From Dehalococcoidia bacterium (GTDB taxonomy: Bacteria > Chloroflexota > Dehalococcoidia > DSTF01 > JALHUB01): DNA of 64,000 nucleotides. Both the position numbers and the translations under genes were made by a program. Of the stretch, positions 1-64,000 are shown piece after piece (position 1 is the stretch's first letter; every line of letters begins with the position of its first letter). Under the pieces are notes generated by a model, which did not search any database, was not told the DNA's origin, and worked only from the letters and a program-made list of their open reading frames with translations. The stretch covers positions 1 through 64,000 of the forward strand of contig JASEFU010000003.1 of the NCBI GenBank assembly GCA_030018455.1, in the 5' to 3' direction.

Positions 1-56
1 ATCTTCCTCTCCCCACGTGGCATTATGGTGTACGGAATGTATCTGGACGAGCGCAT

Positions 57-89
57 TTCGCTATACTTTAGCGAAGGCCCCCCTATAAT
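57..89 (+). promoter_or_regulatory. Promoter with inverted repeat before the DedA-like gene
   Basis: A perfect TATAAT lies at 84-89. Just upstream, TTCGCTA (57-63) and TAGCGAA (69-75) form a perfect 7-bp inverted repeat around a 5-base centre. The repeat sits where the -35 element would be, so it looks like an operator rather than a terminator, and no T-run follows it. No good -35 hexamer is visible, which would fit an activated promoter. Transcription would begin near 96. Confidence 0.5.
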
Positions 90-143
90 GGTTCAAGCAG
101 GAGGAGGCGTGAGGAGCCTGAACAGAGCCGGGAGCGGGAGTAC

Positions 144-773
144 ATGACCCGTCCCGAGACCGAGGACGCGCTGGAAACGAGCTCCGCCGTCGGGAGAAGG
201 GCGCTGCTCTCCTGGCAAAGCGAATACGTGTTCCTCGCCGGCGCCGTGCTGCTTGTCACGGCGATCGCCTTTGCTTTCTTTTACTTCGACCTTGACATCG
301 CCGAACTGCGGAAGTACGGGTACCTGGGCATCTTCGCTATCAGCCTGGTGGGCGCCTCTTCCATCATTCTGCCCATGCCGAGCATCGCGGCGATCTTCAG
401 CGGGGGCGTCCTGCTCGACCCGTTGCTCGGGATACCGACGCCGGTACTCGTCGGGCTGGCGGCGGGCCTGGGCGAGGCGCTGGGTGAGTTCACGGGTTAC
501 GCGGCCGGCTACGGCGGGGGCGCCTTCGTGCAGCAGAGGCCCTTCTATAAGGTCGCGCGGAACTGGATGGCTGCCCACGGGACGATAACGATGCTGCTGT
601 TCTCGGCTATTCCCAACCCGATATTCGACGTGGCGGGAGTGCTGGCAGGCGCGACGAGGATGCCTGTATGGCGTTTCTTCTTCGCCGTATGGGTGGGGAA
701 GACGGCGAAGAACATGCTCATAGCCGCCACCGGCGTGGCCAGCCTGAACCTGATCGAACAGCTCTTTGATTAA
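144..773 (+). CDS. DedA/SNARE-associated (VTT) family membrane protein
   Basis: A 209-residue integral membrane protein. A hydrophobic helix lies at about residues 30-48, and three or four more follow, including one with an IILPMPS stretch and a glycine-rich segment (AAGYGGG) typical of the VTT/DedA core. DedA-family proteins are membrane transporters or flippases linked to lipid carriers and proton-motive force; the substrate here cannot be told. The ATG at 144 overlaps the stop of a 12-codon frame that starts at GTG 109 just after a GGAGGAGG run, so translational coupling is possible. It is expressed from the promoter at 57-89 and is separated from the next gene by a leader with its own promoter. 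Confidence 0.75.
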   Translation: MTRPETEDALETSSAVGRRALLSWQSEYVFLAGAVLLVTAIAFAFFYFDLDIAELRKYGYLGIFAISLVGASSIILPMPSIAAIFSGGVLLDPLLGIPTPVLVGLAAGLGEALGEFTGYAAGYGGGAFVQQRPFYKVARNWMAAHGTITMLLFSAIPNPIFDVAGVLAGATRMPVWRFFFAVWVGKTAKNMLIAATGVASLNLIEQLFD

Positions 774-844
774 GGGTAGGCGGGGGCTATCGGCGCGGCC
801 GGCTCCTCAGTGTTCGTCACGGGTATTGCTAGGGAAAACTCTCC

Positions 845-873
845 TTTACAGCCCTTCAAGTACTTGCTATCAT
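845..873 (+). promoter_or_regulatory. Promoter of the PIN-TRAM/ispD/ispF run
   Basis: TTTACA (845-850) and TATCAT (868-873) are separated by exactly 17 bases. Transcription should start near 880, which puts the structured leader at 880-964 inside the transcript. Confidence 0.7.
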
Positions 874-879
874 TTCTTG

Positions 880-970
880 AAAGGGCGAATTCCGACAGAT
901 GAAACTGTCTTCGGGAATTAGGGAGGTTCTCACTTTGGGGAGTGCACCTCGGTGCGCTTTTTTTCTTATT
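880..970 (+). promoter_or_regulatory. Structured leader ending in an intrinsic terminator (attenuator candidate)
   Basis: The leader contains an 11-bp stem, AATTCC/GGAATT (888-893 with 914-919) continued by GACAG/CTGTC (894-898 with 905-909), with a 4-base bulge. It then has a 6-bp hairpin at 942-957 with loop CTCG, followed by seven T residues (958-964). A competing stem CACT (931-934) with AGTG (941-944) would break the terminator arm. Downstream comes a clean ribosome site (977-984) and ATG 993. This is the architecture of a transcription-attenuation leader. It does not match a class I can name: there is no T-box sequence and no known riboswitch core. Confidence 0.5.
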
Positions 971-992
971 CGGCTTGGGAGGAGCACTTATC

Positions 993-2048
993 ATGGTACA
1001 GTTAGTCGTGCGCTGCATGGAGGCGGTCGTCTGGAGCAGCGGCGGCTTGTGGGGAGCCCGCCCAGCAAGTGGAGAAGACGGCCCGGCAGCGCTGCTTCCG
1101 GGTTTGCTGTTGCTGGGGATGGCCGGCTCCATCAGCCTGCCCCGTTTGCTGTTCTGGCCGCTGAGAATGGTCCAGGCCTGGTTCCGGTCTTTCTCTCTGC
1201 TGCAACTGACGCTCGCGCTCGCCGGACTGATAATCGGTCTTATCATCTCCGCGCTGCTTGTGCCCGCCTTCTTGCGCCTTCCGGAGCCGGCTGACTGGAT
1301 TACGCCGCTCGCGGCCGCTTTTTTGCTGTCGGCCTTCGCCATGTGGCTGCTGCTTAGCCGCCAGGAGGAGTTTGCGGCGATCATCGGGCGGCGCAGCCCG
1401 ATCAACTTTCGATACAGTTCCGGCGTTCTATTCGGGAACAGCGGCTCGAGCCAGAAGCTACTCGTCGATACAAGCGCGATCATCGACGGCCGCATCGCCG
1501 ACATCTCCGAGGCAGGGTTCGTCCCCGGCACCCTTGTCCTCCCGCGGTTCGTCCTCGATGAGTTGCGGCACATCGCCGATTCTCCAGACGCTCTGCGGCG
1601 CAACCGCGGCCGGCGCGGACTCGATATCCTGAACCGTTTGCAGAAGGAGTCGCCGGTGCCGATTGAGATAACCGACGAGGACTTCGAGGACGTGCAGGAC
1701 GTGGACAGCAAGCTGGTCCGCCTCGCTTCCATTTACGGCTGCCCCATCCTCACCAACGACTTCAACCTCAACCGGGTGGCCGAGCTCCAGGGTATCCGCA
1801 TACTCAACATCAACCAGCTCGCCAACGCCGTGAAGTCGGTTGTCCTGCCGGGCGAGGAGATGACAACGCGCATCATCCAGGAAGGCAAGGAGAGCGGGCA
1901 GGGCGTCGGCTTCCTCGACGACGGGACGATGGTAGTGGTGGAAGGCGGGCGGCGCTACCTGAATGAAGAGATCGACATCATCGTTACGCGCGTGCTACAA
2001 ACAGTGGCAGGGCGGATGATCTTTGCCCAGCCAAAAGGTAACGGATAG
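993..2048 (+). CDS. PIN and TRAM domain membrane protein (YacL-like)
   Basis: A 351-residue protein. Hydrophobic helices fill the first 130 residues. A PIN-type nuclease fold follows, with acidic residues in LLVDTSAIIDGR, FVLDEL and ILTNDFNLN. A TRAM-like RNA-binding tail (VGFLDDGTMVVVEGG) closes the protein. The combination matches the YacL family, a presumed membrane-tethered ribonuclease. I chose ATG 993 because GGGAGGAG lies 8 bases upstream. An in-frame GTG at 942 lies within the terminator hairpin and is unlikely. It precedes ispD by two bases after the stop, so the two are probably cotranscribed. The target RNA is unknown. Confidence 0.85.
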   Translation: MVQLVVRCMEAVVWSSGGLWGARPASGEDGPAALLPGLLLLGMAGSISLPRLLFWPLRMVQAWFRSFSLLQLTLALAGLIIGLIISALLVPAFLRLPEPADWITPLAAAFLLSAFAMWLLLSRQEEFAAIIGRRSPINFRYSSGVLFGNSGSSQKLLVDTSAIIDGRIADISEAGFVPGTLVLPRFVLDELRHIADSPDALRRNRGRRGLDILNRLQKESPVPIEITDEDFEDVQDVDSKLVRLASIYGCPILTNDFNLNRVAELQGIRILNINQLANAVKSVVLPGEEMTTRIIQEGKESGQGVGFLDDGTMVVVEGGRRYLNEEIDIIVTRVLQTVAGRMIFAQPKGNG

Positions 2049-2050
2049 CG

Positions 2051-2770
2051 GTGGTTACCTCCAACGAAGAAGCAGAGATGAAGACCGGAATGGTCGGCGT
2101 CGGGGCAATCGTGCTGGCGGCCGGACGCAGCCGGCGCATGGGCGGAGGCGACAAGCTGTGGGCATCGCTGGCGGGACGGCCGCTGATAGCCCACACTCTC
2201 TCCGTTTTCCAGCACTGCCCGTCCGTCAACCGCGTCGTCCTCGTGCTGGCGTCGGGCCGCGAGAAGCTGGGGCACTCGCTGGTGAAAGGCGGCCGTTACA
2301 CCAAGGTAGCGTCCATATGCACCGGTGGCGAGGAGCGGCAGGACTCCGTCCGGGCCGGTCTCGCCGCCCTGGAGCGGTGCGAGTGGGTCGTGGTGCACGA
2401 TGGGGCGCGGCCGCTCGTGACCAGACGCCTCATCGAACAGGGGCTGGCGGCGGCGCGCGAGACTGGCGCGGCCACCTGCGCCGTACCCCTGAACGACGCC
2501 GTCAAGCTCGTCAACGACATGGGCCAGGTAGAGAAGAGTCTCAGCCGGCGGCGTCTGTGGCTTATCCAGACGCCGCAGGTCTTCCGCTACGAGGTGCTGC
2601 TGCGCGCCCACCGCGAGGCCGGCAAGCTGCGCGCCGACGATGACGCGACGCTTGTGGAGCAGATCGGCGTGCCCGTCAAGGTGTACATGGGGTCATACCA
2701 GAACTTGAAAGTAACGACGCAGGAGGACCTGCTGCTCACTCAGGTCTTGCTGCGATGGCATCGGGCGTAG
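2051..2770 (+). CDS. ispD: 2-C-methyl-D-erythritol 4-phosphate cytidylyltransferase
   Basis: IspD transfers CMP from CTP to MEP in the non-mevalonate isoprenoid pathway. The nucleotide-binding motif AAGRSRRMGGGDK is at the N-terminus, VHDGARPLV is at about residue 115, and LIQTPQVF is near residue 170, all hallmarks of the family. The length of 230-239 residues is normal. The start is either GTG 2051 or, more likely, ATG 2078, since residues before MKTGMVGVGAIVLAAG are not part of the fold. It is followed four bases later by ispF, the next-but-one enzyme of the pathway, in the usual order. Confidence 0.96.
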   Translation: MVTSNEEAEMKTGMVGVGAIVLAAGRSRRMGGGDKLWASLAGRPLIAHTLSVFQHCPSVNRVVLVLASGREKLGHSLVKGGRYTKVASICTGGEERQDSVRAGLAALERCEWVVVHDGARPLVTRRLIEQGLAAARETGAATCAVPLNDAVKLVNDMGQVEKSLSRRRLWLIQTPQVFRYEVLLRAHREAGKLRADDDATLVEQIGVPVKVYMGSYQNLKVTTQEDLLLTQVLLRWHRA

Positions 2771-2774
2771 GGAG

Positions 2775-3248
2775 ATGCGCGCCGGCATAGGTTACGACGT
2801 GCATCCCTTCGCAAAGGGGCGCCGCCTAGTGCTGGGCGGAGTCGAAATCGGGGGCGAGGACGGTCTGAGCGGCCACAGCGACGGCGATGCCCTGTTGCAC
2901 GCTATTTGCGATGCCCTGCTCGGCGCCGCCGCCCTCGGCGACATCGGCCGGCACTTCCCTCCCGGCGACCCCGCGTACGCGGGCGCCGACAGCAGGGAGC
3001 TGCTGCGGAGGGTGGGAGAGCTGGTCGCCGGCGCGGGATACCGTATCGAGAACGTCGATGCCACGGTCATCGCCGAGCGGCCGCGCCTGCAGGAGCACAT
3101 GCCGGAGATGCGACGCGCCATCGCGGGCGCTCTCGCCGTTGACGAGACACAGGTGAACGTGAAAGCGACGACGCAGGAAGGAATGGGAGCGATCGGCCGC
3201 GGCGAAGGCGTCGCGGCGCTGGCGATCGCCCTCATCGAACGACGATGA
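2775..3248 (+). CDS. ispF: 2-C-methyl-D-erythritol 2,4-cyclodiphosphate synthase
   Basis: IspF cyclises CDP-ME 2-phosphate, releasing CMP. The 157-residue protein has the metal-binding motif GYDVHPF at the start, the GHSDGDALLHAICDALLG segment, and the C-terminal NVKATTQEGMGAIGRGEG segment. All expected zinc ligands (Asp and His of DVH, His of GHSD) are present and the length is typical. It is cotranscribed with ispD. A GC-rich hairpin (3322-3343) lies in the gap before cysE but has no T-run on this strand. Confidence 0.97.
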   Translation: MRAGIGYDVHPFAKGRRLVLGGVEIGGEDGLSGHSDGDALLHAICDALLGAAALGDIGRHFPPGDPAYAGADSRELLRRVGELVAGAGYRIENVDATVIAERPRLQEHMPEMRRAIAGALAVDETQVNVKATTQEGMGAIGRGEGVAALAIALIERR

Positions 3249-3389
3249 ATCGGTTTCCTTTCGAGGGCAATGCCCGCAATCTCCTTCGGAGCGGGAGCGG
3301 CCACGGCTGCGGCTGTCTTCAGGGGTGCCCCGCGGGGCGCCCCAAAACGGCAGCGCGCACAGGCTTCCCACTGAAAGGAGCAACGTAAG

Positions 3390-4052
3390 GTGTCGGTCAT
3401 CAAGAGCATAATGAGGGACATTCGGGCGGCCCGCGAAAGGGACCCGGCGGCGGTGAGCAACCTGGAGGTGGTGCTGGCCTACCCCGGCTTCCATGCCCGG
3501 CAGCTTCACCGTCTGGCCCACACCCTGTACAATCGTCGCATCCCGCTGCTGCCGCGTCTTATCTCGCACTTGAGCCGCTTCCTCACCGGCATTGAAATTC
3601 ATCCCGGCGCCAAGATCGGCGAGGGACTGTTCATCGACCACGGCATGGGAATCGTCATCGGCGAGACGGCGGAGATCGGCGACAACTGCCACCTGTACCA
3701 GGGCGTGACCCTTGGCGGCACGAGCACGAGGCGAGAGAAGCGCCATCCCACCCTCGGAAACAACACGGTCGTCGGAGCTGGGGCGGAGATCATCGGCGCC
3801 GTGGTCATCGGCGAGAACGCGCGGATAGGCGCGGGCTCCGTCGTCGTCACGAACGTGCCGCCGAACGCGACGGTGGTGGGCGTGCCCGGACACGTCGTCG
3901 CCTACCATGATCCCGGCGACGATACGATTGTGCGTCTCCCCGATCCGGAGTGGGACCGCATCGATGAGCTTGAGAAGAAGATTCAGCAATTCGAGGCGCG
4001 ACTGGCCGCCCTCGAAGCAGCCACCGAGCGGCGAACGACAGAGGAAGCATGA
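3390..4052 (+). CDS. cysE: Serine O-acetyltransferase
   Basis: CysE acetylates L-serine with acetyl-CoA, the first step of cysteine synthesis. The 220-residue protein has an N-terminal helical part and then a left-handed beta-helix made of hexapeptide repeats ([20 protein letters not shown] region, residues 75-165), with the catalytic His in IDHG and the GGT loop. The C-terminus carries a short coiled coil. The start is GTG 3390 with AAGGAG about 10 bases upstream. Its ATGA overlap with cysS indicates translational coupling of cysteine synthesis to cysteine charging. Confidence 0.95.
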
Positions 4053-5416
4053 GACTCTACAACACGCTGACGCGAAAACAGAACGATTTCCAGCCCGCCG
4101 ACGACACGGTGAAGATGTACGTTTGTGGCCCCAACCTCTACGCCCCCTGTCACGTCGGGCACGCGATGAGCTACGTCATCTTCGACGTGCTCCGCCGCTA
4201 CCTGGAATACCGGGGCTATAAGGTCCGTCACGTTCAGAACTTTACCGACATCGAAGACAAGATAATCGCCCGCGCTGAGTCGCTCGGCGTGACCATCGAT
4301 CAGCTCGCCGAGCGCTACACGGAGCAGTTCTTCGACGACATGGACGCACTCAACGTCCAGAGGGCGCACGTCTACCCGCGGGCGACGGAAGAGATCCCGG
4401 GGATGATCGAGATGATACAGGGGCTCATCGCTAGGGGATACGCGTACGAGATCGACGGCGACGTCTACTTTCGCGTGACGCGCGATGAGGACTACGGCGA
4501 GCTTTCCGGCAGGTCGCTGGAAGACTTGCAGGCGGGCGCCCGCATCGAGGTGGACGAGCGCAAGGAGCACCCGATGGACTTCGCGCTCTGGAAGGCATCG
4601 AAGGCGGGAGAGCCGGCTTGGGACAGCCCCTGGGGGCCAGGACGCCCCGGCTGGCACATCGAGTGCTCGGTGATGTCGCGCAAGTACCTGGGGGAGACGC
4701 TGGACATACACGGCGGCGGGCAAGACCTGATCTTCCCTCATCACGAGAACGAGAAGGCGCAATCGGAGAGCTACGCGGGGAAGAAGCCCTTCGTGCGCTT
4801 CTGGGTGCACAACGGCCTCGTGCGTCTCAGCGAGAGCGAGGAGAAGATGACGCGCTCTCTGGGCAACCTCGTGCCCATCGCCGACGCCGTTGCCGAGCAC
4901 GGCAGCGACACACTGCGTCTGTTTATCCTCACCTCACACTACCGTAATCCTCTCACGTACGCGGACGAGGCGCTGAATGCGGCGCGCAAAGGGGTAGAGC
5001 GGCTGCGCATCGCCGCACGGACGCCGTCGCCGGATGGCGCGGGAGACGACATTGACGCAGCGCCTTACCGGCAGCGCTTCATCGAGGCGATGGACGACGA
5101 CCTCAACACCGCTCAGGCGCTGGCCGCTCTGTTCGCCCTGGCGCGTGAGATAAACCGCGCCCGCGACGAAGGGCGGCCGGTCGCGCAGGCGCAGGCGACG
5201 CTTCTCGAGCTGGCGGGAGTGCTGGGGCTGCGACTCGAGGAAGAAGAGGGCGCGATTGCGGCGGCCCCGTTCATCGAGCTGCTCATCGAAGTGCGCAACG
5301 ACCTGCGGGAAGCGCAACAGTGGGCGCTGGCGGACAAGATCCGCAGCCGCCTGAGTGACCTGGGGATCGCGCTCGAGGACACGCGCGAGGGGACGGTCTG
5401 GCGGCGCAAGAAGTGA
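4049..5416 (+). CDS. cysS: Cysteinyl-tRNA synthetase
   Basis: CysRS charges tRNA-Cys. This 455-residue class I synthetase shows the zinc Cys in CGPNLY, the HIGH motif as HVGH (residues 36-39), GWHIECS with further zinc ligands, HHENE, and the KMSKS loop as KMTRS. The C-terminal anticodon-binding helical domain is complete. It overlaps cysE by four bases. A strong new promoter for the tRNA/tuf run starts just after it. Confidence 0.97.
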
Positions 5417-5449
5417 TGGGCCCGCGCAGCACCGTAGACGCGCTTTGCA

Positions 5450-5478
5450 TTGACTTTGCATCTTGCAGAGTCTATACT
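5450..5478 (+). promoter_or_regulatory. Promoter of the tRNA-tuf-nusG-ribosomal run
   Basis: TTGACT (5450-5455) and TATACT (5473-5478) are separated by 17 bases, close to consensus as expected for tRNA and tuf expression. Between the start site (about 5486) and the first tRNA is a GCCCC/GGGGC hairpin followed by a modest T stretch, which might trim or attenuate. Confidence 0.75.
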
Positions 5479-5536
5479 AATGCATGATATGAGCCCCGTT
5501 GATCGGGGGCCTAATTTTGTTACGCCTGAGTAGGCC

Positions 5537-5612
5537 GCCCGAGTGGCGCAATGGTAGCGCAACCGACTTGTAATCGGTAGGTTGGCGGGTTCGAATCCCC
5601 CCTCGGGCTCCA
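5537..5612 (+). tRNA. tRNA-Thr (anticodon TGT)
   Basis: The 76-base cloverleaf has acceptor stem GCCCGAG/CTCGGGC, D-arm GCGC/GCGC, anticodon stem ACCGA/TCGGT with loop CTTGTAA giving anticodon TGT, a T-arm with TTCGAAT, and an encoded CCA (5610-5612). It is the first member of the thr-tyr-thr-tuf cluster. Confidence 0.96.
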
Positions 5613-5627
5613 AGCTCTGCCTTACCC

Positions 5628-5713
5628 GGAGGGGTGGGTGAGTGGCTAAAACCGGCGGTCTGTAAAACCGCAGCCTAACGGCTACGCAGGTTCGAATCCT
5701 GCCCCCTCCACCA
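5628..5713 (+). tRNA. tRNA-Tyr (anticodon GTA)
   Basis: The 86-base class II tRNA has a long variable arm. Its acceptor stem is GGAGGGG/CCCCTCC, the anticodon stem is GCGGT/ACCGC with loop CTGTAAA giving anticodon GTA, and CCA is encoded at 5711-5713. Confidence 0.96.
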
Positions 5714-5901
5714 ACTCTGAGCTTGAGGGAGCCCAAGGAGGCGAGACGCAAGCAGCGGAGAAACGGCTCCGGGCTTGACGCAAGCGCCTCCAGGACACAC
5801 CCTATGACGAGAACAGCAGGCGTGATGGCCCGAAAGGGCGCGCGCTGTCATAATTGGAGAGCGGCGCGGGACAGCTGCCGCCGCTGCTATTCAGTTAAGG
5901 C
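5714..5901 (+). other. Spacer between tRNA-Tyr and tRNA-Thr
   Basis: The 188-base gap sits where many bacteria carry tRNA-Gly. I find no tRNA in it. It holds two self-complementary parts: an AGCCC/GGGCT stem enclosing a GGAG/CTCC stem (about 5730-5775), and a perfect GGCCC-GAAA-GGGC(C-like) hairpin near 5827-5840. These are probably processing structures of the polycistronic tRNA-tuf transcript. No convincing coding frame is present. Confidence 0.4.
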
Positions 5902-5977
5902 GCCCACATAGCTCAGCAGGTAGAGCACGTTCTTGGTAAGAACGGGGTCCCCGGTTCGAGTCCGGGTGTGGGCTCCA
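5902..5977 (+). tRNA. tRNA-Thr (anticodon GGT)
   Basis: The 76-base cloverleaf has acceptor stem GCCCACA/TGTGGGC, anticodon stem CGTTC/GAACG with loop TTGGTAA giving anticodon GGT, T-loop TTCGAGT, and encoded CCA (5975-5977). It lies 23 bases before the tuf start. Confidence 0.96.
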
Positions 5978-6000
5978 AGCTTAGGAGGGATAAAAGCAAC

Positions 6001-7200
<1,200 letters not shown>

Positions 7201-7237
7201 AGGCGCTGTGGCCTGACCCGGCCGGGAAGGGCAAGGA

Positions 7238-7402
7238 ATGGCAAAGAAGGAAGAGAGAATAATCATCAACCTCGCGTGCACCGAGTGCCGCGAGAGGAAC
7301 TATACGACTACCAAGAACCGCAGGAACGACCCTGACCGGATCGAGCTGCGCAAGTACTGTCCGCGCTGCCGCGTACATCGCCTGCACCGCGAGGTACGCT
7401 GA
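7238..7402 (+). CDS. rpmG: 50S ribosomal protein L33
   Basis: The 54-residue protein begins [19 protein letters not shown] and has two CxxC pairs (CTEC near the start, CPRC near the end), so it is the zinc-binding form. Its position between tuf and secE is the expected one for rpmG. Length and the basic C-terminus ([11 protein letters not shown]) fit L33. Confidence 0.95.
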
Positions 7403-7435
7403 ACGGCGTCCGTTCCTCGGTGAAAGGACCCTGAC

Positions 7436-7738
7436 ATGAGCCGCGCCTTGAGACGGCACCCGATGACGACGAAATCGTCGAAGCGGCCGGCCCCGTTGAA
7501 AGCGCCGAAGCCGGTCCGTGGGGGGCCGCCGGCAGCGAAGAAAAAGGGCTGGCGCCGCTTCGTGCCGCGATGGGTCGAGGAGATCATCAGCGAGCTGCGC
7601 AAGGTGACGTGGCCAACGCGGCAGGAGACCGTCAATCTCACGATTGTTGTCGTCGTAGTGGCCGTGGCGATCGGCTTCTTCCTCGGTGGCATCGACATGC
7701 TATTTAACTGGGTCATTTCCAACACACTATTACGTTAG
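7436..7738 (+). CDS. secE: Preprotein translocase subunit SecE
   Basis: The 100-residue protein has a basic, proline-rich N-terminal tail of about 50 residues. The conserved SecE amphipathic segment follows (EEIISELRKVTWPTRQE), then a single membrane helix (about residues 65-85). It stabilises SecY in the Sec channel. An alternative start is ATG 7463. It lies between rpmG and nusG as usual. Confidence 0.95.
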   Translation: MSRALRRHPMTTKSSKRPAPLKAPKPVRGGPPAAKKKGWRRFVPRWVEEIISELRKVTWPTRQETVNLTIVVVVVAVAIGFFLGGIDMLFNWVISNTLLR

Positions 7739-7751
7739 GGGTTGGGGGAAG

Positions 7752-8396
7752 GTGGCAAAGAAGAAGAAGAGCACTCCCGTCGTCGAGGAGCAGGCCGAGG
7801 AGAAACAAGAGGAAGCCCCTCTGTCGGAGGAGCTGGCCGACGTTTCCATCGAAGACAGGGCCTGGTACGTCATTCACACCTACTCCGGCTACGAGAACAA
7901 GGTAAAGACCAACCTCGAACACCGCATCGAGTCGATGGACGCGCGCGACCTCATCTTCCACGTTGTGGTGCCGACGGAGGAAGAGATCGAGATCCGCGAC
8001 GGACAGCGGCGGACGGTGGAGAAGAAGGTGTTTCCGGGCTACGTGCTGGTGCAGATGATCGAGCTGCGGGAGGACGACCCGAAGTCCAGCCGCGCCTGGT
8101 TCGTCGTGCGCAACACGCCGGGAGTGACCGGATTTGTCGGGTCGGGCAGCCGGCCGACGCCTCTTGACGTCGACGAGGTGAAGAAGATCCTGCGCCAGAT
8201 GCGGGCTGAGGAGCCGCGCGTGAAGGTCGGCTTCACTGTCGGCCAGAGTGTGCGCATCATCGATGGGCCGTTCCAGGACTTCGCGGGCCAGGTGGACGAG
8301 ATCAACCTGGAGAAGGGCAGGGTGAGAGTCCTCGTCTCGTTCTTCGGGCGGGAGACGCCGGTCGAACTCGACTTCCTGCAGGTGGAAAGGCTCTAG
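7752..8396 (+). CDS. nusG: Transcription antitermination factor NusG
   Basis: The 214-residue protein has an acidic/lysine-rich N-terminal extension of about 35 residues. An NGN domain follows ([16 protein letters not shown], then FPGYVLV and [11 protein letters not shown]). The C-terminal KOW domain reads [14 protein letters not shown]. It binds RNA polymerase and links it to Rho or the ribosome. The start is GTG 7752 after GGGGGAAG; an upstream ATG in the same frame lies within secE and lacks a ribosome site. Confidence 0.97.
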
Positions 8397-8397
8397 C

Positions 8398-8832
8398 GTG
8401 GCGAAGAAGATAAGGGCGGTCATCAAGCTCCAGATCGAGGCGGGAAAGGCCAACCCGGCGCCCCCTGTCGGGCCGGCGCTGGGGCAGCACGGCGTCAACA
8501 TCATGGCGTTCTGCAAAGACTACAACGAGAAGACGTCCTCCCAGGCGGGCACCATCGTTCCTGTCGAGATAACGGTGTTCGAGGACCGCTCCTTTACTTA
8601 CGTCCTGAAGACGCCGCCCGTCTCCGACCTGCTGAAGCGGGCCCTGGGCATAGAAAAGGGCAGCGCTTCCCAGAAGCGCGAGAAGGTGGGCGCCATCCCC
8701 CGCTCGAAGGTGCAGGAGATCGCCCAGCTCAAGATGCGCGACCTTAACGCGATCGACCTCGACGCGGCGGTAAAGATGATCGAGGGGACGGCGCGTAGCA
8801 TGGGGATTGAGATCGGCAGGGACGAGGAATAA
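8398..8832 (+). CDS. rplK: 50S ribosomal protein L11
   Basis: The 144-residue protein has the diagnostic N-terminal proline-rich stretch ([19 protein letters not shown]) and a C-terminal RNA-binding domain that binds the GTPase centre of 23S rRNA. The start is GTG 8398, one base after the nusG stop. It ends in a TAATG overlap with rplA. Confidence 0.98.
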
Positions 8833-9545
8833 TGGTCAAGGCAGGCAAGAAATACGAGCAAGCGGCGTCGCTCGTCGACCGGCAGCGGCCGTACCCGCCG
8901 GACGAGGCGATCGACCTGGCGAAGAAGGCCGCGTACGCCAACTTCGACGAGACGGTCGAGCTTCACGTGCGCACCGGCCTTGACCCGCGCCACGCCGACC
9001 AGCAGCTCCGCGGCTCGGTGCTGCTGCCCCACGGCCTGGGCAGGACAGTGCGGGTAGCGGTGTTCGCGGAAGGGGAGCCGGCGAAAGCGGCCGAAGAGGC
9101 GGGCGCCGATTACGTCGGCGGCGACGACCTCATCAAGAAGGTCGAGGGAGGCTGGACGGACTTCGACGTGGCGCTTGCGCAGCGCGAGCTTATGGGCAAG
9201 GTGGGCCGGCTGGGACGGATCCTCGGTCCCCGCGGGCTCATGCCCAACCCCCGTTCGGGCACCGTGCTCGATGGCCCGGACCTGGCGAAGGCCGTCCGCG
9301 ACGCCCGCCAGGGGCGAGTGGAGTTCCGGCTTGATCGCAGCGCCCTCGTTCACGTGCCCATCGGAAAGGTCAGCTTTGACAACGACAAGCTGCGGGACAA
9401 CCTGGCGGCCATGGTGGAGGCGATTGTCAAGTCGCGCCCCAGCGGCGCTAAGGGGCAGTTCATCAAGAGCATGACCCTGGCCACCACCATGGGGCCGGGG
9501 ATCAAGCTTGAGTTGGGGTCGACGCTCAGCTTGAGCACAGGTTAA
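8832..9545 (+). CDS. rplA: 50S ribosomal protein L1
   Basis: The 237-residue protein has the family signature around residues 120-150 ([19 protein letters not shown]). L1 forms the mobile stalk near the E site and can repress its own mRNA. It is translationally coupled to rplK. The promoter for rplJ-rplL lies across its last codons. Confidence 0.98.
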
Positions 9546-9559
9546 CACGCGGTTACAAT
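9531..9559 (+). promoter_or_regulatory. Internal promoter for rplJ-rplL
   Basis: TTGAGC (9531-9536) and TACAAT (9554-9559) are separated by 17 bases. The element overlaps the 3' end of rplA and places the start site near 9566, immediately before the L10 leader. Confidence 0.65.
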
Positions 9560-9561
9560 AT

Positions 9562-9704
9562 CAACACGGTCGCCACAGACAGCGGGTCCCGTTCCGGGTT
9601 AAAGCAGCCCGCCGAGGCGAAGAGGAACCGAAGGGCGCTGGTGAGGCGCTGGGGCCTTTGTCTGTGACGGCAAGGGCCTTTTTGTATGACAGAGGGATGC
9701 GGAG
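9562..9704 (+). promoter_or_regulatory. Ribosomal protein L10 leader with attenuator
   Basis: The untranslated leader before rplJ carries the hallmarks of the L10 leader element. CACAGACA (9574-9581) can pair with TGTCTGTG (9661-9668). Alternatively the latter region sits inside an 8-bp hairpin (GGCCTTTG with CAAGGGCC) followed by TTTTT (9681-9685), an intrinsic terminator. In known L10 leaders the L10(L12)4 complex binds the kink-turn part and adjusts rplJL expression. The GCCGAGGCGAAGAG stretch in the middle resembles the conserved binding core. Confidence 0.8.
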
Positions 9705-10265
9705 ATGCCGACTGATAAGAAGCGCCAGATCGTCCGGGAACTGAGCGAAGAGATCTCCCGCAGCAACGTCCTGATCGGGGCAGAGTACCAGGGGCTGCGC
9801 GTCACCGAGATGGGACAGCTCCGGCGCCAGCTCAAAGCGAAGGGCATGCAGGTACGCGTGGTCAAGAACACCCTCCTGAAGCTGGCCGCCGAGTCCGCGC
9901 AGAAGCCGGAGGTGGCGGAGTTGGCGGAGGGGCCCACGGCAATCGTTTTCGCGGCCGGCGACGAGGTGGAGACGGCGAAAGCGATAAGAGAGTACGTCCA
10001 GGCGGCGAAGAACGCCTTCGTGCCGCGACGCGCCTTCGCCGGCGGACGCATCCTCTCCGCGCGCGACCTGAACGACCTGGCGATGCTGCCCCCTCGCCCC
10101 GTGCTCGTGGCGCGCCTGATGGGCGGGTTGCAGGCGGGTGTATCCCGCCTGTCCGGCCTGCTGGGCTCGGCGACGCATCATCCTACCGCGCCGCTGCTCA
10201 ATTCGACCCTCACTCAGTTGGGAGGCCTGCTCAGGGCGCGGGCCGAGCAACTCGAGCGGGCATAA
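9705..10265 (+). CDS. rplJ: 50S ribosomal protein L10
   Basis: L10 anchors L7/L12 dimers to the ribosome. The 186-residue protein has the N-terminal segment [18 protein letters not shown], the rRNA-binding region ([10 protein letters not shown]) and a C-terminal helix for L12 binding. It is preceded by the L10 leader and followed by rplL. Confidence 0.97.
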
Positions 10266-10302
10266 CAAGACTGAGACCACGACTTCCTTAAGGAGGAACA
10301 AC

Positions 10303-10728
10303 ATGGCGGAGAAGAAGGCCGACAAAAACCGCGTCGAGCAGGCGTTCGATCTCATCAAGGAGATGACGATCCTGGAGATACGCGACCTCAACAAGCGGAT
10401 CGAGGAGGAGTTCGGGGTGAGCGCCGCGCCGGTCGCCGTCGCTGCCGCGCCGGTCGCTGCCGCCGCCGCTCCCGCGGCCGCCGCTGAGGCTGCTCCCGCC
10501 GCCGAGGAGGAAGAGAAGACCGAGTGGACGGTCGTCCTCAAGGACATGGGGCCGAACAAGATCAACGTCATCAAGGCCGTCCGCGAAGTCACGACCCTCG
10601 GGCTCAAGGAGGCGAAGGACCTGGTGGAGAGCGCTCCCACCAACGTCAAAGAGGGCGTGCCGAAGGAAGAGGCCGAAGTCGCCGCGACCAAGTTGCGCGA
10701 GGCGGGGGCAACGGTAGAGCTTACCTAG
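10303..10728 (+). CDS. rplL: 50S ribosomal protein L7/L12
   Basis: The 141-residue stalk protein has an N-terminal dimerisation helix ([20 protein letters not shown]), an alanine-rich hinge, and a C-terminal domain ([29 protein letters not shown]) that recruits translation GTPases. The start at ATG 10303 follows AAGGAGGAACAAC. rpoB does not follow, unlike in many bacteria. Confidence 0.98.
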
Positions 10729-10754
10729 AAGTCCTCCGCTGAATCGGGCCCTGA

Positions 10755-10787
10755 TGTCTGGTCAGACAGGCGAAAAGCTGCTATATT
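10755..10787 (+). promoter_or_regulatory. Promoter with palindrome for the LysM protein
   Basis: TATATT (10782-10787) is a likely -10, with a weak TGGTCA -35 17 bases upstream. TGTCTG (10755-10760) and CAGACA (10763-10768) form an inverted repeat over the -35 region, a possible operator. The start codon is only 9 bases after the -10, so the message may be leaderless. Confidence 0.45.
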
Positions 10788-10796
10788 GCACTCCGC

Positions 10797-11309
10797 ATGA
10801 AGTGCTACGCCTGTCAAGAGGATGCGGTCGCGGAGTGCCGGCGGTGCGGCAGGCTGTACTGCGATGAGCACGGCGACGAGCTGTGCGCCGAATGCTTGAA
10901 GCCCGTCAGCGCCCTGCCGTCGTACCTCCTCTATCGGGGCTCACTGCTCACACTGCTGGTCGGCACCGCCGTCGCGATGTGGCTACTGCTCAAGCCCGCT
11001 GAGGAGCCGAGGGAGTCGCTTCCCGAGATCGTGGCGCCGACGGCTGCCCGAATGTCTCCGACTCCTGAGGCAACTTCGGCGCTGACCACGGTGACGCCGA
11101 CTGTCCCCCCGCCCACGGCCACGCCAACACCCGGCGGCCCCATTGAGTACATCGTCGGCGAAGGCGACACCCTCTTCGACATCGCCGAGCGCAATCTCCC
11201 CCCCGGCGAGGACCTGGCCGCCTTCGCGACCCGGGTCGCTGAACTCAACGGCCTCGACCCTGCGGACCCGGTGCTCCAACCCGGCCAGACGCTGCTGATA
11301 CCAAGATAA
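10797..11309 (+). CDS. Zinc-finger, single-pass membrane protein with C-terminal LysM domain
   Basis: The 170-residue protein has a cysteine/histidine-rich head (CYACQEDAVAECRRCGRLYC, then DEHGDELCAEC) resembling a B-box-type zinc site. One membrane helix follows (about residues 50-66), then a Thr/Pro-rich linker and a LysM domain (YIVGEGDTLFDIAERNL to PGQTLLIPR). LysM binds glycan chains such as peptidoglycan, so the topology is probably cytoplasmic zinc head and outside LysM. No Shine-Dalgarno sequence precedes the ATG. The exact role is unknown. Confidence 0.7.
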   Translation: MKCYACQEDAVAECRRCGRLYCDEHGDELCAECLKPVSALPSYLLYRGSLLTLLVGTAVAMWLLLKPAEEPRESLPEIVAPTAARMSPTPEATSALTTVTPTVPPPTATPTPGGPIEYIVGEGDTLFDIAERNLPPGEDLAAFATRVAELNGLDPADPVLQPGQTLLIPR

Positions 11310-11321
11310 GGCGGCCGACGC

Positions 11322-11756
11322 TTGAACGGGGAGACCCCTTCCGCCAGAGGCTCCGTAATCCGCGACGCCATCATATTCACACCGTTCTTCCTCGCTTTCG
11401 CGGCGGCCTGGATCGCCGCCTTCATCTCAGAAGGGAACGGGGCCATCCCGCTGCTGGTCATCCTTGGCCTGGTGACGCTGCTCTCCGGCTACCAGAGCGT
11501 GCAGGCGCTGCGCGACCTCGTCGCAAAGCCGCAGGTGACGGAGGGGGAGATATCGCGCAAGTGGCGGGGCACCGACATGTTTGTCCTCCGCAGTCATTAC
11601 ATTTATGTCAACCGAAAGGTCTTCAAGATCGACCCGCTCGAGCACCAACAGCTCGAGGAAGGCGATCTCGTTGCCGTGACGCATTACCCTCACACAAACG
11701 CCGTCGTTTCGGTCCGGAAAACAGGGAAGAAGAGCCGGCACGTCCGTGAGGAGTGA
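11322..11756 (+). CDS. Small two-helix membrane protein of unknown function
   Basis: The 144-residue protein begins with a TTG start 12 bases after the LysM gene. Two membrane helices lie at about residues 15-32 and 40-56. A soluble C-terminal part follows ([19 protein letters not shown]) that looks like a small beta domain ending in a basic tail. I do not recognise a family. It is probably cotranscribed with the LysM gene and radC. Confidence 0.55.
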
Positions 11757-11767
11757 GAGGCGACACC

Positions 11768-12475
11768 ATGGACGCGAATGTCGTTGAGTACCACGCACTC
11801 ATACGCGACATGCCGAAGTCGGAGCGTCCGCGCGAGCGCCTGCGCGACTATGGCCCGCAGGCGCTGTCCACCGCCGAGCTTCTCGCCATCATCCTGCGCA
11901 CGGGAACGAGCCGCGAAGGCGTCCTGGCGCTGGCGGCGAGGCTGCTCTCGCAGCGCCAGGGACTGGCGGGACTGGCGAAGGCGGGCTTCGCCGAGCTGTG
12001 CAATGAAAAAGGACTAGGCGAGGCGAAGGCGGCCCAGCTCAAGGCGGCCCTCGAGCTGGGGAGGCGCCTGTCGTCCATGCAGCCGGAGGCGAGGGCGTCC
12101 GTGCGTTCCCCCGCCGACGTGGCGAACCTGCTGCTCACAGAGATGGGGCTGCTGGAGCAGGAGCACCTGCGGGTTGTGCTGCTGAACGCGCGCAACGAGG
12201 TGATGGGTGTGCCGGAGGTCTACAAGGGCAGCGTCAACAGCTCGCAGGTGCGGATCGGCGAGCTATTTCGGGAAGCGATAAGGCGAAACTGCCCCGCCAT
12301 CGTCATCGTGCACAATCATCCCTCCGGCGATCCTACCCCCTCCAACGACGACATTTCCCTCACGCGCTCCGCCATCGAGGCTGGCCGGCTCCTCAACATT
12401 GAAGTCCTCGATCATCTTGTTGTCGGGCACGGGCGTTACGTCAGTCTGAAAGAACGGAAACTGGGCTTCTCGTGA
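11768..12475 (+). CDS. radC: RadC-family JAB/MPN domain protein
   Basis: The 235-residue protein has an N-terminal helix-hairpin-helix-like part ([20 protein letters not shown]). A JAB metalloprotease-like core follows with the metal motif [14 protein letters not shown] preceded by an E-containing strand. The family was once linked to DNA repair, but its true role is unsettled. ATG 11768 is preferred over an in-frame GTG at 11753 because GAGAGG lies just upstream. Confidence 0.92.
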
Positions 12476-12512
12476 CCGTGAAGGCCGTTCCGGCGCTAAG
12501 GGATAACCCCGA

Positions 12513-12542
12513 TTGACCGGAGCACGGCGCATAAACGATAAT
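12513..12542 (+). promoter_or_regulatory. Promoter of the lipoprotein gene
   Basis: TTGACC (12513-12518) and GATAAT (12537-12542) are separated by 18 bases, followed 41 bases later by the GTG start with a strong AGGAGGTG ribosome site. Confidence 0.55.
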
Positions 12543-12582
12543 CCAGGCGACTTCTACAGGAAGGCATGCAAGGAGGTGTAGC

Positions 12583-13134
12583 GTGAAGAGAGGACTGGCG
12601 TTCGTCCTCATAATCTTGGCGCTGTTCGCGGGCGCGTTGGCCGTCTCCTGCGGCGGCGGTGACGGAGATGAAGAGGAGCCCGTGGCCGCGGAGACGCGAG
12701 AAGCCGCCGACGCAGAGGAAGAGACGCCGGAGGCGAAGCCAACGAAGGCTGAAGATGGCGATAAGGAGGACGGTGAAGGAGAGCCGCTGGCGGGCGTGCC
12801 CATATACCCGGGGGCGAAGCGCGTTTCTTCCGGCGAGTGGTCCGGTTCCGAGATGCCGATCCCCATGGTCGGCGCCCCCACGGACCCCGAGGACTACGGG
12901 AAGGTCACGTTCGCCATGTACGAGGTCGATGACCCGCCAAGCGACGTCTTCGAATGGTACAAAGACAAGATGGGCGACTGGAAGGAGGAGTGGACGTTCA
13001 GCGGCGGCGACGAAGACACGGGCGAGGCGGGAGTCGGCGTCTGGACCAAGGACGGCGGCAAGACCGCTGCCTGGGTAATGGTCAGCGAGGACGACGAAGT
13101 CACGAGCCTGGTGATAGCGACTGGCACTCAGTAG
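12583..13134 (+). CDS. Putative secreted lipoprotein
   Basis: The 183-residue protein has an N-terminal signal peptide (MKRGLAFVLIILALFAG) ending in a lipobox, LAVSC, with Cys at about residue 24. A glycine spacer and a long Glu/Ala/Lys-rich linker follow. The C-terminal domain (about residues 68-183) reads GVPIYPGAKRVSSGEW, then FEWYKDKMGDWKEEW. Small extracytoplasmic domains with a PIYPGA start and a WYK segment occur in lipoproteins of several phyla, but no function is known. GTG start with AGGAGGTG upstream. It stands alone and converges with larC. Confidence 0.75.
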   Translation: MKRGLAFVLIILALFAGALAVSCGGGDGDEEEPVAAETREAADAEEETPEAKPTKAEDGDKEDGEGEPLAGVPIYPGAKRVSSGEWSGSEMPIPMVGAPTDPEDYGKVTFAMYEVDDPPSDVFEWYKDKMGDWKEEWTFSGGDEDTGEAGVGVWTKDGGKTAAWVMVSEDDEVTSLVIATGTQ

Positions 13135-13149
13135 CAGCAGGCAAGAGCA

Positions 13150-14358
13150 TCATTTGTCCGAAGAGGGCGCCTGTGATGGGCGTCTTCTCTTTTCTATTTC
13201 CGCCAGCGCCTCCGCCTGCACGATCCGGTATACCTCGATCAGCGGAAGACCCGTTTCCTGCGCAAGGCGCCGGCAGGCCTCGTATTCCGGCGCCGCCTGC
13301 GCTACCCGGCCGCCCAGGCGCTTCACTTTCACGATCGCCTGCCCCAGGCTGGACGCGAACTGGAACGTCTCACGCTGCGCCTCGTGGCGACGAACGTCCA
13401 CCGTCCTCACCCCCAGCGTCGACGTCTCCTCCAGAAGGAGCGCAACGATCTCGCTCTCCCTCTCGCTCGGGCAGAGGACGGAGAGCTTGACGGCGGGACG
13501 GTTCTTTTTCATCTGGATGGGGGTGAACCAGACATCGGCGGCGCCGGCGGCGAAGAGGCGCTCCTGCACGTAGCCGAGAACCTCGCCTGTCATGTCATCG
13601 ACATTCGTCTCCAGCAGAAGCATCGCCCCCCTTGCGCCCGCCCGTTCGCCCAGCCAGAGGCGAAGCACGTTCGGATGGTCTTCCGGGTCGCGGCTGCCGG
13701 CGCCGTAGCCCAGGCCGGTCAGTCTCATTAAGGGCCTCTCAAACTTCGCCAGCGTCGTGATGATGGCGGCCCCCGTGGGCGTCGTCACTTCTCCCTGCCA
13801 TTCCGCGCTCGCGAGGGGAGCGCCCGCGCGCGTCATGATCGCGAGAGTGGCGGGGGCAGGGACGGGAAGGGTGCCGTGCGCGGTCTTCACGAAACCGCTG
13901 CCCGGGGGAAGGGGAGACGCGAAGAGCTCCTCGACTTTCAGCAGGCGCAGGCCCACCACAGTCCCGACGATATCGACGAGGGTGTCCGGCGAGCCCAACT
14001 CGTGCAGCTCGATGGACTCGGGAGATGCGCCGTGCACCGCGCTTTCCACTTCTGCCAGCCGCTCCAGGACAGCGACCGCCTTCTCCCTGTCGCCATCGGG
14101 CAGGCCGCTCCGTCGCACCACTGCTATCATTTCGGTCGCCGAGCGATGGGGGGCGCCCTCTTCGATGTGCACCTGAAGAAGGGTCGCCGCCAGTCCCGCG
14201 CGTCGCACCTTCACCGCCTCCAGCGCATACCCTTCGATCCCCAGCTTCGCGAGCTCTTCCCGCAGCGCGGGCAGCGGAAGGCCGGCGTCAATCAGCGCGC
14301 CCAGCAGCATATCGCCGCTGACGCCGGCGAAGCAGTCGAGATAGGCGACTGTCGGCAC
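13150..14358 (-). CDS. larC: Nickel pincer cofactor biosynthesis protein LarC
   Basis: LarC inserts nickel into the pyridinium-3,5-bisthiocarboxylate precursor in a CTP-dependent reaction. The 402-residue protein begins with YLDCFAGVSGDMLLGALID, the family signature, and carries GVSGDML plus SIELHELGSPDTLVDIVG with conserved His residues. In some species larC is read through a programmed frameshift; here it is one open frame. The start is GTG 14358. larB lies 29 bases upstream on the same strand; larE and a lactate racemase or other LarA-like enzyme are not in the window. Confidence 0.95.
   Translation of the reverse strand: MPTVAYLDCFAGVSGDMLLGALIDAGLPLPALREELAKLGIEGYALEAVKVRRAGLAATLLQVHIEEGAPHRSATEMIAVVRRSGLPDGDREKAVAVLERLAEVESAVHGASPESIELHELGSPDTLVDIVGTVVGLRLLKVEELFASPLPPGSGFVKTAHGTLPVPAPATLAIMTRAGAPLASAEWQGEVTTPTGAAIITTLAKFERPLMRLTGLGYGAGSRDPEDHPNVLRLWLGERAGARGAMLLLETNVDDMTGEVLGYVQERLFAAGAADVWFTPIQMKKNRPAVKLSVLCPSERESEIVALLLEETSTLGVRTVDVRRHEAQRETFQFASSLGQAIVKVKRLGGRVAQAAPEYEACRRLAQETGLPLIEVYRIVQAEALAEIEKRRRPSQAPSSDK
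13160..13194 (+). terminator. Possible terminator between the lipoprotein gene and larC
   Basis: GAAGA and CGCC pair with GGCG and TCTTC (13160-13187) around a bulge, and a T-rich stretch (TCTCTTTTCTATTT) follows. The stem overlaps the last codons of larC, and the bulge makes the call uncertain. Confidence 0.35.
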
Positions 14359-14387
14359 AGAACGCTCCAGCCGGGGGATACCCGGAG

Positions 14388-15116
14388 TCAGGCGCCGGGC
14401 TGCGAACAGGCCAGGCGGTTGATGACGGCGGCCGCGTAGCCGGCGCCGAAGCCGTTGTCGATGTTGACGACGACGACGCCGGGCGCGCAGCTATTGAGCA
14501 TCGTGAGCAAGGGGGCGACCCCTCGAAAACTCGCGCCGTAGCCGGTCGAGGTGGGGACGGCGATGACCGGCGCGGACACCAGCCCGGCCACAACTCCGGG
14601 CAGCGCGCCTTCCATTCCGGCGACGACCACCAGCGCGTTGGCGTCCCTCAGGCGCTCCACATGGTCGAACAGGCGGTGGATACCGGCCACTCCGACGTCG
14701 TAGACCCGCTCGACGGCATGGCCCATGAGGTCTGCCGTCACCGCCGCTTCCTCAGCCACGGGCAGGTCCGCCGTCCCCGCGCACAGGACCATAACGCCCG
14801 CCGTCTTCGGCCGCGGATGCCGGTCGACGGTGGCGGCCCGCGCGACCTCGTGGTAGACCGCTTCGGGCACCCGCTCTCTCAGCACCTTGAAGGCGGCCGC
14901 GTCGATGCGCGTCACGAGGAGCTTGCCGGACCGCGCGACGAGCTTCTCGGCCACGCCGGCTATCTGTTCCGGCGTCTTCCCCTGTCCAAGCACGACCTCC
15001 GCCAGGTCATCGCGGAGGGCGCGGTGGTGGTCGATCTTGGCGAAGCCGATGTCCTCGTAGGGAAGGAAGCGCAGCTTTTCGACGCCCTCGTCGACGCCGA
15101 TGGCGCCCTCGGCCAC
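14388..15116 (-). CDS. larB: Pyridinium-3,5-biscarboxylic acid mononucleotide synthase LarB
   Basis: LarB carboxylates and hydrolyses nicotinic acid adenine dinucleotide in the first step of the nickel pincer cofactor pathway. The protein has the AIR-carboxylase-like (PurE-like) core: VLCAGTADLPVAEEA, YDVGVAGIHRLF, VVAGMEGALPGVVAGL and TSTGYGASF. The first standard start is GTG 15116, but in-frame sequence continues upstream (IDESALRDFLKAVAEG) and looks like the family N-terminus. The best ribosome site (GAAGAGGTG) sits before an ATA at 15152, so translation may begin at a non-standard codon. Confidence 0.93.
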   Translation of the reverse strand: MAEGAIGVDEGVEKLRFLPYEDIGFAKIDHHRALRDDLAEVVLGQGKTPEQIAGVAEKLVARSGKLLVTRIDAAAFKVLRERVPEAVYHEVARAATVDRHPRPKTAGVMVLCAGTADLPVAEEAAVTADLMGHAVERVYDVGVAGIHRLFDHVERLRDANALVVVAGMEGALPGVVAGLVSAPVIAVPTSTGYGASFRGVAPLLTMLNSCAPGVVVVNIDNGFGAGYAAAVINRLACSQPGA

Positions 15117-15226
15117 CGCCTTCAGGAAATCGCGCAGCGCCGATTCGTCTATCGTTCACACCTCTTCCGCAGCGTTAGCAGCGAGAAAGATCATAACATC
15201 GACGTGTCCGGCGGGCAAAGAAAGGC

Positions 15227-15232
15227 TATAAT
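15227..15232 (+). promoter_or_regulatory. -10 element of the PP2C-like/propeller gene
   Basis: A perfect TATAAT lies 9 bases before ATG 15242, with no Shine-Dalgarno sequence between, which suggests a leaderless transcript. The -35 region is poor. The element lies in the short divergent gap after larB. Confidence 0.5.
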
Positions 15233-15241
15233 CAGCGCGGG

Positions 15242-17311
15242 ATGGCGGTCAGAACGTGGGTCGGGCATTTCGGGATCAGCCGGGGGCAGGCGCAGGAGAT
15301 GGGCCCCTTCCAGGGCGCGTTCACCCGCGTCCGCCCCGGCGATGAGCAGGTCGACCTCTACGTCCTCGTTCACCCCGCCCTGCCCGCCAGCGAGGAGTTC
15401 TGCGGCCAGATCGTCGCCGTTATCGGCCGGCTGTTCGAACGGCAGAGCCTCTCCCTTACGGGCGACCTCCTGAAGGCGATAGGCGCCGCCCACGACAACC
15501 TTCGCGACTGGAACCGCAAGAGCCTGCGCGAGCACCAGGTAGGAGCGGGTATTACATGCCTGGTGCTGCGCGAGAACCTCGCCTATCTGGCGCAGGCCGG
15601 GCCGAGCCTCGCTTTCCACAAGAGCGGCGACGGCTTTCGCCGCCTCACGCCGGAGGACCCGGAAGCGAGCGCCGTCGTTGGCCTCGGCGATACGCTGCGT
15701 CCCCACCTGACGCGTTTCGAGCTCGCCCCGGGTGACCTGCTGCTGTTCGCCTCTCCCACGCTGTCCGATATCGCCGACGACGGAGCGATCGAAGAGCTGT
15801 TCGCGGGCGGCGGCGAGCAGATCCTCTCCGAGCTCTATCTGCTCACACGCGATCAGGAGGACTTCTCCGCATTCCTGCTTGTCTGCTTCGAGGAGCCGGA
15901 GACCGAGCCCGCGGCGTTAATGGATCGGACGCAGCCCGGACCGGAAGAGACGCGGGAGGAGGAGCCGGACAGAGGATACTCCGCCGGGGCTTTCCCTCCC
16001 CCTGGCGAAGACACGCAGGGAGCGGAGGAGGAAGAACAGACGCCCGGGGAACCCACGGCTTTCTTTCAAGAAGGCGGCGCATCCTCCGGCTCCGCGGCGC
16101 CCGCGCGTGCCCCCGTTCCCGCCGTCGATTACGGCTCTCTCGCGAGGCCGCGCCGCGTCCCTGTCGGGAAGTGGCTGGCGGGCGTGCTGGCGTTGGCGCT
16201 TATCGCCGTAGCAGCCGCCTGGTGCCTGGCGCCCAGCGACCCGGGCGGAGAAAGCGATGGCTCCCCCCTCATGCGGGCGCTGGAGTCATATGCCGCCGCC
16301 CTCGCCGCCACAAGCCTTGACGAGAAGCGGGCGCTGCTGGAAGAGGCGGAGGCGATACTGGCGGGCGCTGAAGGCGGCGATTCCGAGAGCGCGGAGCTGC
16401 AGGACCTTCGGCTCGACGTTGCGGAAGCGCTGGCGGAGATCGATTCGGTCTACGAGATCAACGACGCAAGGCTCCTCGCGGACCTCGGCGAGACCGGCGC
16501 CGACGTGAAGGCACTCGCTGCCGGCGGCGACGCCCTTTACGCGCTCGACGCAAAGAACGGGCGAGCGCTGAAGCTGCCGCTTTCGGGCGAGACAGCGGAG
16601 GCCGAGGTCATCCTGACGGAAGGCGATTTCGTCGGGGTCCTGAAAGCGGCGCGGCCCGCCTTCATGACGTGGTGCCCCGACGCCGACGGCGGGCAGCTCC
16701 TGGTGCTCGACAGCGAGCGTCATCTCTTCTCGTTCCCCGCCGCCAGGGCCCCGCAACCGATGCAACTGCGCGACCCGGAGAGCCTGGGGACGATTAAGGG
16801 GCTGGCGTGCGACGGCGGCGCGCTGTACGTGCTCGACACCGACGCCGGCCGGGTCTGGCGCTACCTGTCAACGGAAGGCGGCTTCGCCAGCGAGCCCACG
16901 CTGGCCGCTGCCGGGGAGCAGACGGAGAATGCTATCGACATCGCCGTAAGCGACGGCGACGTTTACCTGTTGATGCGGGACGGGACGATCAGGCGCTTCT
17001 CGGATGGGGCGGAGAAGCCCTTCGTTATCGCCAGTCCGGCCGCGCAATTGAAATCGCCGTCTTCGCTCGTCGCCACCGGACAGGGGCTGCTCGTTGTCGA
17101 CAGCGGGAACAGGCGCATCGTCCTGCTCGCTCTCGACGGCCGTTTCGAGCGCCAGTTCACGGGCAGCCACCTGGGGGAACCACGGGCGGTCGCCGTCGAC
17201 GAGGTCGGCGGCCGGCTCTACGTCCTGGACGGGAACGCGGTATACGAGAGCGTCCTTCCCGCTTTGCAGGAAGAGACTCCGGGCGCCGGCCCGGACACCG
17301 GGGTGGGCTGA
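15242..17311 (+). CDS. PP2C-like domain, one membrane helix and C-terminal beta-propeller
   Basis: The 689-residue protein has three parts. Residues 1-215 resemble a PP2C/SpoIIE-type phosphatase fold ([12 protein letters not shown]-like strand, then [19 protein letters not shown]), but the usual metal-binding Asp of the N-terminal NED and DGMGG motifs is not visible. Residues 215-300 form an acidic linker, followed by a membrane helix at about 306-325. Residues 380-680 hold NHL-like propeller blades ([43 protein letters not shown]). It may be a pseudophosphatase that senses something outside. Its stop overlaps the tsaD start (TGATG). Confidence 0.7.
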
Positions 17312-18336
17312 TGAAGGTACTGGGCATCGAGACCTCCTGCGATGAGACCGCCGCCGCCGTGGTCGAGGACGGCCGGACGATTCTCTCAAATGTCGTCGCC
17401 TCGCAGGTCGACCTCCACGCGCGCTACGGCGGCGTGGTGCCGGAGGTGGCATCGCGAAAGCACCTCGAGAGCATCCTTCCCGTTATCGATACCGCGCTAA
17501 ACGAGGCCGGCTGCCGCCTGAGCGACATCGGAGCGGTGGCGACGACGATGGGTCCCGGGCTCTCAGGCGCCCTGCTGGTGGGCGTGAACGTCGCCAAGGC
17601 TATAGTCTTCGCTTACCGGTTGCCCCTCGTTGCGGTCAGCCACCTAGAGGCCCACATCTACGCCAACTGGCTCAGAACGGAAGGAACGGACGCCTACGAA
17701 CCGCAGTTCCCCCTGCTCGCCCTCGTCGTCTCCGGCGGCCACACGGAGCTGGTGCTGATGAAGGGCCACGGACTCTATCGCGAGCTCGGCCGCACCCGTG
17801 ACGACGCCGCGGGTGAGGCGTTCGACAAGGTGGCGCGGCTTCTGGGCCTCGGCTTCCCGGGCGGCCCGGCGATCGAGAAGGCGGCGGCCGGCGCGCGACC
17901 AGCGGTCCGCCTGCCGAGGGCGTGGCTCCCCGGCACTCACGACTTCAGTTTCAGCGGCCTCAAGACGGCGGTCCTCCGCCTGTCGAAGGAACGCGAAGGG
18001 CGCGCCCTGCCTGTCGGCGAGGTGGCCGCGGCGTTTCAGGAGGCGGTGGTCGACGTGCTGGTCACGAAGACAGTACGGGCGGCGCGCGAGGAGCGGGCCA
18101 GGGAGATAATCCTCGCGGGAGGCGTCGCCGCTAACAAGGCCCTCCGCAATGCCCTCACCGACGCGTCGCCGGTGCCGGTGCGCATGCCGCCCCTGTTCCT
18201 CTGCACCGACAACGCGGCAATGGTAGCGGCCGGCGGCTACTACCGTCTGCAAAGGGGAGAAACGGCGGGCCTCGATCTTGACGTCATGGCCGGGCTCGGC
18301 CTCACCCCTTCCTCGACTCCTCTCCCTGCCCCCTAG
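17311..18336 (+). CDS. tsaD: tRNA N6-adenosine threonylcarbamoyltransferase TsaD
   Basis: TsaD transfers the threonylcarbamoyl group to A37 of ANN-decoding tRNAs, together with TsaB and TsaE. The 341-residue protein starts [18 protein letters not shown] and shows the iron/zinc-binding HLEAH motif (residues 110-114), [21 protein letters not shown] and [10 protein letters not shown]. The start ATG 17311 overlaps the previous stop by one base. It is complete and of usual length. Confidence 0.97.
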
Positions 18337-18592
18337 CGGCCCAACGACTGCGGGCGCCGGAAATCGTTTATCAAAACGATACAGACTGCGACCGGCGTAT
18401 AAGCGGTTGCCATCCTGCGTCACGACGGAGGAACTGCACTTCTCTGTGCGCGCGGGCACGGCCGACCCCGATGAGACGATCAGCGAAACGCTGATGAACA
18501 ACGTGAAAGAGGAGACGGGCACGACGATCGAGAAGATCAAGCAGATGCTGGGAATGGGAAAGCGGCCTAGACGAGAGAACGAACGGCATGTC
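18337..18592 (+). other. Intergenic stretch after tsaD
   Basis: The 256-base stretch ends at a strong terminator. An open frame covers it, and an inner ATG (18494) would give a short basic peptide beginning MNNVKEETGTTIEKIKQML. No ribosome site precedes that ATG, and the frame runs through the terminator, so I do not call a gene. Confidence 0.3.
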
Positions 18593-18623
18593 AGCGGGGC
18601 GAGCGGGACCGCCCCGCTTTCTC
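18593..18623 (+). terminator. Strong intrinsic terminator between tsaD and DUF2851
   Basis: A perfect 9-bp stem pairs AGCGGGGCG (18593-18601) with CGCCCCGCT (18610-18618) around an 8-base loop, followed by TTCTC. It lies in the convergent gap and could also work for the minus-strand gene that ends at 18622. Confidence 0.7.
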
Positions 18624-19971
18624 ATCGGAGAGGACAGGAATCGCAGCCGGCCTGCGTGCAATAACGGTGGTACAGATACAGTAGCCCCTGCTGAAAACAC
18701 GCCCCGACGCTCTCCCGCGGTCCCGCCGGGGGCCGCAAAGCCGACTCCAGGAAACGGACGGGGCCGTACGAGCCGGAACGGGGCAACCGCCCGAACACGC
18801 ATGCAGCCGCCAAACTCAGCGACGCTTGGTCTTTTGTCCTTCCCCAAGCCGCTGCAAAGGGAAGGACGGCGTTCACCAGTAGCTCGAGGGCGCGCCCCCT
18901 GCCGATGAGAGCAGGCGCGGTAGCGCCCGTTCGCTGCGCGCCGTCCGCCGCCACTTCCCACGACCCCACGAGTTCCGCCAGCGGCTTTCCGTCCACCGCT
19001 TCCCGCAGCCCGTCCAGGCTCACCAATAGGTCAGGCCCCTTGCGGACGAGGAGCCGCGCCGCGCCCGCGAGACGCCGCCGGGGATGATTTGCGGGGCGCA
19101 GGCCGCGAATGACGGGGAGCTCATCCGGCGGGTCCGCGCCCTCCCCGGCCGCGTCGCGAGGCGTCCGTCCCCCAAGCGGAGAAGCCCTTTGGCCAGCCGT
19201 CAGGCCGGCCGCCTCAAGGAGCAGGGCCTCGACTGTTGCCGCAGACTTCGACGAGACGGCCGGGCGGACTTTCCGATACGGCAAACGCCGGGCGAGCGCG
19301 GAGAAAGCGTCCGCGTTCTCCCTGTAGCCGAGCGTCCTGAGCACGGCCTTGTACATGACCTGCTGCCCGTCTTCCTGCTTCAAGGCGGCGGCGAATTGCC
19401 CCTCCTTCTGACGGAAGCGCATCTCCCCCAGACGGAGGACCCTCTCTTTGACGGCGGGCCAGCCCATTCTCGCCACCGCTCCCTTGCACGGCTCCTCCCA
19501 CAGCGCCGGCTGCGCCAGCCAGAAGTTCAGCTCTTCGCGGCGGCGCGCTACCCACGGCGCCAGCGCCAGCACTTCGACGCGCCGCCCCGAGTTTAGGACC
19601 GTCTCTCCGCCTACGTCGTCCTGGAAGACGATGTGCAGGGCCAGCCGGTCATAGCGCGGATCGCGGTCGTGGCCGTGGGCGTGAAAAGAGCTCGCCAGCA
19701 CGTGCAGCTCGATGTCCCCCTTGAGGAGGTTCCCCGCCTCGTCGGCAAGGACTGCGTCCGTGAAGTCGGGGCCGGGCCCGGCGCTGCGTCTCCCCCTGTA
19801 TATGACCCGCAGCAGGCGCCCGCCGGCCGTTCTCAGCGCCTCGCGCGGGAAGCGCTGTCCTTCCCACAGGTGCGCGAGGTCTTCTTCGCGAAGAGGAAAG
19901 GGAGGGAAAACCGCCTTCGGACGGGGAAGCACAACCGGCTCCACGGCAAGCGACGACAGCCCTCTCGTCAT
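18622..19971 (-). CDS. DUF2851 family protein
   Basis: The 449-residue protein matches the DUF2851 family: an N-terminal LREEDLAHLWEGQRFP, then GPDFTDAVLADEAG and GDIELHVLASSFHAHGHDRDPRYD, an arrangement that suggests a metal-dependent nuclease-like core (acidic residues plus HxHxHD). The C-terminus ends in cysteines (CTQAGCDSCPL). The function of this family is not established. It is adjacent to the XRE gene but the two are probably separate units. Confidence 0.8.
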   Translation of the reverse strand: MTRGLSSLAVEPVVLPRPKAVFPPFPLREEDLAHLWEGQRFPREALRTAGGRLLRVIYRGRRSAGPGPDFTDAVLADEAGNLLKGDIELHVLASSFHAHGHDRDPRYDRLALHIVFQDDVGGETVLNSGRRVEVLALAPWVARRREELNFWLAQPALWEEPCKGAVARMGWPAVKERVLRLGEMRFRQKEGQFAAALKQEDGQQVMYKAVLRTLGYRENADAFSALARRLPYRKVRPAVSSKSAATVEALLLEAAGLTAGQRASPLGGRTPRDAAGEGADPPDELPVIRGLRPANHPRRRLAGAARLLVRKGPDLLVSLDGLREAVDGKPLAELVGSWEVAADGAQRTGATAPALIGRGRALELLVNAVLPFAAAWGRTKDQASLSLAAACVFGRLPRSGSYGPVRFLESALRPPAGPRESVGACFQQGLLYLYHRYCTQAGCDSCPLR

Positions 19972-20004
19972 TTTGCGCCCCGCGGCGGTAGGGCACCCCG
20001 CCCT

Positions 20005-20301
20005 CTACCCCTGGCGGTCACGCTTCCGCCTCGCCGTGGGCGGCCGCTGCTGTTCCCCTGCCTGCTCCGGCCGCTCGGTCCCCTCGGCCTGATAGGTGAA
20101 TCCCGCTCTTTCAGCGATGAGGCTCAGCAGCTTTGCCGACGCCCCCCGCGGCCGGTATAGCTCCCGCTCCCACTCGCTGATGGTCTGCTGGCGGGTCCCC
20201 ATCTCCTCCGCGAGCTGCTCCTGCGTCATGCGCAGGTGGCGCCGCAGCGCCCGGATATCGGGGGCGCGCCACTCGGGCCGGCCGCTCCTCTTCTTCGCCA
20301 C
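20005..20301 (-). CDS. XRE-family HTH regulator
   Basis: The 98-residue protein has a helix-turn-helix at residues 15-60 (IRALRRHLRMTQEQLAEEMG, then QQTISEWERELYRPRG) and a short basic tail. It probably regulates itself, because a perfect inverted repeat sits in its own promoter spacer. The GTG start at 20301 coincides with the predicted transcription start, so the message looks leaderless. It could be a host regulator or the remnant of a mobile module; nothing mobile is seen nearby. Confidence 0.85.
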   Translation of the reverse strand: MAKKRSGRPEWRAPDIRALRRHLRMTQEQLAEEMGTRQQTISEWERELYRPRGASAKLLSLIAERAGFTYQAEGTERPEQAGEQQRPPTARRKRDRQG

Positions 20302-20307
20302 GGCGCC

Positions 20308-20336
20308 ATCTTACACGGAAACGTGTATCGCGTCAA
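20308..20336 (-). promoter_or_regulatory. Promoter with built-in operator for the XRE regulator
   Basis: On the minus strand TTGACG (20336-20331) and TAAGAT (20313-20308) are separated by 17 bases. TACACG-GAAA-CGTGTA (20312-20327) is a perfect inverted repeat inside the spacer, where a bound dimer would block polymerase. The predicted start site equals the GTG start codon of the regulator. Confidence 0.75.
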
Positions 20337-20560
20337 GAAGCAAGAGGACTTAGGATGGCAGCGAAGTGGGCACGTTCAGCGCCAGAGGTCATCGGCCCCG
20401 GTGCTTGGGAAGAATGATGCGATGGCCTCTTTCTCTGCCGCGCCCTAAAGAGCGCGGCACAATCGGCGCAAACGCGGGGGGAGTATCGGCGGCTAGCCCC
20501 GGGCAGAGACCCGCCTGCCAGCAGGCAAGCGCCCGACCCACCCGAGAGGCTGCTCGCAGG
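20337..20560. other. Gap between the helicase loader and the XRE gene
   Basis: The 224-base stretch separates the end of the helicase-loader gene from the XRE promoter. I see no ribosome-site-supported frame, tRNA or clear terminator in it. Confidence 0.3.
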
Positions 20561-22060
20561 CTACTCGCCGCCTCCGTCTCTCACCAACCGGACGTTTCGT
20601 CTCCGCCCTCCCGCGCGCCCGCTCCCATCCGATGCCTCTTCGCCCGTCCTTGCCCGCGGCTGAGTCGGGCCGGGCAGGCAGACCTCCGAGCAGATCGAGG
20701 GGTCCCCGAGGAGGGCCGCCAGCCGCTCCCCCATCCCATCGAGGGAGAGGTTCGCCAGCGTCTGCGAGGTGGTGATGACGGTGGGCAGCCGGCGGTTGTG
20801 GCGGTAGCTGAGGATGCGGTGAATCTCTTCCCACCAGGGATGAGGACGGCGGTAATCGAGGTCGTCGAGGATAAGCAGCGACGCCTGCTCTATCTCTTCG
20901 ATTTGTTCATAGGCGTCGTGGCGGTCGTCTCCCTCTCTGGAACGGCGCAGAAAATGGAGCAGCTCCGCCACCCCTACAAAGTAAGGCGCGTCCCCCATCT
21001 CCCGGCGGTACTGCGTTATCGCCGCCGCCAGGTGGGTCTTGCCGCTGCCGCGCGGCCCCGTAAACAGCAGCCAGTCCTCCGGGGTTTGCGCAAACTCCAG
21101 CGCGAAGCGGTAGGCGTCTTCCAGCCGCCGCCGTTCCCCCGCCGAAAGGTGGAAGCCTTGCGTGTCGAAGCTTGCGAAGGTCATGTTCTTGAACCGCGGC
21201 TGCTCGAACATGTCGAGCCGCCTCTGGATGGCCCCGCGCGACGCCGGCTCGAGCTCATACACACGGCTCAACGACGGGTCGCTCAGGCGGGTGTGCAGCC
21301 GCTCGTCGAGACGGCGCAGCGGGACGTTGGTGGTGACGACCGTGGGAAGGCGGGCGTTAAAGCGATGGTTCACTATCTGGAACAGCTTCTCGCGCGCCCA
21401 CTCGGTGGCGCTCTGCGCTCCCAGGTCGTCGAGGACGAGGACGGGAGCGTTGCGCACCTGCTCGAAAGTGGTATCGAAGCCCGACTCGCTGTCGGGATGG
21501 TAGGCGGCGCGAAGCCGGTCGAGCAGGTCGGGCACGATGACGAAGAGGACGGCGTTGCCGCTTTCGAGCAGGCGGTTGGCGATAGCGGCGGCGAGGTGAG
21601 TTTTGCCGCTTCCGCTGGGACCGGCGAAGACCAGCCACCCGGCAGGGTTACTGGCGAAGCTCAGGGCATCGTCGACGCACTTCTCGAAGACTTGCTGGTC
21701 ACGGATATTGGCGGTGCGTCCCTTCTTGCTGAGGTTGTCGAAGGTGCATCGTTTGAGGGGACCGATCTGGCTGTACCGCTCCAGACGGTTGCGGCGGCCC
21801 TCTTCCTGCTCGTTCAGCGTGCACGAACAGGGAAAGGCCTTGCCGAAATCGGGGTGATCGAGAGGGACGGCCCGGCGCACGAACCCGGCGCCGCCGCAGC
21901 GCGGGCAGGCTTCCCCGTCCTCGTCATCAGGCGCAGGCGGGCACTCGCCCTCCGCCGCTCTTGGGGCCAGCCCGCCGGTCAGGCCGGCCCTTCTCATCAC
22001 CTCGTCGATACGTCGCATCCCTGCGGGCCTCTCCTGGCCGCTGCTATCCATCCAGGCCAA
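20561..22060 (-). CDS. Double AAA+ ATPase, DnaC/DnaI/IstB-like helicase loader
   Basis: The 499-residue protein has a cysteine cluster near residue 50 (CPRCGGAGFV and CSC), typical of loaders with an N-terminal zinc site. Two complete ATPase domains follow. The first has Walker A GPSGSGKTH and Walker B LVLDDLG (about residues 150-290). The second has GPRGSGKTH and LILDDLD (about 330-450). Ordinary DnaC/DnaI loaders have one such domain. It overlaps the 3' end of dnaB by 17 bases, so the pair is made together, which supports a helicase-loading role. A later start at 22051 is possible. Confidence 0.85.
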   Translation of the reverse strand: MAWMDSSGQERPAGMRRIDEVMRRAGLTGGLAPRAAEGECPPAPDDEDGEACPRCGGAGFVRRAVPLDHPDFGKAFPCSCTLNEQEEGRRNRLERYSQIGPLKRCTFDNLSKKGRTANIRDQQVFEKCVDDALSFASNPAGWLVFAGPSGSGKTHLAAAIANRLLESGNAVLFVIVPDLLDRLRAAYHPDSESGFDTTFEQVRNAPVLVLDDLGAQSATEWAREKLFQIVNHRFNARLPTVVTTNVPLRRLDERLHTRLSDPSLSRVYELEPASRGAIQRRLDMFEQPRFKNMTFASFDTQGFHLSAGERRRLEDAYRFALEFAQTPEDWLLFTGPRGSGKTHLAAAITQYRREMGDAPYFVGVAELLHFLRRSREGDDRHDAYEQIEEIEQASLLILDDLDYRRPHPWWEEIHRILSYRHNRRLPTVITTSQTLANLSLDGMGERLAALLGDPSICSEVCLPGPTQPRARTGEEASDGSGRAGGRRRNVRLVRDGGGE

Positions 22061-23444
22061 TACGGGCGTACTGCTGCTCCTCGCCCTCGTCGCGGAGGAG
22101 CAGGTCTTCGAAGCGGGCGATCTTTTGCCGGAAACGGAGATGGACCGTGCCGGTGGGGCCGTTCCGGTGCTTGGCGACGATTATCTGGGCGTCACCGGCG
22201 GGATAGGGAGAGCCGTCGGGATGGGTCATCTCCCAGTCCTCTTTGCGGACGTACACCTCCTCGCGGTAGATGAAGATGACTACGTCCGCGTCCTGCTCGA
22301 TGCTGCCGCTCTCCCGCAGGTCGCTCAGCATGGGGATGTGGGGAGAGCGCATCTCAGGGGCGCGCGAGAGCTGGGAGACGGCGATCACGGGCACGTCGAG
22401 CTCGCGCGCCAGCTCCTTCAGCGCCCGCGATATGTAGCTTATCTCCTGCACGCGGTTATCGCCCCGCTCAGCGCCGTGGATGAGTTGCAGGTAGTCGATT
22501 ATCACCAGGTCGACGCCCTGCTCGCGGGCGAGCCGCAGGGCCTTGGCGCGTATGTCGTTCACTCTGAGGACGGCGCTGTCATCGACATAGATCTCTGTTG
22601 CCGCCAGCACACCCAGCGCGTTCATCACCCGCCTTTCCTCCGCCTCCGAGTGCAGGCCGAGCCGCAGGCGCGTGGAATCGACGCCCGATTCGCTGGCAAG
22701 GAGGCGCTGCACGAGCTGCTCCGCCGCCATCTCCAGGCTGAAGAGCGCCACCCTGGCGTTTTGCCCTACGGCGGCGTTGCGGGCGATGTTCAGGCCGAGA
22801 CTGGTCTTCCCAAGGCTGGGGCGGGCGGCGAGGATGATGAGGTCGGAGCGCTTGAGGCCGCCGAGGAGGGTATCGAGGTCCATGAAGCCGGTCCTTACGT
22901 TGCCCTGCAATCCGCCCTTGTAGGCTTCGAGGCCCGGCCCCTCCCAGTACTCGTCGAGGATGTCCCTGATGTGCACGAAGTCGCGCAGGCGCTGCCCGCC
23001 GCGGAGCGACAGAATGAGGTTCTCCGCCTGGGCGAGCGCGCCGTCGACGTCGGGGCCGCCCGCGTAGGCGATCTGCGAAATCTTGGCGGCGGCGCCGATA
23101 AGGCGGCGATAGAGAGAGTCGCGCTTGACGATGTTGGCGTAGTGCTCGACGCCGATGGGAGTGGGCAGCTCGGCGACGAGACGGCTCAAGTGGGCGATGC
23201 CGCCCACTTCCTCCAGGCGGTCGCGGCGCGCCAGCTCGTGGCCGACCGTGACCTCGTTCAAGGGCTCGTTGCGGTCCCAGAGGGCGAGGCACGCCTCATA
23301 CGTCCAGGCGTTTTTCTCGCCGAAGAAGTCGGCGGGCTGGAGAATGGACGCGACCTTGAAGATCGCCTCGTTGTCGACGAGAAGAGAAGCGATAACGGCC
23401 TCTTCGGCCTCGATATCGTGAGGAGGGAGCTTGTCAGGTAGCAT
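22044..23444 (-). CDS. dnaB: Replicative DNA helicase DnaB
   Basis: DnaB unwinds DNA at the fork. The 466-residue protein has the N-terminal DnaB domain (PPHDIEAEEAVIASLL), the RecA-like core with Walker A ARPSLGKTSL, LFSLEMAAEQLVQRLL, Walker B VDLVIIDYLQLI, and the late motifs AVSQLSRAPE and IVAKHRNGPTG. It is complete and contains no intein. It lies in the rplI-(small gene)-dnaB-loader order. Confidence 0.97.
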   Translation of the reverse strand: MLPDKLPPHDIEAEEAVIASLLVDNEAIFKVASILQPADFFGEKNAWTYEACLALWDRNEPLNEVTVGHELARRDRLEEVGGIAHLSRLVAELPTPIGVEHYANIVKRDSLYRRLIGAAAKISQIAYAGGPDVDGALAQAENLILSLRGGQRLRDFVHIRDILDEYWEGPGLEAYKGGLQGNVRTGFMDLDTLLGGLKRSDLIILAARPSLGKTSLGLNIARNAAVGQNARVALFSLEMAAEQLVQRLLASESGVDSTRLRLGLHSEAEERRVMNALGVLAATEIYVDDSAVLRVNDIRAKALRLAREQGVDLVIIDYLQLIHGAERGDNRVQEISYISRALKELARELDVPVIAVSQLSRAPEMRSPHIPMLSDLRESGSIEQDADVVIFIYREEVYVRKEDWEMTHPDGSPYPAGDAQIIVAKHRNGPTGTVHLRFRQKIARFEDLLLRDEGEEQQYARIGLDG

Positions 23445-23471
23445 CCTTTCTTCCCTGCGAGTGAAAACGGG

Positions 23472-23678
23472 TCAGTCTGAACGGGCCTGACGGCGGGCGA
23501 TAAGCTCGCCGGCCGGCCTGCCGAGGAGCAAGCGCCCCATGGCGCGATGGCCGATGAGGAGATAGTACTTCTTCCAGATGCGGCGCACATCGTCGGCCGT
23601 CTCCGCCTGTCCCAGCTCCTTGTCCGCCGCCAGCACCGCCTCTTCGTACTCGGACTGGGTAAGCGTCCTCTCTCTCAT
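23472..23678 (-). CDS. Small conserved-looking protein between rplI and dnaB
   Basis: The 68-residue protein is helical and basic at the C-terminus (LTQSEYEEAVLAADKELGQA, then VRRIWKKYYLLIGHRAMGRL). It has no recognised domain, cysteines or membrane helix. It fits exactly between rplI and dnaB on the same strand with short gaps, so it is likely a real gene of the operon. Its function is unknown. Confidence 0.6.
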   Translation of the reverse strand: MRERTLTQSEYEEAVLAADKELGQAETADDVRRIWKKYYLLIGHRAMGRLLLGRPAGELIARRQARSD

Positions 23679-23699
23679 GATCCCTCGCCCCCTTGCAGG

Positions 23700-24281
23700 C
23701 TAGCCTCCCTGCTCCGACGCTTCTGTCTCCTCCTCCACCTCCGCTGCGGCCTCTTCCACCTCCGCCTCCACCATCGGCTCCTCGCCTGCCGTCTCCGCCT
23801 GCTCCGCTTTCTCTTCCGCCTTCTCGATTTCCGCGCCTTCCGCGATCACCTCGAGGGGCACGACCGCGCGCACGTTGCGGGTGAGCTGTATCGGGATCTC
23901 GTAAGCGCCGACCTCTTTGATCGGCTCGGCAAGCACGATCTGGCGGCGGTCGATCTCTTCTTTCAGCAGGTCGGTTACCGCTTCGGCGACATCGGCGGCG
24001 GTGACGGAGCCGAAGAGGCGGCCGCGGCGCCCCGCCTTCACGGTGATGCTCACCGAGGCGCCCTCCAGCCGCGCCGCCAGCTCCTGCGCCTGCTCGTCGA
24101 GCGCCGCCTGCTTGCGCGCCTCGATGATGGCCCGCGCCTCTGCCTTCCGTATGGCGTCGGCGGTAGCGGGAGCGGCGAGGCCCTTGGGGAAGAGAAAGTT
24201 GCGAGCGTAGCCATCGGCGACGTTCTTTATCTCGCCGATCCGCCCCGATCCTTCGACGTCTTGCAGAAAAACAACCTTCAC
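23700..24281 (-). CDS. rplI: 50S ribosomal protein L9
   Basis: The first 148 residues match L9: [35 protein letters not shown] is the signature region, followed by the long connecting helix and the C-terminal domain ([11 protein letters not shown]). An acidic Glu/Ala-rich tail of about 40 residues is unusual compared with the 150-residue norm. The start is GTG 24281 with GGAGGAG upstream. It is the first gene of the rplI-dnaB-loader run. Confidence 0.96.
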
Positions 24282-24381
24282 GTGAACTCCTCCACTAGCT
24301 GGGTGTTGCCGAGGGCCATCCCCATCATATTGCCGGCGCGCTCGCCGTCAATGGAGAAGGGGTCAAGTGGCTCCGAAAATC

Positions 24382-24422
24382 TTTCCACAGGCCGAAACAC
24401 AAGACGGCGGGACTGTGGAAAA
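24382..24422. promoter_or_regulatory. Inverted pair of DnaA-box-like sequences in the rplI-dnaB leader
   Basis: TTTCCACAG (24382-24390) and CTGTGGAAA (24413-24421) are perfect inverted repeats 22 bases apart. Read on the minus strand, the second is TTTTCCACA (24422-24414), an exact match to the DnaA-box consensus TTWTNCACA; the first matches 8 of 9 positions. They lie between the promoter and rplI, so they could bind DnaA or fold into a hairpin in the leader RNA. Confidence 0.5.
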
Positions 24423-24442
24423 CGGTCTCGATTCACCCGCAA

Positions 24443-24471
24443 ATTGTAGAACGCATATTCGCTGCCGTCAA
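24443..24471 (-). promoter_or_regulatory. Promoter of rplI-dnaB-loader
   Basis: On the minus strand TTGACG (24471-24466) and TACAAT (24448-24443) are separated by exactly 17 bases. Transcription would start near 24436, leaving a leader of about 155 bases that includes the DnaA-box-like pair. Confidence 0.75.
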
Positions 24472-24556
24472 GCCGACCCTGGAGGACGAAAGGACACAGC
24501 CGACGGAATGAGAGACCGCTCATCAGGCCGGATTCCCGCGCAACAAAGCGAGAGGA

Positions 24557-25348
24557 CTAGGACTCCCTGTGGAAATCGGGCTTGCGCTTCTCCATGAACG
24601 CCATCACCGCTTCCCGGAACGCCGGCCTCTGCGTACCGGCCAGCAGCTCCTCGCTCTCCCGCGTCATGATCTTCCTGATATCGGGCTCCGTCAGGTTCGT
24701 CCACGCCAGCTTCTTGACCGCCAGCAGCAGCTCCGTATCGTTGTCCGCCATTTCCTGCGCCAGCGCCACCGCCTCGTCCATCAGCGACTCGTGCGGCACC
24801 ACCCTGTTCACGAGTCCGATCCGGTCCGCCTCCTGCGCATCGATGGTCTTACCGGTCAGCATCAGCTCCATCGCGTGGTGGAAGCCGACGATATGGGCGA
24901 GGAGCATGGTGCTCGCCAGCTCGGGCACGATGCCGACGCGGATGAAACGCATGGAGAAACGGGCCCTGTCGGAGGCGATCCGCGCGTCGCAGTTCAGGGT
25001 CATCGTCATCCCGGCCCCTATCGACGGCCCGTTGATTGCGCAGACGATGGGCTTGGAGCGCACGCAGAAGGCCAGCCAGCTCTCGTCGTCCGCGGGGCGC
25101 CGCACGTCCTCGGCGTCCTCGTTCTCCAGCCCCCGCTTCCAGCTACCAACGTCCCAGCCGCCGCAGAAGATCGGATCGGTGCCCGTCCAGACAACGGCCC
25201 CGATCTTTTTGTCTTGATTGAATTCATCGATGATATTCCGCAGCCGCCGGCCCGACTCCCAACTGAGAGCGTTCCGCCTCTCGGGCCAGTTCAGCCGGAC
25301 AATCGCCACCCGGCCCTTGACTTCGGTGACTATCTCTTGTTCGGCCAT
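24557..25348 (-). CDS. Enoyl-CoA hydratase/isomerase family protein
   Basis: The 263-residue crotonase-fold protein has the oxyanion-hole segments TDPIFCGGWDVGSW (residues 55-68) and AINGPSIGAGMTMTLNCD (about 100-120). A catalytic Glu is present near IVPELASTMLL. The substrate cannot be told; beta-oxidation or aromatic-acid breakdown is possible. No other acyl-CoA gene lies nearby. It is followed by purL upstream on the same strand. Confidence 0.9.
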   Translation of the reverse strand: MAEQEIVTEVKGRVAIVRLNWPERRNALSWESGRRLRNIIDEFNQDKKIGAVVWTGTDPIFCGGWDVGSWKRGLENEDAEDVRRPADDESWLAFCVRSKPIVCAINGPSIGAGMTMTLNCDARIASDRARFSMRFIRVGIVPELASTMLLAHIVGFHHAMELMLTGKTIDAQEADRIGLVNRVVPHESLMDEAVALAQEMADNDTELLLAVKKLAWTNLTEPDIRKIMTRESEELLAGTQRPAFREAVMAFMEKRKPDFHRES

Positions 25349-25394
25349 CTCTGCTCCTTTCGCTCATCCGGATTGCTCGAGCCGCCGTGCGCGG

Positions 25395-27620
25395 CTACCG
25401 GGCCTCGATGGCGCGCGGCAGCCCTTCGCGGTAGGCGCGCACCAGCTCGGCGACGGGCACGGCCAGGATATCGCCGATGACCAGGCGGTCGCCGCCGATG
25501 CGTCCCAGCGGCGTCAGCGGCGCGTCCCGCCGTTTGGCTATCTCCCGCAGCCTATCGCTGTTCCCCGCGGCGCAGGAAACGACGATGCGCGACTGTCCCT
25601 CGCCGAAGAGCGCGGCGTCCAGCCGGCCCGGCGCTGTCAGTGACGACGCGTCGAGCCCGACGCCGCCCTCGATGCAGCACTCGGCGAGCGTCACCGCCAG
25701 CCCGCCGTGCGAGCAGTCGTGGGCGGAATGGAGCACCCCCTGCTGGATAGCCTCGAGGCAGGCCGCCTGCACCCGCGCCTCCAGACCGAGGTCGATCTGG
25801 GGGCGGCCGGCGATCACTCCATGCATCTCCCGCAGGTACTCGCTGCCGGCGAGCGTGGAAACGGGAGCGTCAAGCGCGGCGCCGAGGAGGAAGACTTCGT
25901 CGCCCTCTTGCTGGAACGCCATCGGGCAGCGCTTCTCCACGTCCTCCAGCAGGCCGAGCATCCCCACGACGGGCGTCGGCAGGACGGCGTCGCCGTTCGT
26001 CTCGTTGTACAGGCTGACGTTGCCGGAGATGACGGGCGTGCCGAAGACCTCGCAGGCGGCGGCCATGCCGCGGATGACGTGCTCCATTTGGTAGTAGACG
26101 TCCGGCTTCTCGGGGTTGCCGAAGTTGAGGCAGTCGGTGACGGCGACAGGCGTCGCGCCGGCGCATACGACGTTGCGCGCCGCCTCGGCGACAGCGATCG
26201 CGCCGCCAGCTTGGGGGTCGAGGTAGCAATACAGGCCGTTGCCGTCGGTGGTGAGGGCGATGCCCTTCTTCGTGCCCTTGATGCGCATGACGGCGGCATC
26301 GCTCCCCGGGCCGATGACGGTGTTTGTCAGCACCTGATGGTCGTACTGGCGCCAGACCCAGCGCTTGTCGGCGATCTCGGGCGTGGCGAGGAGCCGCAGC
26401 AAGGCCGTCGCGGCGGACGCAGCAGGCAGGTCCGGCAGCGAGGCGAGGTCGAACGATTGCAGCCGCCGCAGGTAAGAAGGCTCCTCTCCCTGCCGGCGGT
26501 ACTCGGGCGGCCGGGTCAGCACCTGCACCGGCAGCCTCGCTACCTCGCGCCCGCCATCGAGGACGCGCACAAAGCCGTCGTCGGTCACGCGGCCGATTAC
26601 GTCGGAGCGCAGCTCCCAGTGCTGGAACAGGCGCCGCACGTCCTCCTCGTGCTCCTTCCTGGGGAAGACGAGCATCCGCTCCTGAGACTCGGAGAGCATG
26701 ATTTCGTAGGGCGCCATCCCCTGCTCGCGTCGCGGCACGAGGGCGACGTCGATCTCGATGCCGTTGCCGGCGCGCGCGGCCGCCTCCACCGACGAGCTCG
26801 TCAGGCCGGCGGCGCCCAGGTCCTGGATGCCGACGATCCAGTCAGAATGTTTCTCCGCCAGCTCGATGCAGGCCTCCATGAGCAGCTTTTCGAGGAACGG
26901 GTTGCCCACCTGGACCGTCGGGCGCAGCTCGGCGCTCGATTCGTCGAAGACGCGGGAGGCGAGGACGTTCGCACCGCCGATGCCGTCGCGGCCGGTGTCC
27001 GCCCCAACGAGCATGACAGGGTTGCCCGGCCCTTCGGCGCGACCCCGCGCCAGGTCATCGATGCGGGCGACGCCCACGCACATGGCGTTCACCAGCGGGT
27101 TGGCGGAATACGCCTCGGCGAAGGAGACCTCGCCGGCGACGGTGGGAATGCCCAGGCAGTTGCCGTAGCCGCCGATCCCGCCGACCACGCCGCCGAACAG
27201 GTAGCGGTTGCGGGCGTCGGTGAGAGGGCCGAAGCGCAGGGAATCGAGGATGGCGATGGGCCGCGCCCCCATGGCGAAGATGTCGCGGACGATGCCGCCG
27301 ACGCCGGTCGCCGCCCCCTGGTAGGGCTCGATGGCGGACGGGTGATTGTGCGACTCGATCTTCATCACGATGCACAGCCCGTCGCCGATATCTACGGCGC
27401 CCGCGTTCTCGCCGCCCATCTCGGTGAGGATGCGCGGCCCGCGGTTGGGCAGGAGGCGCAGCAGCGGCTTGCTGTTCTTATAGCCGCAGTGCTCGCTCCA
27501 GAGGGCGCCGAACATGCCCAGCTCGACCTCGTTCGGCTCGCGTCCGAGCAGGTCGACGATCTGCCGGTATTCGTCAAGCGACAGCGATAGCTCTTCAATC
27601 AGACGTTGGTCGACGGTCAT
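25395..27620 (-). CDS. purL: Phosphoribosylformylglycinamidine synthase subunit PurL
   Basis: PurL makes FGAM from FGAR, ATP and ammonia delivered by PurQ in purine synthesis. The 741-residue small-type PurL has the early motif FGALWSEHCGYKNSK, KIESHNHPSAIEPYQGAATG, two AIRS-type halves, and SHDCSHGGLAVTLAE near the C-terminus. I use ATG 27620 rather than 27638 because GTGAGG precedes it. The purQ gene lies 1.8 kb upstream, separated by two DUF4389 genes. purS was not seen. Confidence 0.97.
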   Translation of the reverse strand: MTVDQRLIEELSLSLDEYRQIVDLLGREPNEVELGMFGALWSEHCGYKNSKPLLRLLPNRGPRILTEMGGENAGAVDIGDGLCIVMKIESHNHPSAIEPYQGAATGVGGIVRDIFAMGARPIAILDSLRFGPLTDARNRYLFGGVVGGIGGYGNCLGIPTVAGEVSFAEAYSANPLVNAMCVGVARIDDLARGRAEGPGNPVMLVGADTGRDGIGGANVLASRVFDESSAELRPTVQVGNPFLEKLLMEACIELAEKHSDWIVGIQDLGAAGLTSSSVEAAARAGNGIEIDVALVPRREQGMAPYEIMLSESQERMLVFPRKEHEEDVRRLFQHWELRSDVIGRVTDDGFVRVLDGGREVARLPVQVLTRPPEYRRQGEEPSYLRRLQSFDLASLPDLPAASAATALLRLLATPEIADKRWVWRQYDHQVLTNTVIGPGSDAAVMRIKGTKKGIALTTDGNGLYCYLDPQAGGAIAVAEAARNVVCAGATPVAVTDCLNFGNPEKPDVYYQMEHVIRGMAAACEVFGTPVISGNVSLYNETNGDAVLPTPVVGMLGLLEDVEKRCPMAFQQEGDEVFLLGAALDAPVSTLAGSEYLREMHGVIAGRPQIDLGLEARVQAACLEAIQQGVLHSAHDCSHGGLAVTLAECCIEGGVGLDASSLTAPGRLDAALFGEGQSRIVVSCAAGNSDRLREIAKRRDAPLTPLGRIGGDRLVIGDILAVPVAELVRAYREGLPRAIEAR

Positions 27621-27624
27621 AGCC

Positions 27625-28770
27625 TCACTCAAACTCAAATGTCAGGCGCGTTCCAAGGGGCCCGCGGAACCGCAGTTCTTCTAGGCCGACACCGCGTTCC
27701 ACCTCGAACACGAGTGTGATCTCCCCGGTCTCGTCCTCTTCCACGTCGGCGGGCGCTACCCGGCCTCCCACGAGCGTCAGCAACGGCTCGCGGCTGTCGC
27801 CCTCCGCGTCCTCCAGCCGGAAGTCCGACTCCTCGATCTGCACGTCGTTGTTCCTGTCGTTCGTCAACTCGAGTTCGAAGGCGACGAGGCGTTTTCCTTC
27901 TTCAGGACGGAGGAGCGGAAGCTCGTCGTCCGCAGGATCGACGGCGGCAATGATAGAAAGGCCCAGATCGTTCCGCTCTATCGTCACTCCCCCCTCGCCC
28001 GCCGTCAGCGCCTCGTAGTCCACCCGCCCGACCGTCTCTTCACCGGCGATAACGGCGGCGGTGATCGCCCCCGCGACGATCCCTGCCGTCAGCAGCCAGC
28101 CGATGACGGCGGAAATGACATAGGTGTCGCGGCCGGCGGGGCCCGCCCTCTCGGAGAGGCTAAACGGCGGGTACTCGTCGGTGAGCGAAATGAAGTAACC
28201 CCAAACGCGCGTATTCCAGCGAAAGACGCCGGCGACGAAGCGATGCAGCCCCTGCGGGAAGCGGGCCGTGATGAGAATGGCGAACCAGGCGATTATCACG
28301 CAGAACAAGGCGGCAATGCCGAGGAAGAGAAGGACGATGAAGTGCGGGATTGAGGTTATCCCCTTCCATATCAGCACCTTCCAGCGCGCCAGCCGCTCCG
28401 GGTAGTCGATCTCGAGACGCACGGGGTAATCGCCTTCGAAGGGAGGGTAGACGTCGGTAAGCAGGGCGAAGTAGGAAGACACCCGCGTGGAGAAGCGCAA
28501 GAAGGCGACCTCAAAGTTGAACAGCCAGCGCGGGATGTAGCCGCGAACGACGATAGCCGCCCAGATCGCGATTATGACCGCGCCTGTTGCCCCCAGGCTG
28601 TAACGCAGTCCCTCAGTGTCGCCGACGGAGGCGACCGAGCCGCCGCCCAGGATGGCGAGAAAGATGATCAGCGGGATGGCGAGGAACAGACGCAGCAAGG
28701 TCTTCCAGCGCGATTGCCGCTCCGGATAGTCGACCTCCAGGACTACGGGGTACCGTTCAGCTTCCTGCAC
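27625..28770 (-). CDS. DUF4389 repeat membrane protein with C-terminal beta domain
   Basis: The 381-residue protein has two DUF4389-like units: VVLEVDYPERQSRWKTLLRL to TDVYPPF, and VRLEIDYPERLARWKVLIW to TDEYPPFSL. Each has a membrane-helix pair and a repeated aromatic tail. A further membrane helix (about 220-240) leads to a C-terminal domain of DUF4352-like character (RLVAFELELTND...QIEESDFRLEDAEG). GTG start after AAGGAGG. Function unknown. It sits with its paralogue between purQ and purL. Confidence 0.75.
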   Translation of the reverse strand: MQEAERYPVVLEVDYPERQSRWKTLLRLFLAIPLIIFLAILGGGSVASVGDTEGLRYSLGATGAVIIAIWAAIVVRGYIPRWLFNFEVAFLRFSTRVSSYFALLTDVYPPFEGDYPVRLEIDYPERLARWKVLIWKGITSIPHFIVLLFLGIAALFCVIIAWFAILITARFPQGLHRFVAGVFRWNTRVWGYFISLTDEYPPFSLSERAGPAGRDTYVISAVIGWLLTAGIVAGAITAAVIAGEETVGRVDYEALTAGEGGVTIERNDLGLSIIAAVDPADDELPLLRPEEGKRLVAFELELTNDRNNDVQIEESDFRLEDAEGDSREPLLTLVGGRVAPADVEEDETGEITLVFEVERGVGLEELRFRGPLGTRLTFEFE

Positions 28771-28781
28771 TTTGCGCCTCC

Positions 28782-29363
28782 TTATGGCCGGAGACTGAAG
28801 GGAGGGTATTCATCTCGAAGCAAGATGAAATAGGCGTTGACCCGCGCACTCCACCGCAAGTAGCCGACGGCGAAATCGAACAGCCCCCGGGGGTATCGTC
28901 CGGTGAAAAGGATCGCGAACCAGGCGACGAACACGGTGAACAGATACACGATGCTCAGAATGGACAAGACGATCAGGTGCGGTAAGACCAGCAGCCACTT
29001 GACGAATATCAGCCAGCGGGAAAGCCTCTCCGGATACTCAACTTCATAGGTCAGCGGGTACTGACCGGTGGACATCGAGAACGGGGGGTATTCGTCGCGC
29101 ATCAGGAACGGGTATACGCTTGCGTTGTAAGACCAGCGGTAGACGCCGACGACAAAGTCGAAGAGCCCTTTGGGGTAGCGGCCGGTGAAGAGGATGGCGA
29201 ACCAAGCGATTACAGTCATCACCTCCGCCACGAAGCCAAGCAGACCGACGATGATCCAGTGTGGCAGCACCAGCAGCCACTTGACGAATATCAGCCAGCG
29301 GGAAAGCCTTTCCGGATACTCAACGTCGAAGCTGAGGGGATAGCCGGTACCGACAGCGCTCAA
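28782..29363 (-). CDS. DUF4389 tandem-repeat membrane protein
   Basis: The 193-residue protein consists of two nearly identical units of 94 residues ([20 protein letters not shown] in both, [12 protein letters not shown] in both, DEYPPFS in both). Each unit has two membrane helices. The likeness extends to the DNA, so the duplication is recent or kept uniform. TTG start with AAGGAGGG upstream. Function unknown; it is cotranscribed with its longer paralogue. Confidence 0.75.
28989..29331 (-). repeat. Direct repeats inside the DUF4389 gene
   Basis: Bases 28989-29049 and 29271-29331 are almost identical over about 60 bases (differences near the ends and one in the middle), exactly 282 bases (94 codons) apart. 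The repeat encodes the [16 protein letters not shown] part of each DUF4389 unit. Confidence 0.85.
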
Positions 29364-29419
29364 GGTGTCCCTCCTTTCAGAGCATCGAAAAGACGGCGCG
29401 AAACGTGTTCAAGAGCCAT

Positions 29420-30124
29420 CTATCGCCGCGCCGCCTCCAGCGCGCTCGACAAGATCGAGCGCCAGATGAACAGGCCGTCCTCGCCGCCCAGCAACGCTTC
29501 GCTCGCCCGCTCGGGGTGCGGCATCATCCCCAGCACGTTGCCCCGCTCGTTGATGATGCCGGCGATGTTGTTCAGCGAGCCGTTGGGGTTGGCGTCCGTC
29601 GTCACGTCTCCCTCGGGAGTGGCGTACCGGAACAGCACCCGCCCGGAGTCTTCCAGCATCCGCAGCGTCTCGTCGTCGGCGTAGTAGCGTCCTTCGCCGT
29701 GTGATATGGGGATGCGGAGCACCTGGCCGGGACGGCAGGCGCTGGTGAAACGCGTCTCCGCGCTTTCGACCCGCAGGTACGCGGGCTGACAGCGGAATTG
29801 CAGGCTATCGTTGCGCAGCAGAGCGCCGGGGAGCAGCCCCGCCTCGCAAAGCACCTGGAACCCGTTGCAGCTCCCGAACACAAGCTTCCCCGCTTCCGCG
29901 TGCTCGCGCACGGCGTCCATCACCGGCGAGAAGCGGGCGATGGCGCCGGTGCGAAGGTAATCGCCGTAGGAGAAGCCGCCGGGCAGGACCACGCAGTCGT
30001 ATCGCCGGAGGTCGCGCTCGCGGTGCCAGACGTAGTCGACCTCCTGCCCGAGAATGGTGTCGAGGACGTAGTGGCAGTCGCCGTCACTCCAGGTGCCGGG
30101 GAAGACCACTACCGCAAAGCGCAT
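29420..30124 (-). CDS. purQ: Phosphoribosylformylglycinamidine synthase subunit PurQ
   Basis: PurQ is the glutaminase that supplies ammonia to PurL. The 234-residue class I glutamine amidotransferase has [17 protein letters not shown], the nucleophile Cys in [17 protein letters not shown], and a C-terminal His/Glu in GMMPHPERA. It is complete and of typical length. It is the first gene of the purQ-DUF4389-DUF4389-purL run. A TATAAT on the minus strand (30168-30163) is a likely -10. Confidence 0.96.
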
Positions 30125-30162
30125 CTAATAACCTTCCGGCCGTTGTGGAAGAGGCCATGCTG

Positions 30163-30168
30163 ATTATA
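30163..30168 (-). promoter_or_regulatory. -10 element of purQ
   Basis: A perfect TATAAT reads on the minus strand, about 40 bases before the purQ start. The -35 region is weak (TGTGCT at 17 bases). Confidence 0.45.
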
Positions 30169-30225
30169 TACGAACCGAAGCCTACAGCACAGGCCGCGGT
30201 GCGCCCGCGCCGCCCGCCGGCGCAG

Positions 30226-32397
30226 TCACCGGTGCGTGCCCGATGAGGAAGCGTCCGTGCGGGAGGAACGGAACACGAGCCGCCGCGCGGCCTTCTCCCG
30301 TTTCGGAGGAAGCGCCGGGTACTCGAGGCGCGGATGGTACACGCCCCTGAGCGTCGACTTGAACGACTCGGAGACGATCTTTATCTCGCGCAGGGTGAGG
30401 TCCGACTCGTCGAGCTGGCCCTCTGCCAGCCGCTCGGCGACGACCTCGTCAACGAGCGCGTCGATCCTCTCCGGCGAGCGGTCGGCGCTGGCCCGGATCG
30501 CCGCCTCGACCGAATCAGCCAGCATGACGATGGCGACTTCTTTGCTTTGCGGCTTCGGCCCCGGGTAAGAGAAGCGCGCGGAATCGAGCTCCTCCTCGTT
30601 TTCCATCGCCTTTCGGTAGAAGTAGACGGCGCGGCCCGTGCCGTGGTGCTGGGCGATGAAATCGTGTACCTGCGAGGGGAGACGGTGCTCCCGCGCCAGC
30701 TCGAGGCCGTCCTCCACGTGACGTATAACGATCTCCGCGCTGCCGGCGGAGCTGAGGCCGTCGTGAGGGTTGCTTCCCGTCAACTGGTTCTCGATGTAGT
30801 AGCCCGGCTGCCTCAGCTTCCCGACGTCGTGGAAGTAGCAGCCGACGCGCACGAGCAGGGAATCGGCGCCGATGAGGTCGGCGGCCCTCTCGCCCAGATT
30901 CCCGACGATGATGCTGTGGTGGAACGTGCCCGGCGCCTCGTCCTGAAGCTGGCGCAGCAAGGGCTGATTGAGCTGCGCGAGCTCCATGAGCTGAACGCGC
31001 GTCGTAATTCCGAAGAGGGAGCTCAGGGTAACGAACGCCCCCGCGGCGAGCACGGCGGATACGGAGCCGTTTATCGCCGCCGTCAGTCCCATCCAGGGGA
31101 GGTCCCACATCTCGCGGTTCAGGTCGAGGAACCAGGCCGCCAGGAGCATTAGCAACGAGACGATGGCGACGGCAAGACCGGCGAACAGGTAGCGGTTAAG
31201 CCTTTCGCCGCGATGCAAGGCCAGCGCGCCCGCAGCGCCGCCGAACCCGAACACGGCCAGCGAGCGCAAGGAATCGAGGGGAGTGGAGACGACTGCCGTC
31301 GAGATGTCGGGGAGATAGATGATGACAAAGGTGACGAGCGCCGCAAGCACGGCGGCTACGGTCACGGCGAGGCGCGTCTCGAGCACGGCAGCGACCAGCA
31401 TCGGCGCGGCGGCCAGAGGCAGCGCAAAGGCGAGAAAATGCCGGTCGTGGTCGGGCAAGAAGAGAGGAAAGTAGACTTTAGCGCCCAGCGTCGCCACGCC
31501 GATCACGAGCAGCAGGAGCAACAGCCGCCGCGGGCCCACGTGCGCGGGCGAGAACGCGTGCAGGTACAGGGCGACCGTGCCGCCGGCGACGACGGCGACA
31601 ATCGTTGCGGCAGCGACGCTCGTCCACTCCAACCGCGGACTGAGAAGCCCCGCTTCTCGAAGCGCCTCGATGGCGGTGCTGTCGATAGTCTCGCCGCTTC
31701 GCACGATGGTCTGCCCCTTTGTGTAGGACACCCGCACGGGGACCACCGCTTGCTCCGCCGCCATCCGCGCCGCCTCCGTCTTTTCGACGTCGACGACGAG
31801 ATTGGGGACGATGAAAGGCCTCACCATCAGCTCCGCCACCAGAGCATCGTCGGCGGAGAGGGATTCGGAGAACTTCGCCGCGAGCTGCTCCCCTATCAAG
31901 CTCTCCTCGCCCCTCGCCACCGATTCGCTGAGCACCTCTTCCAGCACGCGTCTGACCTCCCTGGAGACCGACTCCCATCGTTCAGGGCCCATGTCGACGA
32001 GAACCGTCTCGTAGCCGGGGATGAACAGGCCCTCCGTCTCCAGAAGAGCGCCGACCTTCTGTGACCGGCTGAGCTCGGTCGAGTCCCGCACGGCGCTGAC
32101 CTCGCTGATCAGCTTCTCAAGCTTGGCTATCTGGTCGGTCCTGACCGTATCGCTGAAGACCAGGACGTCGGGCACCGCCTGGCCCGCCTGCTCGCGTTGC
32201 TTCTCCGTTAAGACCTCGCTCTCGAACGAGAAGCTGCGTGGCGCCTGCCAAGTGCGTGAGGCGACATCGCCCGCCTCAAGCTCGAGGACGCGCGGGAACA
32301 AAGGGAACAGCGCCAGGACGAGAACGCCGGCGAGTCCCACGCCGAAGAGGGCCGTCCTGAGACCGCCTGGGGCGCCGATACGGGAACTGGTCTTCAA
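30226..32397 (-). CDS. 7TM-HD family cyclic-dinucleotide phosphodiesterase (PgpH-like)
   Basis: The 723-residue protein has an N-terminal membrane helix and an extracytoplasmic 7TMR-HDED domain (to about residue 240). A seven-helix membrane part (about 265-480) follows, then a cytoplasmic HD domain (GTFHHSIIVGNLGERAADLI, then YFHDVGKLRQPGYY, ending with HHGTGRAVYFY). Known members (PgpH) hydrolyse cyclic di-AMP, so this fits the c-di-AMP riboswitch elsewhere in the window. The start is TTG 32397. YbeY and PhoH, its common neighbours, are not here. Confidence 0.88.
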   Translation of the reverse strand: MKTSSRIGAPGGLRTALFGVGLAGVLVLALFPLFPRVLELEAGDVASRTWQAPRSFSFESEVLTEKQREQAGQAVPDVLVFSDTVRTDQIAKLEKLISEVSAVRDSTELSRSQKVGALLETEGLFIPGYETVLVDMGPERWESVSREVRRVLEEVLSESVARGEESLIGEQLAAKFSESLSADDALVAELMVRPFIVPNLVVDVEKTEAARMAAEQAVVPVRVSYTKGQTIVRSGETIDSTAIEALREAGLLSPRLEWTSVAAATIVAVVAGGTVALYLHAFSPAHVGPRRLLLLLLVIGVATLGAKVYFPLFLPDHDRHFLAFALPLAAAPMLVAAVLETRLAVTVAAVLAALVTFVIIYLPDISTAVVSTPLDSLRSLAVFGFGGAAGALALHRGERLNRYLFAGLAVAIVSLLMLLAAWFLDLNREMWDLPWMGLTAAINGSVSAVLAAGAFVTLSSLFGITTRVQLMELAQLNQPLLRQLQDEAPGTFHHSIIVGNLGERAADLIGADSLLVRVGCYFHDVGKLRQPGYYIENQLTGSNPHDGLSSAGSAEIVIRHVEDGLELAREHRLPSQVHDFIAQHHGTGRAVYFYRKAMENEEELDSARFSYPGPKPQSKEVAIVMLADSVEAAIRASADRSPERIDALVDEVVAERLAEGQLDESDLTLREIKIVSESFKSTLRGVYHPRLEYPALPPKREKAARRLVFRSSRTDASSSGTHR

Positions 32398-32446
32398 GAG
32401 GAGCCTCCGCCCTGCAATTCCGCCGCTACGCGCAATAACACGGTCA

Positions 32447-32473
32447 ATGATAGCAGAATCAGCGGCCGGCGTA
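32447..32473 (-). promoter_or_regulatory. Possible promoter of the 7TM-HD gene
   Basis: TATCAT (32452-32447) on the minus strand has TTACGC about 16 bases upstream. The match is modest, and the leader to TTG 32397 would be about 40 bases. Confidence 0.35.
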
Positions 32474-32521
32474 ACAGGCGAAAACGAGGCTGCGGTTCGA
32501 CCTGCAAAGCGCGGCGCGCGG

Positions 32522-32914
32522 TTACTCGGTCGATTCCTGCTCCATCAGCAGCTCGGTGACGCGGGTGAGGGCGTTGTAGGCGAAGACGATATAGTCGCGA
32601 GGGTGAAGGTCGAGCTTTTTCAGCGTCTCGTCACGGGCGGCGACCGGGTCGCAGCCTCCGTCGCTGAAATCGATGCTCAGCTCGAGCTCGTACAGCTCGC
32701 CATCGGGAGCGAGGATCACGCAGCCGCGCTCGGGGCTGTCGACGCAGCCTCCCTCTATCTCTATGCCGTAAGTGAAGAAGGAGCCCGGCAGGGGCGGGAA
32801 CGGTTGGAGTCGCGCTACGGCCTCTTGCAGCAACTCGCGAAGCTCGCCCGCCGTCGTCTCGATGATCAGGTCGGCCCGTCGCTTGCGGGCCATGGGATCG
32901 CTGTCAATGACCAT
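32522..32914 (-). CDS. Protein of unknown function (130 residues)
   Basis: The protein is acidic with an alpha/beta look (TTAGELRELLQEAVARLQPF, FTYGIEIEGGCVDSPERGCV, YELELSIDFSDGG). The two glycine-rich GGC turns and acidic strands suggest a small binding domain. I recognise no family. I chose ATG 32914 over an in-frame ATG at 32944 because the latter overlaps the -10 element TATAAT (32949-32944). It lies upstream of the 7TM-HD gene on the same strand, perhaps as a separate unit. Confidence 0.6.
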   Translation of the reverse strand: MVIDSDPMARKRRADLIIETTAGELRELLQEAVARLQPFPPLPGSFFTYGIEIEGGCVDSPERGCVILAPDGELYELELSIDFSDGGCDPVAARDETLKKLDLHPRDYIVFAYNALTRVTELLMEQESTE

Positions 32915-33128
32915 ACTCCGCCTTCGCTCAGACGTACACGTCAATTATAGGACGGCCCCGCGCGGGGCGCCAGAGAACCGAGGGCGGCGGCAGGACGCGA
33001 GCAGACGCCTGCGCGGCGCGGTTCGGCCGGGCATTCCTGCGAAACGCGCCTTCCGCTTTGTCCGCGCCCTCAATCCTAGCACAACGGGCACCGCGACTTC
33101 AGAAGCGAGCGTGGAGTGCCGGGCGTCG

Positions 33129-33187
33129 TTGCCAGAAAGAGGGGTCTATGCTAGCATATTTTGACAGAACTTATTGGCTTTTCTGTC
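33129..33187 (+). promoter_or_regulatory. Promoter and operator candidate of the iron-sulfur-type regulator
   Basis: TTGCCA (33129-33134) and TAGCAT (33152-33157) are separated by 17 bases. The -10 lies in the palindrome ATGCTAGCAT (33148-33157). Downstream, GACAGAA (33163-33169) and TTCTGTC (33181-33187) are perfect inverted repeats with 11 bases between, a likely binding site for the regulator that follows. Confidence 0.5.
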
Positions 33188-33209
33188 CGAAGGTACTCTT
33201 ACTACGGCT

Positions 33210-33821
33210 ATGCAGGCAACGAGGAAGGACATTCTCGACTACTTGCGGCGGCAAGGACAGGCCTCCGTCAAGGAGTTGGGCGATCTTCTTGGCCTCACCT
33301 CCACGGGTATACGCCAGCACCTCACCATCCTTGAGCGCGACGGCCTCATCCAGGCGAGGGAAGAGCGGGGACGCGTCGGGCGTCCCGCTCTCGTTTTCAG
33401 CCTCACGAAGGACGGCGACGCTCTCTACCCCAAGCGGTACGACATGCTGGCCAGTCTGCTCCTCGATGAGATCAGGGCGATGACCGGGAGCAAGGGCGTC
33501 CAAAGCCTGATGCAACGGGCGGCGCGGCGGCTGGCGGAGCCGCTGGCCACCAGAATGGAGAATAAGAGCCTCCCGGAGAGAGTCCGGGAAGCGGCCCGCA
33601 TATTCGAGGAACAGGGCTGCCTGGTGGAAGCGATCACCGGCGAAGGCGAATTCGGCATCATCCGCTACACCTGCCCCTTCCCTGACGTCGCCTCGAATCA
33701 CAGTTGCGTCTGCGCCCTCGATGTAGAGTTCCTGCGCCTTCTCCTGCAGGCCGACGCGCGTTTGACGAGCTGCATCCTGCGCGGCGACCGCTCCTGCACG
33801 TATCGGATCCGTCCGCTCTGA
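33210..33821 (+). CDS. Winged-HTH regulator with C-terminal cysteine cluster (SufR-like)
   Basis: The 203-residue protein has an N-terminal winged helix (RKDILDYLRRQGQASVKELG, then TSTGIRQHLTILERDGLI). A helical middle region and a C-terminal cysteine cluster follow (CPFPDVASNHSCVC, then CILRGDRSC). This layout matches SufR-type regulators, which hold an iron-sulfur cluster and control its assembly genes. Suf genes are not in the window. I start at ATG 33210, since the 12 residues before it would begin inside the operator. Confidence 0.82.
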   Translation: MQATRKDILDYLRRQGQASVKELGDLLGLTSTGIRQHLTILERDGLIQAREERGRVGRPALVFSLTKDGDALYPKRYDMLASLLLDEIRAMTGSKGVQSLMQRAARRLAEPLATRMENKSLPERVREAARIFEEQGCLVEAITGEGEFGIIRYTCPFPDVASNHSCVCALDVEFLRLLLQADARLTSCILRGDRSCTYRIRPL

Positions 33822-34562
33822 TTACTTGATGCCCCTGCTTATCGCCACGATGCCAAGGGCGAACCGCTCGTATTCGGCCCGAAAGCCGGCGTCCTCCAGC
33901 GCTTTCGCAAGCCGCTGCGAATCGGGAAAGGCGTCCAGCGACTGCGGAAGGTATTCGTAGGCGCGGCGGTCTCCCGTTACCCACCCGCCGATTAGGGGAA
34001 CGACGCGCCGGAACCAGAAACGGAACAGCCTGCGGAATCCCGGCGCTTGCTCCTGCGATAGCTCGAGAGAGATCACGCGTCCGCCGTCCTCCAGCACCCT
34101 GTAGAACTCCGTGAAGGCGGCCCACAGGTCGGGAACGTGGCGGAGAAAGAAGGCGTTCACCAGGCAGCCCGCCGTCCCGTCCTTGAACGGGAGGGCGCAG
34201 GCGTCGGCGAGGACGAACGACGCCTGACGCTCCAGTCCGCGCCGCTTGACCTTCTTGCGGGCGAGGCGCACCATCTCCGGCGACAGGTCGACCCCAATCA
34301 CGCGCACGGGCACCCTGGCTTCCCTGAGGAGAGCGACGGCCAGGTCGGCCGTGCCGGTGCCCAGATCGATGACGACGCCGGGCCGCTCGCGGCTCGCCTC
34401 GCGGGCGATCCGTCGCCGCCAGCGTCCTATCTGCCCGAGCGTGATGAGCTGATTCGTGAGGTCGTAACGAGAGGCGATGCCGTCAAACAGGGAGCGAACG
34501 AAGGGGGCGCTTCGCGGCGATCTCACCCCTTCTTTCCCTCCACAAAGACGCCTGCTGCTCAC
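33822..34562 (-). CDS. UbiE/MenG-type C-methyltransferase
   Basis: The 246-residue SAM-dependent methyltransferase has FDGIASRYDLTNQLITLG at the N-terminus (UbiE signature), motif I VIDLGTGTADLAVALL, and VIGVDLSPEMVRLARKK. It probably methylates demethylmenaquinone to menaquinone. Its start overlaps the end of the UbiA-type prenyltransferase gene by four bases, so the last two steps of menaquinone synthesis are coupled. Confidence 0.9.
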   Translation of the reverse strand: MSSRRLCGGKEGVRSPRSAPFVRSLFDGIASRYDLTNQLITLGQIGRWRRRIAREASRERPGVVIDLGTGTADLAVALLREARVPVRVIGVDLSPEMVRLARKKVKRRGLERQASFVLADACALPFKDGTAGCLVNAFFLRHVPDLWAAFTEFYRVLEDGGRVISLELSQEQAPGFRRLFRFWFRRVVPLIGGWVTGDRRAYEYLPQSLDAFPDSQRLAKALEDAGFRAEYERFALGIVAISRGIK

Positions 34563-36067
34563 ATTGCTTCGCGGGCGGCGAGAAACGCTCTCTTCTCCTG
34601 CTCGATGCCGCGGCTGACGAAGAGCACCATGCCCGCGAACAGCAGCGCCAGCCCGATGACGTAGCCCAGTTCAGTCAGCCCGGAACCTTCCCAGACGAAG
34701 GCGAGGGTCAGCAGGAGCCCGGTGGCAAGATGGCTGACGATCGTGAGGGCATTGGCCGGCGCCAGCTCCAACGGCTGTGAGTGGTGGCGAGCCGCGACCT
34801 GCACGGCGCGCAGCGAGAAGGGAAGCGTCAGCATCGCGATGAGTGTCTGCGGGGGAAGCGCGTCGAAGGCCACGCCCAGTGGGACGGTCACGTACGGGAT
34901 GGCCATCAGGAGAGCGTAGACGATTACCGCCCGCTGCCGGCCCAACCGCACTACCCATGTGCGCTTGCCGACAGCCTTGTCGGCGGCGTAGTCGGGGAAC
35001 TCGTTGACGTATAGCACGGCGGCGATCAGCGCCGCAGCCGGGATCGACGCTACGGCGGGCGTCCAGTCTACCCTCCCCGTCTGGACGTAGTACGAGCCGA
35101 GGGTCATCAGGGTCCCGAAGTTGAGGCCCACCGTCAGCTCACCCACTCCGCGGCTCGCCCAGTTGAAGGGGCCCGCCACGTAGAAGACGCCGGAAATCAG
35201 GCCGGCCACGCCGAACGCCAGGACCCAGGGCCCGGCGGCCCACGCCAGCACGGCGCCGATCCCCGCCGACACCGCGGAGAGGAGGATGGCGCCGGAAATC
35301 ATCTCCAGCGGACTCAGCAGCCCCAACTGTATGACGCGACTTCCGCCGCTGAACGGCCGCACGAAGTCGACGTTCAGGGGGTCGTTTCCGCTGCGGTGAT
35401 CGAAGTAGTCGTTGTAAACGTTGACCGCCAGGTGAAGCAGCGCGCCGGCGATGAGGGCGAGGAAGAAGAGCCCCCAGTTGAAGGCGTCGCGGGTGGCCCA
35501 GGCGATGGCGCCGCCCAGCAGGACGGGCACGACGCTGGCGGTAAGGAAGGGCGCCCTCACGGCCAGGAGCCAGGCGAACGCCTTTCGACGGAACAGGGCC
35601 GCGTCGCCCGGCGCCTGCCCGCTGTCCGGGAAGTCAATAGAGCGGCAGGAGAGGAGGCGTCCGTCCTCCGCCTTTTCGCGCAGCTCTATCCGCTGGGGAA
35701 CGATCCGCACGTATTCGACAGCCGCATCCTCGACGACGACGCTCCGCTCTTCGAGCAGGCGCCGCGCCGCCGCCTTCTCTGCTTCGTCCCGCAACAGCAC
35801 GGCGGTAGCCGTCACTTCGACCTCGCGCAGACTCCCGCCCTCGCCCGCAGGCGTCGCAAGAAGCGATAGCCGGGGGTGATGGTGGAGCTGCAGGGAGGGA
35901 GGGCCCTTCCTCACGATGGAGTAAAAGGTAAGGTCTTCACTGAAGGCGAACGGGATGAGGTTGACGCGCGCTTGCCCGCCGATCGATGCCGCCATCGCTA
36001 TCTCCCTACGGGCGGCGAGGGTAGCCGCGATCTCCGTTCGCAGGTCCTCATCGTGAGCCGTCTGCAT
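34559..36067 (-). CDS. Fusion of PNPOx-like flavin-binding domain and UbiA prenyltransferase (MenA-like)
   Basis: The 502-residue protein has a split-barrel PNPOx-like domain at residues 1-150 (LAARREIAMAASIGGQARVN, then SLQLHHHPRLSLLA). A UbiA-type polyprenyltransferase follows, with the metal-binding motif NVYNDYFDHRSGNDP (about residue 230), a second acidic motif NEFPDYAADKAVGKRTW, and eight or nine membrane helices. Coupled to a UbiE/MenG gene, it is probably the DHNA prenyltransferase. ATG 36067 is chosen because GGAGGAG precedes it and a -10 (36104-36099) lies upstream; a longer frame to 36169 is less likely. Confidence 0.85.
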   Translation of the reverse strand: MQTAHDEDLRTEIAATLAARREIAMAASIGGQARVNLIPFAFSEDLTFYSIVRKGPPSLQLHHHPRLSLLATPAGEGGSLREVEVTATAVLLRDEAEKAAARRLLEERSVVVEDAAVEYVRIVPQRIELREKAEDGRLLSCRSIDFPDSGQAPGDAALFRRKAFAWLLAVRAPFLTASVVPVLLGGAIAWATRDAFNWGLFFLALIAGALLHLAVNVYNDYFDHRSGNDPLNVDFVRPFSGGSRVIQLGLLSPLEMISGAILLSAVSAGIGAVLAWAAGPWVLAFGVAGLISGVFYVAGPFNWASRGVGELTVGLNFGTLMTLGSYYVQTGRVDWTPAVASIPAAALIAAVLYVNEFPDYAADKAVGKRTWVVRLGRQRAVIVYALLMAIPYVTVPLGVAFDALPPQTLIAMLTLPFSLRAVQVAARHHSQPLELAPANALTIVSHLATGLLLTLAFVWEGSGLTELGYVIGLALLFAGMVLFVSRGIEQEKRAFLAAREAM

Positions 36068-36098
36068 GTGATGCTCCTCCAAACAAGCGTCTTCGTAA

Positions 36099-36104
36099 AT
36101 TCTA
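36099..36104 (-). promoter_or_regulatory. -10 element of the PNPOx-UbiA/menG operon
   Basis: TAGAAT reads on the minus strand about 32 bases before ATG 36067. No good -35 can be picked. Confidence 0.4.
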
Positions 36105-36199
36105 GAGAGGGCATCTGTTACGTTCCACCCCGGGGGCAGGTCGTTGTCAGGCGGGTAGACGAGTGGCATAATCGGACGAACGGCCTGCGCTGTGACCAG

Positions 36200-36859
36200 A
36201 TGAACCTACGATCGCTCTTCTGGCCCCTGTGGTTTGCCGGGCTGGCGCTATTCGGCGTGATGGCAGGTTTCGCGACCGTCGCTTCGCGCTTTCCCGGCGA
36301 CCTCCCGGTCGCGGAGTGGGTGCAGGGCATCGACGGGCTGTCCGCTGTCGCCGACGCCGTGAACGCTGCCGGCGATTTCCCCCTGACGCTGGCGGTGACG
36401 CTCGTCTCGCTGGCGTGGCTGGGGCTAACGCGGCGCTTCGTCGAGGGGGCGTTCATCGTCCTTTCGTTCGTGCCGCGGGCGCTCAGAGAGGCCATATCGG
36501 CGCTCGTGGCAAGGCCGCGGCCCGACGCGGAGCTCGTGGAGGTGCGCGACGAAGCCGCCGGCTTCAGCTTTCCCAGCGGCCACGTCGTGGGGGCGATGGT
36601 GCTCTACGGCCTGCTCTTCTACCTTGTGCAGATCGCCGTCCCCAGGCGAGAACTGCGGGCGCCGCTGCAAATCGTCCTCGCCTTCGTCATCTTCGCCGCC
36701 GGGCCTGCCCGCGTGTACGTCGGCGTGCACTGGCCGAGCGACGTGCTGGGAGGGCACCTGTACGGGGCGCTGGCGCTGGCGTTGCTAATATTGGGTTACC
36801 GCCACGTCCGGCGACGGTTTCAGTCGGGCGGCTTCGTTCGGCGCAAGGTCCACCGCTGA
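36200..36859 (+). CDS. PAP2 family phosphatase
   Basis: The 219-residue membrane protein has the three-part phosphatase signature: ARPRPD (about 108-115), FSFPSGHVVGAM, and RVYVGVHWPSDVLGG. Five or six membrane helices surround it. Members hydrolyse lipid phosphates such as undecaprenyl diphosphate or phosphatidic acid. ATG 36200 is preferred, because a longer frame extends into the opposite gene. No strong ribosome site precedes it. Confidence 0.88.
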   Translation: MNLRSLFWPLWFAGLALFGVMAGFATVASRFPGDLPVAEWVQGIDGLSAVADAVNAAGDFPLTLAVTLVSLAWLGLTRRFVEGAFIVLSFVPRALREAISALVARPRPDAELVEVRDEAAGFSFPSGHVVGAMVLYGLLFYLVQIAVPRRELRAPLQIVLAFVIFAAGPARVYVGVHWPSDVLGGHLYGALALALLILGYRHVRRRFQSGGFVRRKVHR

Positions 36860-36937
36860 CGTTGAGTGTTGGCGCGCGTCTTCACTTCTTCCCGGCTCCC
36901 GTTGCTCCGACAATACTGTTGAGAAGGCCTTTTCGGG

Positions 36938-36966
36938 TTGACCGATGAGTTTTCCAGGAGTAAGGT
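36938..36966 (+). promoter_or_regulatory. Promoter of the CvpA-like gene
   Basis: TTGACC (36938-36943) and TAAGGT (36961-36966) are separated by 17 bases, with the start about 60 bases downstream. Confidence 0.5.
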
Positions 36967-37033
36967 GACCGTTAGCCAGGGCCCGGAGGGAGCGGCAGCA
37001 GCAAAGGTGGACGTGAGGGGTTAGGCAGCAGCG

Positions 37034-37534
37034 ATGAATTGGGTCGACTTCGTAATAATTGCGATTGTCGCCTGGTTGACCTTCGCCGCCTTCTGGGCCG
37101 GCATCATACGCGAAGTCGTGACCATTGTGGGGGTGGCCCTCGGCATCGTCCTGGCCGGGTTCTTCTACGACGACCTGGCAGAGGACATCCAATCGCTTGT
37201 CGACCTCGACGAGAACGCGGTACGGATAATCGCCTTTCTGCTAATCTTCGGCGCCTGCACCCTTGCCGGCCAGTTGACGGCGATGCTGCTCAAGCACACG
37301 GCCTCGATACTCATGCTGGGGACTTTCGACCACCTGTTCGGCGCGGTCTTCGGCCTTTTCAAGGGGATTGTGGTCGTGGAGGTGCTCCTGATCGTCTTCG
37401 TGACGTTCCCCGCGCTCGGCCTCAAAGACGCGATCGACGGCTCACTCTTCGGCCCCCTCTTCCTAGACGGCATCCCGTTCGTGCTGAAGGTGCTGCCCTC
37501 GGAATTCGATAGCGCCGTCGAGGCTTTCGTCTGA
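37034..37534 (+). CDS. CvpA family membrane protein
   Basis: The 166-residue protein starts MNWVDFVIIAIVAWLTFAAF and has four membrane helices, with the family-typical first helix and FKGIVVVEVLLIVF near the end. CvpA proteins are linked to colicin V production, biofilm and envelope stress; the role here is unknown. It has its own promoter and is separate from the HNH gene. Confidence 0.8.
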   Translation: MNWVDFVIIAIVAWLTFAAFWAGIIREVVTIVGVALGIVLAGFFYDDLAEDIQSLVDLDENAVRIIAFLLIFGACTLAGQLTAMLLKHTASILMLGTFDHLFGAVFGLFKGIVVVEVLLIVFVTFPALGLKDAIDGSLFGPLFLDGIPFVLKVLPSEFDSAVEAFV

Positions 37535-37558
37535 CGCAATCTGTCCCTTCCCGCGTCG

Positions 37559-37587
37559 TTGCCTGCCGTCAGAGCTTCTGATATCAT
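37559..37587 (+). promoter_or_regulatory. Promoter of the HNH gene
   Basis: TTGCCT (37559-37564) and TATCAT (37582-37587) are separated by 17 bases, and ATG 37617 follows about 23 bases after the expected start site. Confidence 0.55.
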
Positions 37588-37616
37588 AACTGCGAGTAAA
37601 GCTCATTTTCGGTCCC

Positions 37617-38144
37617 ATGGTTAATTCCGCTGTTCTCGTCCTGAACCAGAACTACCAACCGCTCAACGTCTGCAACGCCAGACGCGCTTTCGTTCTGGTC
37701 GATCGCGGAAAGGCAGAGGTGCTGGAACACAACAGCGCCTCTCTTCACAGTCCCAGCCTGACGTTCCGCTTGCCTTCCGTGATCCGCCTCGTGTACCTGA
37801 TAAAGAGGCCGCGCCCCCAAATGCGGCTCACGCGGAAAGAGATCTTTAACCGCGATCACTACACGTGCCAGTACTGCGGAAAGCGTACCCACGACCTGAC
37901 CCTCGACCATGTGATCCCCCGCAACAAAGGGGGACAGCACGTGTGGGACAATCTGGTCTCGGCGTGCAAGGCGTGTAACCATCGAAAGGCGGGCAGAGCG
38001 CCGCAGGAAGCGCACATGAAGCTGATGCGGGAGCCCGCCAGACCGCCTGCGACCTCTTACTACCTCTTCTACGACTACCTGGAACGTGAAGAGGGGTGGC
38101 GCAAGTTCATCCCCGGCTGGGAGATGCCCGACGGCTACGCCTAG
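37617..38144 (+). CDS. HNH endonuclease family protein
   Basis: The 175-residue protein has the HNH core with zinc cysteines (YTCQYCGKRTHDLTLDHVIP, then CKACNHRKAG). The first 70 residues (LVLNQNYQPLNVCNARRAFV) are typical of the stand-alone HNH genes widely found in bacterial chromosomes. Target and role are unknown. A terminator follows it. Confidence 0.9.
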   Translation: MVNSAVLVLNQNYQPLNVCNARRAFVLVDRGKAEVLEHNSASLHSPSLTFRLPSVIRLVYLIKRPRPQMRLTRKEIFNRDHYTCQYCGKRTHDLTLDHVIPRNKGGQHVWDNLVSACKACNHRKAGRAPQEAHMKLMREPARPPATSYYLFYDYLEREEGWRKFIPGWEMPDGYA

Positions 38145-38167
38145 TCAGGACTGAACGGGGAAGACTG

Positions 38168-38190
38168 AAAGGGCCGCCAGGCCTTTTTCA
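38168..38190 (+). terminator. Intrinsic terminator after the HNH gene
   Basis: AAAGGGCC (38168-38175) pairs with GGCCTTTTT (38180-38188) around a GCCA loop, 8 bp with one G-T pair. The T-rich arm is followed by CATTT. It lies in the convergent gap with the Fpg gene. Confidence 0.65.
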
Positions 38191-38285
38191 TTTCCCGCCA
38201 AAGCCGCCTGATGGGATGACGTTCTCACAGGATGACGTCTCGCCGCCGGGCCGGCAACGGGCCCCGCGACACCCGCACCAGGGCA

Positions 38286-39095
38286 TCACGTTTGGCAGCG
38301 ACGGCAGAAGCTTGTTACGCGGTTGCCCGCCGTTATTTCGCTGATGCGGCCGCCGCAGTTCGGACAGGCCTCTCCCCCACGGCGATGCACCTTCACGAAG
38401 TCGCGCACCTCCTCCAGGGGAAGCTTATCGCGCGTCCGTTCCTCCACGATGGCAGCCGCCTCGGTGAGCACGGAACGCATCGCAGCGTAGAGACGACGTG
38501 CCTCTTCGGAGGTGAGCGTGGAACGCTTGCGGAACGGGAAGATACCGGCGGCGAACAGCACTTCGTCGGCGTAGGCGTTGCCGATGCCGGCAATGAACCG
38601 CTGGTTCAGTAGGATGTTCTTCACTTGCCCGTTGAACCGCTTCAGCCGTTCCTCGAACGCCTCCTCCGATAGCTCGGGCGACAGGGCGTCCGGCCCCATC
38701 TCGGCGAACTGCGGCACGTCGTTCAGCCTGTCGGAGGGGACAACGTACAGCTTCCCCATGAAGCGCTCATCGACGTAGCGCAACTGATAACCGTTGGAGA
38801 GGCCGAGCACAAAGCACGTGCGCGCCGGTCTCTTCTCGTCCGATGAGGAGTACTGCAAGCGGCCGGTGAGCATGGGGTTGAGGGCCATGACGTGTCCGCT
38901 CTTGAGCGGGAAGAGGAGGAACTTGCCCAAACGCCGCGTCTCGGCGAAGGCGTTGCCCCGGAGAAGCGATTCGAAATCGGATTTTGGGAGGCGGATCACG
39001 ACGGGTATGAGCGCCTGCGCTTCCTCGATTACCAGGCCGGGAAGGCGGCGGTTGAGGAAGCTCTTCATCGCCTCCAGGTCGGGGAGCTCAGGCAT
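38286..39095 (-). CDS. Formamidopyrimidine-DNA glycosylase (Fpg/Nei family)
   Basis: The 269-residue protein starts MPELPDLEAMKSFLN, with catalytic Pro2 and Glu3. Lys in the LGKFLLF loop and the C-terminal zinc finger (CPNCGGRISEI, then CRRCQ) are also present. Fpg removes oxidised purines and Nei removes oxidised pyrimidines; the substrate side cannot be settled. The helix-two-turn-helix region (NQRFIAGIGNAYADEVLF) is intact. Confidence 0.92.
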   Translation of the reverse strand: MPELPDLEAMKSFLNRRLPGLVIEEAQALIPVVIRLPKSDFESLLRGNAFAETRRLGKFLLFPLKSGHVMALNPMLTGRLQYSSSDEKRPARTCFVLGLSNGYQLRYVDERFMGKLYVVPSDRLNDVPQFAEMGPDALSPELSEEAFEERLKRFNGQVKNILLNQRFIAGIGNAYADEVLFAAGIFPFRKRSTLTSEEARRLYAAMRSVLTEAAAIVEERTRDKLPLEEVRDFVKVHRRGGEACPNCGGRISEITAGNRVTSFCRRCQT

Positions 39096-39100
39096 CGACG

Positions 39101-39952
39101 TTAAAGGGAGGTGATTGCGGCCGGCCCCGCGTTCTCGAACCGGGGGTATGAGCCGAAGACCTTGAAGAAGTACGATTGTGAACGCACCCCTTCCAGCGCC
39201 TCGGACACCACGGGGTCCGTGCGGTGCCCCTCCAAATCGATCAGGAAGACGTATTTCCCCAGCTCTTGCTTCGTCGGCCGCGACTCGATCTTCATGAGGT
39301 TGATGTTGCGTTCCGAGAACTCGCGCAGCACGTCGACGAGGCTACCCGGGCGGTCGTGGGCGACGGAAAGGGCGATGGAGGTCTTATCGCGTCCGGTCGG
39401 AGGACTATCGTCCGCCGCCAGAACGACGAAGCGGGTCTCGTTGTTGCGGTTGTCCTGTATCCCCCTCGCCAGCACGTCGATCCCGTACAGCTCGCTCGCC
39501 CGCAGGGTGGCGATGGCGGCGCTCTTCTCGTGCTGCATCATCTGCTCGACCGCCGCCGTGGTCGAGAGGGACGCCTCCAGCCGCGCCTTGGGGAAACAGC
39601 GCTCAAGAAACCGCCGGCACTGCCCCAGCGCCTGAGGGTGCGAGAAGATGGTCTCAATCTCGGGGGCGGCGGTGCCCGGCTTGGCGAGAAGACAGTGCTC
39701 GATGGGAAGCACGAGCTCGCGGCGGATCGAGAGGCGCGATTCGTGGATGAGAACGTCGAGCGTATCCGTGACCGAGCCCTCCAGGCTGTTCTCGATCGCC
39801 ACCACGCCCTCATCGGCCATCCCGGAGTCGACGGCGGAGGCGACAGCGGCAACGGTGGCGAACGGCAGCCTCTCCGCTTGCGGGTCATGGAGCAGGGCTG
39901 CCTGCTCCGTGAAGGTGCCGGGAGGGCCCAAATATGCGAGGCGGTTCACCAT
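39101..39952 (-). CDS. pheA: Prephenate dehydratase
   Basis: PheA converts prephenate to phenylpyruvate in phenylalanine synthesis. The 283-residue monofunctional form has YLGPPGTFTEQAAL, VAIENSLEGSVTDTLDVL, the TRF motif in NETRFVVLA, and a C-terminal ACT domain (RPGSLVDVLREFSERNINL, then ESRPTK). The ACT domain binds Phe for feedback inhibition. No chorismate mutase is fused. It is adjacent to the TrkA gene by four bases. Confidence 0.95.
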   Translation of the reverse strand: MVNRLAYLGPPGTFTEQAALLHDPQAERLPFATVAAVASAVDSGMADEGVVAIENSLEGSVTDTLDVLIHESRLSIRRELVLPIEHCLLAKPGTAAPEIETIFSHPQALGQCRRFLERCFPKARLEASLSTTAAVEQMMQHEKSAAIATLRASELYGIDVLARGIQDNRNNETRFVVLAADDSPPTGRDKTSIALSVAHDRPGSLVDVLREFSERNINLMKIESRPTKQELGKYVFLIDLEGHRTDPVVSEALEGVRSQSYFFKVFGSYPRFENAGPAAITSL

Positions 39953-39956
39953 CGGC

Positions 39957-40643
39957 CTATCTCAAGGTCTTGGGAGACGCGGGGGCACCGGTGAGGGCAG
40001 AGCGCAGCGCCTCCTCGCTCTCGAGCATCGTCACCGCCACCACTTCGTCTCCCGCCTGGATGACCGTGTCGGACGTGGGGAGCCGCGGCTGTCCGTCTTC
40101 GCCGATGATCAGTGTTATCAGCGATTGCTGGGGCAAGAGGATATCCTTTATCTTCTTCCCCACTACAAAGGCGTCGGGTGGGATCTTGACCTCGACGATC
40201 TCGAGGCCGCTGCCCCGCAGCGTCATCAGCGGGATCAGCGGGTGAGAGGGCAACTCCTGCTCGACGTGAGCGAGGATGACGGCCGTGGAGCTGATGGTGG
40301 CGTCGATGCCGAGTTTCTTGAAGATGCGCTCGTTCTTAGGGTTGTTGATGCGGGCGACGGTGTGCGGGACGGTGAACTTGTGCTTCGCCACCTGACACGC
40401 CACAAGGTTGTCTTCGTCGTCGCCGGTGAGGGCGATAACCATGTCGGCCCGCGCCGTTCCCGCCCGCTCGAGTGTAGCCGCCTCGCAGCCGTCCCCGAGC
40501 ATCACCACTTCGCCCAGGTCCTCCGCTATCTGCGCGCACTTTTCCGGGTCTTGCTCGATAATCAGCACTTCGTGCTGGTCTTCCAGCAACTGCCGCGCAA
40601 GATAGTAACCGATTTTCCCGCCGCCGACGATGATGATGTACAC
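39957..40643 (-). CDS. TrkA-type potassium regulator with TrkA_C domain
   Basis: The 228-residue protein has an NAD-binding RCK domain (MYIIIVGGGKIGYYLARQLL) and a C-terminal TrkA_C domain (about residues 140-220: EIVEVKIPPDAFVVGKKIKDIL). It gates a Trk/Ktr potassium channel; TrkA_C domains of some relatives bind cyclic di-AMP. No TrkH/KtrB is in the window. It lies directly before the second TrkA gene in reading order (minus strand). Confidence 0.88.
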   Translation of the reverse strand: MYIIIVGGGKIGYYLARQLLEDQHEVLIIEQDPEKCAQIAEDLGEVVMLGDGCEAATLERAGTARADMVIALTGDDEDNLVACQVAKHKFTVPHTVARINNPKNERIFKKLGIDATISSTAVILAHVEQELPSHPLIPLMTLRGSGLEIVEVKIPPDAFVVGKKIKDILLPQQSLITLIIGEDGQPRLPTSDTVIQAGDEVVAVTMLESEEALRSALTGAPASPKTLR

Positions 40644-40644
40644 T

Positions 40645-41067
40645 TTACGCCTCGTCGGACAGAGTGTCGTCCGCTTCCAGCGCCTCTTTCAGGCTGTGGG
40701 CGACGATACGCGTGGGACTCACCGTGCGCAGGCCCAACGCGCGGTACATCTCTTCTCTTATCGGGTCATGGATGAGAGTGATGACACGGGGAACATTGAA
40801 CAAGTGCTTCGCGATCTGGGCCGCCATCACGTTGCGGTTGTCGCCGCGGGTGGTGGAAAGGAAGGCGTCTGCTTCTTCTATTCCCGCTCTCCGCAAGGCG
40901 TCCTCATCGATGCCGTTGCCGACTATCTTGGTGCCGCCGAAGTCGTCCGGCAGGAACGAAAAGGCGGCGGGTTCGGTGTCGAGGATGGTGACCTCATGGC
41001 CTTCCCTATCGAGTGCGGCCGCAACCTCGGCGCCCCTTCGGCCGGAGCCCATGATAATGATCTTCAT
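40645..41067 (-). CDS. TrkA-type NAD-binding protein without TrkA_C
   Basis: The 140-residue protein begins MKIIIMGSGRRGAEVAAALD and holds only the RCK/TrkA_N fold. It ends after SPTRIVAHSLKEALEADD. It probably pairs with the neighbouring TrkA, as split TrkA subunits do. Its ATG 41067 overlaps the stop of the universal stress gene by four bases (ATGA), so the three genes are cotranscribed. The upstream in-frame alternative at 41085 would lie inside the stress gene. Confidence 0.85.
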   Translation of the reverse strand: MKIIIMGSGRRGAEVAAALDREGHEVTILDTEPAAFSFLPDDFGGTKIVGNGIDEDALRRAGIEEADAFLSTTRGDNRNVMAAQIAKHLFNVPRVITLIHDPIREEMYRALGLRTVSPTRIVAHSLKEALEADDTLSDEA

Positions 41068-41477
41068 TTGTGCCGCCAGATCCATACATGACAGGGGGCG
41101 TTTCTCAGCACATACTGCGAGACCGTCCCCAGGTGAAACCCTCCGAAAGAGCGGTCGTACTCAACGCCGACGATAATCAGGTCCGCTTTCCGCTCCACCG
41201 CTTCGTCTACGACGGCGTGGCCCGCCTCGCGCGCTTGCAGAAGCTCGCCTTCTACCTCGAAGTCCATTTCGCGGGCTATCTTCTCTGCCTGGCGCAGTAT
41301 TTCCTCCCCCCGTTCCGTTTCCGGCGTGAGATCGGCATCCAGCGGTAGCGACCGGCGAACCTCGATGACGTGCACGACGTATACTCGTCCCTTGTTGCGC
41401 TTGGCAATGTTGCAGCCGAGCGCCACGGCCTCCATGCTTGCGCCGGACCCATCGGCGGGCACGAGAATCGTCTTCAT
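41064..41477 (-). CDS. Universal stress protein (UspA family)
   Basis: The 137-residue protein begins MKTILVPADGSGASMEAVAL and has the UspA fold, with a GXXGSVSQYVLRNAPC-type C-terminal (GGFHLGTVSQYVLRN) and the ATP-type binding glycine region. It sits ahead of two TrkA genes, a link seen often in potassium systems. A start at 41537 is also possible, since the promoter TATAAT is at 41561-41556. Confidence 0.88.
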   Translation of the reverse strand: MKTILVPADGSGASMEAVALGCNIAKRNKGRVYVVHVIEVRRSLPLDADLTPETERGEEILRQAEKIAREMDFEVEGELLQAREAGHAVVDEAVERKADLIIVGVEYDRSFGGFHLGTVSQYVLRNAPCHVWIWRHK

Positions 41478-41555
41478 CTGCCCTACGGGGTCGATTCGCG
41501 GCAAGGTTCTCCCTATTAAGGAAGCGAGAGTACTCATTTCGAACCGCTGCACATA

Positions 41556-41585
41556 ATTATATGTTGCTGTTTCGAAAAGCCGCAA
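41556..41585 (-). promoter_or_regulatory. Promoter of the Usp-TrkA-TrkA run
   Basis: On the minus strand TTGCGG (41585-41580) and TATAAT (41561-41556) are separated by 18 bases. The start site would be near 41549. Confidence 0.6.
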
Positions 41586-41657
41586 CAGAATTCAGGGCAA
41601 GGCACGTCCCTCTTCTCCGGGCCTAATCGGCTAGGCCGGCAAAAGGACTTCAATGGT

Positions 41658-41822
41658 CTAGCCGGCAGCGCCGATGTAGAGACGAAGGAGACCGTTTGAA
41701 ATCAGCAGCCCTCCGAAGAGAAGCCCCAGCGCGGGCCGGTCCGGCTGCAGCAGGGAGAACACAAGCACAACGGCCCCGATGAATAAAGAGGCGTAGGCCA
41801 GAAATTGCCGGAATCCCCGCAT
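41658..41822 (-). CDS. Small two-helix membrane protein
   Basis: The 54-residue protein starts MRGFRQFLAYASLFIG and has two hydrophobic helices (about 8-25 and 31-47). I chose ATG 41822 because a good promoter (TTGACA 41896-41891, 17 bases, TACGAT 41873-41868) begins transcription near 41861, excluding an upstream in-frame start at 41885. Function unknown. Confidence 0.55.
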   Translation of the reverse strand: MRGFRQFLAYASLFIGAVVLVFSLLQPDRPALGLLFGGLLISNGLLRLYIGAAG

Positions 41823-41867
41823 TTTGTTCCGTTCCCGTCCCCCCGTTTGGCGATTCTCTAGAATATG

Positions 41868-41896
41868 ATCGTAGGCCGCCGCCACCAGGGTGTCAA
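41868..41896 (-). promoter_or_regulatory. Promoter of the small membrane protein
   Basis: TTGACA (41896-41891) and TACGAT (41873-41868) on the minus strand are separated by exactly 17 bases. This divergent gap also holds the pdxS promoter on the plus strand. Confidence 0.65.
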
Positions 41897-41941
41897 CCAG
41901 AACGCGGGGGAAAGGACAGCAGCGTAAGCGATTTAACGCCC

Positions 41942-41971
41942 TTGCGTGCCTGCTTCCGCTGATCGTAGAAT
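41942..41971 (+). promoter_or_regulatory. Promoter of pdxS-pdxT
   Basis: TTGCGT (41942-41947) and TAGAAT (41966-41971) are separated by 18 bases. A GGGAGG ribosome site precedes ATG 42006. Confidence 0.55.
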
Positions 41972-42005
41972 TAGGTCAGGCTAGGAATAGGGAGGACGCC
42001 ATTCG

Positions 42006-42893
42006 ATGGAGGCGGAGAAGGGCACGTGGGTCGTCAAGAAGGGCCTGGCGCAGATGCTCAAGGGCGGCGTCATCATGGACGTCGTCACGCCCGAGCACGC
42101 GAAGATCGCCGAGGAGGCGGGAGCCTGCGCCGTCATGGCGCTGGAGAGGGTACCCGCTGACATCCGCGCCGCCGGCGGCGTGGCCCGCATGGCCGACCCC
42201 GACGTCATCCTCAAGATAATGGACGCCGTTACCATCCCCGTGATGGCGAAATGCCGCATCGGGCATTTTGCGGAAGCGCAGGTGCTGGAGGCGCTGGGAG
42301 TCGACTACATCGATGAGTCGGAAGTGCTCACGCCGGCCGACGAGGCCCACCACGTGAACAAGCACGCGTTCAAGGTCCCCTTCGTTTGCGGCTGCCGCGA
42401 CCTCGGCGAAGCGTTGAGACGCATCGGCGAAGGGGCGGCGATGATCCGCACGAAGGGCGAAGCGGGTACCGGAAACATCGTGGAGGCAGTACGGCACATG
42501 CGGGCGGTGATGGACGGCATCCGCCGCATCAAGGCCCTGCCCGAAGATGAGCTGATGGCGGAGGCGAAGACTCTGCAAGCGCCGTACGAGCTGGTGAAGG
42601 AGATACACGAGACCGGTGTACTGCCCGTCGTGAACTTCGCTGCCGGCGGCGTCGCCACCCCCGCGGACGCGGCCCTGATGATGCTGCTCGGCGCCGACGG
42701 CGTCTTCGTCGGCTCGGGTATATTCAAGTCGACGGACCCCGAAAAGCGGGCGCGGGCAATCGTCAAGGCGGTGACCCACTACAACGACCCCAAGATCATC
42801 GCGGAGGTATCGCGCGGGCTCGGCGAGGCGATGCCGGGTCTGGACATAAAGGAGATCCCCCAGGAGGCCCTTCTCGCCATCCGAGGCTGGTAG
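42006..42893 (+). CDS. pdxS: Pyridoxal 5'-phosphate synthase lyase subunit PdxS
   Basis: PdxS joins ribose 5-phosphate, glyceraldehyde 3-phosphate and ammonia to make PLP. The 295-residue TIM barrel has [52 protein letters not shown], and the catalytic-lysine region ([21 protein letters not shown] and [12 protein letters not shown]). It is followed 8 bases later by its glutaminase partner. Confidence 0.98.
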
Positions 42894-42901
42894 AACTGCA
42901 G

Positions 42902-43507
42902 ATGGGTGAGACCCGAATCGGCGTGCTGGCCCTGCAGGGTGCGTTTATTGAACACGTAAGGGCCCTTTCCTGCCTCGGCGCTCAAGCGGTTGAGGTGCGC
43001 CTGCCGCGAGACCTCGAAGGCCTGCGCGGTCTCGTCATTCCCGGCGGCGAGAGCACTACCATCGCCCGCCTGATGAACGACTACGCGCTGACTCCACCGA
43101 TCAAGGCAATGATCGAGGAAGGGATCCCCGTCTGGGGCACCTGCGCCGGCATGATTATGCTCGCGCAAAACAACGGAAGCATCCCTTACCCGACGCTCGC
43201 CGCCATGGACGCGGTGGTGGAGCGGAACGCGTTCGGCCGGCAGGTGGACAGCTTCGAAGCCGAACTGCGGATCGCCGCGCTCGGCGACCCCCCGTTCCGC
43301 GGCGTCTTCATCAGGGCGCCCGTATTCAGGAAGATCGGGGCAGGCGTGAAAGCGCTGGCCGAAATCGACGGCGGCAGCATCGTCGCCGCGCAAGAGGCGA
43401 ACCTGCTGGCCACCGCCTTCCACCCCGAACTGACCGATGATATGCGGTTTCATCAGTACTTCCTTCGGATGGTCGACTCCGCCAGCAAGCCGGGAAAGCG
43501 AGGCTAG
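42902..43507 (+). CDS. pdxT: Pyridoxal 5'-phosphate synthase glutaminase subunit PdxT
   Basis: PdxT supplies ammonia from glutamine to PdxS. The 201-residue class I amidotransferase has IGVLALQGAFIEHV, LVIPGGESTTIARLM, the nucleophile Cys in WGTCAGMIMLA, and the His/Glu pair in AFHPELTDD. Complete and coupled to pdxS. Confidence 0.97.
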   Translation: MGETRIGVLALQGAFIEHVRALSCLGAQAVEVRLPRDLEGLRGLVIPGGESTTIARLMNDYALTPPIKAMIEEGIPVWGTCAGMIMLAQNNGSIPYPTLAAMDAVVERNAFGRQVDSFEAELRIAALGDPPFRGVFIRAPVFRKIGAGVKALAEIDGGSIVAAQEANLLATAFHPELTDDMRFHQYFLRMVDSASKPGKRG

Positions 43508-43519
43508 CCGGAACGCGAC

Positions 43520-44467
43520 ATGACAGTCATCCGCGCCATCCGCCCCACCGACCTCGTGGCCCTCGCCTCCCTCGACAGTAGCGCCTGCCCCAACGAGGCG
43601 CGAGGCTGCGAGCAGGTGGGCAAGAGAGAGGTGGAGAGCCGCCCCATCGAAAAGGCTGTCGAGCAGTGGTTCTCATTCGCCACCGGCCGGCATACCCTCG
43701 TAGGCATCGAGGGCGCAGCGGTGAAGGGGCTGTTGTCGGCGCACAGGCGCGGCTATCGGACCGCCTGGGAGATAGACTGCCTCGTCGACGCATCCAACGG
43801 GCAGCGGGAGACCATAATGTCGCTGCTCGAAGAAATGGCGCAGCATGTCGCTCGAAAAGGAGCTGAACGAGTTTTCCTCCGGCTCTGCAAAGACAGCCCG
43901 CTCCTGCCTGTAGCGGCGCGGGCGGGTTTCACACCTTACCTCACGGAGAGACTCTACGCCTGCCGCTCGCCCAGAATCAGCCGTCGAGAGCGAAGGCCCG
44001 CCGGCCCTGTCCTTCGCAAGAAGACACGGGCGGATGAGTTTGCGCTCTTCCAGCTCTACAATCTGTGCGTCCCCGAGCTGGTGCGGGCAGCCGAGGGGAT
44101 GACCTTCGGCGAGTGGAAGGCGAACCAGGAACGAAAATGGCTGGAAAGCCGGATATCGGAGAGCGTAGCGGAGCGGGACGGACGCATCATCGCCCGGGCG
44201 CGCGCGGCCACCAGCGGCGACACCGCCCGCTTCGACCTGACGCTACACCCTCATGAGCGCGCCAGCCAGGAAGCCATCCTCGACGAGCTTCTCTCGCAGC
44301 TCGAAGGCAGCGGTCTCCTGCTCGCCCTCCTGCCGAAGTACGCCGAGGGCATCGCCCGCAGTCTGCTGCGACGCGGCTTCCACCTGGGGCAAGAGTACTC
44401 GCTGCTCATAAAGAGGACCGCCGTTCCCGTGAAGGCGGCCCAACTTGCGCCGGCCATCTGGGGTTAG
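43520..44467 (+). CDS. GNAT-like acetyltransferase fold protein
   Basis: The 315-residue protein appears to hold two GNAT-like halves. The first (about 1-145) ends with GAERVFLRLCKDSPLLPVAARAGF. The second (about 160-300) has a degenerate fold (RIIARARAATSGDTARFDLTL, then LALLPKYAEGIARSLLRRGF). A clear acetyl-CoA-binding RxxGxG/A motif is not seen, so catalytic activity is uncertain. It stands between pdxT and the R3H ATPase and is probably part of the same long operon. Confidence 0.6.
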   Translation: MTVIRAIRPTDLVALASLDSSACPNEARGCEQVGKREVESRPIEKAVEQWFSFATGRHTLVGIEGAAVKGLLSAHRRGYRTAWEIDCLVDASNGQRETIMSLLEEMAQHVARKGAERVFLRLCKDSPLLPVAARAGFTPYLTERLYACRSPRISRRERRPAGPVLRKKTRADEFALFQLYNLCVPELVRAAEGMTFGEWKANQERKWLESRISESVAERDGRIIARARAATSGDTARFDLTLHPHERASQEAILDELLSQLEGSGLLLALLPKYAEGIARSLLRRGFHLGQEYSLLIKRTAVPVKAAQLAPAIWG

Positions 44468-44479
44468 GGGGCGAGCGCT

Positions 44480-46078
44480 ATGGAAGCCACCGCCATCAAA
44501 CGAATAACAGACGACCTCGATGAATTCATGCGCTGCATACCGCCCCGCATACTCGACCCGCTCAAGGAGCAACAGGACAATCACGACCTGCTGGAGGTCG
44601 TCCTCGACCTGGGGCGGCTGCCCGAGGCCAGGTATCCAAAGAAAGAGATCGTCCTCAGCGACGACGAGGTGACGGAAGAGGATATCCAGTACGTGGTGCA
44701 CCGGATCGGCGAGTTCGGCGAGGACAACCGGGCGGGTATCGAGCGGACACTGCACCGCATCTCCGCCATCCGCAACCGGCAGGGGCGCATCGTGGGACTA
44801 ACGTGCCGCGTCGGACGGGCGGTCTTCGGCACGATCAAGGTGATCGAGGACATCATCCGCACCGGCAAGAGCACGCTCCTTCTGGGGCGGCCCGGCGTCG
44901 GCAAGACGACGATGCTCCGCGAGGTGGCCCGCGTGCTCGCCGACGACATGAATAAGCGCGTCGTCATTGTCGACACGTCGAATGAGATCGCGGGCGACGG
45001 CGACATCCCGCACCCTGCAATCGGCACCGCCCGCCGGATGCAGGTGAAGAGCCCCCTCATGCAGCACGCCGTCATGATCGAGGCGGTCGAGAACCACATG
45101 CCGGAGGTCATCGTCATCGACGAGATCGGCACGGAGCTCGAGGCGCTGGCCGCCCGCACGATCGCCGAGCGCGGCGTCCAGCTCGTGGCGACGGCCCACG
45201 GCAACACGCTGGAAAACCTGATGATGAACCCCACGCTCTCCGACCTTATCGGCGGCATCCAGTCCGTTACCCTGAGCGACGAGGAGGCGCGGCGGCGGCG
45301 CACCCAGAAGTCGATCCTCGAGCGGAAGGCGCCGCCCACGTTCAACGTCGTGGTCGAGATCCAGACGTTTGACAGGGTGGCGGTCCACCCCAACGTCGCC
45401 GAGACGGTCGACGCCATTCTGCGCGGGTACCAGGTGGAAGCGGAAGTGCGGGAACTCGATGAGGAAGGGCGGGTGCGCCGGCTCAGCCCCGCCGACCTGG
45501 CGCGCGAGAAGTCGAGTCTCGAAACGTTCGGGCCGCCTGCCGCCGAAACGAGGGCAAGCCCCGCCGCCATCTCCCGCACGATTTACCCCTTCGGCATCTC
45601 ACGAAAACGGCTGGAGCAGGCGATACGGCAGACGGCCTCGCCGGCTCTCGTCAGCGACCACCTCGACGACGCCGATGTGGTGATGACGCTGCGAAGCTTC
45701 TACCGGCGCAAGCCGCAGGTCCTCCGGGAAGCGGAGGCCAGGGGGCTGCCGATCTACGTCCTGCGGAGCAACACGATTTCGCAGATGGAGCAAAGCCTTA
45801 TCGCCATGCAGGGCGACCACGGCCGGTTCGATCCCGTGTCCGCCGCCCTTCAGGAGGCGGAGAAGGCGATATCAACGGTCATGACGGGAGACGGCGAAGT
45901 GGAGCTTTCCCCGCAGAACGCCTACATCCGCCGCCTCCAGCACCAGCTAGCGCAGAAGTACAGCCTCTCCTCGCGAAGCCTGGGCCGCGAACCCCTGCGG
46001 CGCGTCCGCATCTTCCGGGGGAGCGCATCGCCGGAAGACGAAGACAGGACAGAAGGTGCCGAGCACAAAGCCTCCTGA
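44480..46078 (+). CDS. SpoIIIAA-like AAA ATPase with C-terminal R3H domain
   Basis: The 532-residue protein has a SpoIIIAA/Ycf45-like N-terminal part. The ATPase core (residues 120-320) carries Walker [11 protein letters not shown], Walker B VIVIDEIG and the AHGNTLENL motif. A variable linker follows. A C-terminal R3H-type domain (about 465-515, [15 protein letters not shown]) binds single-stranded nucleic acid in relatives. The function is not firmly known. The tmk start lies within its last codons. Confidence 0.85.
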
Positions 46079-46736
46079 GCAAGGGTCGGGCGTCTTCATC
46101 ACCATCGAAGGGGGCGACGGCGCAGGAAAGACCACTCAGGCGACACTCCTGCAACGACGGCTCGAAGCCGCGGGACGGAAGGTCGTGCTTACGCGCGACC
46201 CGGGGGGCACGCCCGTCGGCGAGGAAATACGCGGCGTCCTTCTCAGCGCAGCCCGGAAGGAGGGCGAAGGCCATTCCCCTTCCTCGCTCGCTCCCCAGAC
46301 GGAGGCGCTCTTATTCGAGGCGTCCCGCGCCCAGCTCGTCCGCGACGTCATCCGGCCCGCCCTCGAGCGCGGCGAAATCGTCGTCTGCGACCGCTACAGC
46401 GACTCCACCCTTGCCTATCAGGGCTACGGCCGCGGCCTCGACATCGAGGCGCTGGAGGCAGCCGACAGGCTGGCAACGGGCGGCCTGAAGCCCCACCTCT
46501 CGGTCTTCCTCGACCTTCGCGTCGAGACCGCCCTCGGCCGCAAGGGCGAGAGGGAGGAGCAGGACCATGTGGGCGGGCAGAGTCGCGCCTTCCACGAGCG
46601 CGTGCGCCGGGGCTTCGCGGACCTTGCGGCGAAGGAGCCGCGACGGTGGCTGATCGTTGACGCCGCGCTTCCCGTCGAGGCGGTCGCCGATCTAATCTGG
46701 GAGCGGGTGCAGTCTCTTCTGGAACCGGGCGGTTGA
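46056..46736 (+). CDS. tmk: Thymidylate kinase
   Basis: Tmk phosphorylates dTMP to dTDP. The 226-residue protein has the P-loop [19 protein letters not shown], the DR(Y/H) motif as [17 protein letters not shown], and a lid region ([11 protein letters not shown]). GTG start 46056 overlaps the end of the R3H ATPase by 23 bases; the two are translationally linked. Its TGA overlaps the TTG start of the ABC ATPase. Confidence 0.96.
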
Positions 46737-47467
46737 GGCCGCCGCTGCCGGTGGAAAGCGCTGTCGTTGCGGAGGGAATCAGCAAGAGCTTTGGCCGTGT
46801 CGAGGCGGTCAAAGACGTTACCTTCAGCATCGAGCCCGGCCTCACTTACGGCCTCCTCGGCCCCAGCGGCTGCGGCAAGACAACGCTAATACGCCTCATC
46901 CTCGGCATACTCAAGCCGTCGGCGGGCCGGATAGCGGTCTGGGGAGAACGTCTCCCTTCAGAGGGGCTGCTCAGCCGGATCGGCTACATGCCGCAGTACC
47001 TCGCCCTCTACGCCGAGCTCTCCGCCCGCGAGAACGTCGCCTTCTTCGCCCGGCTGTACGGCCTCGCCGGCGGCCGCGAGGTGGACGATGCGCTCGCCCT
47101 GATGGAGCTCTCGGACAGGGCGGGCAGCCCCGTACACGAGCTCAGCGGCGGGATGCAGCGGCGCGTTTCCCTCGCCTGCGCCCTCGTCCACCGGCCGCGA
47201 CTGCTCCTCCTGGACGAGCCGACGGTGGGCGCCGACCCCCGTTTGCGCGCCGTCTTCTGGGACCACTTCTACAAGCTGAACGCCGAGGGGGCCACCGTTA
47301 TCGTCACCAGCCACGTCATGGACGAGGCGGCGCGCTGCCACCGCCTCCTACTGATGCGCGACGGGCGGCTGCTGGCGCAGGGGACGCCGGACGAGCTCCA
47401 GCGCGCAACGGGCGCGGCGACGCTGGAGGAAGCGTTCCTGACCTACGCGGGTGAGCCGCATGGATAG
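46733..47467 (+). CDS. ABC-2 type transporter ATP-binding protein
   Basis: The 244-residue protein has Walker A GPSGCGKTTLIRLIL, signature LSGGMQRRVSLA, Walker B LLLLDEPTVGADP and the H-loop in VTSHVMDEA. It belongs to the DrrA/NatA-like exporter ATPases. The start TTG 46733 overlaps the tmk stop. It is coupled to the permease that follows. The substrate cannot be inferred. Confidence 0.93.
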   Translation: MRPPLPVESAVVAEGISKSFGRVEAVKDVTFSIEPGLTYGLLGPSGCGKTTLIRLILGILKPSAGRIAVWGERLPSEGLLSRIGYMPQYLALYAELSARENVAFFARLYGLAGGREVDDALALMELSDRAGSPVHELSGGMQRRVSLACALVHRPRLLLLDEPTVGADPRLRAVFWDHFYKLNAEGATVIVTSHVMDEAARCHRLLLMRDGRLLAQGTPDELQRATGAATLEEAFLTYAGEPHG

Positions 47468-48572
47468 ACGCCGCACGCTGGCGATCGCCGTCCGCATCGT
47501 GCGCCAGTTCCGGCGCGACCCCCGCACGCTGGCGCTCATCGTCATCGTGCCGGCGGTCGTGCTGTCGCTGGTCGGGTACCTGCTGCGCAGCACTGAGACC
47601 ACCGTTTCCCTAGCGTTAGTTGAGGACGGCGGACGGTCGACGCTTTCTGCACTGGTCGAGAGAGCGGCGGCGCAGGCGGACTGGGACGTGCGCGTCTTTC
47701 AGGGGGAAGCAGAGGCGGTCGAAGCGGTGGAGGACGGTGACTTCGACGGGGCGGCGCTCGTCGGGCAGACGGAAGATGGGCGCCAGGAGGTCCGGCTCGT
47801 CCTCGAAGGCGCCAACCCGCAGAAGAGCATGGCGGTCCGCAGGCTCGTCTCGCAGAGCGCCGCCTTCGCTTCTCTGCTCGAGTCGGTGCAGCCGGCGCCA
47901 CCCGCCGGGGGGGACGCGTCCGTTCCGGAGGTCGATGTGCGCTACGTGTTCGGCGGGCCCGAGTTCGATACGGTGGACTTCCAGGCGCCGCCGCTGATCG
48001 GCTTCTTCGCCTTCTTCTTCGTCTTCCTCCTCACTGCCGTGAGCTTCCTCCGCGAGCGCACGGGCGGCACCCTCGAGCGCCTGATGGTGACTCCCACGCG
48101 CCGCAGCGAGCTTGTGGTCGGCTACATGCTGGGCTTCGGCGTTCTCGCCGTGCTCCAATCGGTCATTATCCTGCTGGTGGCGCTGTTCGTCCTCGATATC
48201 GATTATCGTGGGAACCTCGGACTCGTCTTCCTCCTCGTCATCACGCTGACAGTGGCAGCCGTCAACCTGGGCATCTTCCTTTCGACGTTCGCTCGCAACG
48301 AATTGCAGGCGATCCAGTTCATCCCCCTGGTGATCGTGCCGCAGGCGCTGCTGAGCGGCGTCATCTGGGAGATCCAAAGCATGCCGGACTGGCTGCAGGG
48401 GATTGCGCACGCGCTGCCCCTCACGTACTCGAACGACGCCCTGCGCGGCGTGATGCTGGAGGGACAGGACCTGGCGAGCAGGGAGCTGTTGACGAACCTG
48501 GCCGTCCTGCTGGCATTCGCGCTGTTCTTTGTCGTGCTCAGCGCTCTGACGTTGCGGCGGCGGCTGGACTAA
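47460..48572 (+). CDS. ABC-2 type transporter permease
   Basis: The 370-residue permease has an N-terminal membrane helix, a large extracytoplasmic loop (about residues 40-170), and five C-terminal helices, with the ABC-2 signature around FLRERTGGTLERLMVTPTRR. ATG 47460 overlaps the ATPase end by eight bases. Together with the ATPase it forms a complete half-transporter pair, for drug, lipid or polymer export. Confidence 0.92.
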   Translation: MDRRRTLAIAVRIVRQFRRDPRTLALIVIVPAVVLSLVGYLLRSTETTVSLALVEDGGRSTLSALVERAAAQADWDVRVFQGEAEAVEAVEDGDFDGAALVGQTEDGRQEVRLVLEGANPQKSMAVRRLVSQSAAFASLLESVQPAPPAGGDASVPEVDVRYVFGGPEFDTVDFQAPPLIGFFAFFFVFLLTAVSFLRERTGGTLERLMVTPTRRSELVVGYMLGFGVLAVLQSVIILLVALFVLDIDYRGNLGLVFLLVITLTVAAVNLGIFLSTFARNELQAIQFIPLVIVPQALLSGVIWEIQSMPDWLQGIAHALPLTYSNDALRGVMLEGQDLASRELLTNLAVLLAFALFFVVLSALTLRRRLD

Positions 48573-48619
48573 GCGCCGCGCGTTGTACATTTCGGACTTT
48601 TCCGAAGAAGGGAGGCGAC

Positions 48620-49411
48620 ATGGAGCTTGGACTTGCGGGAAAGGTCGCAATCGTCGGCGGCGGCAGCCGCGGCATAGGCAAGGCGATCGCGATGGGGCTC
48701 GCGAAGGAGGGGTGCCGGGTCGCCATCGCGGCCCGCGGCGAGGAAGCGTTGCGACAAGCGGCCGTCGAGATCATCGATGCGACGGGCACGGAAGCGCTTC
48801 CGGTTGTCTGCGACATGGCGAAGCACGACGACGTCCGCCGTCTGGTGGCGCAGACGGTGGAGCGCTTCGGACGGCTCGATATCGTGGTGAACAACGCCGG
48901 CGGGCCGCCGTTCGGCAGCTTCGAGCAGCATTCGGAAGAGGCGTGGCAGGCGGCCATCGAGACGAACTTCCTGAGCGCCGTGCGCACAATCCGCGAAGCG
49001 CTACCTTATCTACGGCGCCAGGGGGGCGGACGGATCATCAACCTCACCTCTTACGCTGTGAAGCAGCCGCTGGACGGCCTGATCCTCTCGAATTCGGTGC
49101 GCCTCGCGGTAGTCGGACTGGCGAAGACGCTGTCCCGCGAACTGGGGCCGGAGAACATCCTCGTGAACAACGTCTGTCCGGGACCGACGCTGACGGGCCG
49201 GATGGAGTCGCTTATGCGTTCGCGGGCGGCGGCGCAGGGGAAGAGCTACGAGGAAATACTGGCGCAGGAGAACGCGCAAATCCCCGTCGGGCACATGGGA
49301 GCGCCGGAGGACGTGGCGGCCCTCGTCGTGTTCCTGGCGTCGGAGCCGGCGCGTCACATCACGGGGGCGACGATCCAGGTCGACGGCGGCGCGACGGCGG
49401 CCGTCTTCTGA
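48620..49411 (+). CDS. Short-chain dehydrogenase family protein lacking the canonical YxxxK
   Basis: The 263-residue Rossmann protein has the nucleotide motif GGGSRGIGKAIA, NNAGG, and a C-terminal DGGATAA. At the catalytic site, where other SDRs have YxxxK, it reads SNSVR (in LILSNSVRLAVVGLAK). This fits the BKR-like atypical SDR group that lacks the normal tetrad, so it may bind a dinucleotide without the standard catalysis. The start follows GGGAGGCGAC. It lies downstream of the ABC pair. Confidence 0.85.
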   Translation: MELGLAGKVAIVGGGSRGIGKAIAMGLAKEGCRVAIAARGEEALRQAAVEIIDATGTEALPVVCDMAKHDDVRRLVAQTVERFGRLDIVVNNAGGPPFGSFEQHSEEAWQAAIETNFLSAVRTIREALPYLRRQGGGRIINLTSYAVKQPLDGLILSNSVRLAVVGLAKTLSRELGPENILVNNVCPGPTLTGRMESLMRSRAAAQGKSYEEILAQENAQIPVGHMGAPEDVAALVVFLASEPARHITGATIQVDGGATAAVF

Positions 49412-49539
49412 GAGCATCGAGCGGTCGCGAGCGCCGCGCGCAAGGGCATCGATGGCTGCCATCGCATTTTGCGCAAAGACGGCCTCTTGAGCCGCTATCG
49501 CTGCCGACTCCGCCGGTTCTTCTGCAAGTTAGGCTAGAT
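49412..49539. other. Gap before the riboswitch promoter
   Basis: The 128-base region after the SDR gene has no visible gene or terminator. Confidence 0.3.
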
Positions 49540-49569
49540 TTGACATCGGAAATAGAGAAAGATTATACT
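49540..49569 (+). promoter_or_regulatory. Promoter of the riboswitch and zinc-ribbon gene
   Basis: TTGACA (49540-49545) and TATACT (49564-49569) are separated by 18 bases, near-consensus. Transcription would start around 49576. Confidence 0.75.
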
Positions 49570-49594
49570 AACGACAGGGTTCAACTTGTCCAGC

Positions 49595-49722
49595 TGGTAC
49601 GTATCGCACAGGCCCGTGCCTAGTGAACGGGGGATCCGATTTCCGCAGGGGTGAATCTCACGCCAGTGAGTAGGGCGCCCAACCCTAACCCGATAGCTAA
49701 CCCCGAGAGGCAGCGAAGGGAT
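49595..49722 (+). promoter_or_regulatory. Cyclic di-AMP riboswitch (ydaO-yuaA class)
   Basis: The leader holds the conserved core of the ydaO riboswitch: GAACGGGGGATCC (49625-49637), GGGGTGAATC (49649-49658), AACCCTAACCCGATAGC (49681-49697) and TAACCCCGAGAGGC (49698-49711). ATCGC near 49602 can pair with GCGAAG near 49713 to close the outer stem. It lies about 50 bases before the zinc-ribbon ORF. A hairpin (CCAG 49727-49730 with CTGG 49740-49743) exposes AGGAGG in its loop and could be part of the expression platform. Confidence 0.9.
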
Positions 49723-49766
49723 TTGGCCAGCAGGAGGTTCTGGTAGATTTCTGTGCCGAAGGAGAG

Positions 49767-49979
49767 ATGATGGAGACGACGCTGCCCAGAGTCTGTCCCC
49801 GTTGCCGGGGTTCCATGATCGCTGAGAGAGACTGGTACGGTACCTATAGCAGTTGCCTCTCCTGCGGCTACGTGCACGAAGCCGTATCGCCGCCTGCAAT
49901 CGAGCTTCTGGAAGAAGACGAAACCGGCCGCGTACGGCAGCGCCGGCGCCAGCCCTCGCACGGAAAGCTGCGGCTATAG
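49767..49979 (+). CDS. Small zinc-ribbon protein under the c-di-AMP riboswitch
   Basis: The 70-residue protein has two CxxC knuckles (CPRCRGSM at 10-17 and CLSCGYVHE at about 30-38), which form a small zinc ribbon, and a basic C-terminal tail (RVRQRRRQPSHGKLRL). The start is ATG 49767 or 49770 after AAGGAG. Zinc ribbons of this size often bind nucleic acid or protein. No named family is recognised. Its control by cyclic di-AMP is the notable feature; usual targets are cell-wall or potassium genes. Confidence 0.75.
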   Translation: MMETTLPRVCPRCRGSMIAERDWYGTYSSCLSCGYVHEAVSPPAIELLEEDETGRVRQRRRQPSHGKLRL

Positions 49980-50186
49980 TCTTCGCACCTCGCTTCACCG
50001 CTTCCTGACGCCCTCTCCGCGTCCAAAACGTAAGGCGGCGGACCGCTGTATATGACTCCTTAATGGATCTTGCCTCATCTTTAGCTTCGTTTCACAGTCT
50101 CGCTGTCTCTCCCTGCCATACGCTCGCTCCAGTCAGCCGCATCCGGAAGAATACCCCGAAAACGGAGTGACATTGGAGGGACCTCG
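49980..50186. other. Gap between the zinc-ribbon and DUF3870 genes
   Basis: The 207-base gap holds no recognisable gene or terminator; a GGAGGG ribosome site for the DUF3870 gene ends it. Confidence 0.3.
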
Positions 50187-50588
50187 ATGCCGGAAACCGG
50201 CAGTGAGGAAAGAGCGAGTTTTCTCGAACATGAAGGCCTAACTCTCATATTCTTCGGTTACGCCCGCCTGCCTCAAGCCCTTTCGCCCGTCGGCTCGGCG
50301 GGAGTTGTCGCCGTCGAAATAGAGATTGGCGAAGATGACCACCGGGTCCTCGGCGTCATCGTAAACGGCCTACCCACCAGGGCAGGACGCGTCCTGCGCG
50401 ACCTGCTACGCAATAGGAGACTCGACGACGAGCTTCCACGGGTTATAGAGCAGCTGCCCCATCGGTACATCGGGCTCCCGCAGAAGGCGCTTTGCACCGC
50501 CCTGCCAAACGTCTACGACGCCTACAAGCGCCACGTCATCCGGCCGCCTCACGGCAACGGCGAACACAACGGCAACTGTACAGGCTGA
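50187..50588 (+). CDS. DUF3870-like protein
   Basis: The 133-residue protein has LIFFGYARLPQAL and, later, a stretch PHRYIGLPQKALCTALPN, which resembles DUF3870. A histidine-rich C-terminal tail follows. The function of DUF3870 is unknown. It starts after GGAGGGACCTCG. Whether it is cotranscribed with the zinc-ribbon gene is unclear because 207 bases lie between them. Confidence 0.6.
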   Translation: MPETGSEERASFLEHEGLTLIFFGYARLPQALSPVGSAGVVAVEIEIGEDDHRVLGVIVNGLPTRAGRVLRDLLRNRRLDDELPRVIEQLPHRYIGLPQKALCTALPNVYDAYKRHVIRPPHGNGEHNGNCTG

Positions 50589-50804
50589 TAAGCCCCTCTG
50601 ATCACACCTTCCCTGCGGCTTCCTCGACCAGGGGCCCCTGCGACCGCTCCTCCTGTCCCCGATCGCCTTCTCGAACCAGGAGAAATAAGGGCGACTTGAC
50701 TTCCGCGTAAGGGTTTTCGCTGATAGAGCAGACTTCCTGAACAAGGGTAGAATGCTGCCGCCAGCTTCTGTTAGAGCCAGCACACATCGGCGAAGGAGCG
50801 ACCG
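50589..50804. other. Gap before the small zinc-finger-like gene
   Basis: The 216-base gap contains TAGAAT (50748-50753), a possible -10 with a weak -35, and ends with AAGGAG. Nothing else is clear. Confidence 0.3.
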
Positions 50805-51041
50805 ATGGCACAAACGGCAGTTAGCCAATGTCAGCACCACTGGCTCTTGAGCGAGCCCCGGAACGGGTCGATTGAGGCCGTCTGCCGGCGCTGCCACGCC
50901 ACGAGACGCTACTCCGACCGGCTCGAACTGGTGGAGCGCTTCGACGATTACCGCGAGCTGACGGCCGGGGGTGAGCCCATACAGCACTGGCGTTACCAAC
51001 AACTGATGGATGACCCCCTTGAAGGCCGCACTTGTCAGTAG
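50805..51041 (+). CDS. Small Cys/His protein of unknown function
   Basis: The 78-residue protein carries a possible zinc site: CQHHW near residue 9 and CRRCHATRRYS near residue 27. The remainder is hydrophilic (LELVERFDDYRELTAG). The start follows AAGGAGCGACCG. It lies 81 bases before the NarL-type regulator. No family is recognised. Confidence 0.6.
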   Translation: MAQTAVSQCQHHWLLSEPRNGSIEAVCRRCHATRRYSDRLELVERFDDYRELTAGGEPIQHWRYQQLMDDPLEGRTCQ

Positions 51042-51122
51042 GGGCGGCTTGTGATAGATTTTGCGGCCGTTGGCAGGGAAGACACGTAGGCAGCAGCAGC
51101 GACTGAGGCAAGGAGTGCTCGG

Positions 51123-51899
51123 ATGGAAGGCTCAACAGCAAAAGGTCCAGGCGCAGGGAAGGTAGGCCGCACCGACGCGTCGAACTGGCGGCGCCCGGGC
51201 GCGCGAATTCGGGTCCTCATAGTCGACGACCACGCCGTCCTGCGCCAGGCGCTGCGGCTGCTGCTCGACGCACACCACGAAGTAGAGGTCATCGGCGACG
51301 TTAGCAACGGCCGCGAAGCGGTCGAGGCGGTGGAAAAGCTGCAGCCGGACGTAGTGCTAATGGACATGGTCATGCAGGGCCTTAACGGCCTGGAAGCGAC
51401 CCGCCAGATCCGACGGCGGGTGCCCAAGACCAAGGTGTTGATGCTGACCGGGTACATGGAGGACGACCAGATCATGGGGGCGCTCAGGGCAGGAGCCTCC
51501 GGGTACGTGGTCAAGAAGTCCGACGTGACGGAATTGCTGCTGGGCATCCAGGCCGTGCACCGCGGCAACACCTACTTCAGCTCCGCCATATCGGACAACG
51601 TTGCCATAAGCGAGCTTCTGTGGCAGGCGCAGAAAGGGGACGGCAAGGCGGGTTTCGAGCTTCTCACGAGCAGGGAGCGCGAAGTCCTGCAACTCATCGC
51701 CGAGGGATACTCCAACCAGCGCATCGCCGACGAGCTGTTTATCAGCGTGAAGACAGTTGAAGCGCACAAGGCGCACATTATGAGCAAGCTCCACGCGCAA
51801 AACCGCACCGACCTCATCCGGTACGCCATCCGGAAAGGCATCGTTAACCTCGAGGCCGCGCCGGACCTCGCGTCGGAGGAACCTCGAAAGGCTGTTTGA
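51123..51899 (+). CDS. NarL/FixJ-type response regulator
   Basis: The 258-residue protein has a non-conserved 28-residue lead and then a receiver domain: acidic pair in VLIVDDHA, phospho-acceptor Asp in VVLMDMVMQGL, Thr and Lys in MLTGYMED and YVVKKSD. A LuxR-type DNA-binding domain follows (LTSREREVLQLIAEGYSNQRIADELFISVKTVEAH). An obvious partner is the hybrid kinase at 55028, but distance prevents certainty. Confidence 0.93.
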   Translation: MEGSTAKGPGAGKVGRTDASNWRRPGARIRVLIVDDHAVLRQALRLLLDAHHEVEVIGDVSNGREAVEAVEKLQPDVVLMDMVMQGLNGLEATRQIRRRVPKTKVLMLTGYMEDDQIMGALRAGASGYVVKKSDVTELLLGIQAVHRGNTYFSSAISDNVAISELLWQAQKGDGKAGFELLTSREREVLQLIAEGYSNQRIADELFISVKTVEAHKAHIMSKLHAQNRTDLIRYAIRKGIVNLEAAPDLASEEPRKAV

Positions 51900-51917
51900 G
51901 AAGAGTCTGCGACGAAG

Positions 51918-52214
51918 ATGAGCGCCCACGGCAGTGAACCCGGCGACGGAGGAAGATGGATGCCGACTCCCCTGGAAACGGACAAGACAAGCATTGAGCT
52001 GCAGGGCATATTCCTGCGCCGGCTGAGGCGCCTGCTTCAGTTGCGCAGAGACCACGAGGGGCAGCTCAACATCGAAGGTATCCGGCTGCTCGACCGCTCC
52101 ATCTACGCCACATACTGCGATTGCATCAGCGTGGGCGCGCCGGAAGCCGCCCAGGAAGTGCTGCGTCGCTTCCCCGTTACCCTCTCCGCTTTCCCCGACG
52201 AATTCAGTCTGTAG
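51918..52214 (+). CDS. Protein of unknown function (98 residues)
   Basis: The 98-residue protein has a helical middle (ELQGIFLRRLRRLLQLRRDH) followed by an alpha-helical end (DRSIYATYCDCISVGAPEAAQEVLRRF). It follows the response regulator by 18 bases and is probably cotranscribed. No family is recognised. Confidence 0.5.
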   Translation: MSAHGSEPGDGGRWMPTPLETDKTSIELQGIFLRRLRRLLQLRRDHEGQLNIEGIRLLDRSIYATYCDCISVGAPEAAQEVLRRFPVTLSAFPDEFSL

Positions 52215-52308
52215 TCGCGGCACCCCCCGCAGCGCCGCACCCCTTCGACGGGCCTGTTTTCGCCCTTCTTCTTTAAGGGCAATTCCCTCTGATCTTTCCC
52301 GCGCCGAT

Positions 52309-52316
52309 GCCGATAA
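52309..52316 (+). promoter_or_regulatory. Sigma-28-like -10 element before csrA
   Basis: GCCGATAA (52309-52316) matches the sigma-28 -10 consensus at all eight positions. The expected -35 (TAAA) at 15 bases is weak (TGAT at 52290-52293). The start codon of csrA is about 90 bases downstream. The element also sits in CCGA-TAATG-TCGG, a small inverted repeat. Confidence 0.45.
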
Positions 52317-52405
52317 TGTCGGTGCAGGCAGAAAGGTTCTCGCCGCACACTCCAAGAAGCCGGCGGCGGGCGAGACGGACACAATCGCCTGCTCAGGATG
52401 AGAAG

Positions 52406-52603
52406 ATGCTTATTCTGACCCGTAAGGTCGACCAGGGGATAGTAATCCAGGGGAACATCGTGGTGAGGGTCCTCGGCATTGAGCGCGACCGCGTGAAGCT
52501 GGGGATCGCCGCCGCCGAAGAAATCGTCATCCTCAGGGAAGAGCTCTGCCAGGACAACGGTGGGAACAACAGGAGAGCGCCTCAGAGGGCGGCGAACGGC
52601 TAG
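52406..52603 (+). CDS. csrA: Carbon storage regulator CsrA
   Basis: CsrA binds GGA motifs in mRNA and changes translation or stability. The 65-residue protein starts MLILTRKVDQGIVI and has VVRVLGIERDRVKLGI and a typical AAEEIVILREE, all matching the CsrA family. The start is ATG 52406 after AGGATGAG; an upstream frame to 52307 lacks homology. Neither fliW nor flagellar genes are close, though csrA usually travels with them. A sigma-28-like factor lies 1.3 kb downstream on the other strand. Confidence 0.95.
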   Translation: MLILTRKVDQGIVIQGNIVVRVLGIERDRVKLGIAAAEEIVILREELCQDNGGNNRRAPQRAANG

Positions 52604-52631
52604 ACTTCCAGATGCGAGACCGCACGGTCGA

Positions 52632-53780
52632 CTAGCGTGTGACGAGAGTCAGGCTCGGCCTTTCGCCCTTCACAACCGCGCCGGTTCCCCTGCCGCGGAT
52701 TATTCTCAGCTTTGGCCTGCCGGACACGGCTGCGCTTCCGGCCTGCGCCCGTACTTCCACCGCTGCTCCTGCCAGAGCGACCGACTCCTGCGCGCTTTCC
52801 CACGTCGATATCACCTCCGCCCAGAAGGCGGCGTTGCCCTGCCCGGCGTCGCTCCTCTCCACCGCAGAAACGAACTGCCTGCATTGCTCAAGTCTGGCGT
52901 CCACCGCCACTACGGGAGGCGTAACGGTACTTTCCGACGACCAGTCCCCCAAAGGAACGGGCGGGTTAAGGTGAAGGAGGCTTCCGGCGGCAGAGTCGGA
53001 GCCGGCGGAGATTATCTTTAGCGGTCCCCGCGGGTCGCGTTCGTCCACCAGGACCGTCTTCGAATCCGTAACAAGCGCCCACTGCCTCGTCTCCTGCACC
53101 TCGAGCGCGCTCACCTGCAGCGATACCAGCCTCCCCTCGGGGTAGCGCATCGTGACAAACAGGGCAACGGGCTCGATAGCGCTCTGTCCGTAGCAGGCGC
53201 TGGCGTTCACGCTCTCGGGATGCGATTCGACCAGTCGAGCCACGAGCGCCATCTCTTCCAGCGTAAGGGCGGCCGTGAACGCCTGGCCGGCAGCCCCGGG
53301 AGCAACGAGGGCGCGCAGATAGCGAAAGCGCCAGAATCCGCTCTTTTCCGAGAGCATCCGCCGCAGGAACGTCAGGGCGGGATGGAAGAGACGCTCTTCG
53401 GCAAGCATAAGCACGAGCGAGCGCCTTGCCGCCACTCGCGCCAGCTCCCGCATCTGCTCGCTGGAGACGAAAGGCGCGACGCCGCATGCCAGCACGTGCT
53501 TATCATGAAGAAGCGCCTTCCGTATCACGGAGAACGGCTCGCGCGGCGGGTCTGCGAAGACGATGGCGTCGTTCTCAGCGCCCATGCTCAGCACGGCGGC
53601 GTCGCGTTCGATCCGCAGCCCGGGGACCGCCTTTGCCAGCTCGACGCCGAGCGTCGGCTGGGCCGCGGCGACGCTGATGCTGACGCCCTCGACTGCCGCC
53701 AGCGCGCGCGCGTAAGCGAGGCAGCCGCTGCCGGCGCCGGCAAGGGCCACTCTCAACTTCGGCTGACCACCGTTCGTCAT
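52632..53780 (-). CDS. Gfo/Idh/MocA-like oxidoreductase
   Basis: The 382-residue protein starts with a Rossmann motif (VALAGAGSGCLAYARAL), then has the typical second half (PFSVIRKALLHDKHVLACG and an atypical C-terminal domain). The catalytic EKP-type Lys of the family is not obvious (VLACGVAPF is in that position), so activity may differ. The start at 53780 is chosen because the preceding stretch overlaps the sigma gene's downstream gap. It lies 103 bases after the sigma-28-like gene on the same strand and may be cotranscribed with it. Confidence 0.7.
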   Translation of the reverse strand: MTNGGQPKLRVALAGAGSGCLAYARALAAVEGVSISVAAAQPTLGVELAKAVPGLRIERDAAVLSMGAENDAIVFADPPREPFSVIRKALLHDKHVLACGVAPFVSSEQMRELARVAARRSLVLMLAEERLFHPALTFLRRMLSEKSGFWRFRYLRALVAPGAAGQAFTAALTLEEMALVARLVESHPESVNASACYGQSAIEPVALFVTMRYPEGRLVSLQVSALEVQETRQWALVTDSKTVLVDERDPRGPLKIISAGSDSAAGSLLHLNPPVPLGDWSSESTVTPPVVAVDARLEQCRQFVSAVERSDAGQGNAAFWAEVISTWESAQESVALAGAAVEVRAQAGSAAVSGRPKLRIIRGRGTGAVVKGERPSLTLVTR

Positions 53781-53883
53781 GGCTTCATCCTGTGCGCGCC
53801 GGATGCGACGCGCTGCGGGAGGATCCCCAAAAAGAGGCGGACAGCGCATCCAATGGAGGTTTCCCGCACTCGAACGGACACCG

Positions 53884-54666
53884 CTACGCCGCTTCCGGCA
53901 TGTCTTCCATCAACGCCGCCCGCAGCCGGCGCAGCGCCCGCTGACGAAGCTGCGACGCCCTCGATTCCGATATGCCCAGCGCCTGCCCGATGCTCTTCAG
54001 CGATTTCGACTCGATGTAATAGAGCTGCACGATGACTCTCTCCCGTTCCGGGAGGTTGCTCACCGCTTCCTGAAGCTTTGTCTTCACCATCGAGCGTTCC
54101 ACCACCCGATTCGGGTCGATGCTCGGGTCCTCGTCCGCCATTTCGCAGAGCCTTTCGCTGTTGCCGTTTACCGCTACGTCCGCCAGATTGTCGAGCGACA
54201 CGATCCTGACGTTGCAGTGTCTAAGGGAGTTCAGGAACTGGGGCAGAGGCACGCCGAGCCGTTCGGCGATCTCCGCCTTGCTTGGGCCCCTGCCCAGCTC
54301 GTTATGGAGAGCGCTTGTCGCCGCCTCGATGTCGGAGGCGAACTTCTGTAGAGAGCGCGGCAGCGGATGCGCGGCCCGCAGCGCATCGAGGATGGAGCCG
54401 CGGATGCGCGGCAGGGCGTAGGTCGAGAACTTCGCCCCCTTGTTCGCGTCAAACGAATGGTAGGCCTCTATCAGCCCCTGCACACCGCAGCTCACCATAT
54501 CCTCGTACTGAAGGATGGACGAGCTGCTCGCCCCGATGAGGATCCGGTTGACCACGTGGCGCACCAACGGCATGTAATCACGTACAAGCTGGGAGAGAGC
54601 GGTTTCCTGGTCGTCAGGGGGAGAACTGCCGATGCTGGCCGCTGTGGCGTCGGCTTGGGAAGGCAA
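53884..54666 (-). CDS. Sigma-28 family (FliA/WhiG-like) RNA polymerase sigma factor
   Basis: The 260-residue protein has region 2 (VRDYMPLVRHVVNRILIG, then YEDMVSCGVQGLIEAYHSFD and TYALPRIRGSILDALR), the characteristic WhiG/FliA element, region 3 and region 4 (LPERERVIVQLYYIESKSLKS). TTG start 54666 follows TTGGAGGTG. In other bacteria this type drives flagellar, chemotaxis or sporulation genes. Flagellar genes are not in the window. A sigma-28-like -10 sits upstream. Confidence 0.93.
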   Translation of the reverse strand: MPSQADATAASIGSSPPDDQETALSQLVRDYMPLVRHVVNRILIGASSSSILQYEDMVSCGVQGLIEAYHSFDANKGAKFSTYALPRIRGSILDALRAAHPLPRSLQKFASDIEAATSALHNELGRGPSKAEIAERLGVPLPQFLNSLRHCNVRIVSLDNLADVAVNGNSERLCEMADEDPSIDPNRVVERSMVKTKLQEAVSNLPERERVIVQLYYIESKSLKSIGQALGISESRASQLRQRALRRLRAALMEDMPEAA

Positions 54667-54731
54667 ATGGCACCTCCAAGTCTAAGTGAATCTGGATCAC
54701 CCCGCCACAGGCTTTCCTTTTACGTCTACCA

Positions 54732-54739
54732 GTATCGGC
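54732..54739 (-). promoter_or_regulatory. Sigma-28-like -10 element before its own sigma gene
   Basis: GCCGATAC reads on the minus strand and matches the sigma-28 -10 consensus GCCGATAA at 7 of 8 positions. The -35 is not clear. It is about 66 bases upstream of the sigma gene start. Confidence 0.4.
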
Positions 54740-54957
54740 GACCGAGCGCTTCCGGTGATATGAGGGAATGCACTTAATAGGACGGCCGCAAGCGCTGAAG
54801 TGGGGCGCCGCCGCCACTGATGAGAACCGTGTTGGGCAGTCGCGCCGCTCGTTTTTCTCCACGCGGACGCGGGACAGGCGCATCGCAGTCTCTATTGATG
54901 CTTCTCGAGGGAGATGACCAGTCCCTCCTCGAACACGTTCTTAAGGGAGATCTCGAA

Positions 54958-54986
54958 TTGCTGGGGGTCCACTCTTGTGCTACATT
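54958..54986 (+). promoter_or_regulatory. Promoter of the hybrid kinase
   Basis: TTGCTG (54958-54963) and TACATT (54981-54986) are separated by 17 bases. The start site would be near 54993, 35 bases before GTG 55028. Confidence 0.5.
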
Positions 54987-55027
54987 AGCTGAGGCCTTCC
55001 GGCGGAGAACGGCATGGAGGCGCCGAC

Positions 55028-56953
55028 GTGACGGCGGCCCCGGACATCCTGAGAAGCGAGCGTGAAGCGCTGCGGCTCCTGTTCGAGCCGCTGCGGCCGC
55101 TGGTCGGCTTCGACGCTGTTGCGGCCGTCCTCTGCTTCGAGAAGCAGGACTACCCCCTCCTTTTCACGACAGGCGCCGTAGACCAGGGGTTTGCCGAGGC
55201 CCTGGCCGACGACCTCGTCGATAGCGTTCGCCGGTTCTCGGGCGACTCTCATGCGGGGTGCGCGAGAGGGCCGCTGCAAATCGTCCCGCTAGCCAGGGAC
55301 AAGACGCCCACAGGCCCGGCGTGGAAAGGCCCCGCCCTGTCATCGTTGGACGCGCCGCTCATCGTAAAGGGAAGGGTGATGGGCCTGGTGCGGGTGATCG
55401 CGGCCGGGGAGAACGCTTTCGAAGGCGAGAAAAGTACTCTCGTCTACGCCGCCGCCCACCAGGCATCGTCCCTCCTCGAAAGCCGCGACGAGGCCCGAGC
55501 GGATGAGAAGGAGCGGTCGCAGTCGCTCGTCGACGGGCTGGAAGACGGCGTGATCGTCCTTGGCAGGGACATGCGCCCGTTGCTCCTCAACAAGGCGGCG
55601 AAGAAGCTGCTGGACGCCTATTGGGGCCGAGGCGCCACGAGCCTCGAGCAGACGCCCCTGGCAGCCCTCGCACAGCAGGCGCTGGAACAGGGAGGGGACG
55701 CCGTCGAGCAGGAGTTCGTGATCGGCGAGGACAGCCAGCGGCGCCTCTCGGTGAGGGCTACGCTCCTCGACGAAGCGGGCGGCGAGGGCGGCATCCTGCT
55801 GGTCCTGCGCGACGTCACCGAAGAGCACCTCATGCAGGAGCGCCTCCTCCAATCGGAGAAGATGGCCAGCGTCGGCCAGCTCGTCTCGGGCGTGGCGCAC
55901 GAGCTGAACAACCCCCTCACGGGCGTCACCGGCTTCGCCCAGTTGCTGCTGGCTCGGGACCTCGACGCCCAGACGCGGCGCGACGTCGAGACCATCTACG
56001 GCGAGGCGCAGCGGGCGGCGAAGATAGTGGAGAACCTGCTCGCCTTCGCCCGGCGCCGAAAAGCGCAAAAGGGGCTCGTGGACCTGAACGCCCTGCTCGA
56101 ACGCGTGCTCGAGCTGCGCAGCTACGACCTGCGGGTGAAGAACATCGACCTCGAGCTGGACCTCGACCCGCGCCTTCCGCGCACCATGGCCGACCCCGAC
56201 CAGATCCAGCAAGTCTTCTTCAACATCATCACCAATGCGGAGCACTCCATGCTGAGCGCGCGCGGCAAGGGAAAGCTGCGCGTGCGCTCGCGAGCCGACA
56301 AAGGCTTTGTGCGGCTGACGTTTGCCGACGACGGCGTGGGCATACCGCCCGAGAACGTGCGCCGCGTCTTCGACCCCTTCTTCACCACGAAGGAAGGGGG
56401 ACAGGGGACAGGGCTGGGTCTCACGATATCTTACGGGATAATTGATGAGCACGGCGGCCGCATACGGGTGGAGAGCAGGCCGGGAAAGGGCGCCGCTTTC
56501 ACCGTCGAGCTGCCCATTGTGAGCGGGCCGGAGTTGCCCGCTCCGGAGCCGGAGACCCCGCACGCGGCGCCCGTCGAGGTCAGCAGGCGTATTCTCGTGG
56601 TCGACGACGAGGAGAGCATCCTGACGCTGCTGACGGACGTGCTGACTGGCGACGGGCACCGAGTCGACAGGGCGCGCAACGGCGACGAAGCGGCGGCGCT
56701 GCTGGCGAAGTACGCCTACGATCTCCTCATCACAGATATCAAGATGCCCGGCATGAGCGGCCAGGCGCTCTACCGCCACGTGAAAGAGATGGACTCGGAG
56801 CTGGCGAAGAATACCGTCTTCATCACCGGCGACACGGTCAGCGCCGAGACCCGCACCTTCCTCCAGCGCATCGATAACCCCTGCCTGCCGAAGCCTTTCA
56901 GCATCGGCGACGTGCGGAAGGTCGTGAGGCAGATCCTGGGAGAGGGCAGCTAA
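55028..56953 (+). CDS. Hybrid sensor histidine kinase with GAF, PAS and C-terminal receiver
   Basis: The 641-residue protein has a GAF-like N-terminal region (1-160) and a PAS-like part (165-270). HisKA with the phospho-accepting His follows (SGVAHELNNPLTGVTGFAQLL), then a HATPase with N, G1 and G2 boxes (NIITNAEHSM, DDGVGI, GTGLGLTISYGII). A receiver domain closes it (ILVVDDEESILTLL, Asp in LLITDIKMPGM). It has no membrane helix, so it senses a cytoplasmic signal. A partner DNA-binding regulator may be the NarL-like protein at 51123. Confidence 0.94.
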   Translation: MTAAPDILRSEREALRLLFEPLRPLVGFDAVAAVLCFEKQDYPLLFTTGAVDQGFAEALADDLVDSVRRFSGDSHAGCARGPLQIVPLARDKTPTGPAWKGPALSSLDAPLIVKGRVMGLVRVIAAGENAFEGEKSTLVYAAAHQASSLLESRDEARADEKERSQSLVDGLEDGVIVLGRDMRPLLLNKAAKKLLDAYWGRGATSLEQTPLAALAQQALEQGGDAVEQEFVIGEDSQRRLSVRATLLDEAGGEGGILLVLRDVTEEHLMQERLLQSEKMASVGQLVSGVAHELNNPLTGVTGFAQLLLARDLDAQTRRDVETIYGEAQRAAKIVENLLAFARRRKAQKGLVDLNALLERVLELRSYDLRVKNIDLELDLDPRLPRTMADPDQIQQVFFNIITNAEHSMLSARGKGKLRVRSRADKGFVRLTFADDGVGIPPENVRRVFDPFFTTKEGGQGTGLGLTISYGIIDEHGGRIRVESRPGKGAAFTVELPIVSGPELPAPEPETPHAAPVEVSRRILVVDDEESILTLLTDVLTGDGHRVDRARNGDEAAALLAKYAYDLLITDIKMPGMSGQALYRHVKEMDSELAKNTVFITGDTVSAETRTFLQRIDNPCLPKPFSIGDVRKVVRQILGEGS

Positions 56954-56978
56954 GCCGAGAACGCGCCGGATTCTTCCG

Positions 56979-57725
56979 TCAGCGCATCAGGACGATGCGG
57001 CGGAACTGCTCCAGGTGGCGCCCTTCCTCGTTGCGCCAGCGCTCGCGGATGTAACGCATGAAGTTGGGGTCGTCCCCGAACTGGCTCTTGTGCTGCGCGA
57101 GCGCCTGAAGCTTTAACTCCATGACTTCTGTTATGTCAACGCTGAAGTTGGCCTTGTCGAACGCCCAGATGTACAGCTCGCTCACTTTGTGCGGCTCGAG
57201 TCCCTGCTCCATGTGTTCGGGGAAGTTCCAGCGGTCGCGGGCCGCAGGATAGACGGCGTCGACGGCTACGAGGCCGGCGCAGCGGTGGTCGGAGTGATTG
57301 ATGAAGCTGTCGCGGATGATTATCGATTCCGGGTCGTGGGTGAAGACGGCGTGAGGCCGGATCTGTCGAATATAACGCACCACATCGCCGAGGAGCTGTC
57401 GGTTGTAAGTGAGTTCGCCGTCCTCGTAGTTCAGGAAGAAGACGTCTTTCACGCCCAGAACACGGGCCGCCGCCCGCTGCTCCTCCTGCCGTATCGCCGC
57501 CAGCCTATCGGGGGTCATGTTCGGGTCGCTGCTGCCCTTGTTCCCGTTCGTGCAGATGAGGTAGTAGAAGTCCCAGCCTTGTCGCGTCCAGGCAGCGGCG
57601 GTGCCGGCGCACCCGAACTCGGTGTCATCGGGGTGAGCGGCCACCGCCAACGCCCTCCTGCGCCCTTCTCCGGGGCCACCTTCTGCCTGCGTCAATCGCT
57701 CCTCCCCAAGCCGTCCTGAGACCAT
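56979..57725 (-). CDS. PIG-L family deacetylase
   Basis: The 248-residue protein has the metal-binding motif AVAAHPDDTEFGCAGT, then DPNMTPDRLAAIRQEE and HSDHRCAGLVAVDAVYPAA, with HSDHR as the second zinc motif. PIG-L enzymes deacetylate GlcNAc-linked substrates, including mycothiol or bacillithiol precursors; the substrate here is unknown. ATG 57725 is used because residues upstream do not look like the family. Confidence 0.9.
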   Translation of the reverse strand: MVSGRLGEERLTQAEGGPGEGRRRALAVAAHPDDTEFGCAGTAAAWTRQGWDFYYLICTNGNKGSSDPNMTPDRLAAIRQEEQRAAARVLGVKDVFFLNYEDGELTYNRQLLGDVVRYIRQIRPHAVFTHDPESIIIRDSFINHSDHRCAGLVAVDAVYPAARDRWNFPEHMEQGLEPHKVSELYIWAFDKANFSVDITEVMELKLQALAQHKSQFGDDPNFMRYIRERWRNEEGRHLEQFRRIVLMR

Positions 57726-57781
57726 TCTAGTCGCCCCTCTGAAGAAATGGCAACAAACCGAATCTGATGGGCGGGCAGATA

Positions 57782-57833
57782 TTGACAAATCTGTTCTGCC
57801 GGTGGTAACGTCCTAGGACAGAACATGTATTCG
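57782..57833 (+). promoter_or_regulatory. Promoter and SOS-box candidates of lexA
   Basis: TTGACA (57782-57787) and TAACGT (57806-57811) are separated by 18 bases. GAAC-ATGT-ATTC (57821-57832) is one mismatch from GAACN4GTTC, the LexA box of Gram-positive bacteria. A second GAAC-type half site reads in reverse within the promoter (TCTGTTCTGCC). TGTTCT and AGAACA also form a long inverted pair. These suit self-repression by LexA. Confidence 0.55.
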
Positions 57834-57858
57834 CAGCCAGGCTGAAAGGGGGCGTCAT

Positions 57859-58488
57859 TTGAAGGAACTCTCGGTCAAGCAGCGAAAAATACTCGAATTC
57901 ATACGCCGGTTCATAAGGGAACGAGACTATCCGCCCAGCATTCGCGACATTCAAATAGCCTGCGGCATAAGCAGCACTTCTGTGGTGGACTACAACCTCA
58001 AGGCCCTGGAGCGGATGGGGTACATACGCCGCGACAAGGAGATATCCCGCGCCATAGAACTTCTCGACGGCTCCGGGCGGCGGCCCCGCTTTGTGCCCGT
58101 CCCCATCGTAGGGCAGATCGCAGCCGGCCGGCCGATCCCCGTGCCCGAGGAGACAGCGGACTACTCGGACACCGTCGAAGTGGACGAGAGCGTGCTCCGG
58201 GGGAAGGAGCGGGTGTACGCGCTCACGGTCAAAGGCAACTCCATGATCGACGCGCTCGTCAGCGACGGCGACGTCATCGTCATGGAGCAGACGAGCAGCG
58301 CCGACGACGGGGACATGGTCGCAGTGTGGCTGAAGCGCGAGCAGGAAACGACGCTGAAGAAGCTGTACCACGAGGGGGAGCGCATCCGCCTTCAACCGGC
58401 CAACGAGGCAATGGAGCCAATCTTCACCGAGCCGGAGAACGTGGAGGTGCAGGGGAAGGTCCTGTACCGGTTGGGACGCGGCTTCTAG
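57859..58488 (+). CDS. lexA: LexA repressor
   Basis: The 209-residue protein has the LexA winged-helix N-terminus (SVKQRKILEFIRRFIRERDYPP, then SIRDIQIACG), the cleavage region (FVPVPIVGQIAAGRPIP), and the catalytic Ser (KGNSMID) and Lys (VAVWLK) of the S24 peptidase fold. The start is TTG 57859. It has candidate SOS boxes upstream. Target genes are not in the window. Confidence 0.96.
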   Translation: MKELSVKQRKILEFIRRFIRERDYPPSIRDIQIACGISSTSVVDYNLKALERMGYIRRDKEISRAIELLDGSGRRPRFVPVPIVGQIAAGRPIPVPEETADYSDTVEVDESVLRGKERVYALTVKGNSMIDALVSDGDVIVMEQTSSADDGDMVAVWLKREQETTLKKLYHEGERIRLQPANEAMEPIFTEPENVEVQGKVLYRLGRGF

Positions 58489-58573
58489 CGACCCATCTCC
58501 GTCTGCGAAGACAAAGGCGTCGCGTTCCGCCGCACTTGACCGTCCCCGCCATCCTCTCGGACACTGTCCTCAT

Positions 58574-59551
58574 ATGGCGGACGCGATCCTCGCTATCGAA
58601 GACCTGCGCACCTACTACTACGCCAGCGACGGCACCGCGAAGGCGGTCGACGGCGTCAGCCTGAGCCTGCGCCGCGAGAGCACCCTCGCCGTCGTCGGCG
58701 AGAGCGGGTGCGGCAAGACAACTCTCGGCCTGTCGGTGCTCAATCTCATCCCTCACCCCGGCCGAATAGTCTCCGGGCGCATCCTGTTCGAGGGAAGCGA
58801 CATCGTGAAGATGGGCGGCGAGCAACTACGGGAACTGCGCGGCAGCCGTATCGGTATGATCTTCCAGGACCCGGTCAGCGGGCTGAACCCCGTCCTCCCC
58901 ATCGGCGTCCAAGTGGAGGAGATCATCACCGGCCACACGTCTCTATCGAAGAAGGAGGCGCGGCAGCGGGCGCTGCAGGCGCTGCGGGAATCCGGCCTGC
59001 CGAACGCCGAGCGCCTCATCCGCATGTACCCGTTCCACCTGTCAGGCGGCATGTGCCAGCGGGTGATGATCGCGATCGCCACCGTGCTGCGGCCCACGAT
59101 CCTTATCGCCGACGAGCCCACGTCCGCCCTCGATGTGACCGTGCAGGCGGGGATACTGGAGCAGTTGAACCGTCTGCGGCGCCAGGGAATGTCGCTTCTG
59201 CTCATCACGCACGACCTGGGGGTCGTCGCCCAGATGGCGGACGACGTGGCGGTGATGTATGCGGGGCGCATCGTCGAAGAAGGGACGGCGGAGCAGGTGT
59301 TCGGCAACCCGCGGCACCCCTATTCGTGGGCGCTCCTCCAGAGCCTGCCCCGCGTCGACCAGATCAGGAAGCCGCTCATCCCCATACGGGGCGCGCCGCC
59401 CCAGCTCACTGAGCTGCCGGACGAATGCGCCTTCGTCCCCCGCTGCCCCAAAGCGACGACCGCCTGCCGCACACAGCCGGCGCCGCCCCTGGAGGAGATA
59501 TCTCCGGGGCACAGGGTCGCCTGCTTTAACCCCGTCTATTCGGAAGACTGA
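58574..59551 (+). CDS. Oligopeptide/dipeptide ABC transporter ATP-binding protein (DppD/OppD-like)
   Basis: The 325-residue protein has Walker A GESGCGKTTLGLSVL, signature LSGGMCQRVMIAIA, Walker B LIADEPTSALDVTVQ, the H-loop in LITHDLGV, and a C-terminal oligopeptide domain with cysteines (FVPRCPKATTACRT). No permease or binding-protein gene is adjacent, so the partner parts are encoded elsewhere. The ATG has no ribosome site, suggesting a leaderless message. Confidence 0.93.
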   Translation: MADAILAIEDLRTYYYASDGTAKAVDGVSLSLRRESTLAVVGESGCGKTTLGLSVLNLIPHPGRIVSGRILFEGSDIVKMGGEQLRELRGSRIGMIFQDPVSGLNPVLPIGVQVEEIITGHTSLSKKEARQRALQALRESGLPNAERLIRMYPFHLSGGMCQRVMIAIATVLRPTILIADEPTSALDVTVQAGILEQLNRLRRQGMSLLLITHDLGVVAQMADDVAVMYAGRIVEEGTAEQVFGNPRHPYSWALLQSLPRVDQIRKPLIPIRGAPPQLTELPDECAFVPRCPKATTACRTQPAPPLEEISPGHRVACFNPVYSED

Positions 59552-59563
59552 CGGAGAGCGGAG

Positions 59564-60610
59564 TCAGCGCCTTGGGGCGACCCGCTGCGGGGGCGCCGGC
59601 GGACGCGACACCTGCGCCAGCTCGCTCAGGAGGACATCGAGCGCCGCCTCGCCCTCTCCCGGGTAGACGCCGCGCTTTATCGCGCCGTCCGCTTTCAAGA
59701 GGCAGTGGTACGCCCTCTCGAGCTGTCCCATGTTGTAGCGGTTCGCCTGCTCCAGCACCTTGCGAAGGGCGAAATCGGAGTTGATGTTGAGGCGGCGCCC
59801 GACTTCCGCCGGCGACAGGTGGGCCAGCGTGAGCTCCTTGGCCATGATGAGGTGACGGTACTGGCGGACGATCATGCTGAGAAGGTAAGTGGGCGCTGCC
59901 CCCTCGTTCCGTAGTTGTTCGAGCAGTCGTGCGGCGTGCCCGCTGCGGCCCTCGATCACGGCGTCCACCATCGCGAGCACGTTGGCCTCCCGCGCCGAGC
60001 TTACGAGCAGGCGCACGTCATCCTCGACGATCTCCCTGCCGGTCGCGTAAAGCTGGAGCTTCGTCAGCTCCTGCGTCAGGACTCGCAGATCGTTCCCAAC
60101 GAGCTCGGCGAGGAGCGCTATCGCCCCGCTGGAGATGCGCACGTCCATGTCACGCGCGCGCCGAGCAAGCCAGCCGGGCACGTCCCTCTGGCGGAGCGGT
60201 TGGAACTCGCGCGTCTCCGCGAGGGGGGCGAGCAGCCGGAGCAACGGGTTGGAGGCGGATATCTTCCCGTCGATGAAGACGAGGACGGTGGTCGGCGGCA
60301 TCGCTTCCAGTGCGCTAGCGGCGTTCTTCCAGGCCACCATCTCCTCCCGCGAGCCCTTTCCCCCACGCCGCCTGCCGCTTCCCCGTCCCGTTTCGAATCG
60401 ATCGAGCAGACCCTCGACGATCACCAGACGGTGGGCGCCGAGGAAAGGCACGGTGTTGCAGTGAGCGAGCAGCTCCTGCGGCTGGAGGGTGCGCCCGTCG
60501 AGGCGCGAGGTGTTATCGGCGAGCATGCCATCGCTATCGAGGCGCGACTTGAGCGCCGCCAACTCCTCGTGCAGGGAGAACTCATCGCCGCCGTAAAACA
60601 GGTGGATCAT
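59564..60610 (-). CDS. holA: DNA polymerase III subunit delta
   Basis: HolA opens the sliding clamp as part of the clamp loader. The 348-residue protein begins MIHLFYGGDEFSLHEELAAL and has the N-terminal AAA-like fold with LVIVEGLLDRF, and a C-terminal collar with ALLAELVGNDLRVLTQELTKL. The sequence is divergent, as HolA usually is, but the domain order fits. A basic insertion (GSGRRRGGKGSR) lies near residue 75. Confidence 0.9.
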   Translation of the reverse strand: MIHLFYGGDEFSLHEELAALKSRLDSDGMLADNTSRLDGRTLQPQELLAHCNTVPFLGAHRLVIVEGLLDRFETGRGSGRRRGGKGSREEMVAWKNAASALEAMPPTTVLVFIDGKISASNPLLRLLAPLAETREFQPLRQRDVPGWLARRARDMDVRISSGAIALLAELVGNDLRVLTQELTKLQLYATGREIVEDDVRLLVSSAREANVLAMVDAVIEGRSGHAARLLEQLRNEGAAPTYLLSMIVRQYRHLIMAKELTLAHLSPAEVGRRLNINSDFALRKVLEQANRYNMGQLERAYHCLLKADGAIKRGVYPGEGEAALDVLLSELAQVSRPPAPPQRVAPRR

Positions 60611-60666
60611 TGCGGTCTAAAGCGTGGCAGGACTGGGCCGGGGGCCGCTCCGAGTGCGGGAGGCCG

Positions 60667-61083
60667 TCACTTCGACGCCGGCTCCTCCGCGCTCGACAAC
60701 GACACCTTGACACAAACGCGGCGCGATTTCCTTCTTCGGTCCCTCAGCCGGTCAACCAGGCGGAACACCGCGAACTCAAGACCCAGCTTTCGGCGCAACA
60801 GGGCCTCAACGTGCCGTACTGCGGCATCCGAAGCATCCACCGAAGCCTGCGCCGGCACCCATTCGCCTGTAACCTTCCCAAACCGCTTGCAGGGCGCGAT
60901 GTTGACGCGCGGGTTGTTGCGGATCCGTTTGACTTTCCCCGAGTCGCCGACGGTCCAGACGTACAGGGCATCGCCTTCCTGGGCAAACCAGACAGGGGTC
61001 TTCACACCGACGCCGCTCTTGCGAAACGTCTCAAGGCTTAAGAACCGCTCATCCTTGAATCGGGCGAAGTCCCCCTTTTGCAT
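60667..61083 (-). CDS. PPOX-class F420-dependent oxidoreductase-like protein
   Basis: The 138-residue split-barrel protein reads FARFKDERFLSLETFRKSG, KTPVWFAQEGDALYVWTVG, VKRIRNNPRVNIAPCKRFG. These match the PPOX-class F420-dependent family. It probably reduces or oxidises a small molecule using a deazaflavin, which would imply F420 in this organism. A flavin-binding relative cannot be excluded. It lies beside tRNA-Sec. Confidence 0.85.
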   Translation of the reverse strand: MQKGDFARFKDERFLSLETFRKSGVGVKTPVWFAQEGDALYVWTVGDSGKVKRIRNNPRVNIAPCKRFGKVTGEWVPAQASVDASDAAVRHVEALLRRKLGLEFAVFRLVDRLRDRRRKSRRVCVKVSLSSAEEPASK

Positions 61084-61170
61084 TGTCCCTCCTGAGGCGC
61101 CTTACCACCTTTGACGTCAGACGGGCTGGAATGGAACGGCGACTGCCCTGCGCCTTCGCCGGCGGATTTC

Positions 61171-61267
61171 TGGCGGGAGTGGGTAGGAGTCGAACCCACC
61201 CAGGACAGCGTAACTGCCCCGCAACGGTTTTGAAGACCGCAGGGCCCACCGGGACCCATCCACCCCC
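61171..61267 (-). tRNA. selC: tRNA-Sec (anticodon TCA)
   Basis: The 97-base tRNA has an 8-bp acceptor stem (GGGGGTGG/CCACTCCC), a 6-bp D stem, anticodon stem GCGGT/ACCGT with loop CTTCAAA giving TCA (anticodon at 61233-61231), a long variable arm, a T-loop TTCGACT and encoded GCCA. The 8-bp acceptor and long variable arm are features of tRNA-Sec. It means the organism decodes UGA as selenocysteine. Confidence 0.93.
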
Positions 61268-61279
61268 GCGTTCGCGACG

Positions 61280-62236
61280 CTACTCGCTGAAGTTCTCGCT
61301 TATGTACTGGTCCGCCCGGATGGCGGCCGTCGCGCCGTCGCCGGCGGCGCTCACGATCTGGCGCGCGGCGTTCCGGCGGACGTCTCCGGCGGCAAAGATG
61401 CCGGGAATCTCCGTCTCCATCCACTCGTTCACGAAAACGCGCCCACCCTCGTCGAGCCTGAGCCGTCCGCCCAGGTAATCGGTGCTCGGCTGCTGCCCGA
61501 TGAATACGAACACGCCCGCCACGCTCAACTCCGATTCAGCGCCTGTTTTCACGTTGCGCAGCCGCACCCCCGTCACCTGTTCATCGCCTGTTATTTCCGT
61601 GACCACGGTGTCCCAGATGAACTGCATCTTCGGCTCGGCGAAGGCGCGCTCCTGGAGGATCGGCGTGGCGCGGAGCTGATTGCGGCGATGAATCACGTAG
61701 ACCTTCGATGCGTACCGACTGACCGTAAGCCCTTCGTCGATTGCCGAATCGCCGCCGCCCACGACCGCGACCTCCTGGTCTTTGAAGAAGGCCGCATCGC
61801 AGGTAGCGCAGTAGGAGACGCCACGCCCTGTGAGCCGCTCCTCACCAGGCACGCCAAGCCTCCGATACGCGGCGCCGCTTGTAAGTATAACAGCTTTCGT
61901 TATGTAGTCTCCATCGCTCGTGTGCACCACGTGAAGCCGGCCGCTGCTTGTGATTTCGGTCACCTCCGCGAACACGACGCTCAGCCCGTACTTCTCGCCC
62001 TGCGCCTTCATCGCCTGAGAGAGGTCAAAGCCGTTGACGCCGTCGGGGAAGCCGGGGTAATTCTCGACCGTGGCAGCGAGGGCAATCTGGCCTCCCGGAA
62101 TCTCTTTCTCGATGAGGAAAGCGCAGCGCCTCGCGCGGGCGGCGTATATCCCTGCCGCGAGCCCGGCCGGCCCCCCGCCGATGATCACGACGTCGCATTC
62201 CCTTGCCACTTGTGCCGCATCCCCGCCCGTCAGCAA
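61280..62236 (-). CDS. trxB: Thioredoxin reductase
   Basis: TrxB passes electrons from NADPH to thioredoxin. The 318-residue protein has the FAD motif VVIIGGGPAGLAAGIYAA, the redox motif CATC (in SYCATCDAAF), the NADPH motif VAVVGGGDSAIDEGL, and the C-terminal FAD-binding FAAGDVRRNAARQI. It uses ordinary cysteines, not selenocysteine. It is 53 bases after trxA on the same strand and is probably cotranscribed. Confidence 0.96.
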   Translation of the reverse strand: MLTGGDAAQVARECDVVIIGGGPAGLAAGIYAARARRCAFLIEKEIPGGQIALAATVENYPGFPDGVNGFDLSQAMKAQGEKYGLSVVFAEVTEITSSGRLHVVHTSDGDYITKAVILTSGAAYRRLGVPGEERLTGRGVSYCATCDAAFFKDQEVAVVGGGDSAIDEGLTVSRYASKVYVIHRRNQLRATPILQERAFAEPKMQFIWDTVVTEITGDEQVTGVRLRNVKTGAESELSVAGVFVFIGQQPSTDYLGGRLRLDEGGRVFVNEWMETEIPGIFAAGDVRRNAARQIVSAAGDGATAAIRADQYISENFSE

Positions 62237-62289
62237 GGATTCGCTGCCGGGCCGGCAGCGAATCCTCCGCCCGTGGGCTCACGCAAGAC

Positions 62290-62619
62290 TTAAGATGCCA
62301 GTACGGCGTCTAGCTGCCGCTTGAGGTCTGACTTAGGCCTGAACCCGATCACCTGGCCGACGACGCTACCGTTCTTGAATATCATCAGCGTAGGTATGCT
62401 CCGGATCCCGTAACGCGAAGCGGTCACGGGGTTGTCGTCAGTATTGAGCTTCACGAAGCTTACCTTGCCGGAGTAGTCGCCCGCAAGCTCTTCAACGATA
62501 GGCGACACCATGCGGCAGGGCCCGCACCATGGGGCCCAGAAGTCGACCATCACCGGCAAATTGGATTTCAGGACATCGCGCTCGAACGTCGAGTCGCTCA
62601 CTTCTTTGACGGCTGCCAT
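62290..62619 (-). CDS. trxA: Thioredoxin
   Basis: The 109-residue protein has the thioredoxin fold and the CGPC site in [31 protein letters not shown]-like cis-proline is present ([12 protein letters not shown]). The start at 62619 follows AAGGAGAG and fits the promoter at 62664-62693; an earlier in-frame ATG at 62649 lies between these and is less likely. It is the first gene of trxA-trxB. Confidence 0.96.
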
Positions 62620-62663
62620 CCCACTCTCCTTGGTCTTTACAGGGTTCACTTCCGACGCTGTTT

Positions 62664-62693
62664 ATGCTAACATACCCCCAGGGGGTATGTCAA
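62664..62693 (-). promoter_or_regulatory. trxA promoter with a CsoR-type operator in its spacer
   Basis: On the minus strand TTGACA (62693-62688) and TAGCAT (62669-62664) are separated by 18 bases. The spacer is almost entirely an inverted repeat, ACATACCCCC-A-GGGGGTATGT (62670-62690). That layout matches the G/C-tract operators of CsoR-family regulators. The csoR gene begins on the plus strand inside the same repeat. Confidence 0.8.
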
Positions 62694-63013
62694 CGCAAAT
62701 GGATGAGACGGCGGAAGAGCGAAAAGACAAGGCCATTCTGCGGTTGCGGCGCATCGAGGGGCAGATCCGCGGCATACAGAAGATGCTACAGGATGGGCGC
62801 GAGTGCGAAGAGGTGCTGACGCAGCTCATGGCAGCGCGCAGCAGCATCGATCAGGTCGGCGTCCTGCTGATGGAGAGCCACATCGAAGACTGCCTGTTCC
62901 AGGACTTGGCGGCGGCGGACCCGGCTCGACTGCGCGAACTGAAAGAGACGCTCAAGACGTGGACGCGTTTCGGACTCCTGCCCGGCGCTTCCTCGCCGCT
63001 GGGAGAACCCTGA
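62687..63013 (+). CDS. csoR: CsoR-family metal-sensing repressor
   Basis: The 108-residue helical protein has the C-H-C ligand set of copper-sensing CsoR: Cys in GRECEEVL, then His and Cys in MESHIEDCLF. It carries LRRIEGQIRGIQKML, the family DNA-binding segment. CsoR proteins release DNA on binding Cu(I). The ATG at 62687 lies within the operator palindrome, so it blocks its own transcription as well as trxA. An ATG at 62699 is an alternative start. Copper as the ligand is an inference from the residues. Confidence 0.9.
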   Translation: MSTQMDETAEERKDKAILRLRRIEGQIRGIQKMLQDGRECEEVLTQLMAARSSIDQVGVLLMESHIEDCLFQDLAAADPARLRELKETLKTWTRFGLLPGASSPLGEP

Positions 63014-63022
63014 CCGTACCGC

Positions 63023-64000
63023 TCACTTCCTGGGGATCGTCGACAGCGCTTCGAGTATGCCCGCGCCCACGGCCTCCCTGGCGATCCGCAGGGCGTTCTT
63101 GAAGGCTTTGGCGTCGCTGCGGCCGTGGGCGGCGATCACGATGCCGTTCACCCCCAGCAGCGGAACACCGCCGTATTCCGAGTAGTCGAGCCGCCGGATG
63201 ACGCCGCGAAGGGAGTCGCTGAGCGCCAGCGCCGCCAGGCGGTTCCGGAACCCTTCGCCCAGGACCCGCTTCAACTGCGACAGCACGAACTCCACCGACG
63301 CCTCGCTCATCTTCACCGCCACGTTGCCCGTGAACCCGTCGGTGACGACGACGTCCACCATGTTGCGCGCGATGTCCTTCCCCTCGACGTTGCCCACGAA
63401 GTTGAGGTTCGCTTTCTTTAGTTTCGGGTAGACGTCCTGCGCCAGGTCGTTTCCTTTGTTGTCTTCTTCGCCGATGTTGAGCAGTCCGACGCGCGGCCGG
63501 CTAATCCCGAACATCCTCTCCATGTACGCCGAACCCATGTAGGCGAACTGCACCAGGTACGACGGCTTGCATTCGGCGTTGGCGCCGGCGTCGAGGAGCA
63601 GCACGCCGTGCTCGGTCGAAGGCAGGAGCGCGCCGATCGCCGGGCGGTGGATGCCGGGAAGACGGCCGAGGTTCAGCAGCGCGGAGGCGACAAGCGCCCC
63701 CGTATTCCCGGCGGAGACGACCGCGTCCGCCTCGCCGCTCTTGAGCATCCTCATGGCGACGTTTATGGAGGCGTCGCGCTTCTGCCGCACCGCCTGCGTC
63801 GGCGGCTCGTCCATGGCGATGATCTGGCCGGCCTCGACGATCTCCAGCCGCGGCGCGTCCGCGTGGCGCGCCAGCTCGTTCTCGACCACGTTGCGCGGCC
63901 CGACGAGGGCGATCGGAATCCTGAGCTGTCTCGCCGCCTCGACGGCGCCGGCGACGGCCTCTCCCGGCGCGCGGTCGCCGCCCACGGCGTCAAGCGCTAT
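63023..64000 (-). CDS. plsX: Phosphate acyltransferase PlsX (5' end cut by window)
   Basis: PlsX makes acyl-phosphate from acyl-ACP for membrane lipid synthesis. The visible 325 residues run in one frame to the window end: IALDAVGGDRAPGEAV near the start, VVSAGNTGALVASALL, LLDAGANAECKPSYLVQFA, and VTDGFTGNVAVKMSE. The usual MGGD is VGGD here. The true start codon lies beyond 64000. It converges with csoR. Confidence 0.95.
   Translation of the reverse strand: MALDAVGGDRAPGEAVAGAVEAARQLRIPIALVGPRNVVENELARHADAPRLEIVEAGQIIAMDEPPTQAVRQKRDASINVAMRMLKSGEADAVVSAGNTGALVASALLNLGRLPGIHRPAIGALLPSTEHGVLLLDAGANAECKPSYLVQFAYMGSAYMERMFGISRPRVGLLNIGEEDNKGNDLAQDVYPKLKKANLNFVGNVEGKDIARNMVDVVVTDGFTGNVAVKMSEASVEFVLSQLKRVLGEGFRNRLAALALSDSLRGVIRRLDYSEYGGVPLLGVNGIVIAAHGRSDAKAFKNALRIAREAVGAGILEALSTIPRK

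Follow-up and report, generated by a model that had tools for sequence, protein, structure and literature searches.

A c-di-AMP riboswitch aptamer ahead of a small zinc-ribbon gene in Dehalococcoidia, with a predicted pseudoknot/terminator switch

The leader and its gene

The window, a 64,000-nucleotide stretch from a metagenome-assembled genome (MAG) of the Dehalococcoidia (Chloroflexota), contains a c-di-AMP (ydaO/yuaA) riboswitch aptamer in the 5ʹ leader of a gene. The leader has its own promoter, and about 40 nt 3ʹ of the aptamer is an open reading frame for a small zinc-ribbon protein, here called ZnR70 (Table 1). The match to the Rfam covariance model is clearly over the gathering score of 38 bits (E 3.7e-09 for the whole window), and the core elements GGGGUGAAU and CCCG(U/A)CAGCUAACC and stem P1 are all found. 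A chance match is ruled out by this cut-off together with the conservation described below. The first-pass annotation of the sequence had placed a ydaO core here, with coordinates correct to within ~12 nt, and had named a near-consensus promoter, which is borne out. Promoter-like sites around the leader number two, against 0.2 ± 0.5 in shuffles, and transcription is predicted to start at ~49576. The sister genome has TTGACG-17-TATAAT at the equivalent position. A TCACAA word, similar to a Rex half-site or to a fixed start of transcription, recurs just past the −10 box upstream of ZnR70 (L035, L038, L040, L060).

Table 1. Features of the ZnR70 leader and gene in the window
Feature	Position	Strand	Basis
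Sigma-70-type promoter, TTGACA-18 nt-TATACT	49540-49569 (-35 49540-49545, -10 49564-49569)	+	11/12 consensus bases
c-di-AMP (ydaO/yuaA) riboswitch aptamer RF00379	49607-49727	+	cmscan, Rfam 15, 51.9 bits
Shortened pseudoknot-loop remnant CGCCCAA	49676-49682	+	Alignments; orthologues have GCCTTTC
C-to-T change in CCCG(T/A)CAGCTAACC core	49694	+	Alignment column 221
3ʹ tail GAAGGGA (pseudoknot strand in relatives)	49715-49721	+	33 relatives: at or adjoining terminator 5ʹ arm
Shine-Dalgarno AGGAG	49760-49764	+	Sequence
ZnR70, 69-residue zinc-ribbon protein	49770-49979	+	Orthologues, AlphaFold; CPRC/CLSCG knuckles, acidic helix, QRRRQPSHGKLRL tail

The same annotation had described a 70-residue double-CxxC protein. 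The open reading frame (49767–49979) is real and conserved, and its start needs only a small correction: the first ATG, at 49767, adds one Met to give 70 residues, and we prefer the second because orthologues begin there and the spacing from AGGAG is correct. ZnR70 is 97% identical in the sister genome. Invariant columns in a 29-row alignment (A1) are P7, C10, C13, G15, E20, D22, C30, C33 and G34, and the C-terminus is near-invariant. AlphaFold predicts a confident zinc ribbon (pLDDT ~87–93 across residues 11–40), a short acidic helix and a disordered tail. The modelled fold has the marks of a zinc ribbon, with two CxxC knuckles (C10, C13, C30, C33) on a three-stranded β-ribbon (strands 16–22, 25–30 and 36–39).

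No Pfam family reaches its cut-off on ZnR70 (best RUBY_RBDX, 25.1 against 26.5; Zn_Ribbon_TF, 18.8 against 29), and all NCBIfam matches are far under theirs. A Cas12f zinc-finger-like match from PADLOC (E 0.015) was disregarded. Fold comparison returned Thermus ZifS, Rpb9, TFIIB and topoisomerase-I ribbons, all weakly. ZifS (PDB 8yoz) ranked first in Foldseek (E 0.07, prob 0.99; VIA-align Z 3.8), and TFIIB was the best PDB sequence match (E 0.12). ZifS and the Rpb9/TFIIB/TFS-type ribbons share with ZnR70 two CxxC knuckles and a β-ribbon, a similarity that is weak and not significant, but no counterpart of the acidic helix and QRRRQPSHGKLRL tail was found among them. The ribbon resembles those of RNA-polymerase and TFIIB type, and the fixed basic tail suggests that ZnR70 may bind nucleic acid or a large machine.

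Downstream of ZnR70 the window continues with DUF3870, a small protein, a LuxR response regulator and CsrA. The intervals 51123–52603 (+) and 53884–54666 (−) hold the LuxR-type response regulator, the small conserved protein, CsrA (PF02599) and a FliA/WhiG-like sigma factor, the last assigned by reading the sequence. Elsewhere in the window are a ribosomal protein L10 leader (RF00557, 48.9 bits, 9555–9693, +) and a selenocysteine tRNA (RF01852, 74.7 bits, 61175–61267, −), and hence the host may make selenoproteins.

Conservation of the pairing and its c-di-AMP setting

With a limit of E < 1e-19, ZnR70 orthologues were detected in 32 of the 99 relatives, and in 25 of those 32 genomes Rfam detects an aptamer directly upstream on the same strand. 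To avoid circularity, an independent covariance model was trained on 26 aptamers of other genes, with no ZnR70 leader included. This model finds an aptamer just upstream, on the same strand, at 74 of 80 named orthologue loci, ending ~20–110 nt before the ZnR70 start codon. The 8-kb named loci contain no other aptamer above E 0.1. Six named orthologues are without a detectable aptamer (L069, L080, L099, L102, L110 and L147), although in L069 a wrecked one is still legible. In L052, an AdoCbl riboswitch (1281–1426, −) lies just 3ʹ of a ZnR70 orthologue that has no c-di-AMP aptamer. Since the 74 pairings were found by the independent model, the association is no accident, and a pairing unique to the host genome is ruled out. 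The leader is therefore conserved upstream of zinc-ribbon homologues, and the original proposal, that a c-di-AMP riboswitch controls a zinc-ribbon gene, is supported.

The host genome has three c-di-AMP riboswitches and a single diadenylate cyclase (DAC domain). Among the 99 relatives, 46 have a DAC domain and 53 do not, and the domain is present in all 32 genomes with ZnR70 (hypergeometric P 2.5e-15, kinship uncorrected). Strong ZnR70 matches are confined to Dehalococcoidia in a sample of 301 Chloroflexota genomes, and the family extends to the cultured Tepidiforma flava. For the family, it is reasonable to regard ZnR70 as a putative effector of c-di-AMP signalling.

Other genes in Dehalococcoidia also follow c-di-AMP aptamers. 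These include a Glyco_trans_2_3 (GT2) protein of 540–630 aa in 20 genomes (L063, at C4:160243 of the host's own genome, L066, L208 and 17 further loci), trehalose-6-phosphate synthase (OtsA) at 17 loci in 14 genomes (among them L015, at C1:496817 of the host's own genome, L003 and L156) and a TreT-like trehalose synthase at two loci (L164, L212). Small CxxC zinc proteins unrelated to ZnR70 were also seen directly behind aptamers: one group, Zn2, at L157, L016, L005, L010 and L169, and others at L166/L174/L194, L007 and L009.

Could the riboswitch serve a longer operon, in which ZnR70 is an incidental first cistron followed by an ABM-like gene, a LuxR-type response regulator and sometimes FlbD-MotA-MotB? 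Such genes do recur: of 81 loci, 35 have a small ABM-like gene behind ZnR70, at ~+318, and 28 have a LuxR response regulator downstream, and FlbD-MotA-MotB follows in ~11, in lineages other than that of the window. However, the downstream genes differ by lineage while ZnR70 is constant directly behind the aptamer, and DUF3870, which comes next in the window, begins 207 bp on. We regard the operon explanation as decidedly unlikely, and treat ZnR70 itself as the target.

Pseudoknot, terminator and the window's own copy

In the crystallised ligand-bound aptamer, the loop CUCCUUC and the 3ʹ tail GAAGGAG form a pseudoknot (PMC5393176). The same pairing covaries in Dehalococcoidia leaders: 90.7% of cells are paired, with 29 two-sided changes, as against 0 of 500 shuffles as high and 53–70% in slid versions. 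An intrinsic terminator of U-tract type precedes the start codon in 33 of the 74 ZnR70 leaders (for example in Tepidiforma flava, L111 3767–3990). In all 33, its 5ʹ arm overlaps or adjoins the 3ʹ pseudoknot strand, the sequences being related and hence not 33 independent events. The arm starts +22 to +24 past CTAACC in 32 leaders and at +17 in the other. The GT2 leaders share this fused design, with the arm at +20 to +23 in 13 of 13 terminators.

Known relatives of the aptamer are built differently beyond the core. The Bacillales ydaO/kimA copies (RF00379; Priestia plasmid copies L222, L224 and L225) have the aptamer core and pseudoknot position of the ZnR70 leaders and, like those that bear terminators, an intrinsic terminator between aptamer and gene. 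However, the kimA terminator lies at +51, 3ʹ of the tail, whereas those of ZnR70 and GT2 lie at +20 to +24, and the kimA target is an APC/K+ permease rather than a zinc ribbon. Across four Firmicutes copies (kimA and one ablA) the 5ʹ arm is at +48 to +51. Terminators also lie 3ʹ of the tail in four of six OtsA leaders (+39 or later) and in six of seven Zn2 leaders (+32 or later). An OFF-type layout, with the terminator apart from the pseudoknot tail, is not found in the ZnR70 family, where all 33 overlap or abut. The pseudoknot-loop sequence goes with the platform type: VCCUU occurs in 49 fused and no separate leaders, and YUYYUU in two fused and 18 separate leaders.

In folding calculations, which leave out co-transcriptional kinetics and the pseudoknot itself, forbidding the tail strips ~5–16 kcal/mol from most fused terminators; the tail was assigned automatically, imperfectly for some leaders and with implausible pairings in several rows. 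Antiterminators that overlap the tail in separate-type leaders run mostly in the expected direction, five of 23 individually at P≤0.05, and lend weak support to OFF logic there. The longest common substring between the loop and the terminator 3ʹ arm (4.25 for ZnR70, 3.3–4.0 otherwise) gave no clear difference and was dropped. One relative, L078, hinted at pairing between the tail and the region of the ribosome-binding site (AGGGCAC/GUGCCCU). We do not claim it as a switch, since in the calculations tail masking frees no Shine-Dalgarno sequence and leaves the window leader unaffected.

Among ZnR70 aptamers, the copy in the window scores lowest (52.6 bits against 57–102 with a class-specific model); the sister-genome equivalent scores 98.4 bits where the window copy scores 52.6, and 99.8 where it scores 52. 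The window copy is without the variable hairpin, a loss that would not alone be disabling because the crystallised aptamer also lacks it. Only ~3 pairs between loop and 3ʹ tail are possible. At 49694, where the window copy has T, 69 of the 70 ZnR70 leaders in the alignment have C, as do all 26 from other genes. Among the 38 columns with 93% conservation, this copy differs at two; the second departure, U in CCUAACCCG, is common among other Dehalococcoidia leaders. No terminator follows the tail in the window leader, and masking the tail there leaves the predicted Shine-Dalgarno accessibility unchanged.

No other copy in the set is as eroded, so the host genome may have weakened regulation, and the aptamer may be decaying or read differently. 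It is a serious possibility, though we stop a little short of favouring it, that the host aptamer is a remnant of a real family association, here ancestral, and that ZnR70 is expressed without c-di-AMP control. Besides the low score, the altered near-invariant C, the shortened loop and the absent terminator, there is precedent: the leader of G003 (L034/L069) is a recognisable wreck beside an intact ZnR70 gene, and some other orthologues retain the promoter only. Yet the core near the ligand is otherwise preserved and the score is over the Rfam cut-off, the missing hairpin has its parallel in the crystal, and single-base sequencing errors are possible in a MAG. It is the family, rather than the window copy, that makes the case for c-di-AMP regulation. 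If control persists in the host, it would act on translation or be residual, since most of the pseudoknot loop is lost. The nlpC riboswitch of Corynebacterium glutamicum is likewise terminator-less and proposed to be translational, as the window copy would need to be; its proposed mechanism has CTCC pairing with the ribosome-binding site, and by experiment it is an OFF switch of a cell-wall peptidase gene (PMC9960051).

Switch polarity and its meaning

What would the fused arrangement do? We propose that the aptamer leads a dedicated small gene, ZnR70, and that c-di-AMP from the single diadenylate cyclase would bind the nascent leader and stabilise the aptamer and its pseudoknot, pairing the loop (GCCUUUC in relatives) with the 3ʹ tail (GAAAGGC). 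Across the family, that tail serves as, or lies next to, the 5ʹ arm of an intrinsic terminator (GAAGGCC...GGCCUUUUUU). Because the strand is shared or adjoining, the two structures should be mutually exclusive, and high c-di-AMP should then permit read-through. The fused leaders would be ON switches if the ligand stabilises the pseudoknot, and ZnR70 would be a c-di-AMP-induced regulator. In the lineage of the window, where the terminator is absent, control, if any, would be translational or residual.

The literature presents c-di-AMP riboswitches as OFF switches for transporter, osmolyte and cell-wall genes. In the fluoride riboswitch, a ligand-stabilised pseudoknot opposes an intrinsic terminator to give an ON switch. 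That riboswitch, too, sets a pseudoknotted aptamer on a terminator platform (PMC11077080), and the ZnR70 leaders are like it in logic only, aptamer and ligand being unrelated. The polarity predicted for ZnR70 is opposite to that of the experimentally tested c-di-AMP riboswitches in the literature searched, all of which are OFF (PMC6488665, PMC9960051). An ordinary OFF switch would have ZnR70 made when c-di-AMP falls, at low K+ or high osmolarity, along with the trehalose-synthase genes. That trehalose-synthesis genes and transporters in Dehalococcoidia also carry the aptamer fits this explanation, and cotranscriptional terminator formation can escape simple energies. Nonetheless, we think it unlikely. 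In ZnR70 leaders the 5ʹ arm of the terminator coincides with the pseudoknot strand or lies beside it, and a pseudoknot stabilised by ligand should thus block termination. The separate layout expected of an OFF switch occurs in the leaders of OtsA, Zn2 and Bacillales kimA but not at ZnR70.

We conclude that an aptamer-headed ZnR70 under a ligand-ON, fused pseudoknot/terminator, with ZnR70 as a c-di-AMP-induced regulator, is the probable arrangement in the family. More tentatively, and as slightly less likely than not, we suggest a two-way regulon built on one aptamer class: separate-terminator OFF switches at trehalose synthase and the second small zinc protein, and fused ON switches at ZnR70 and the membrane glycosyltransferase. 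ZnR70 would then be a new c-di-AMP-induced regulator, probably transcription- or RNA-associated, present only where c-di-AMP is made.

The aptamer belongs to a known class; the zinc-ribbon target gene and the fused platform may be new. Neither was found in the literature searched, which did not take in Nelson 2013 or Block 2010, whose gene lists could include a zinc-ribbon target. No description of c-di-AMP signalling in Chloroflexota was found in the same literature. If the proposal is true, a pseudoknot strand has been reused as a terminator arm and the sign of the switch reversed, so that one aptamer class has opposite outputs. Such a sign-reversing platform would be a clean example, testable in vitro and in cultured Tepidiforma. 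The family-wide link to a small, uncharacterised protein whose presence follows that of the cyclase suggests a novel branch of c-di-AMP signalling in Chloroflexota.
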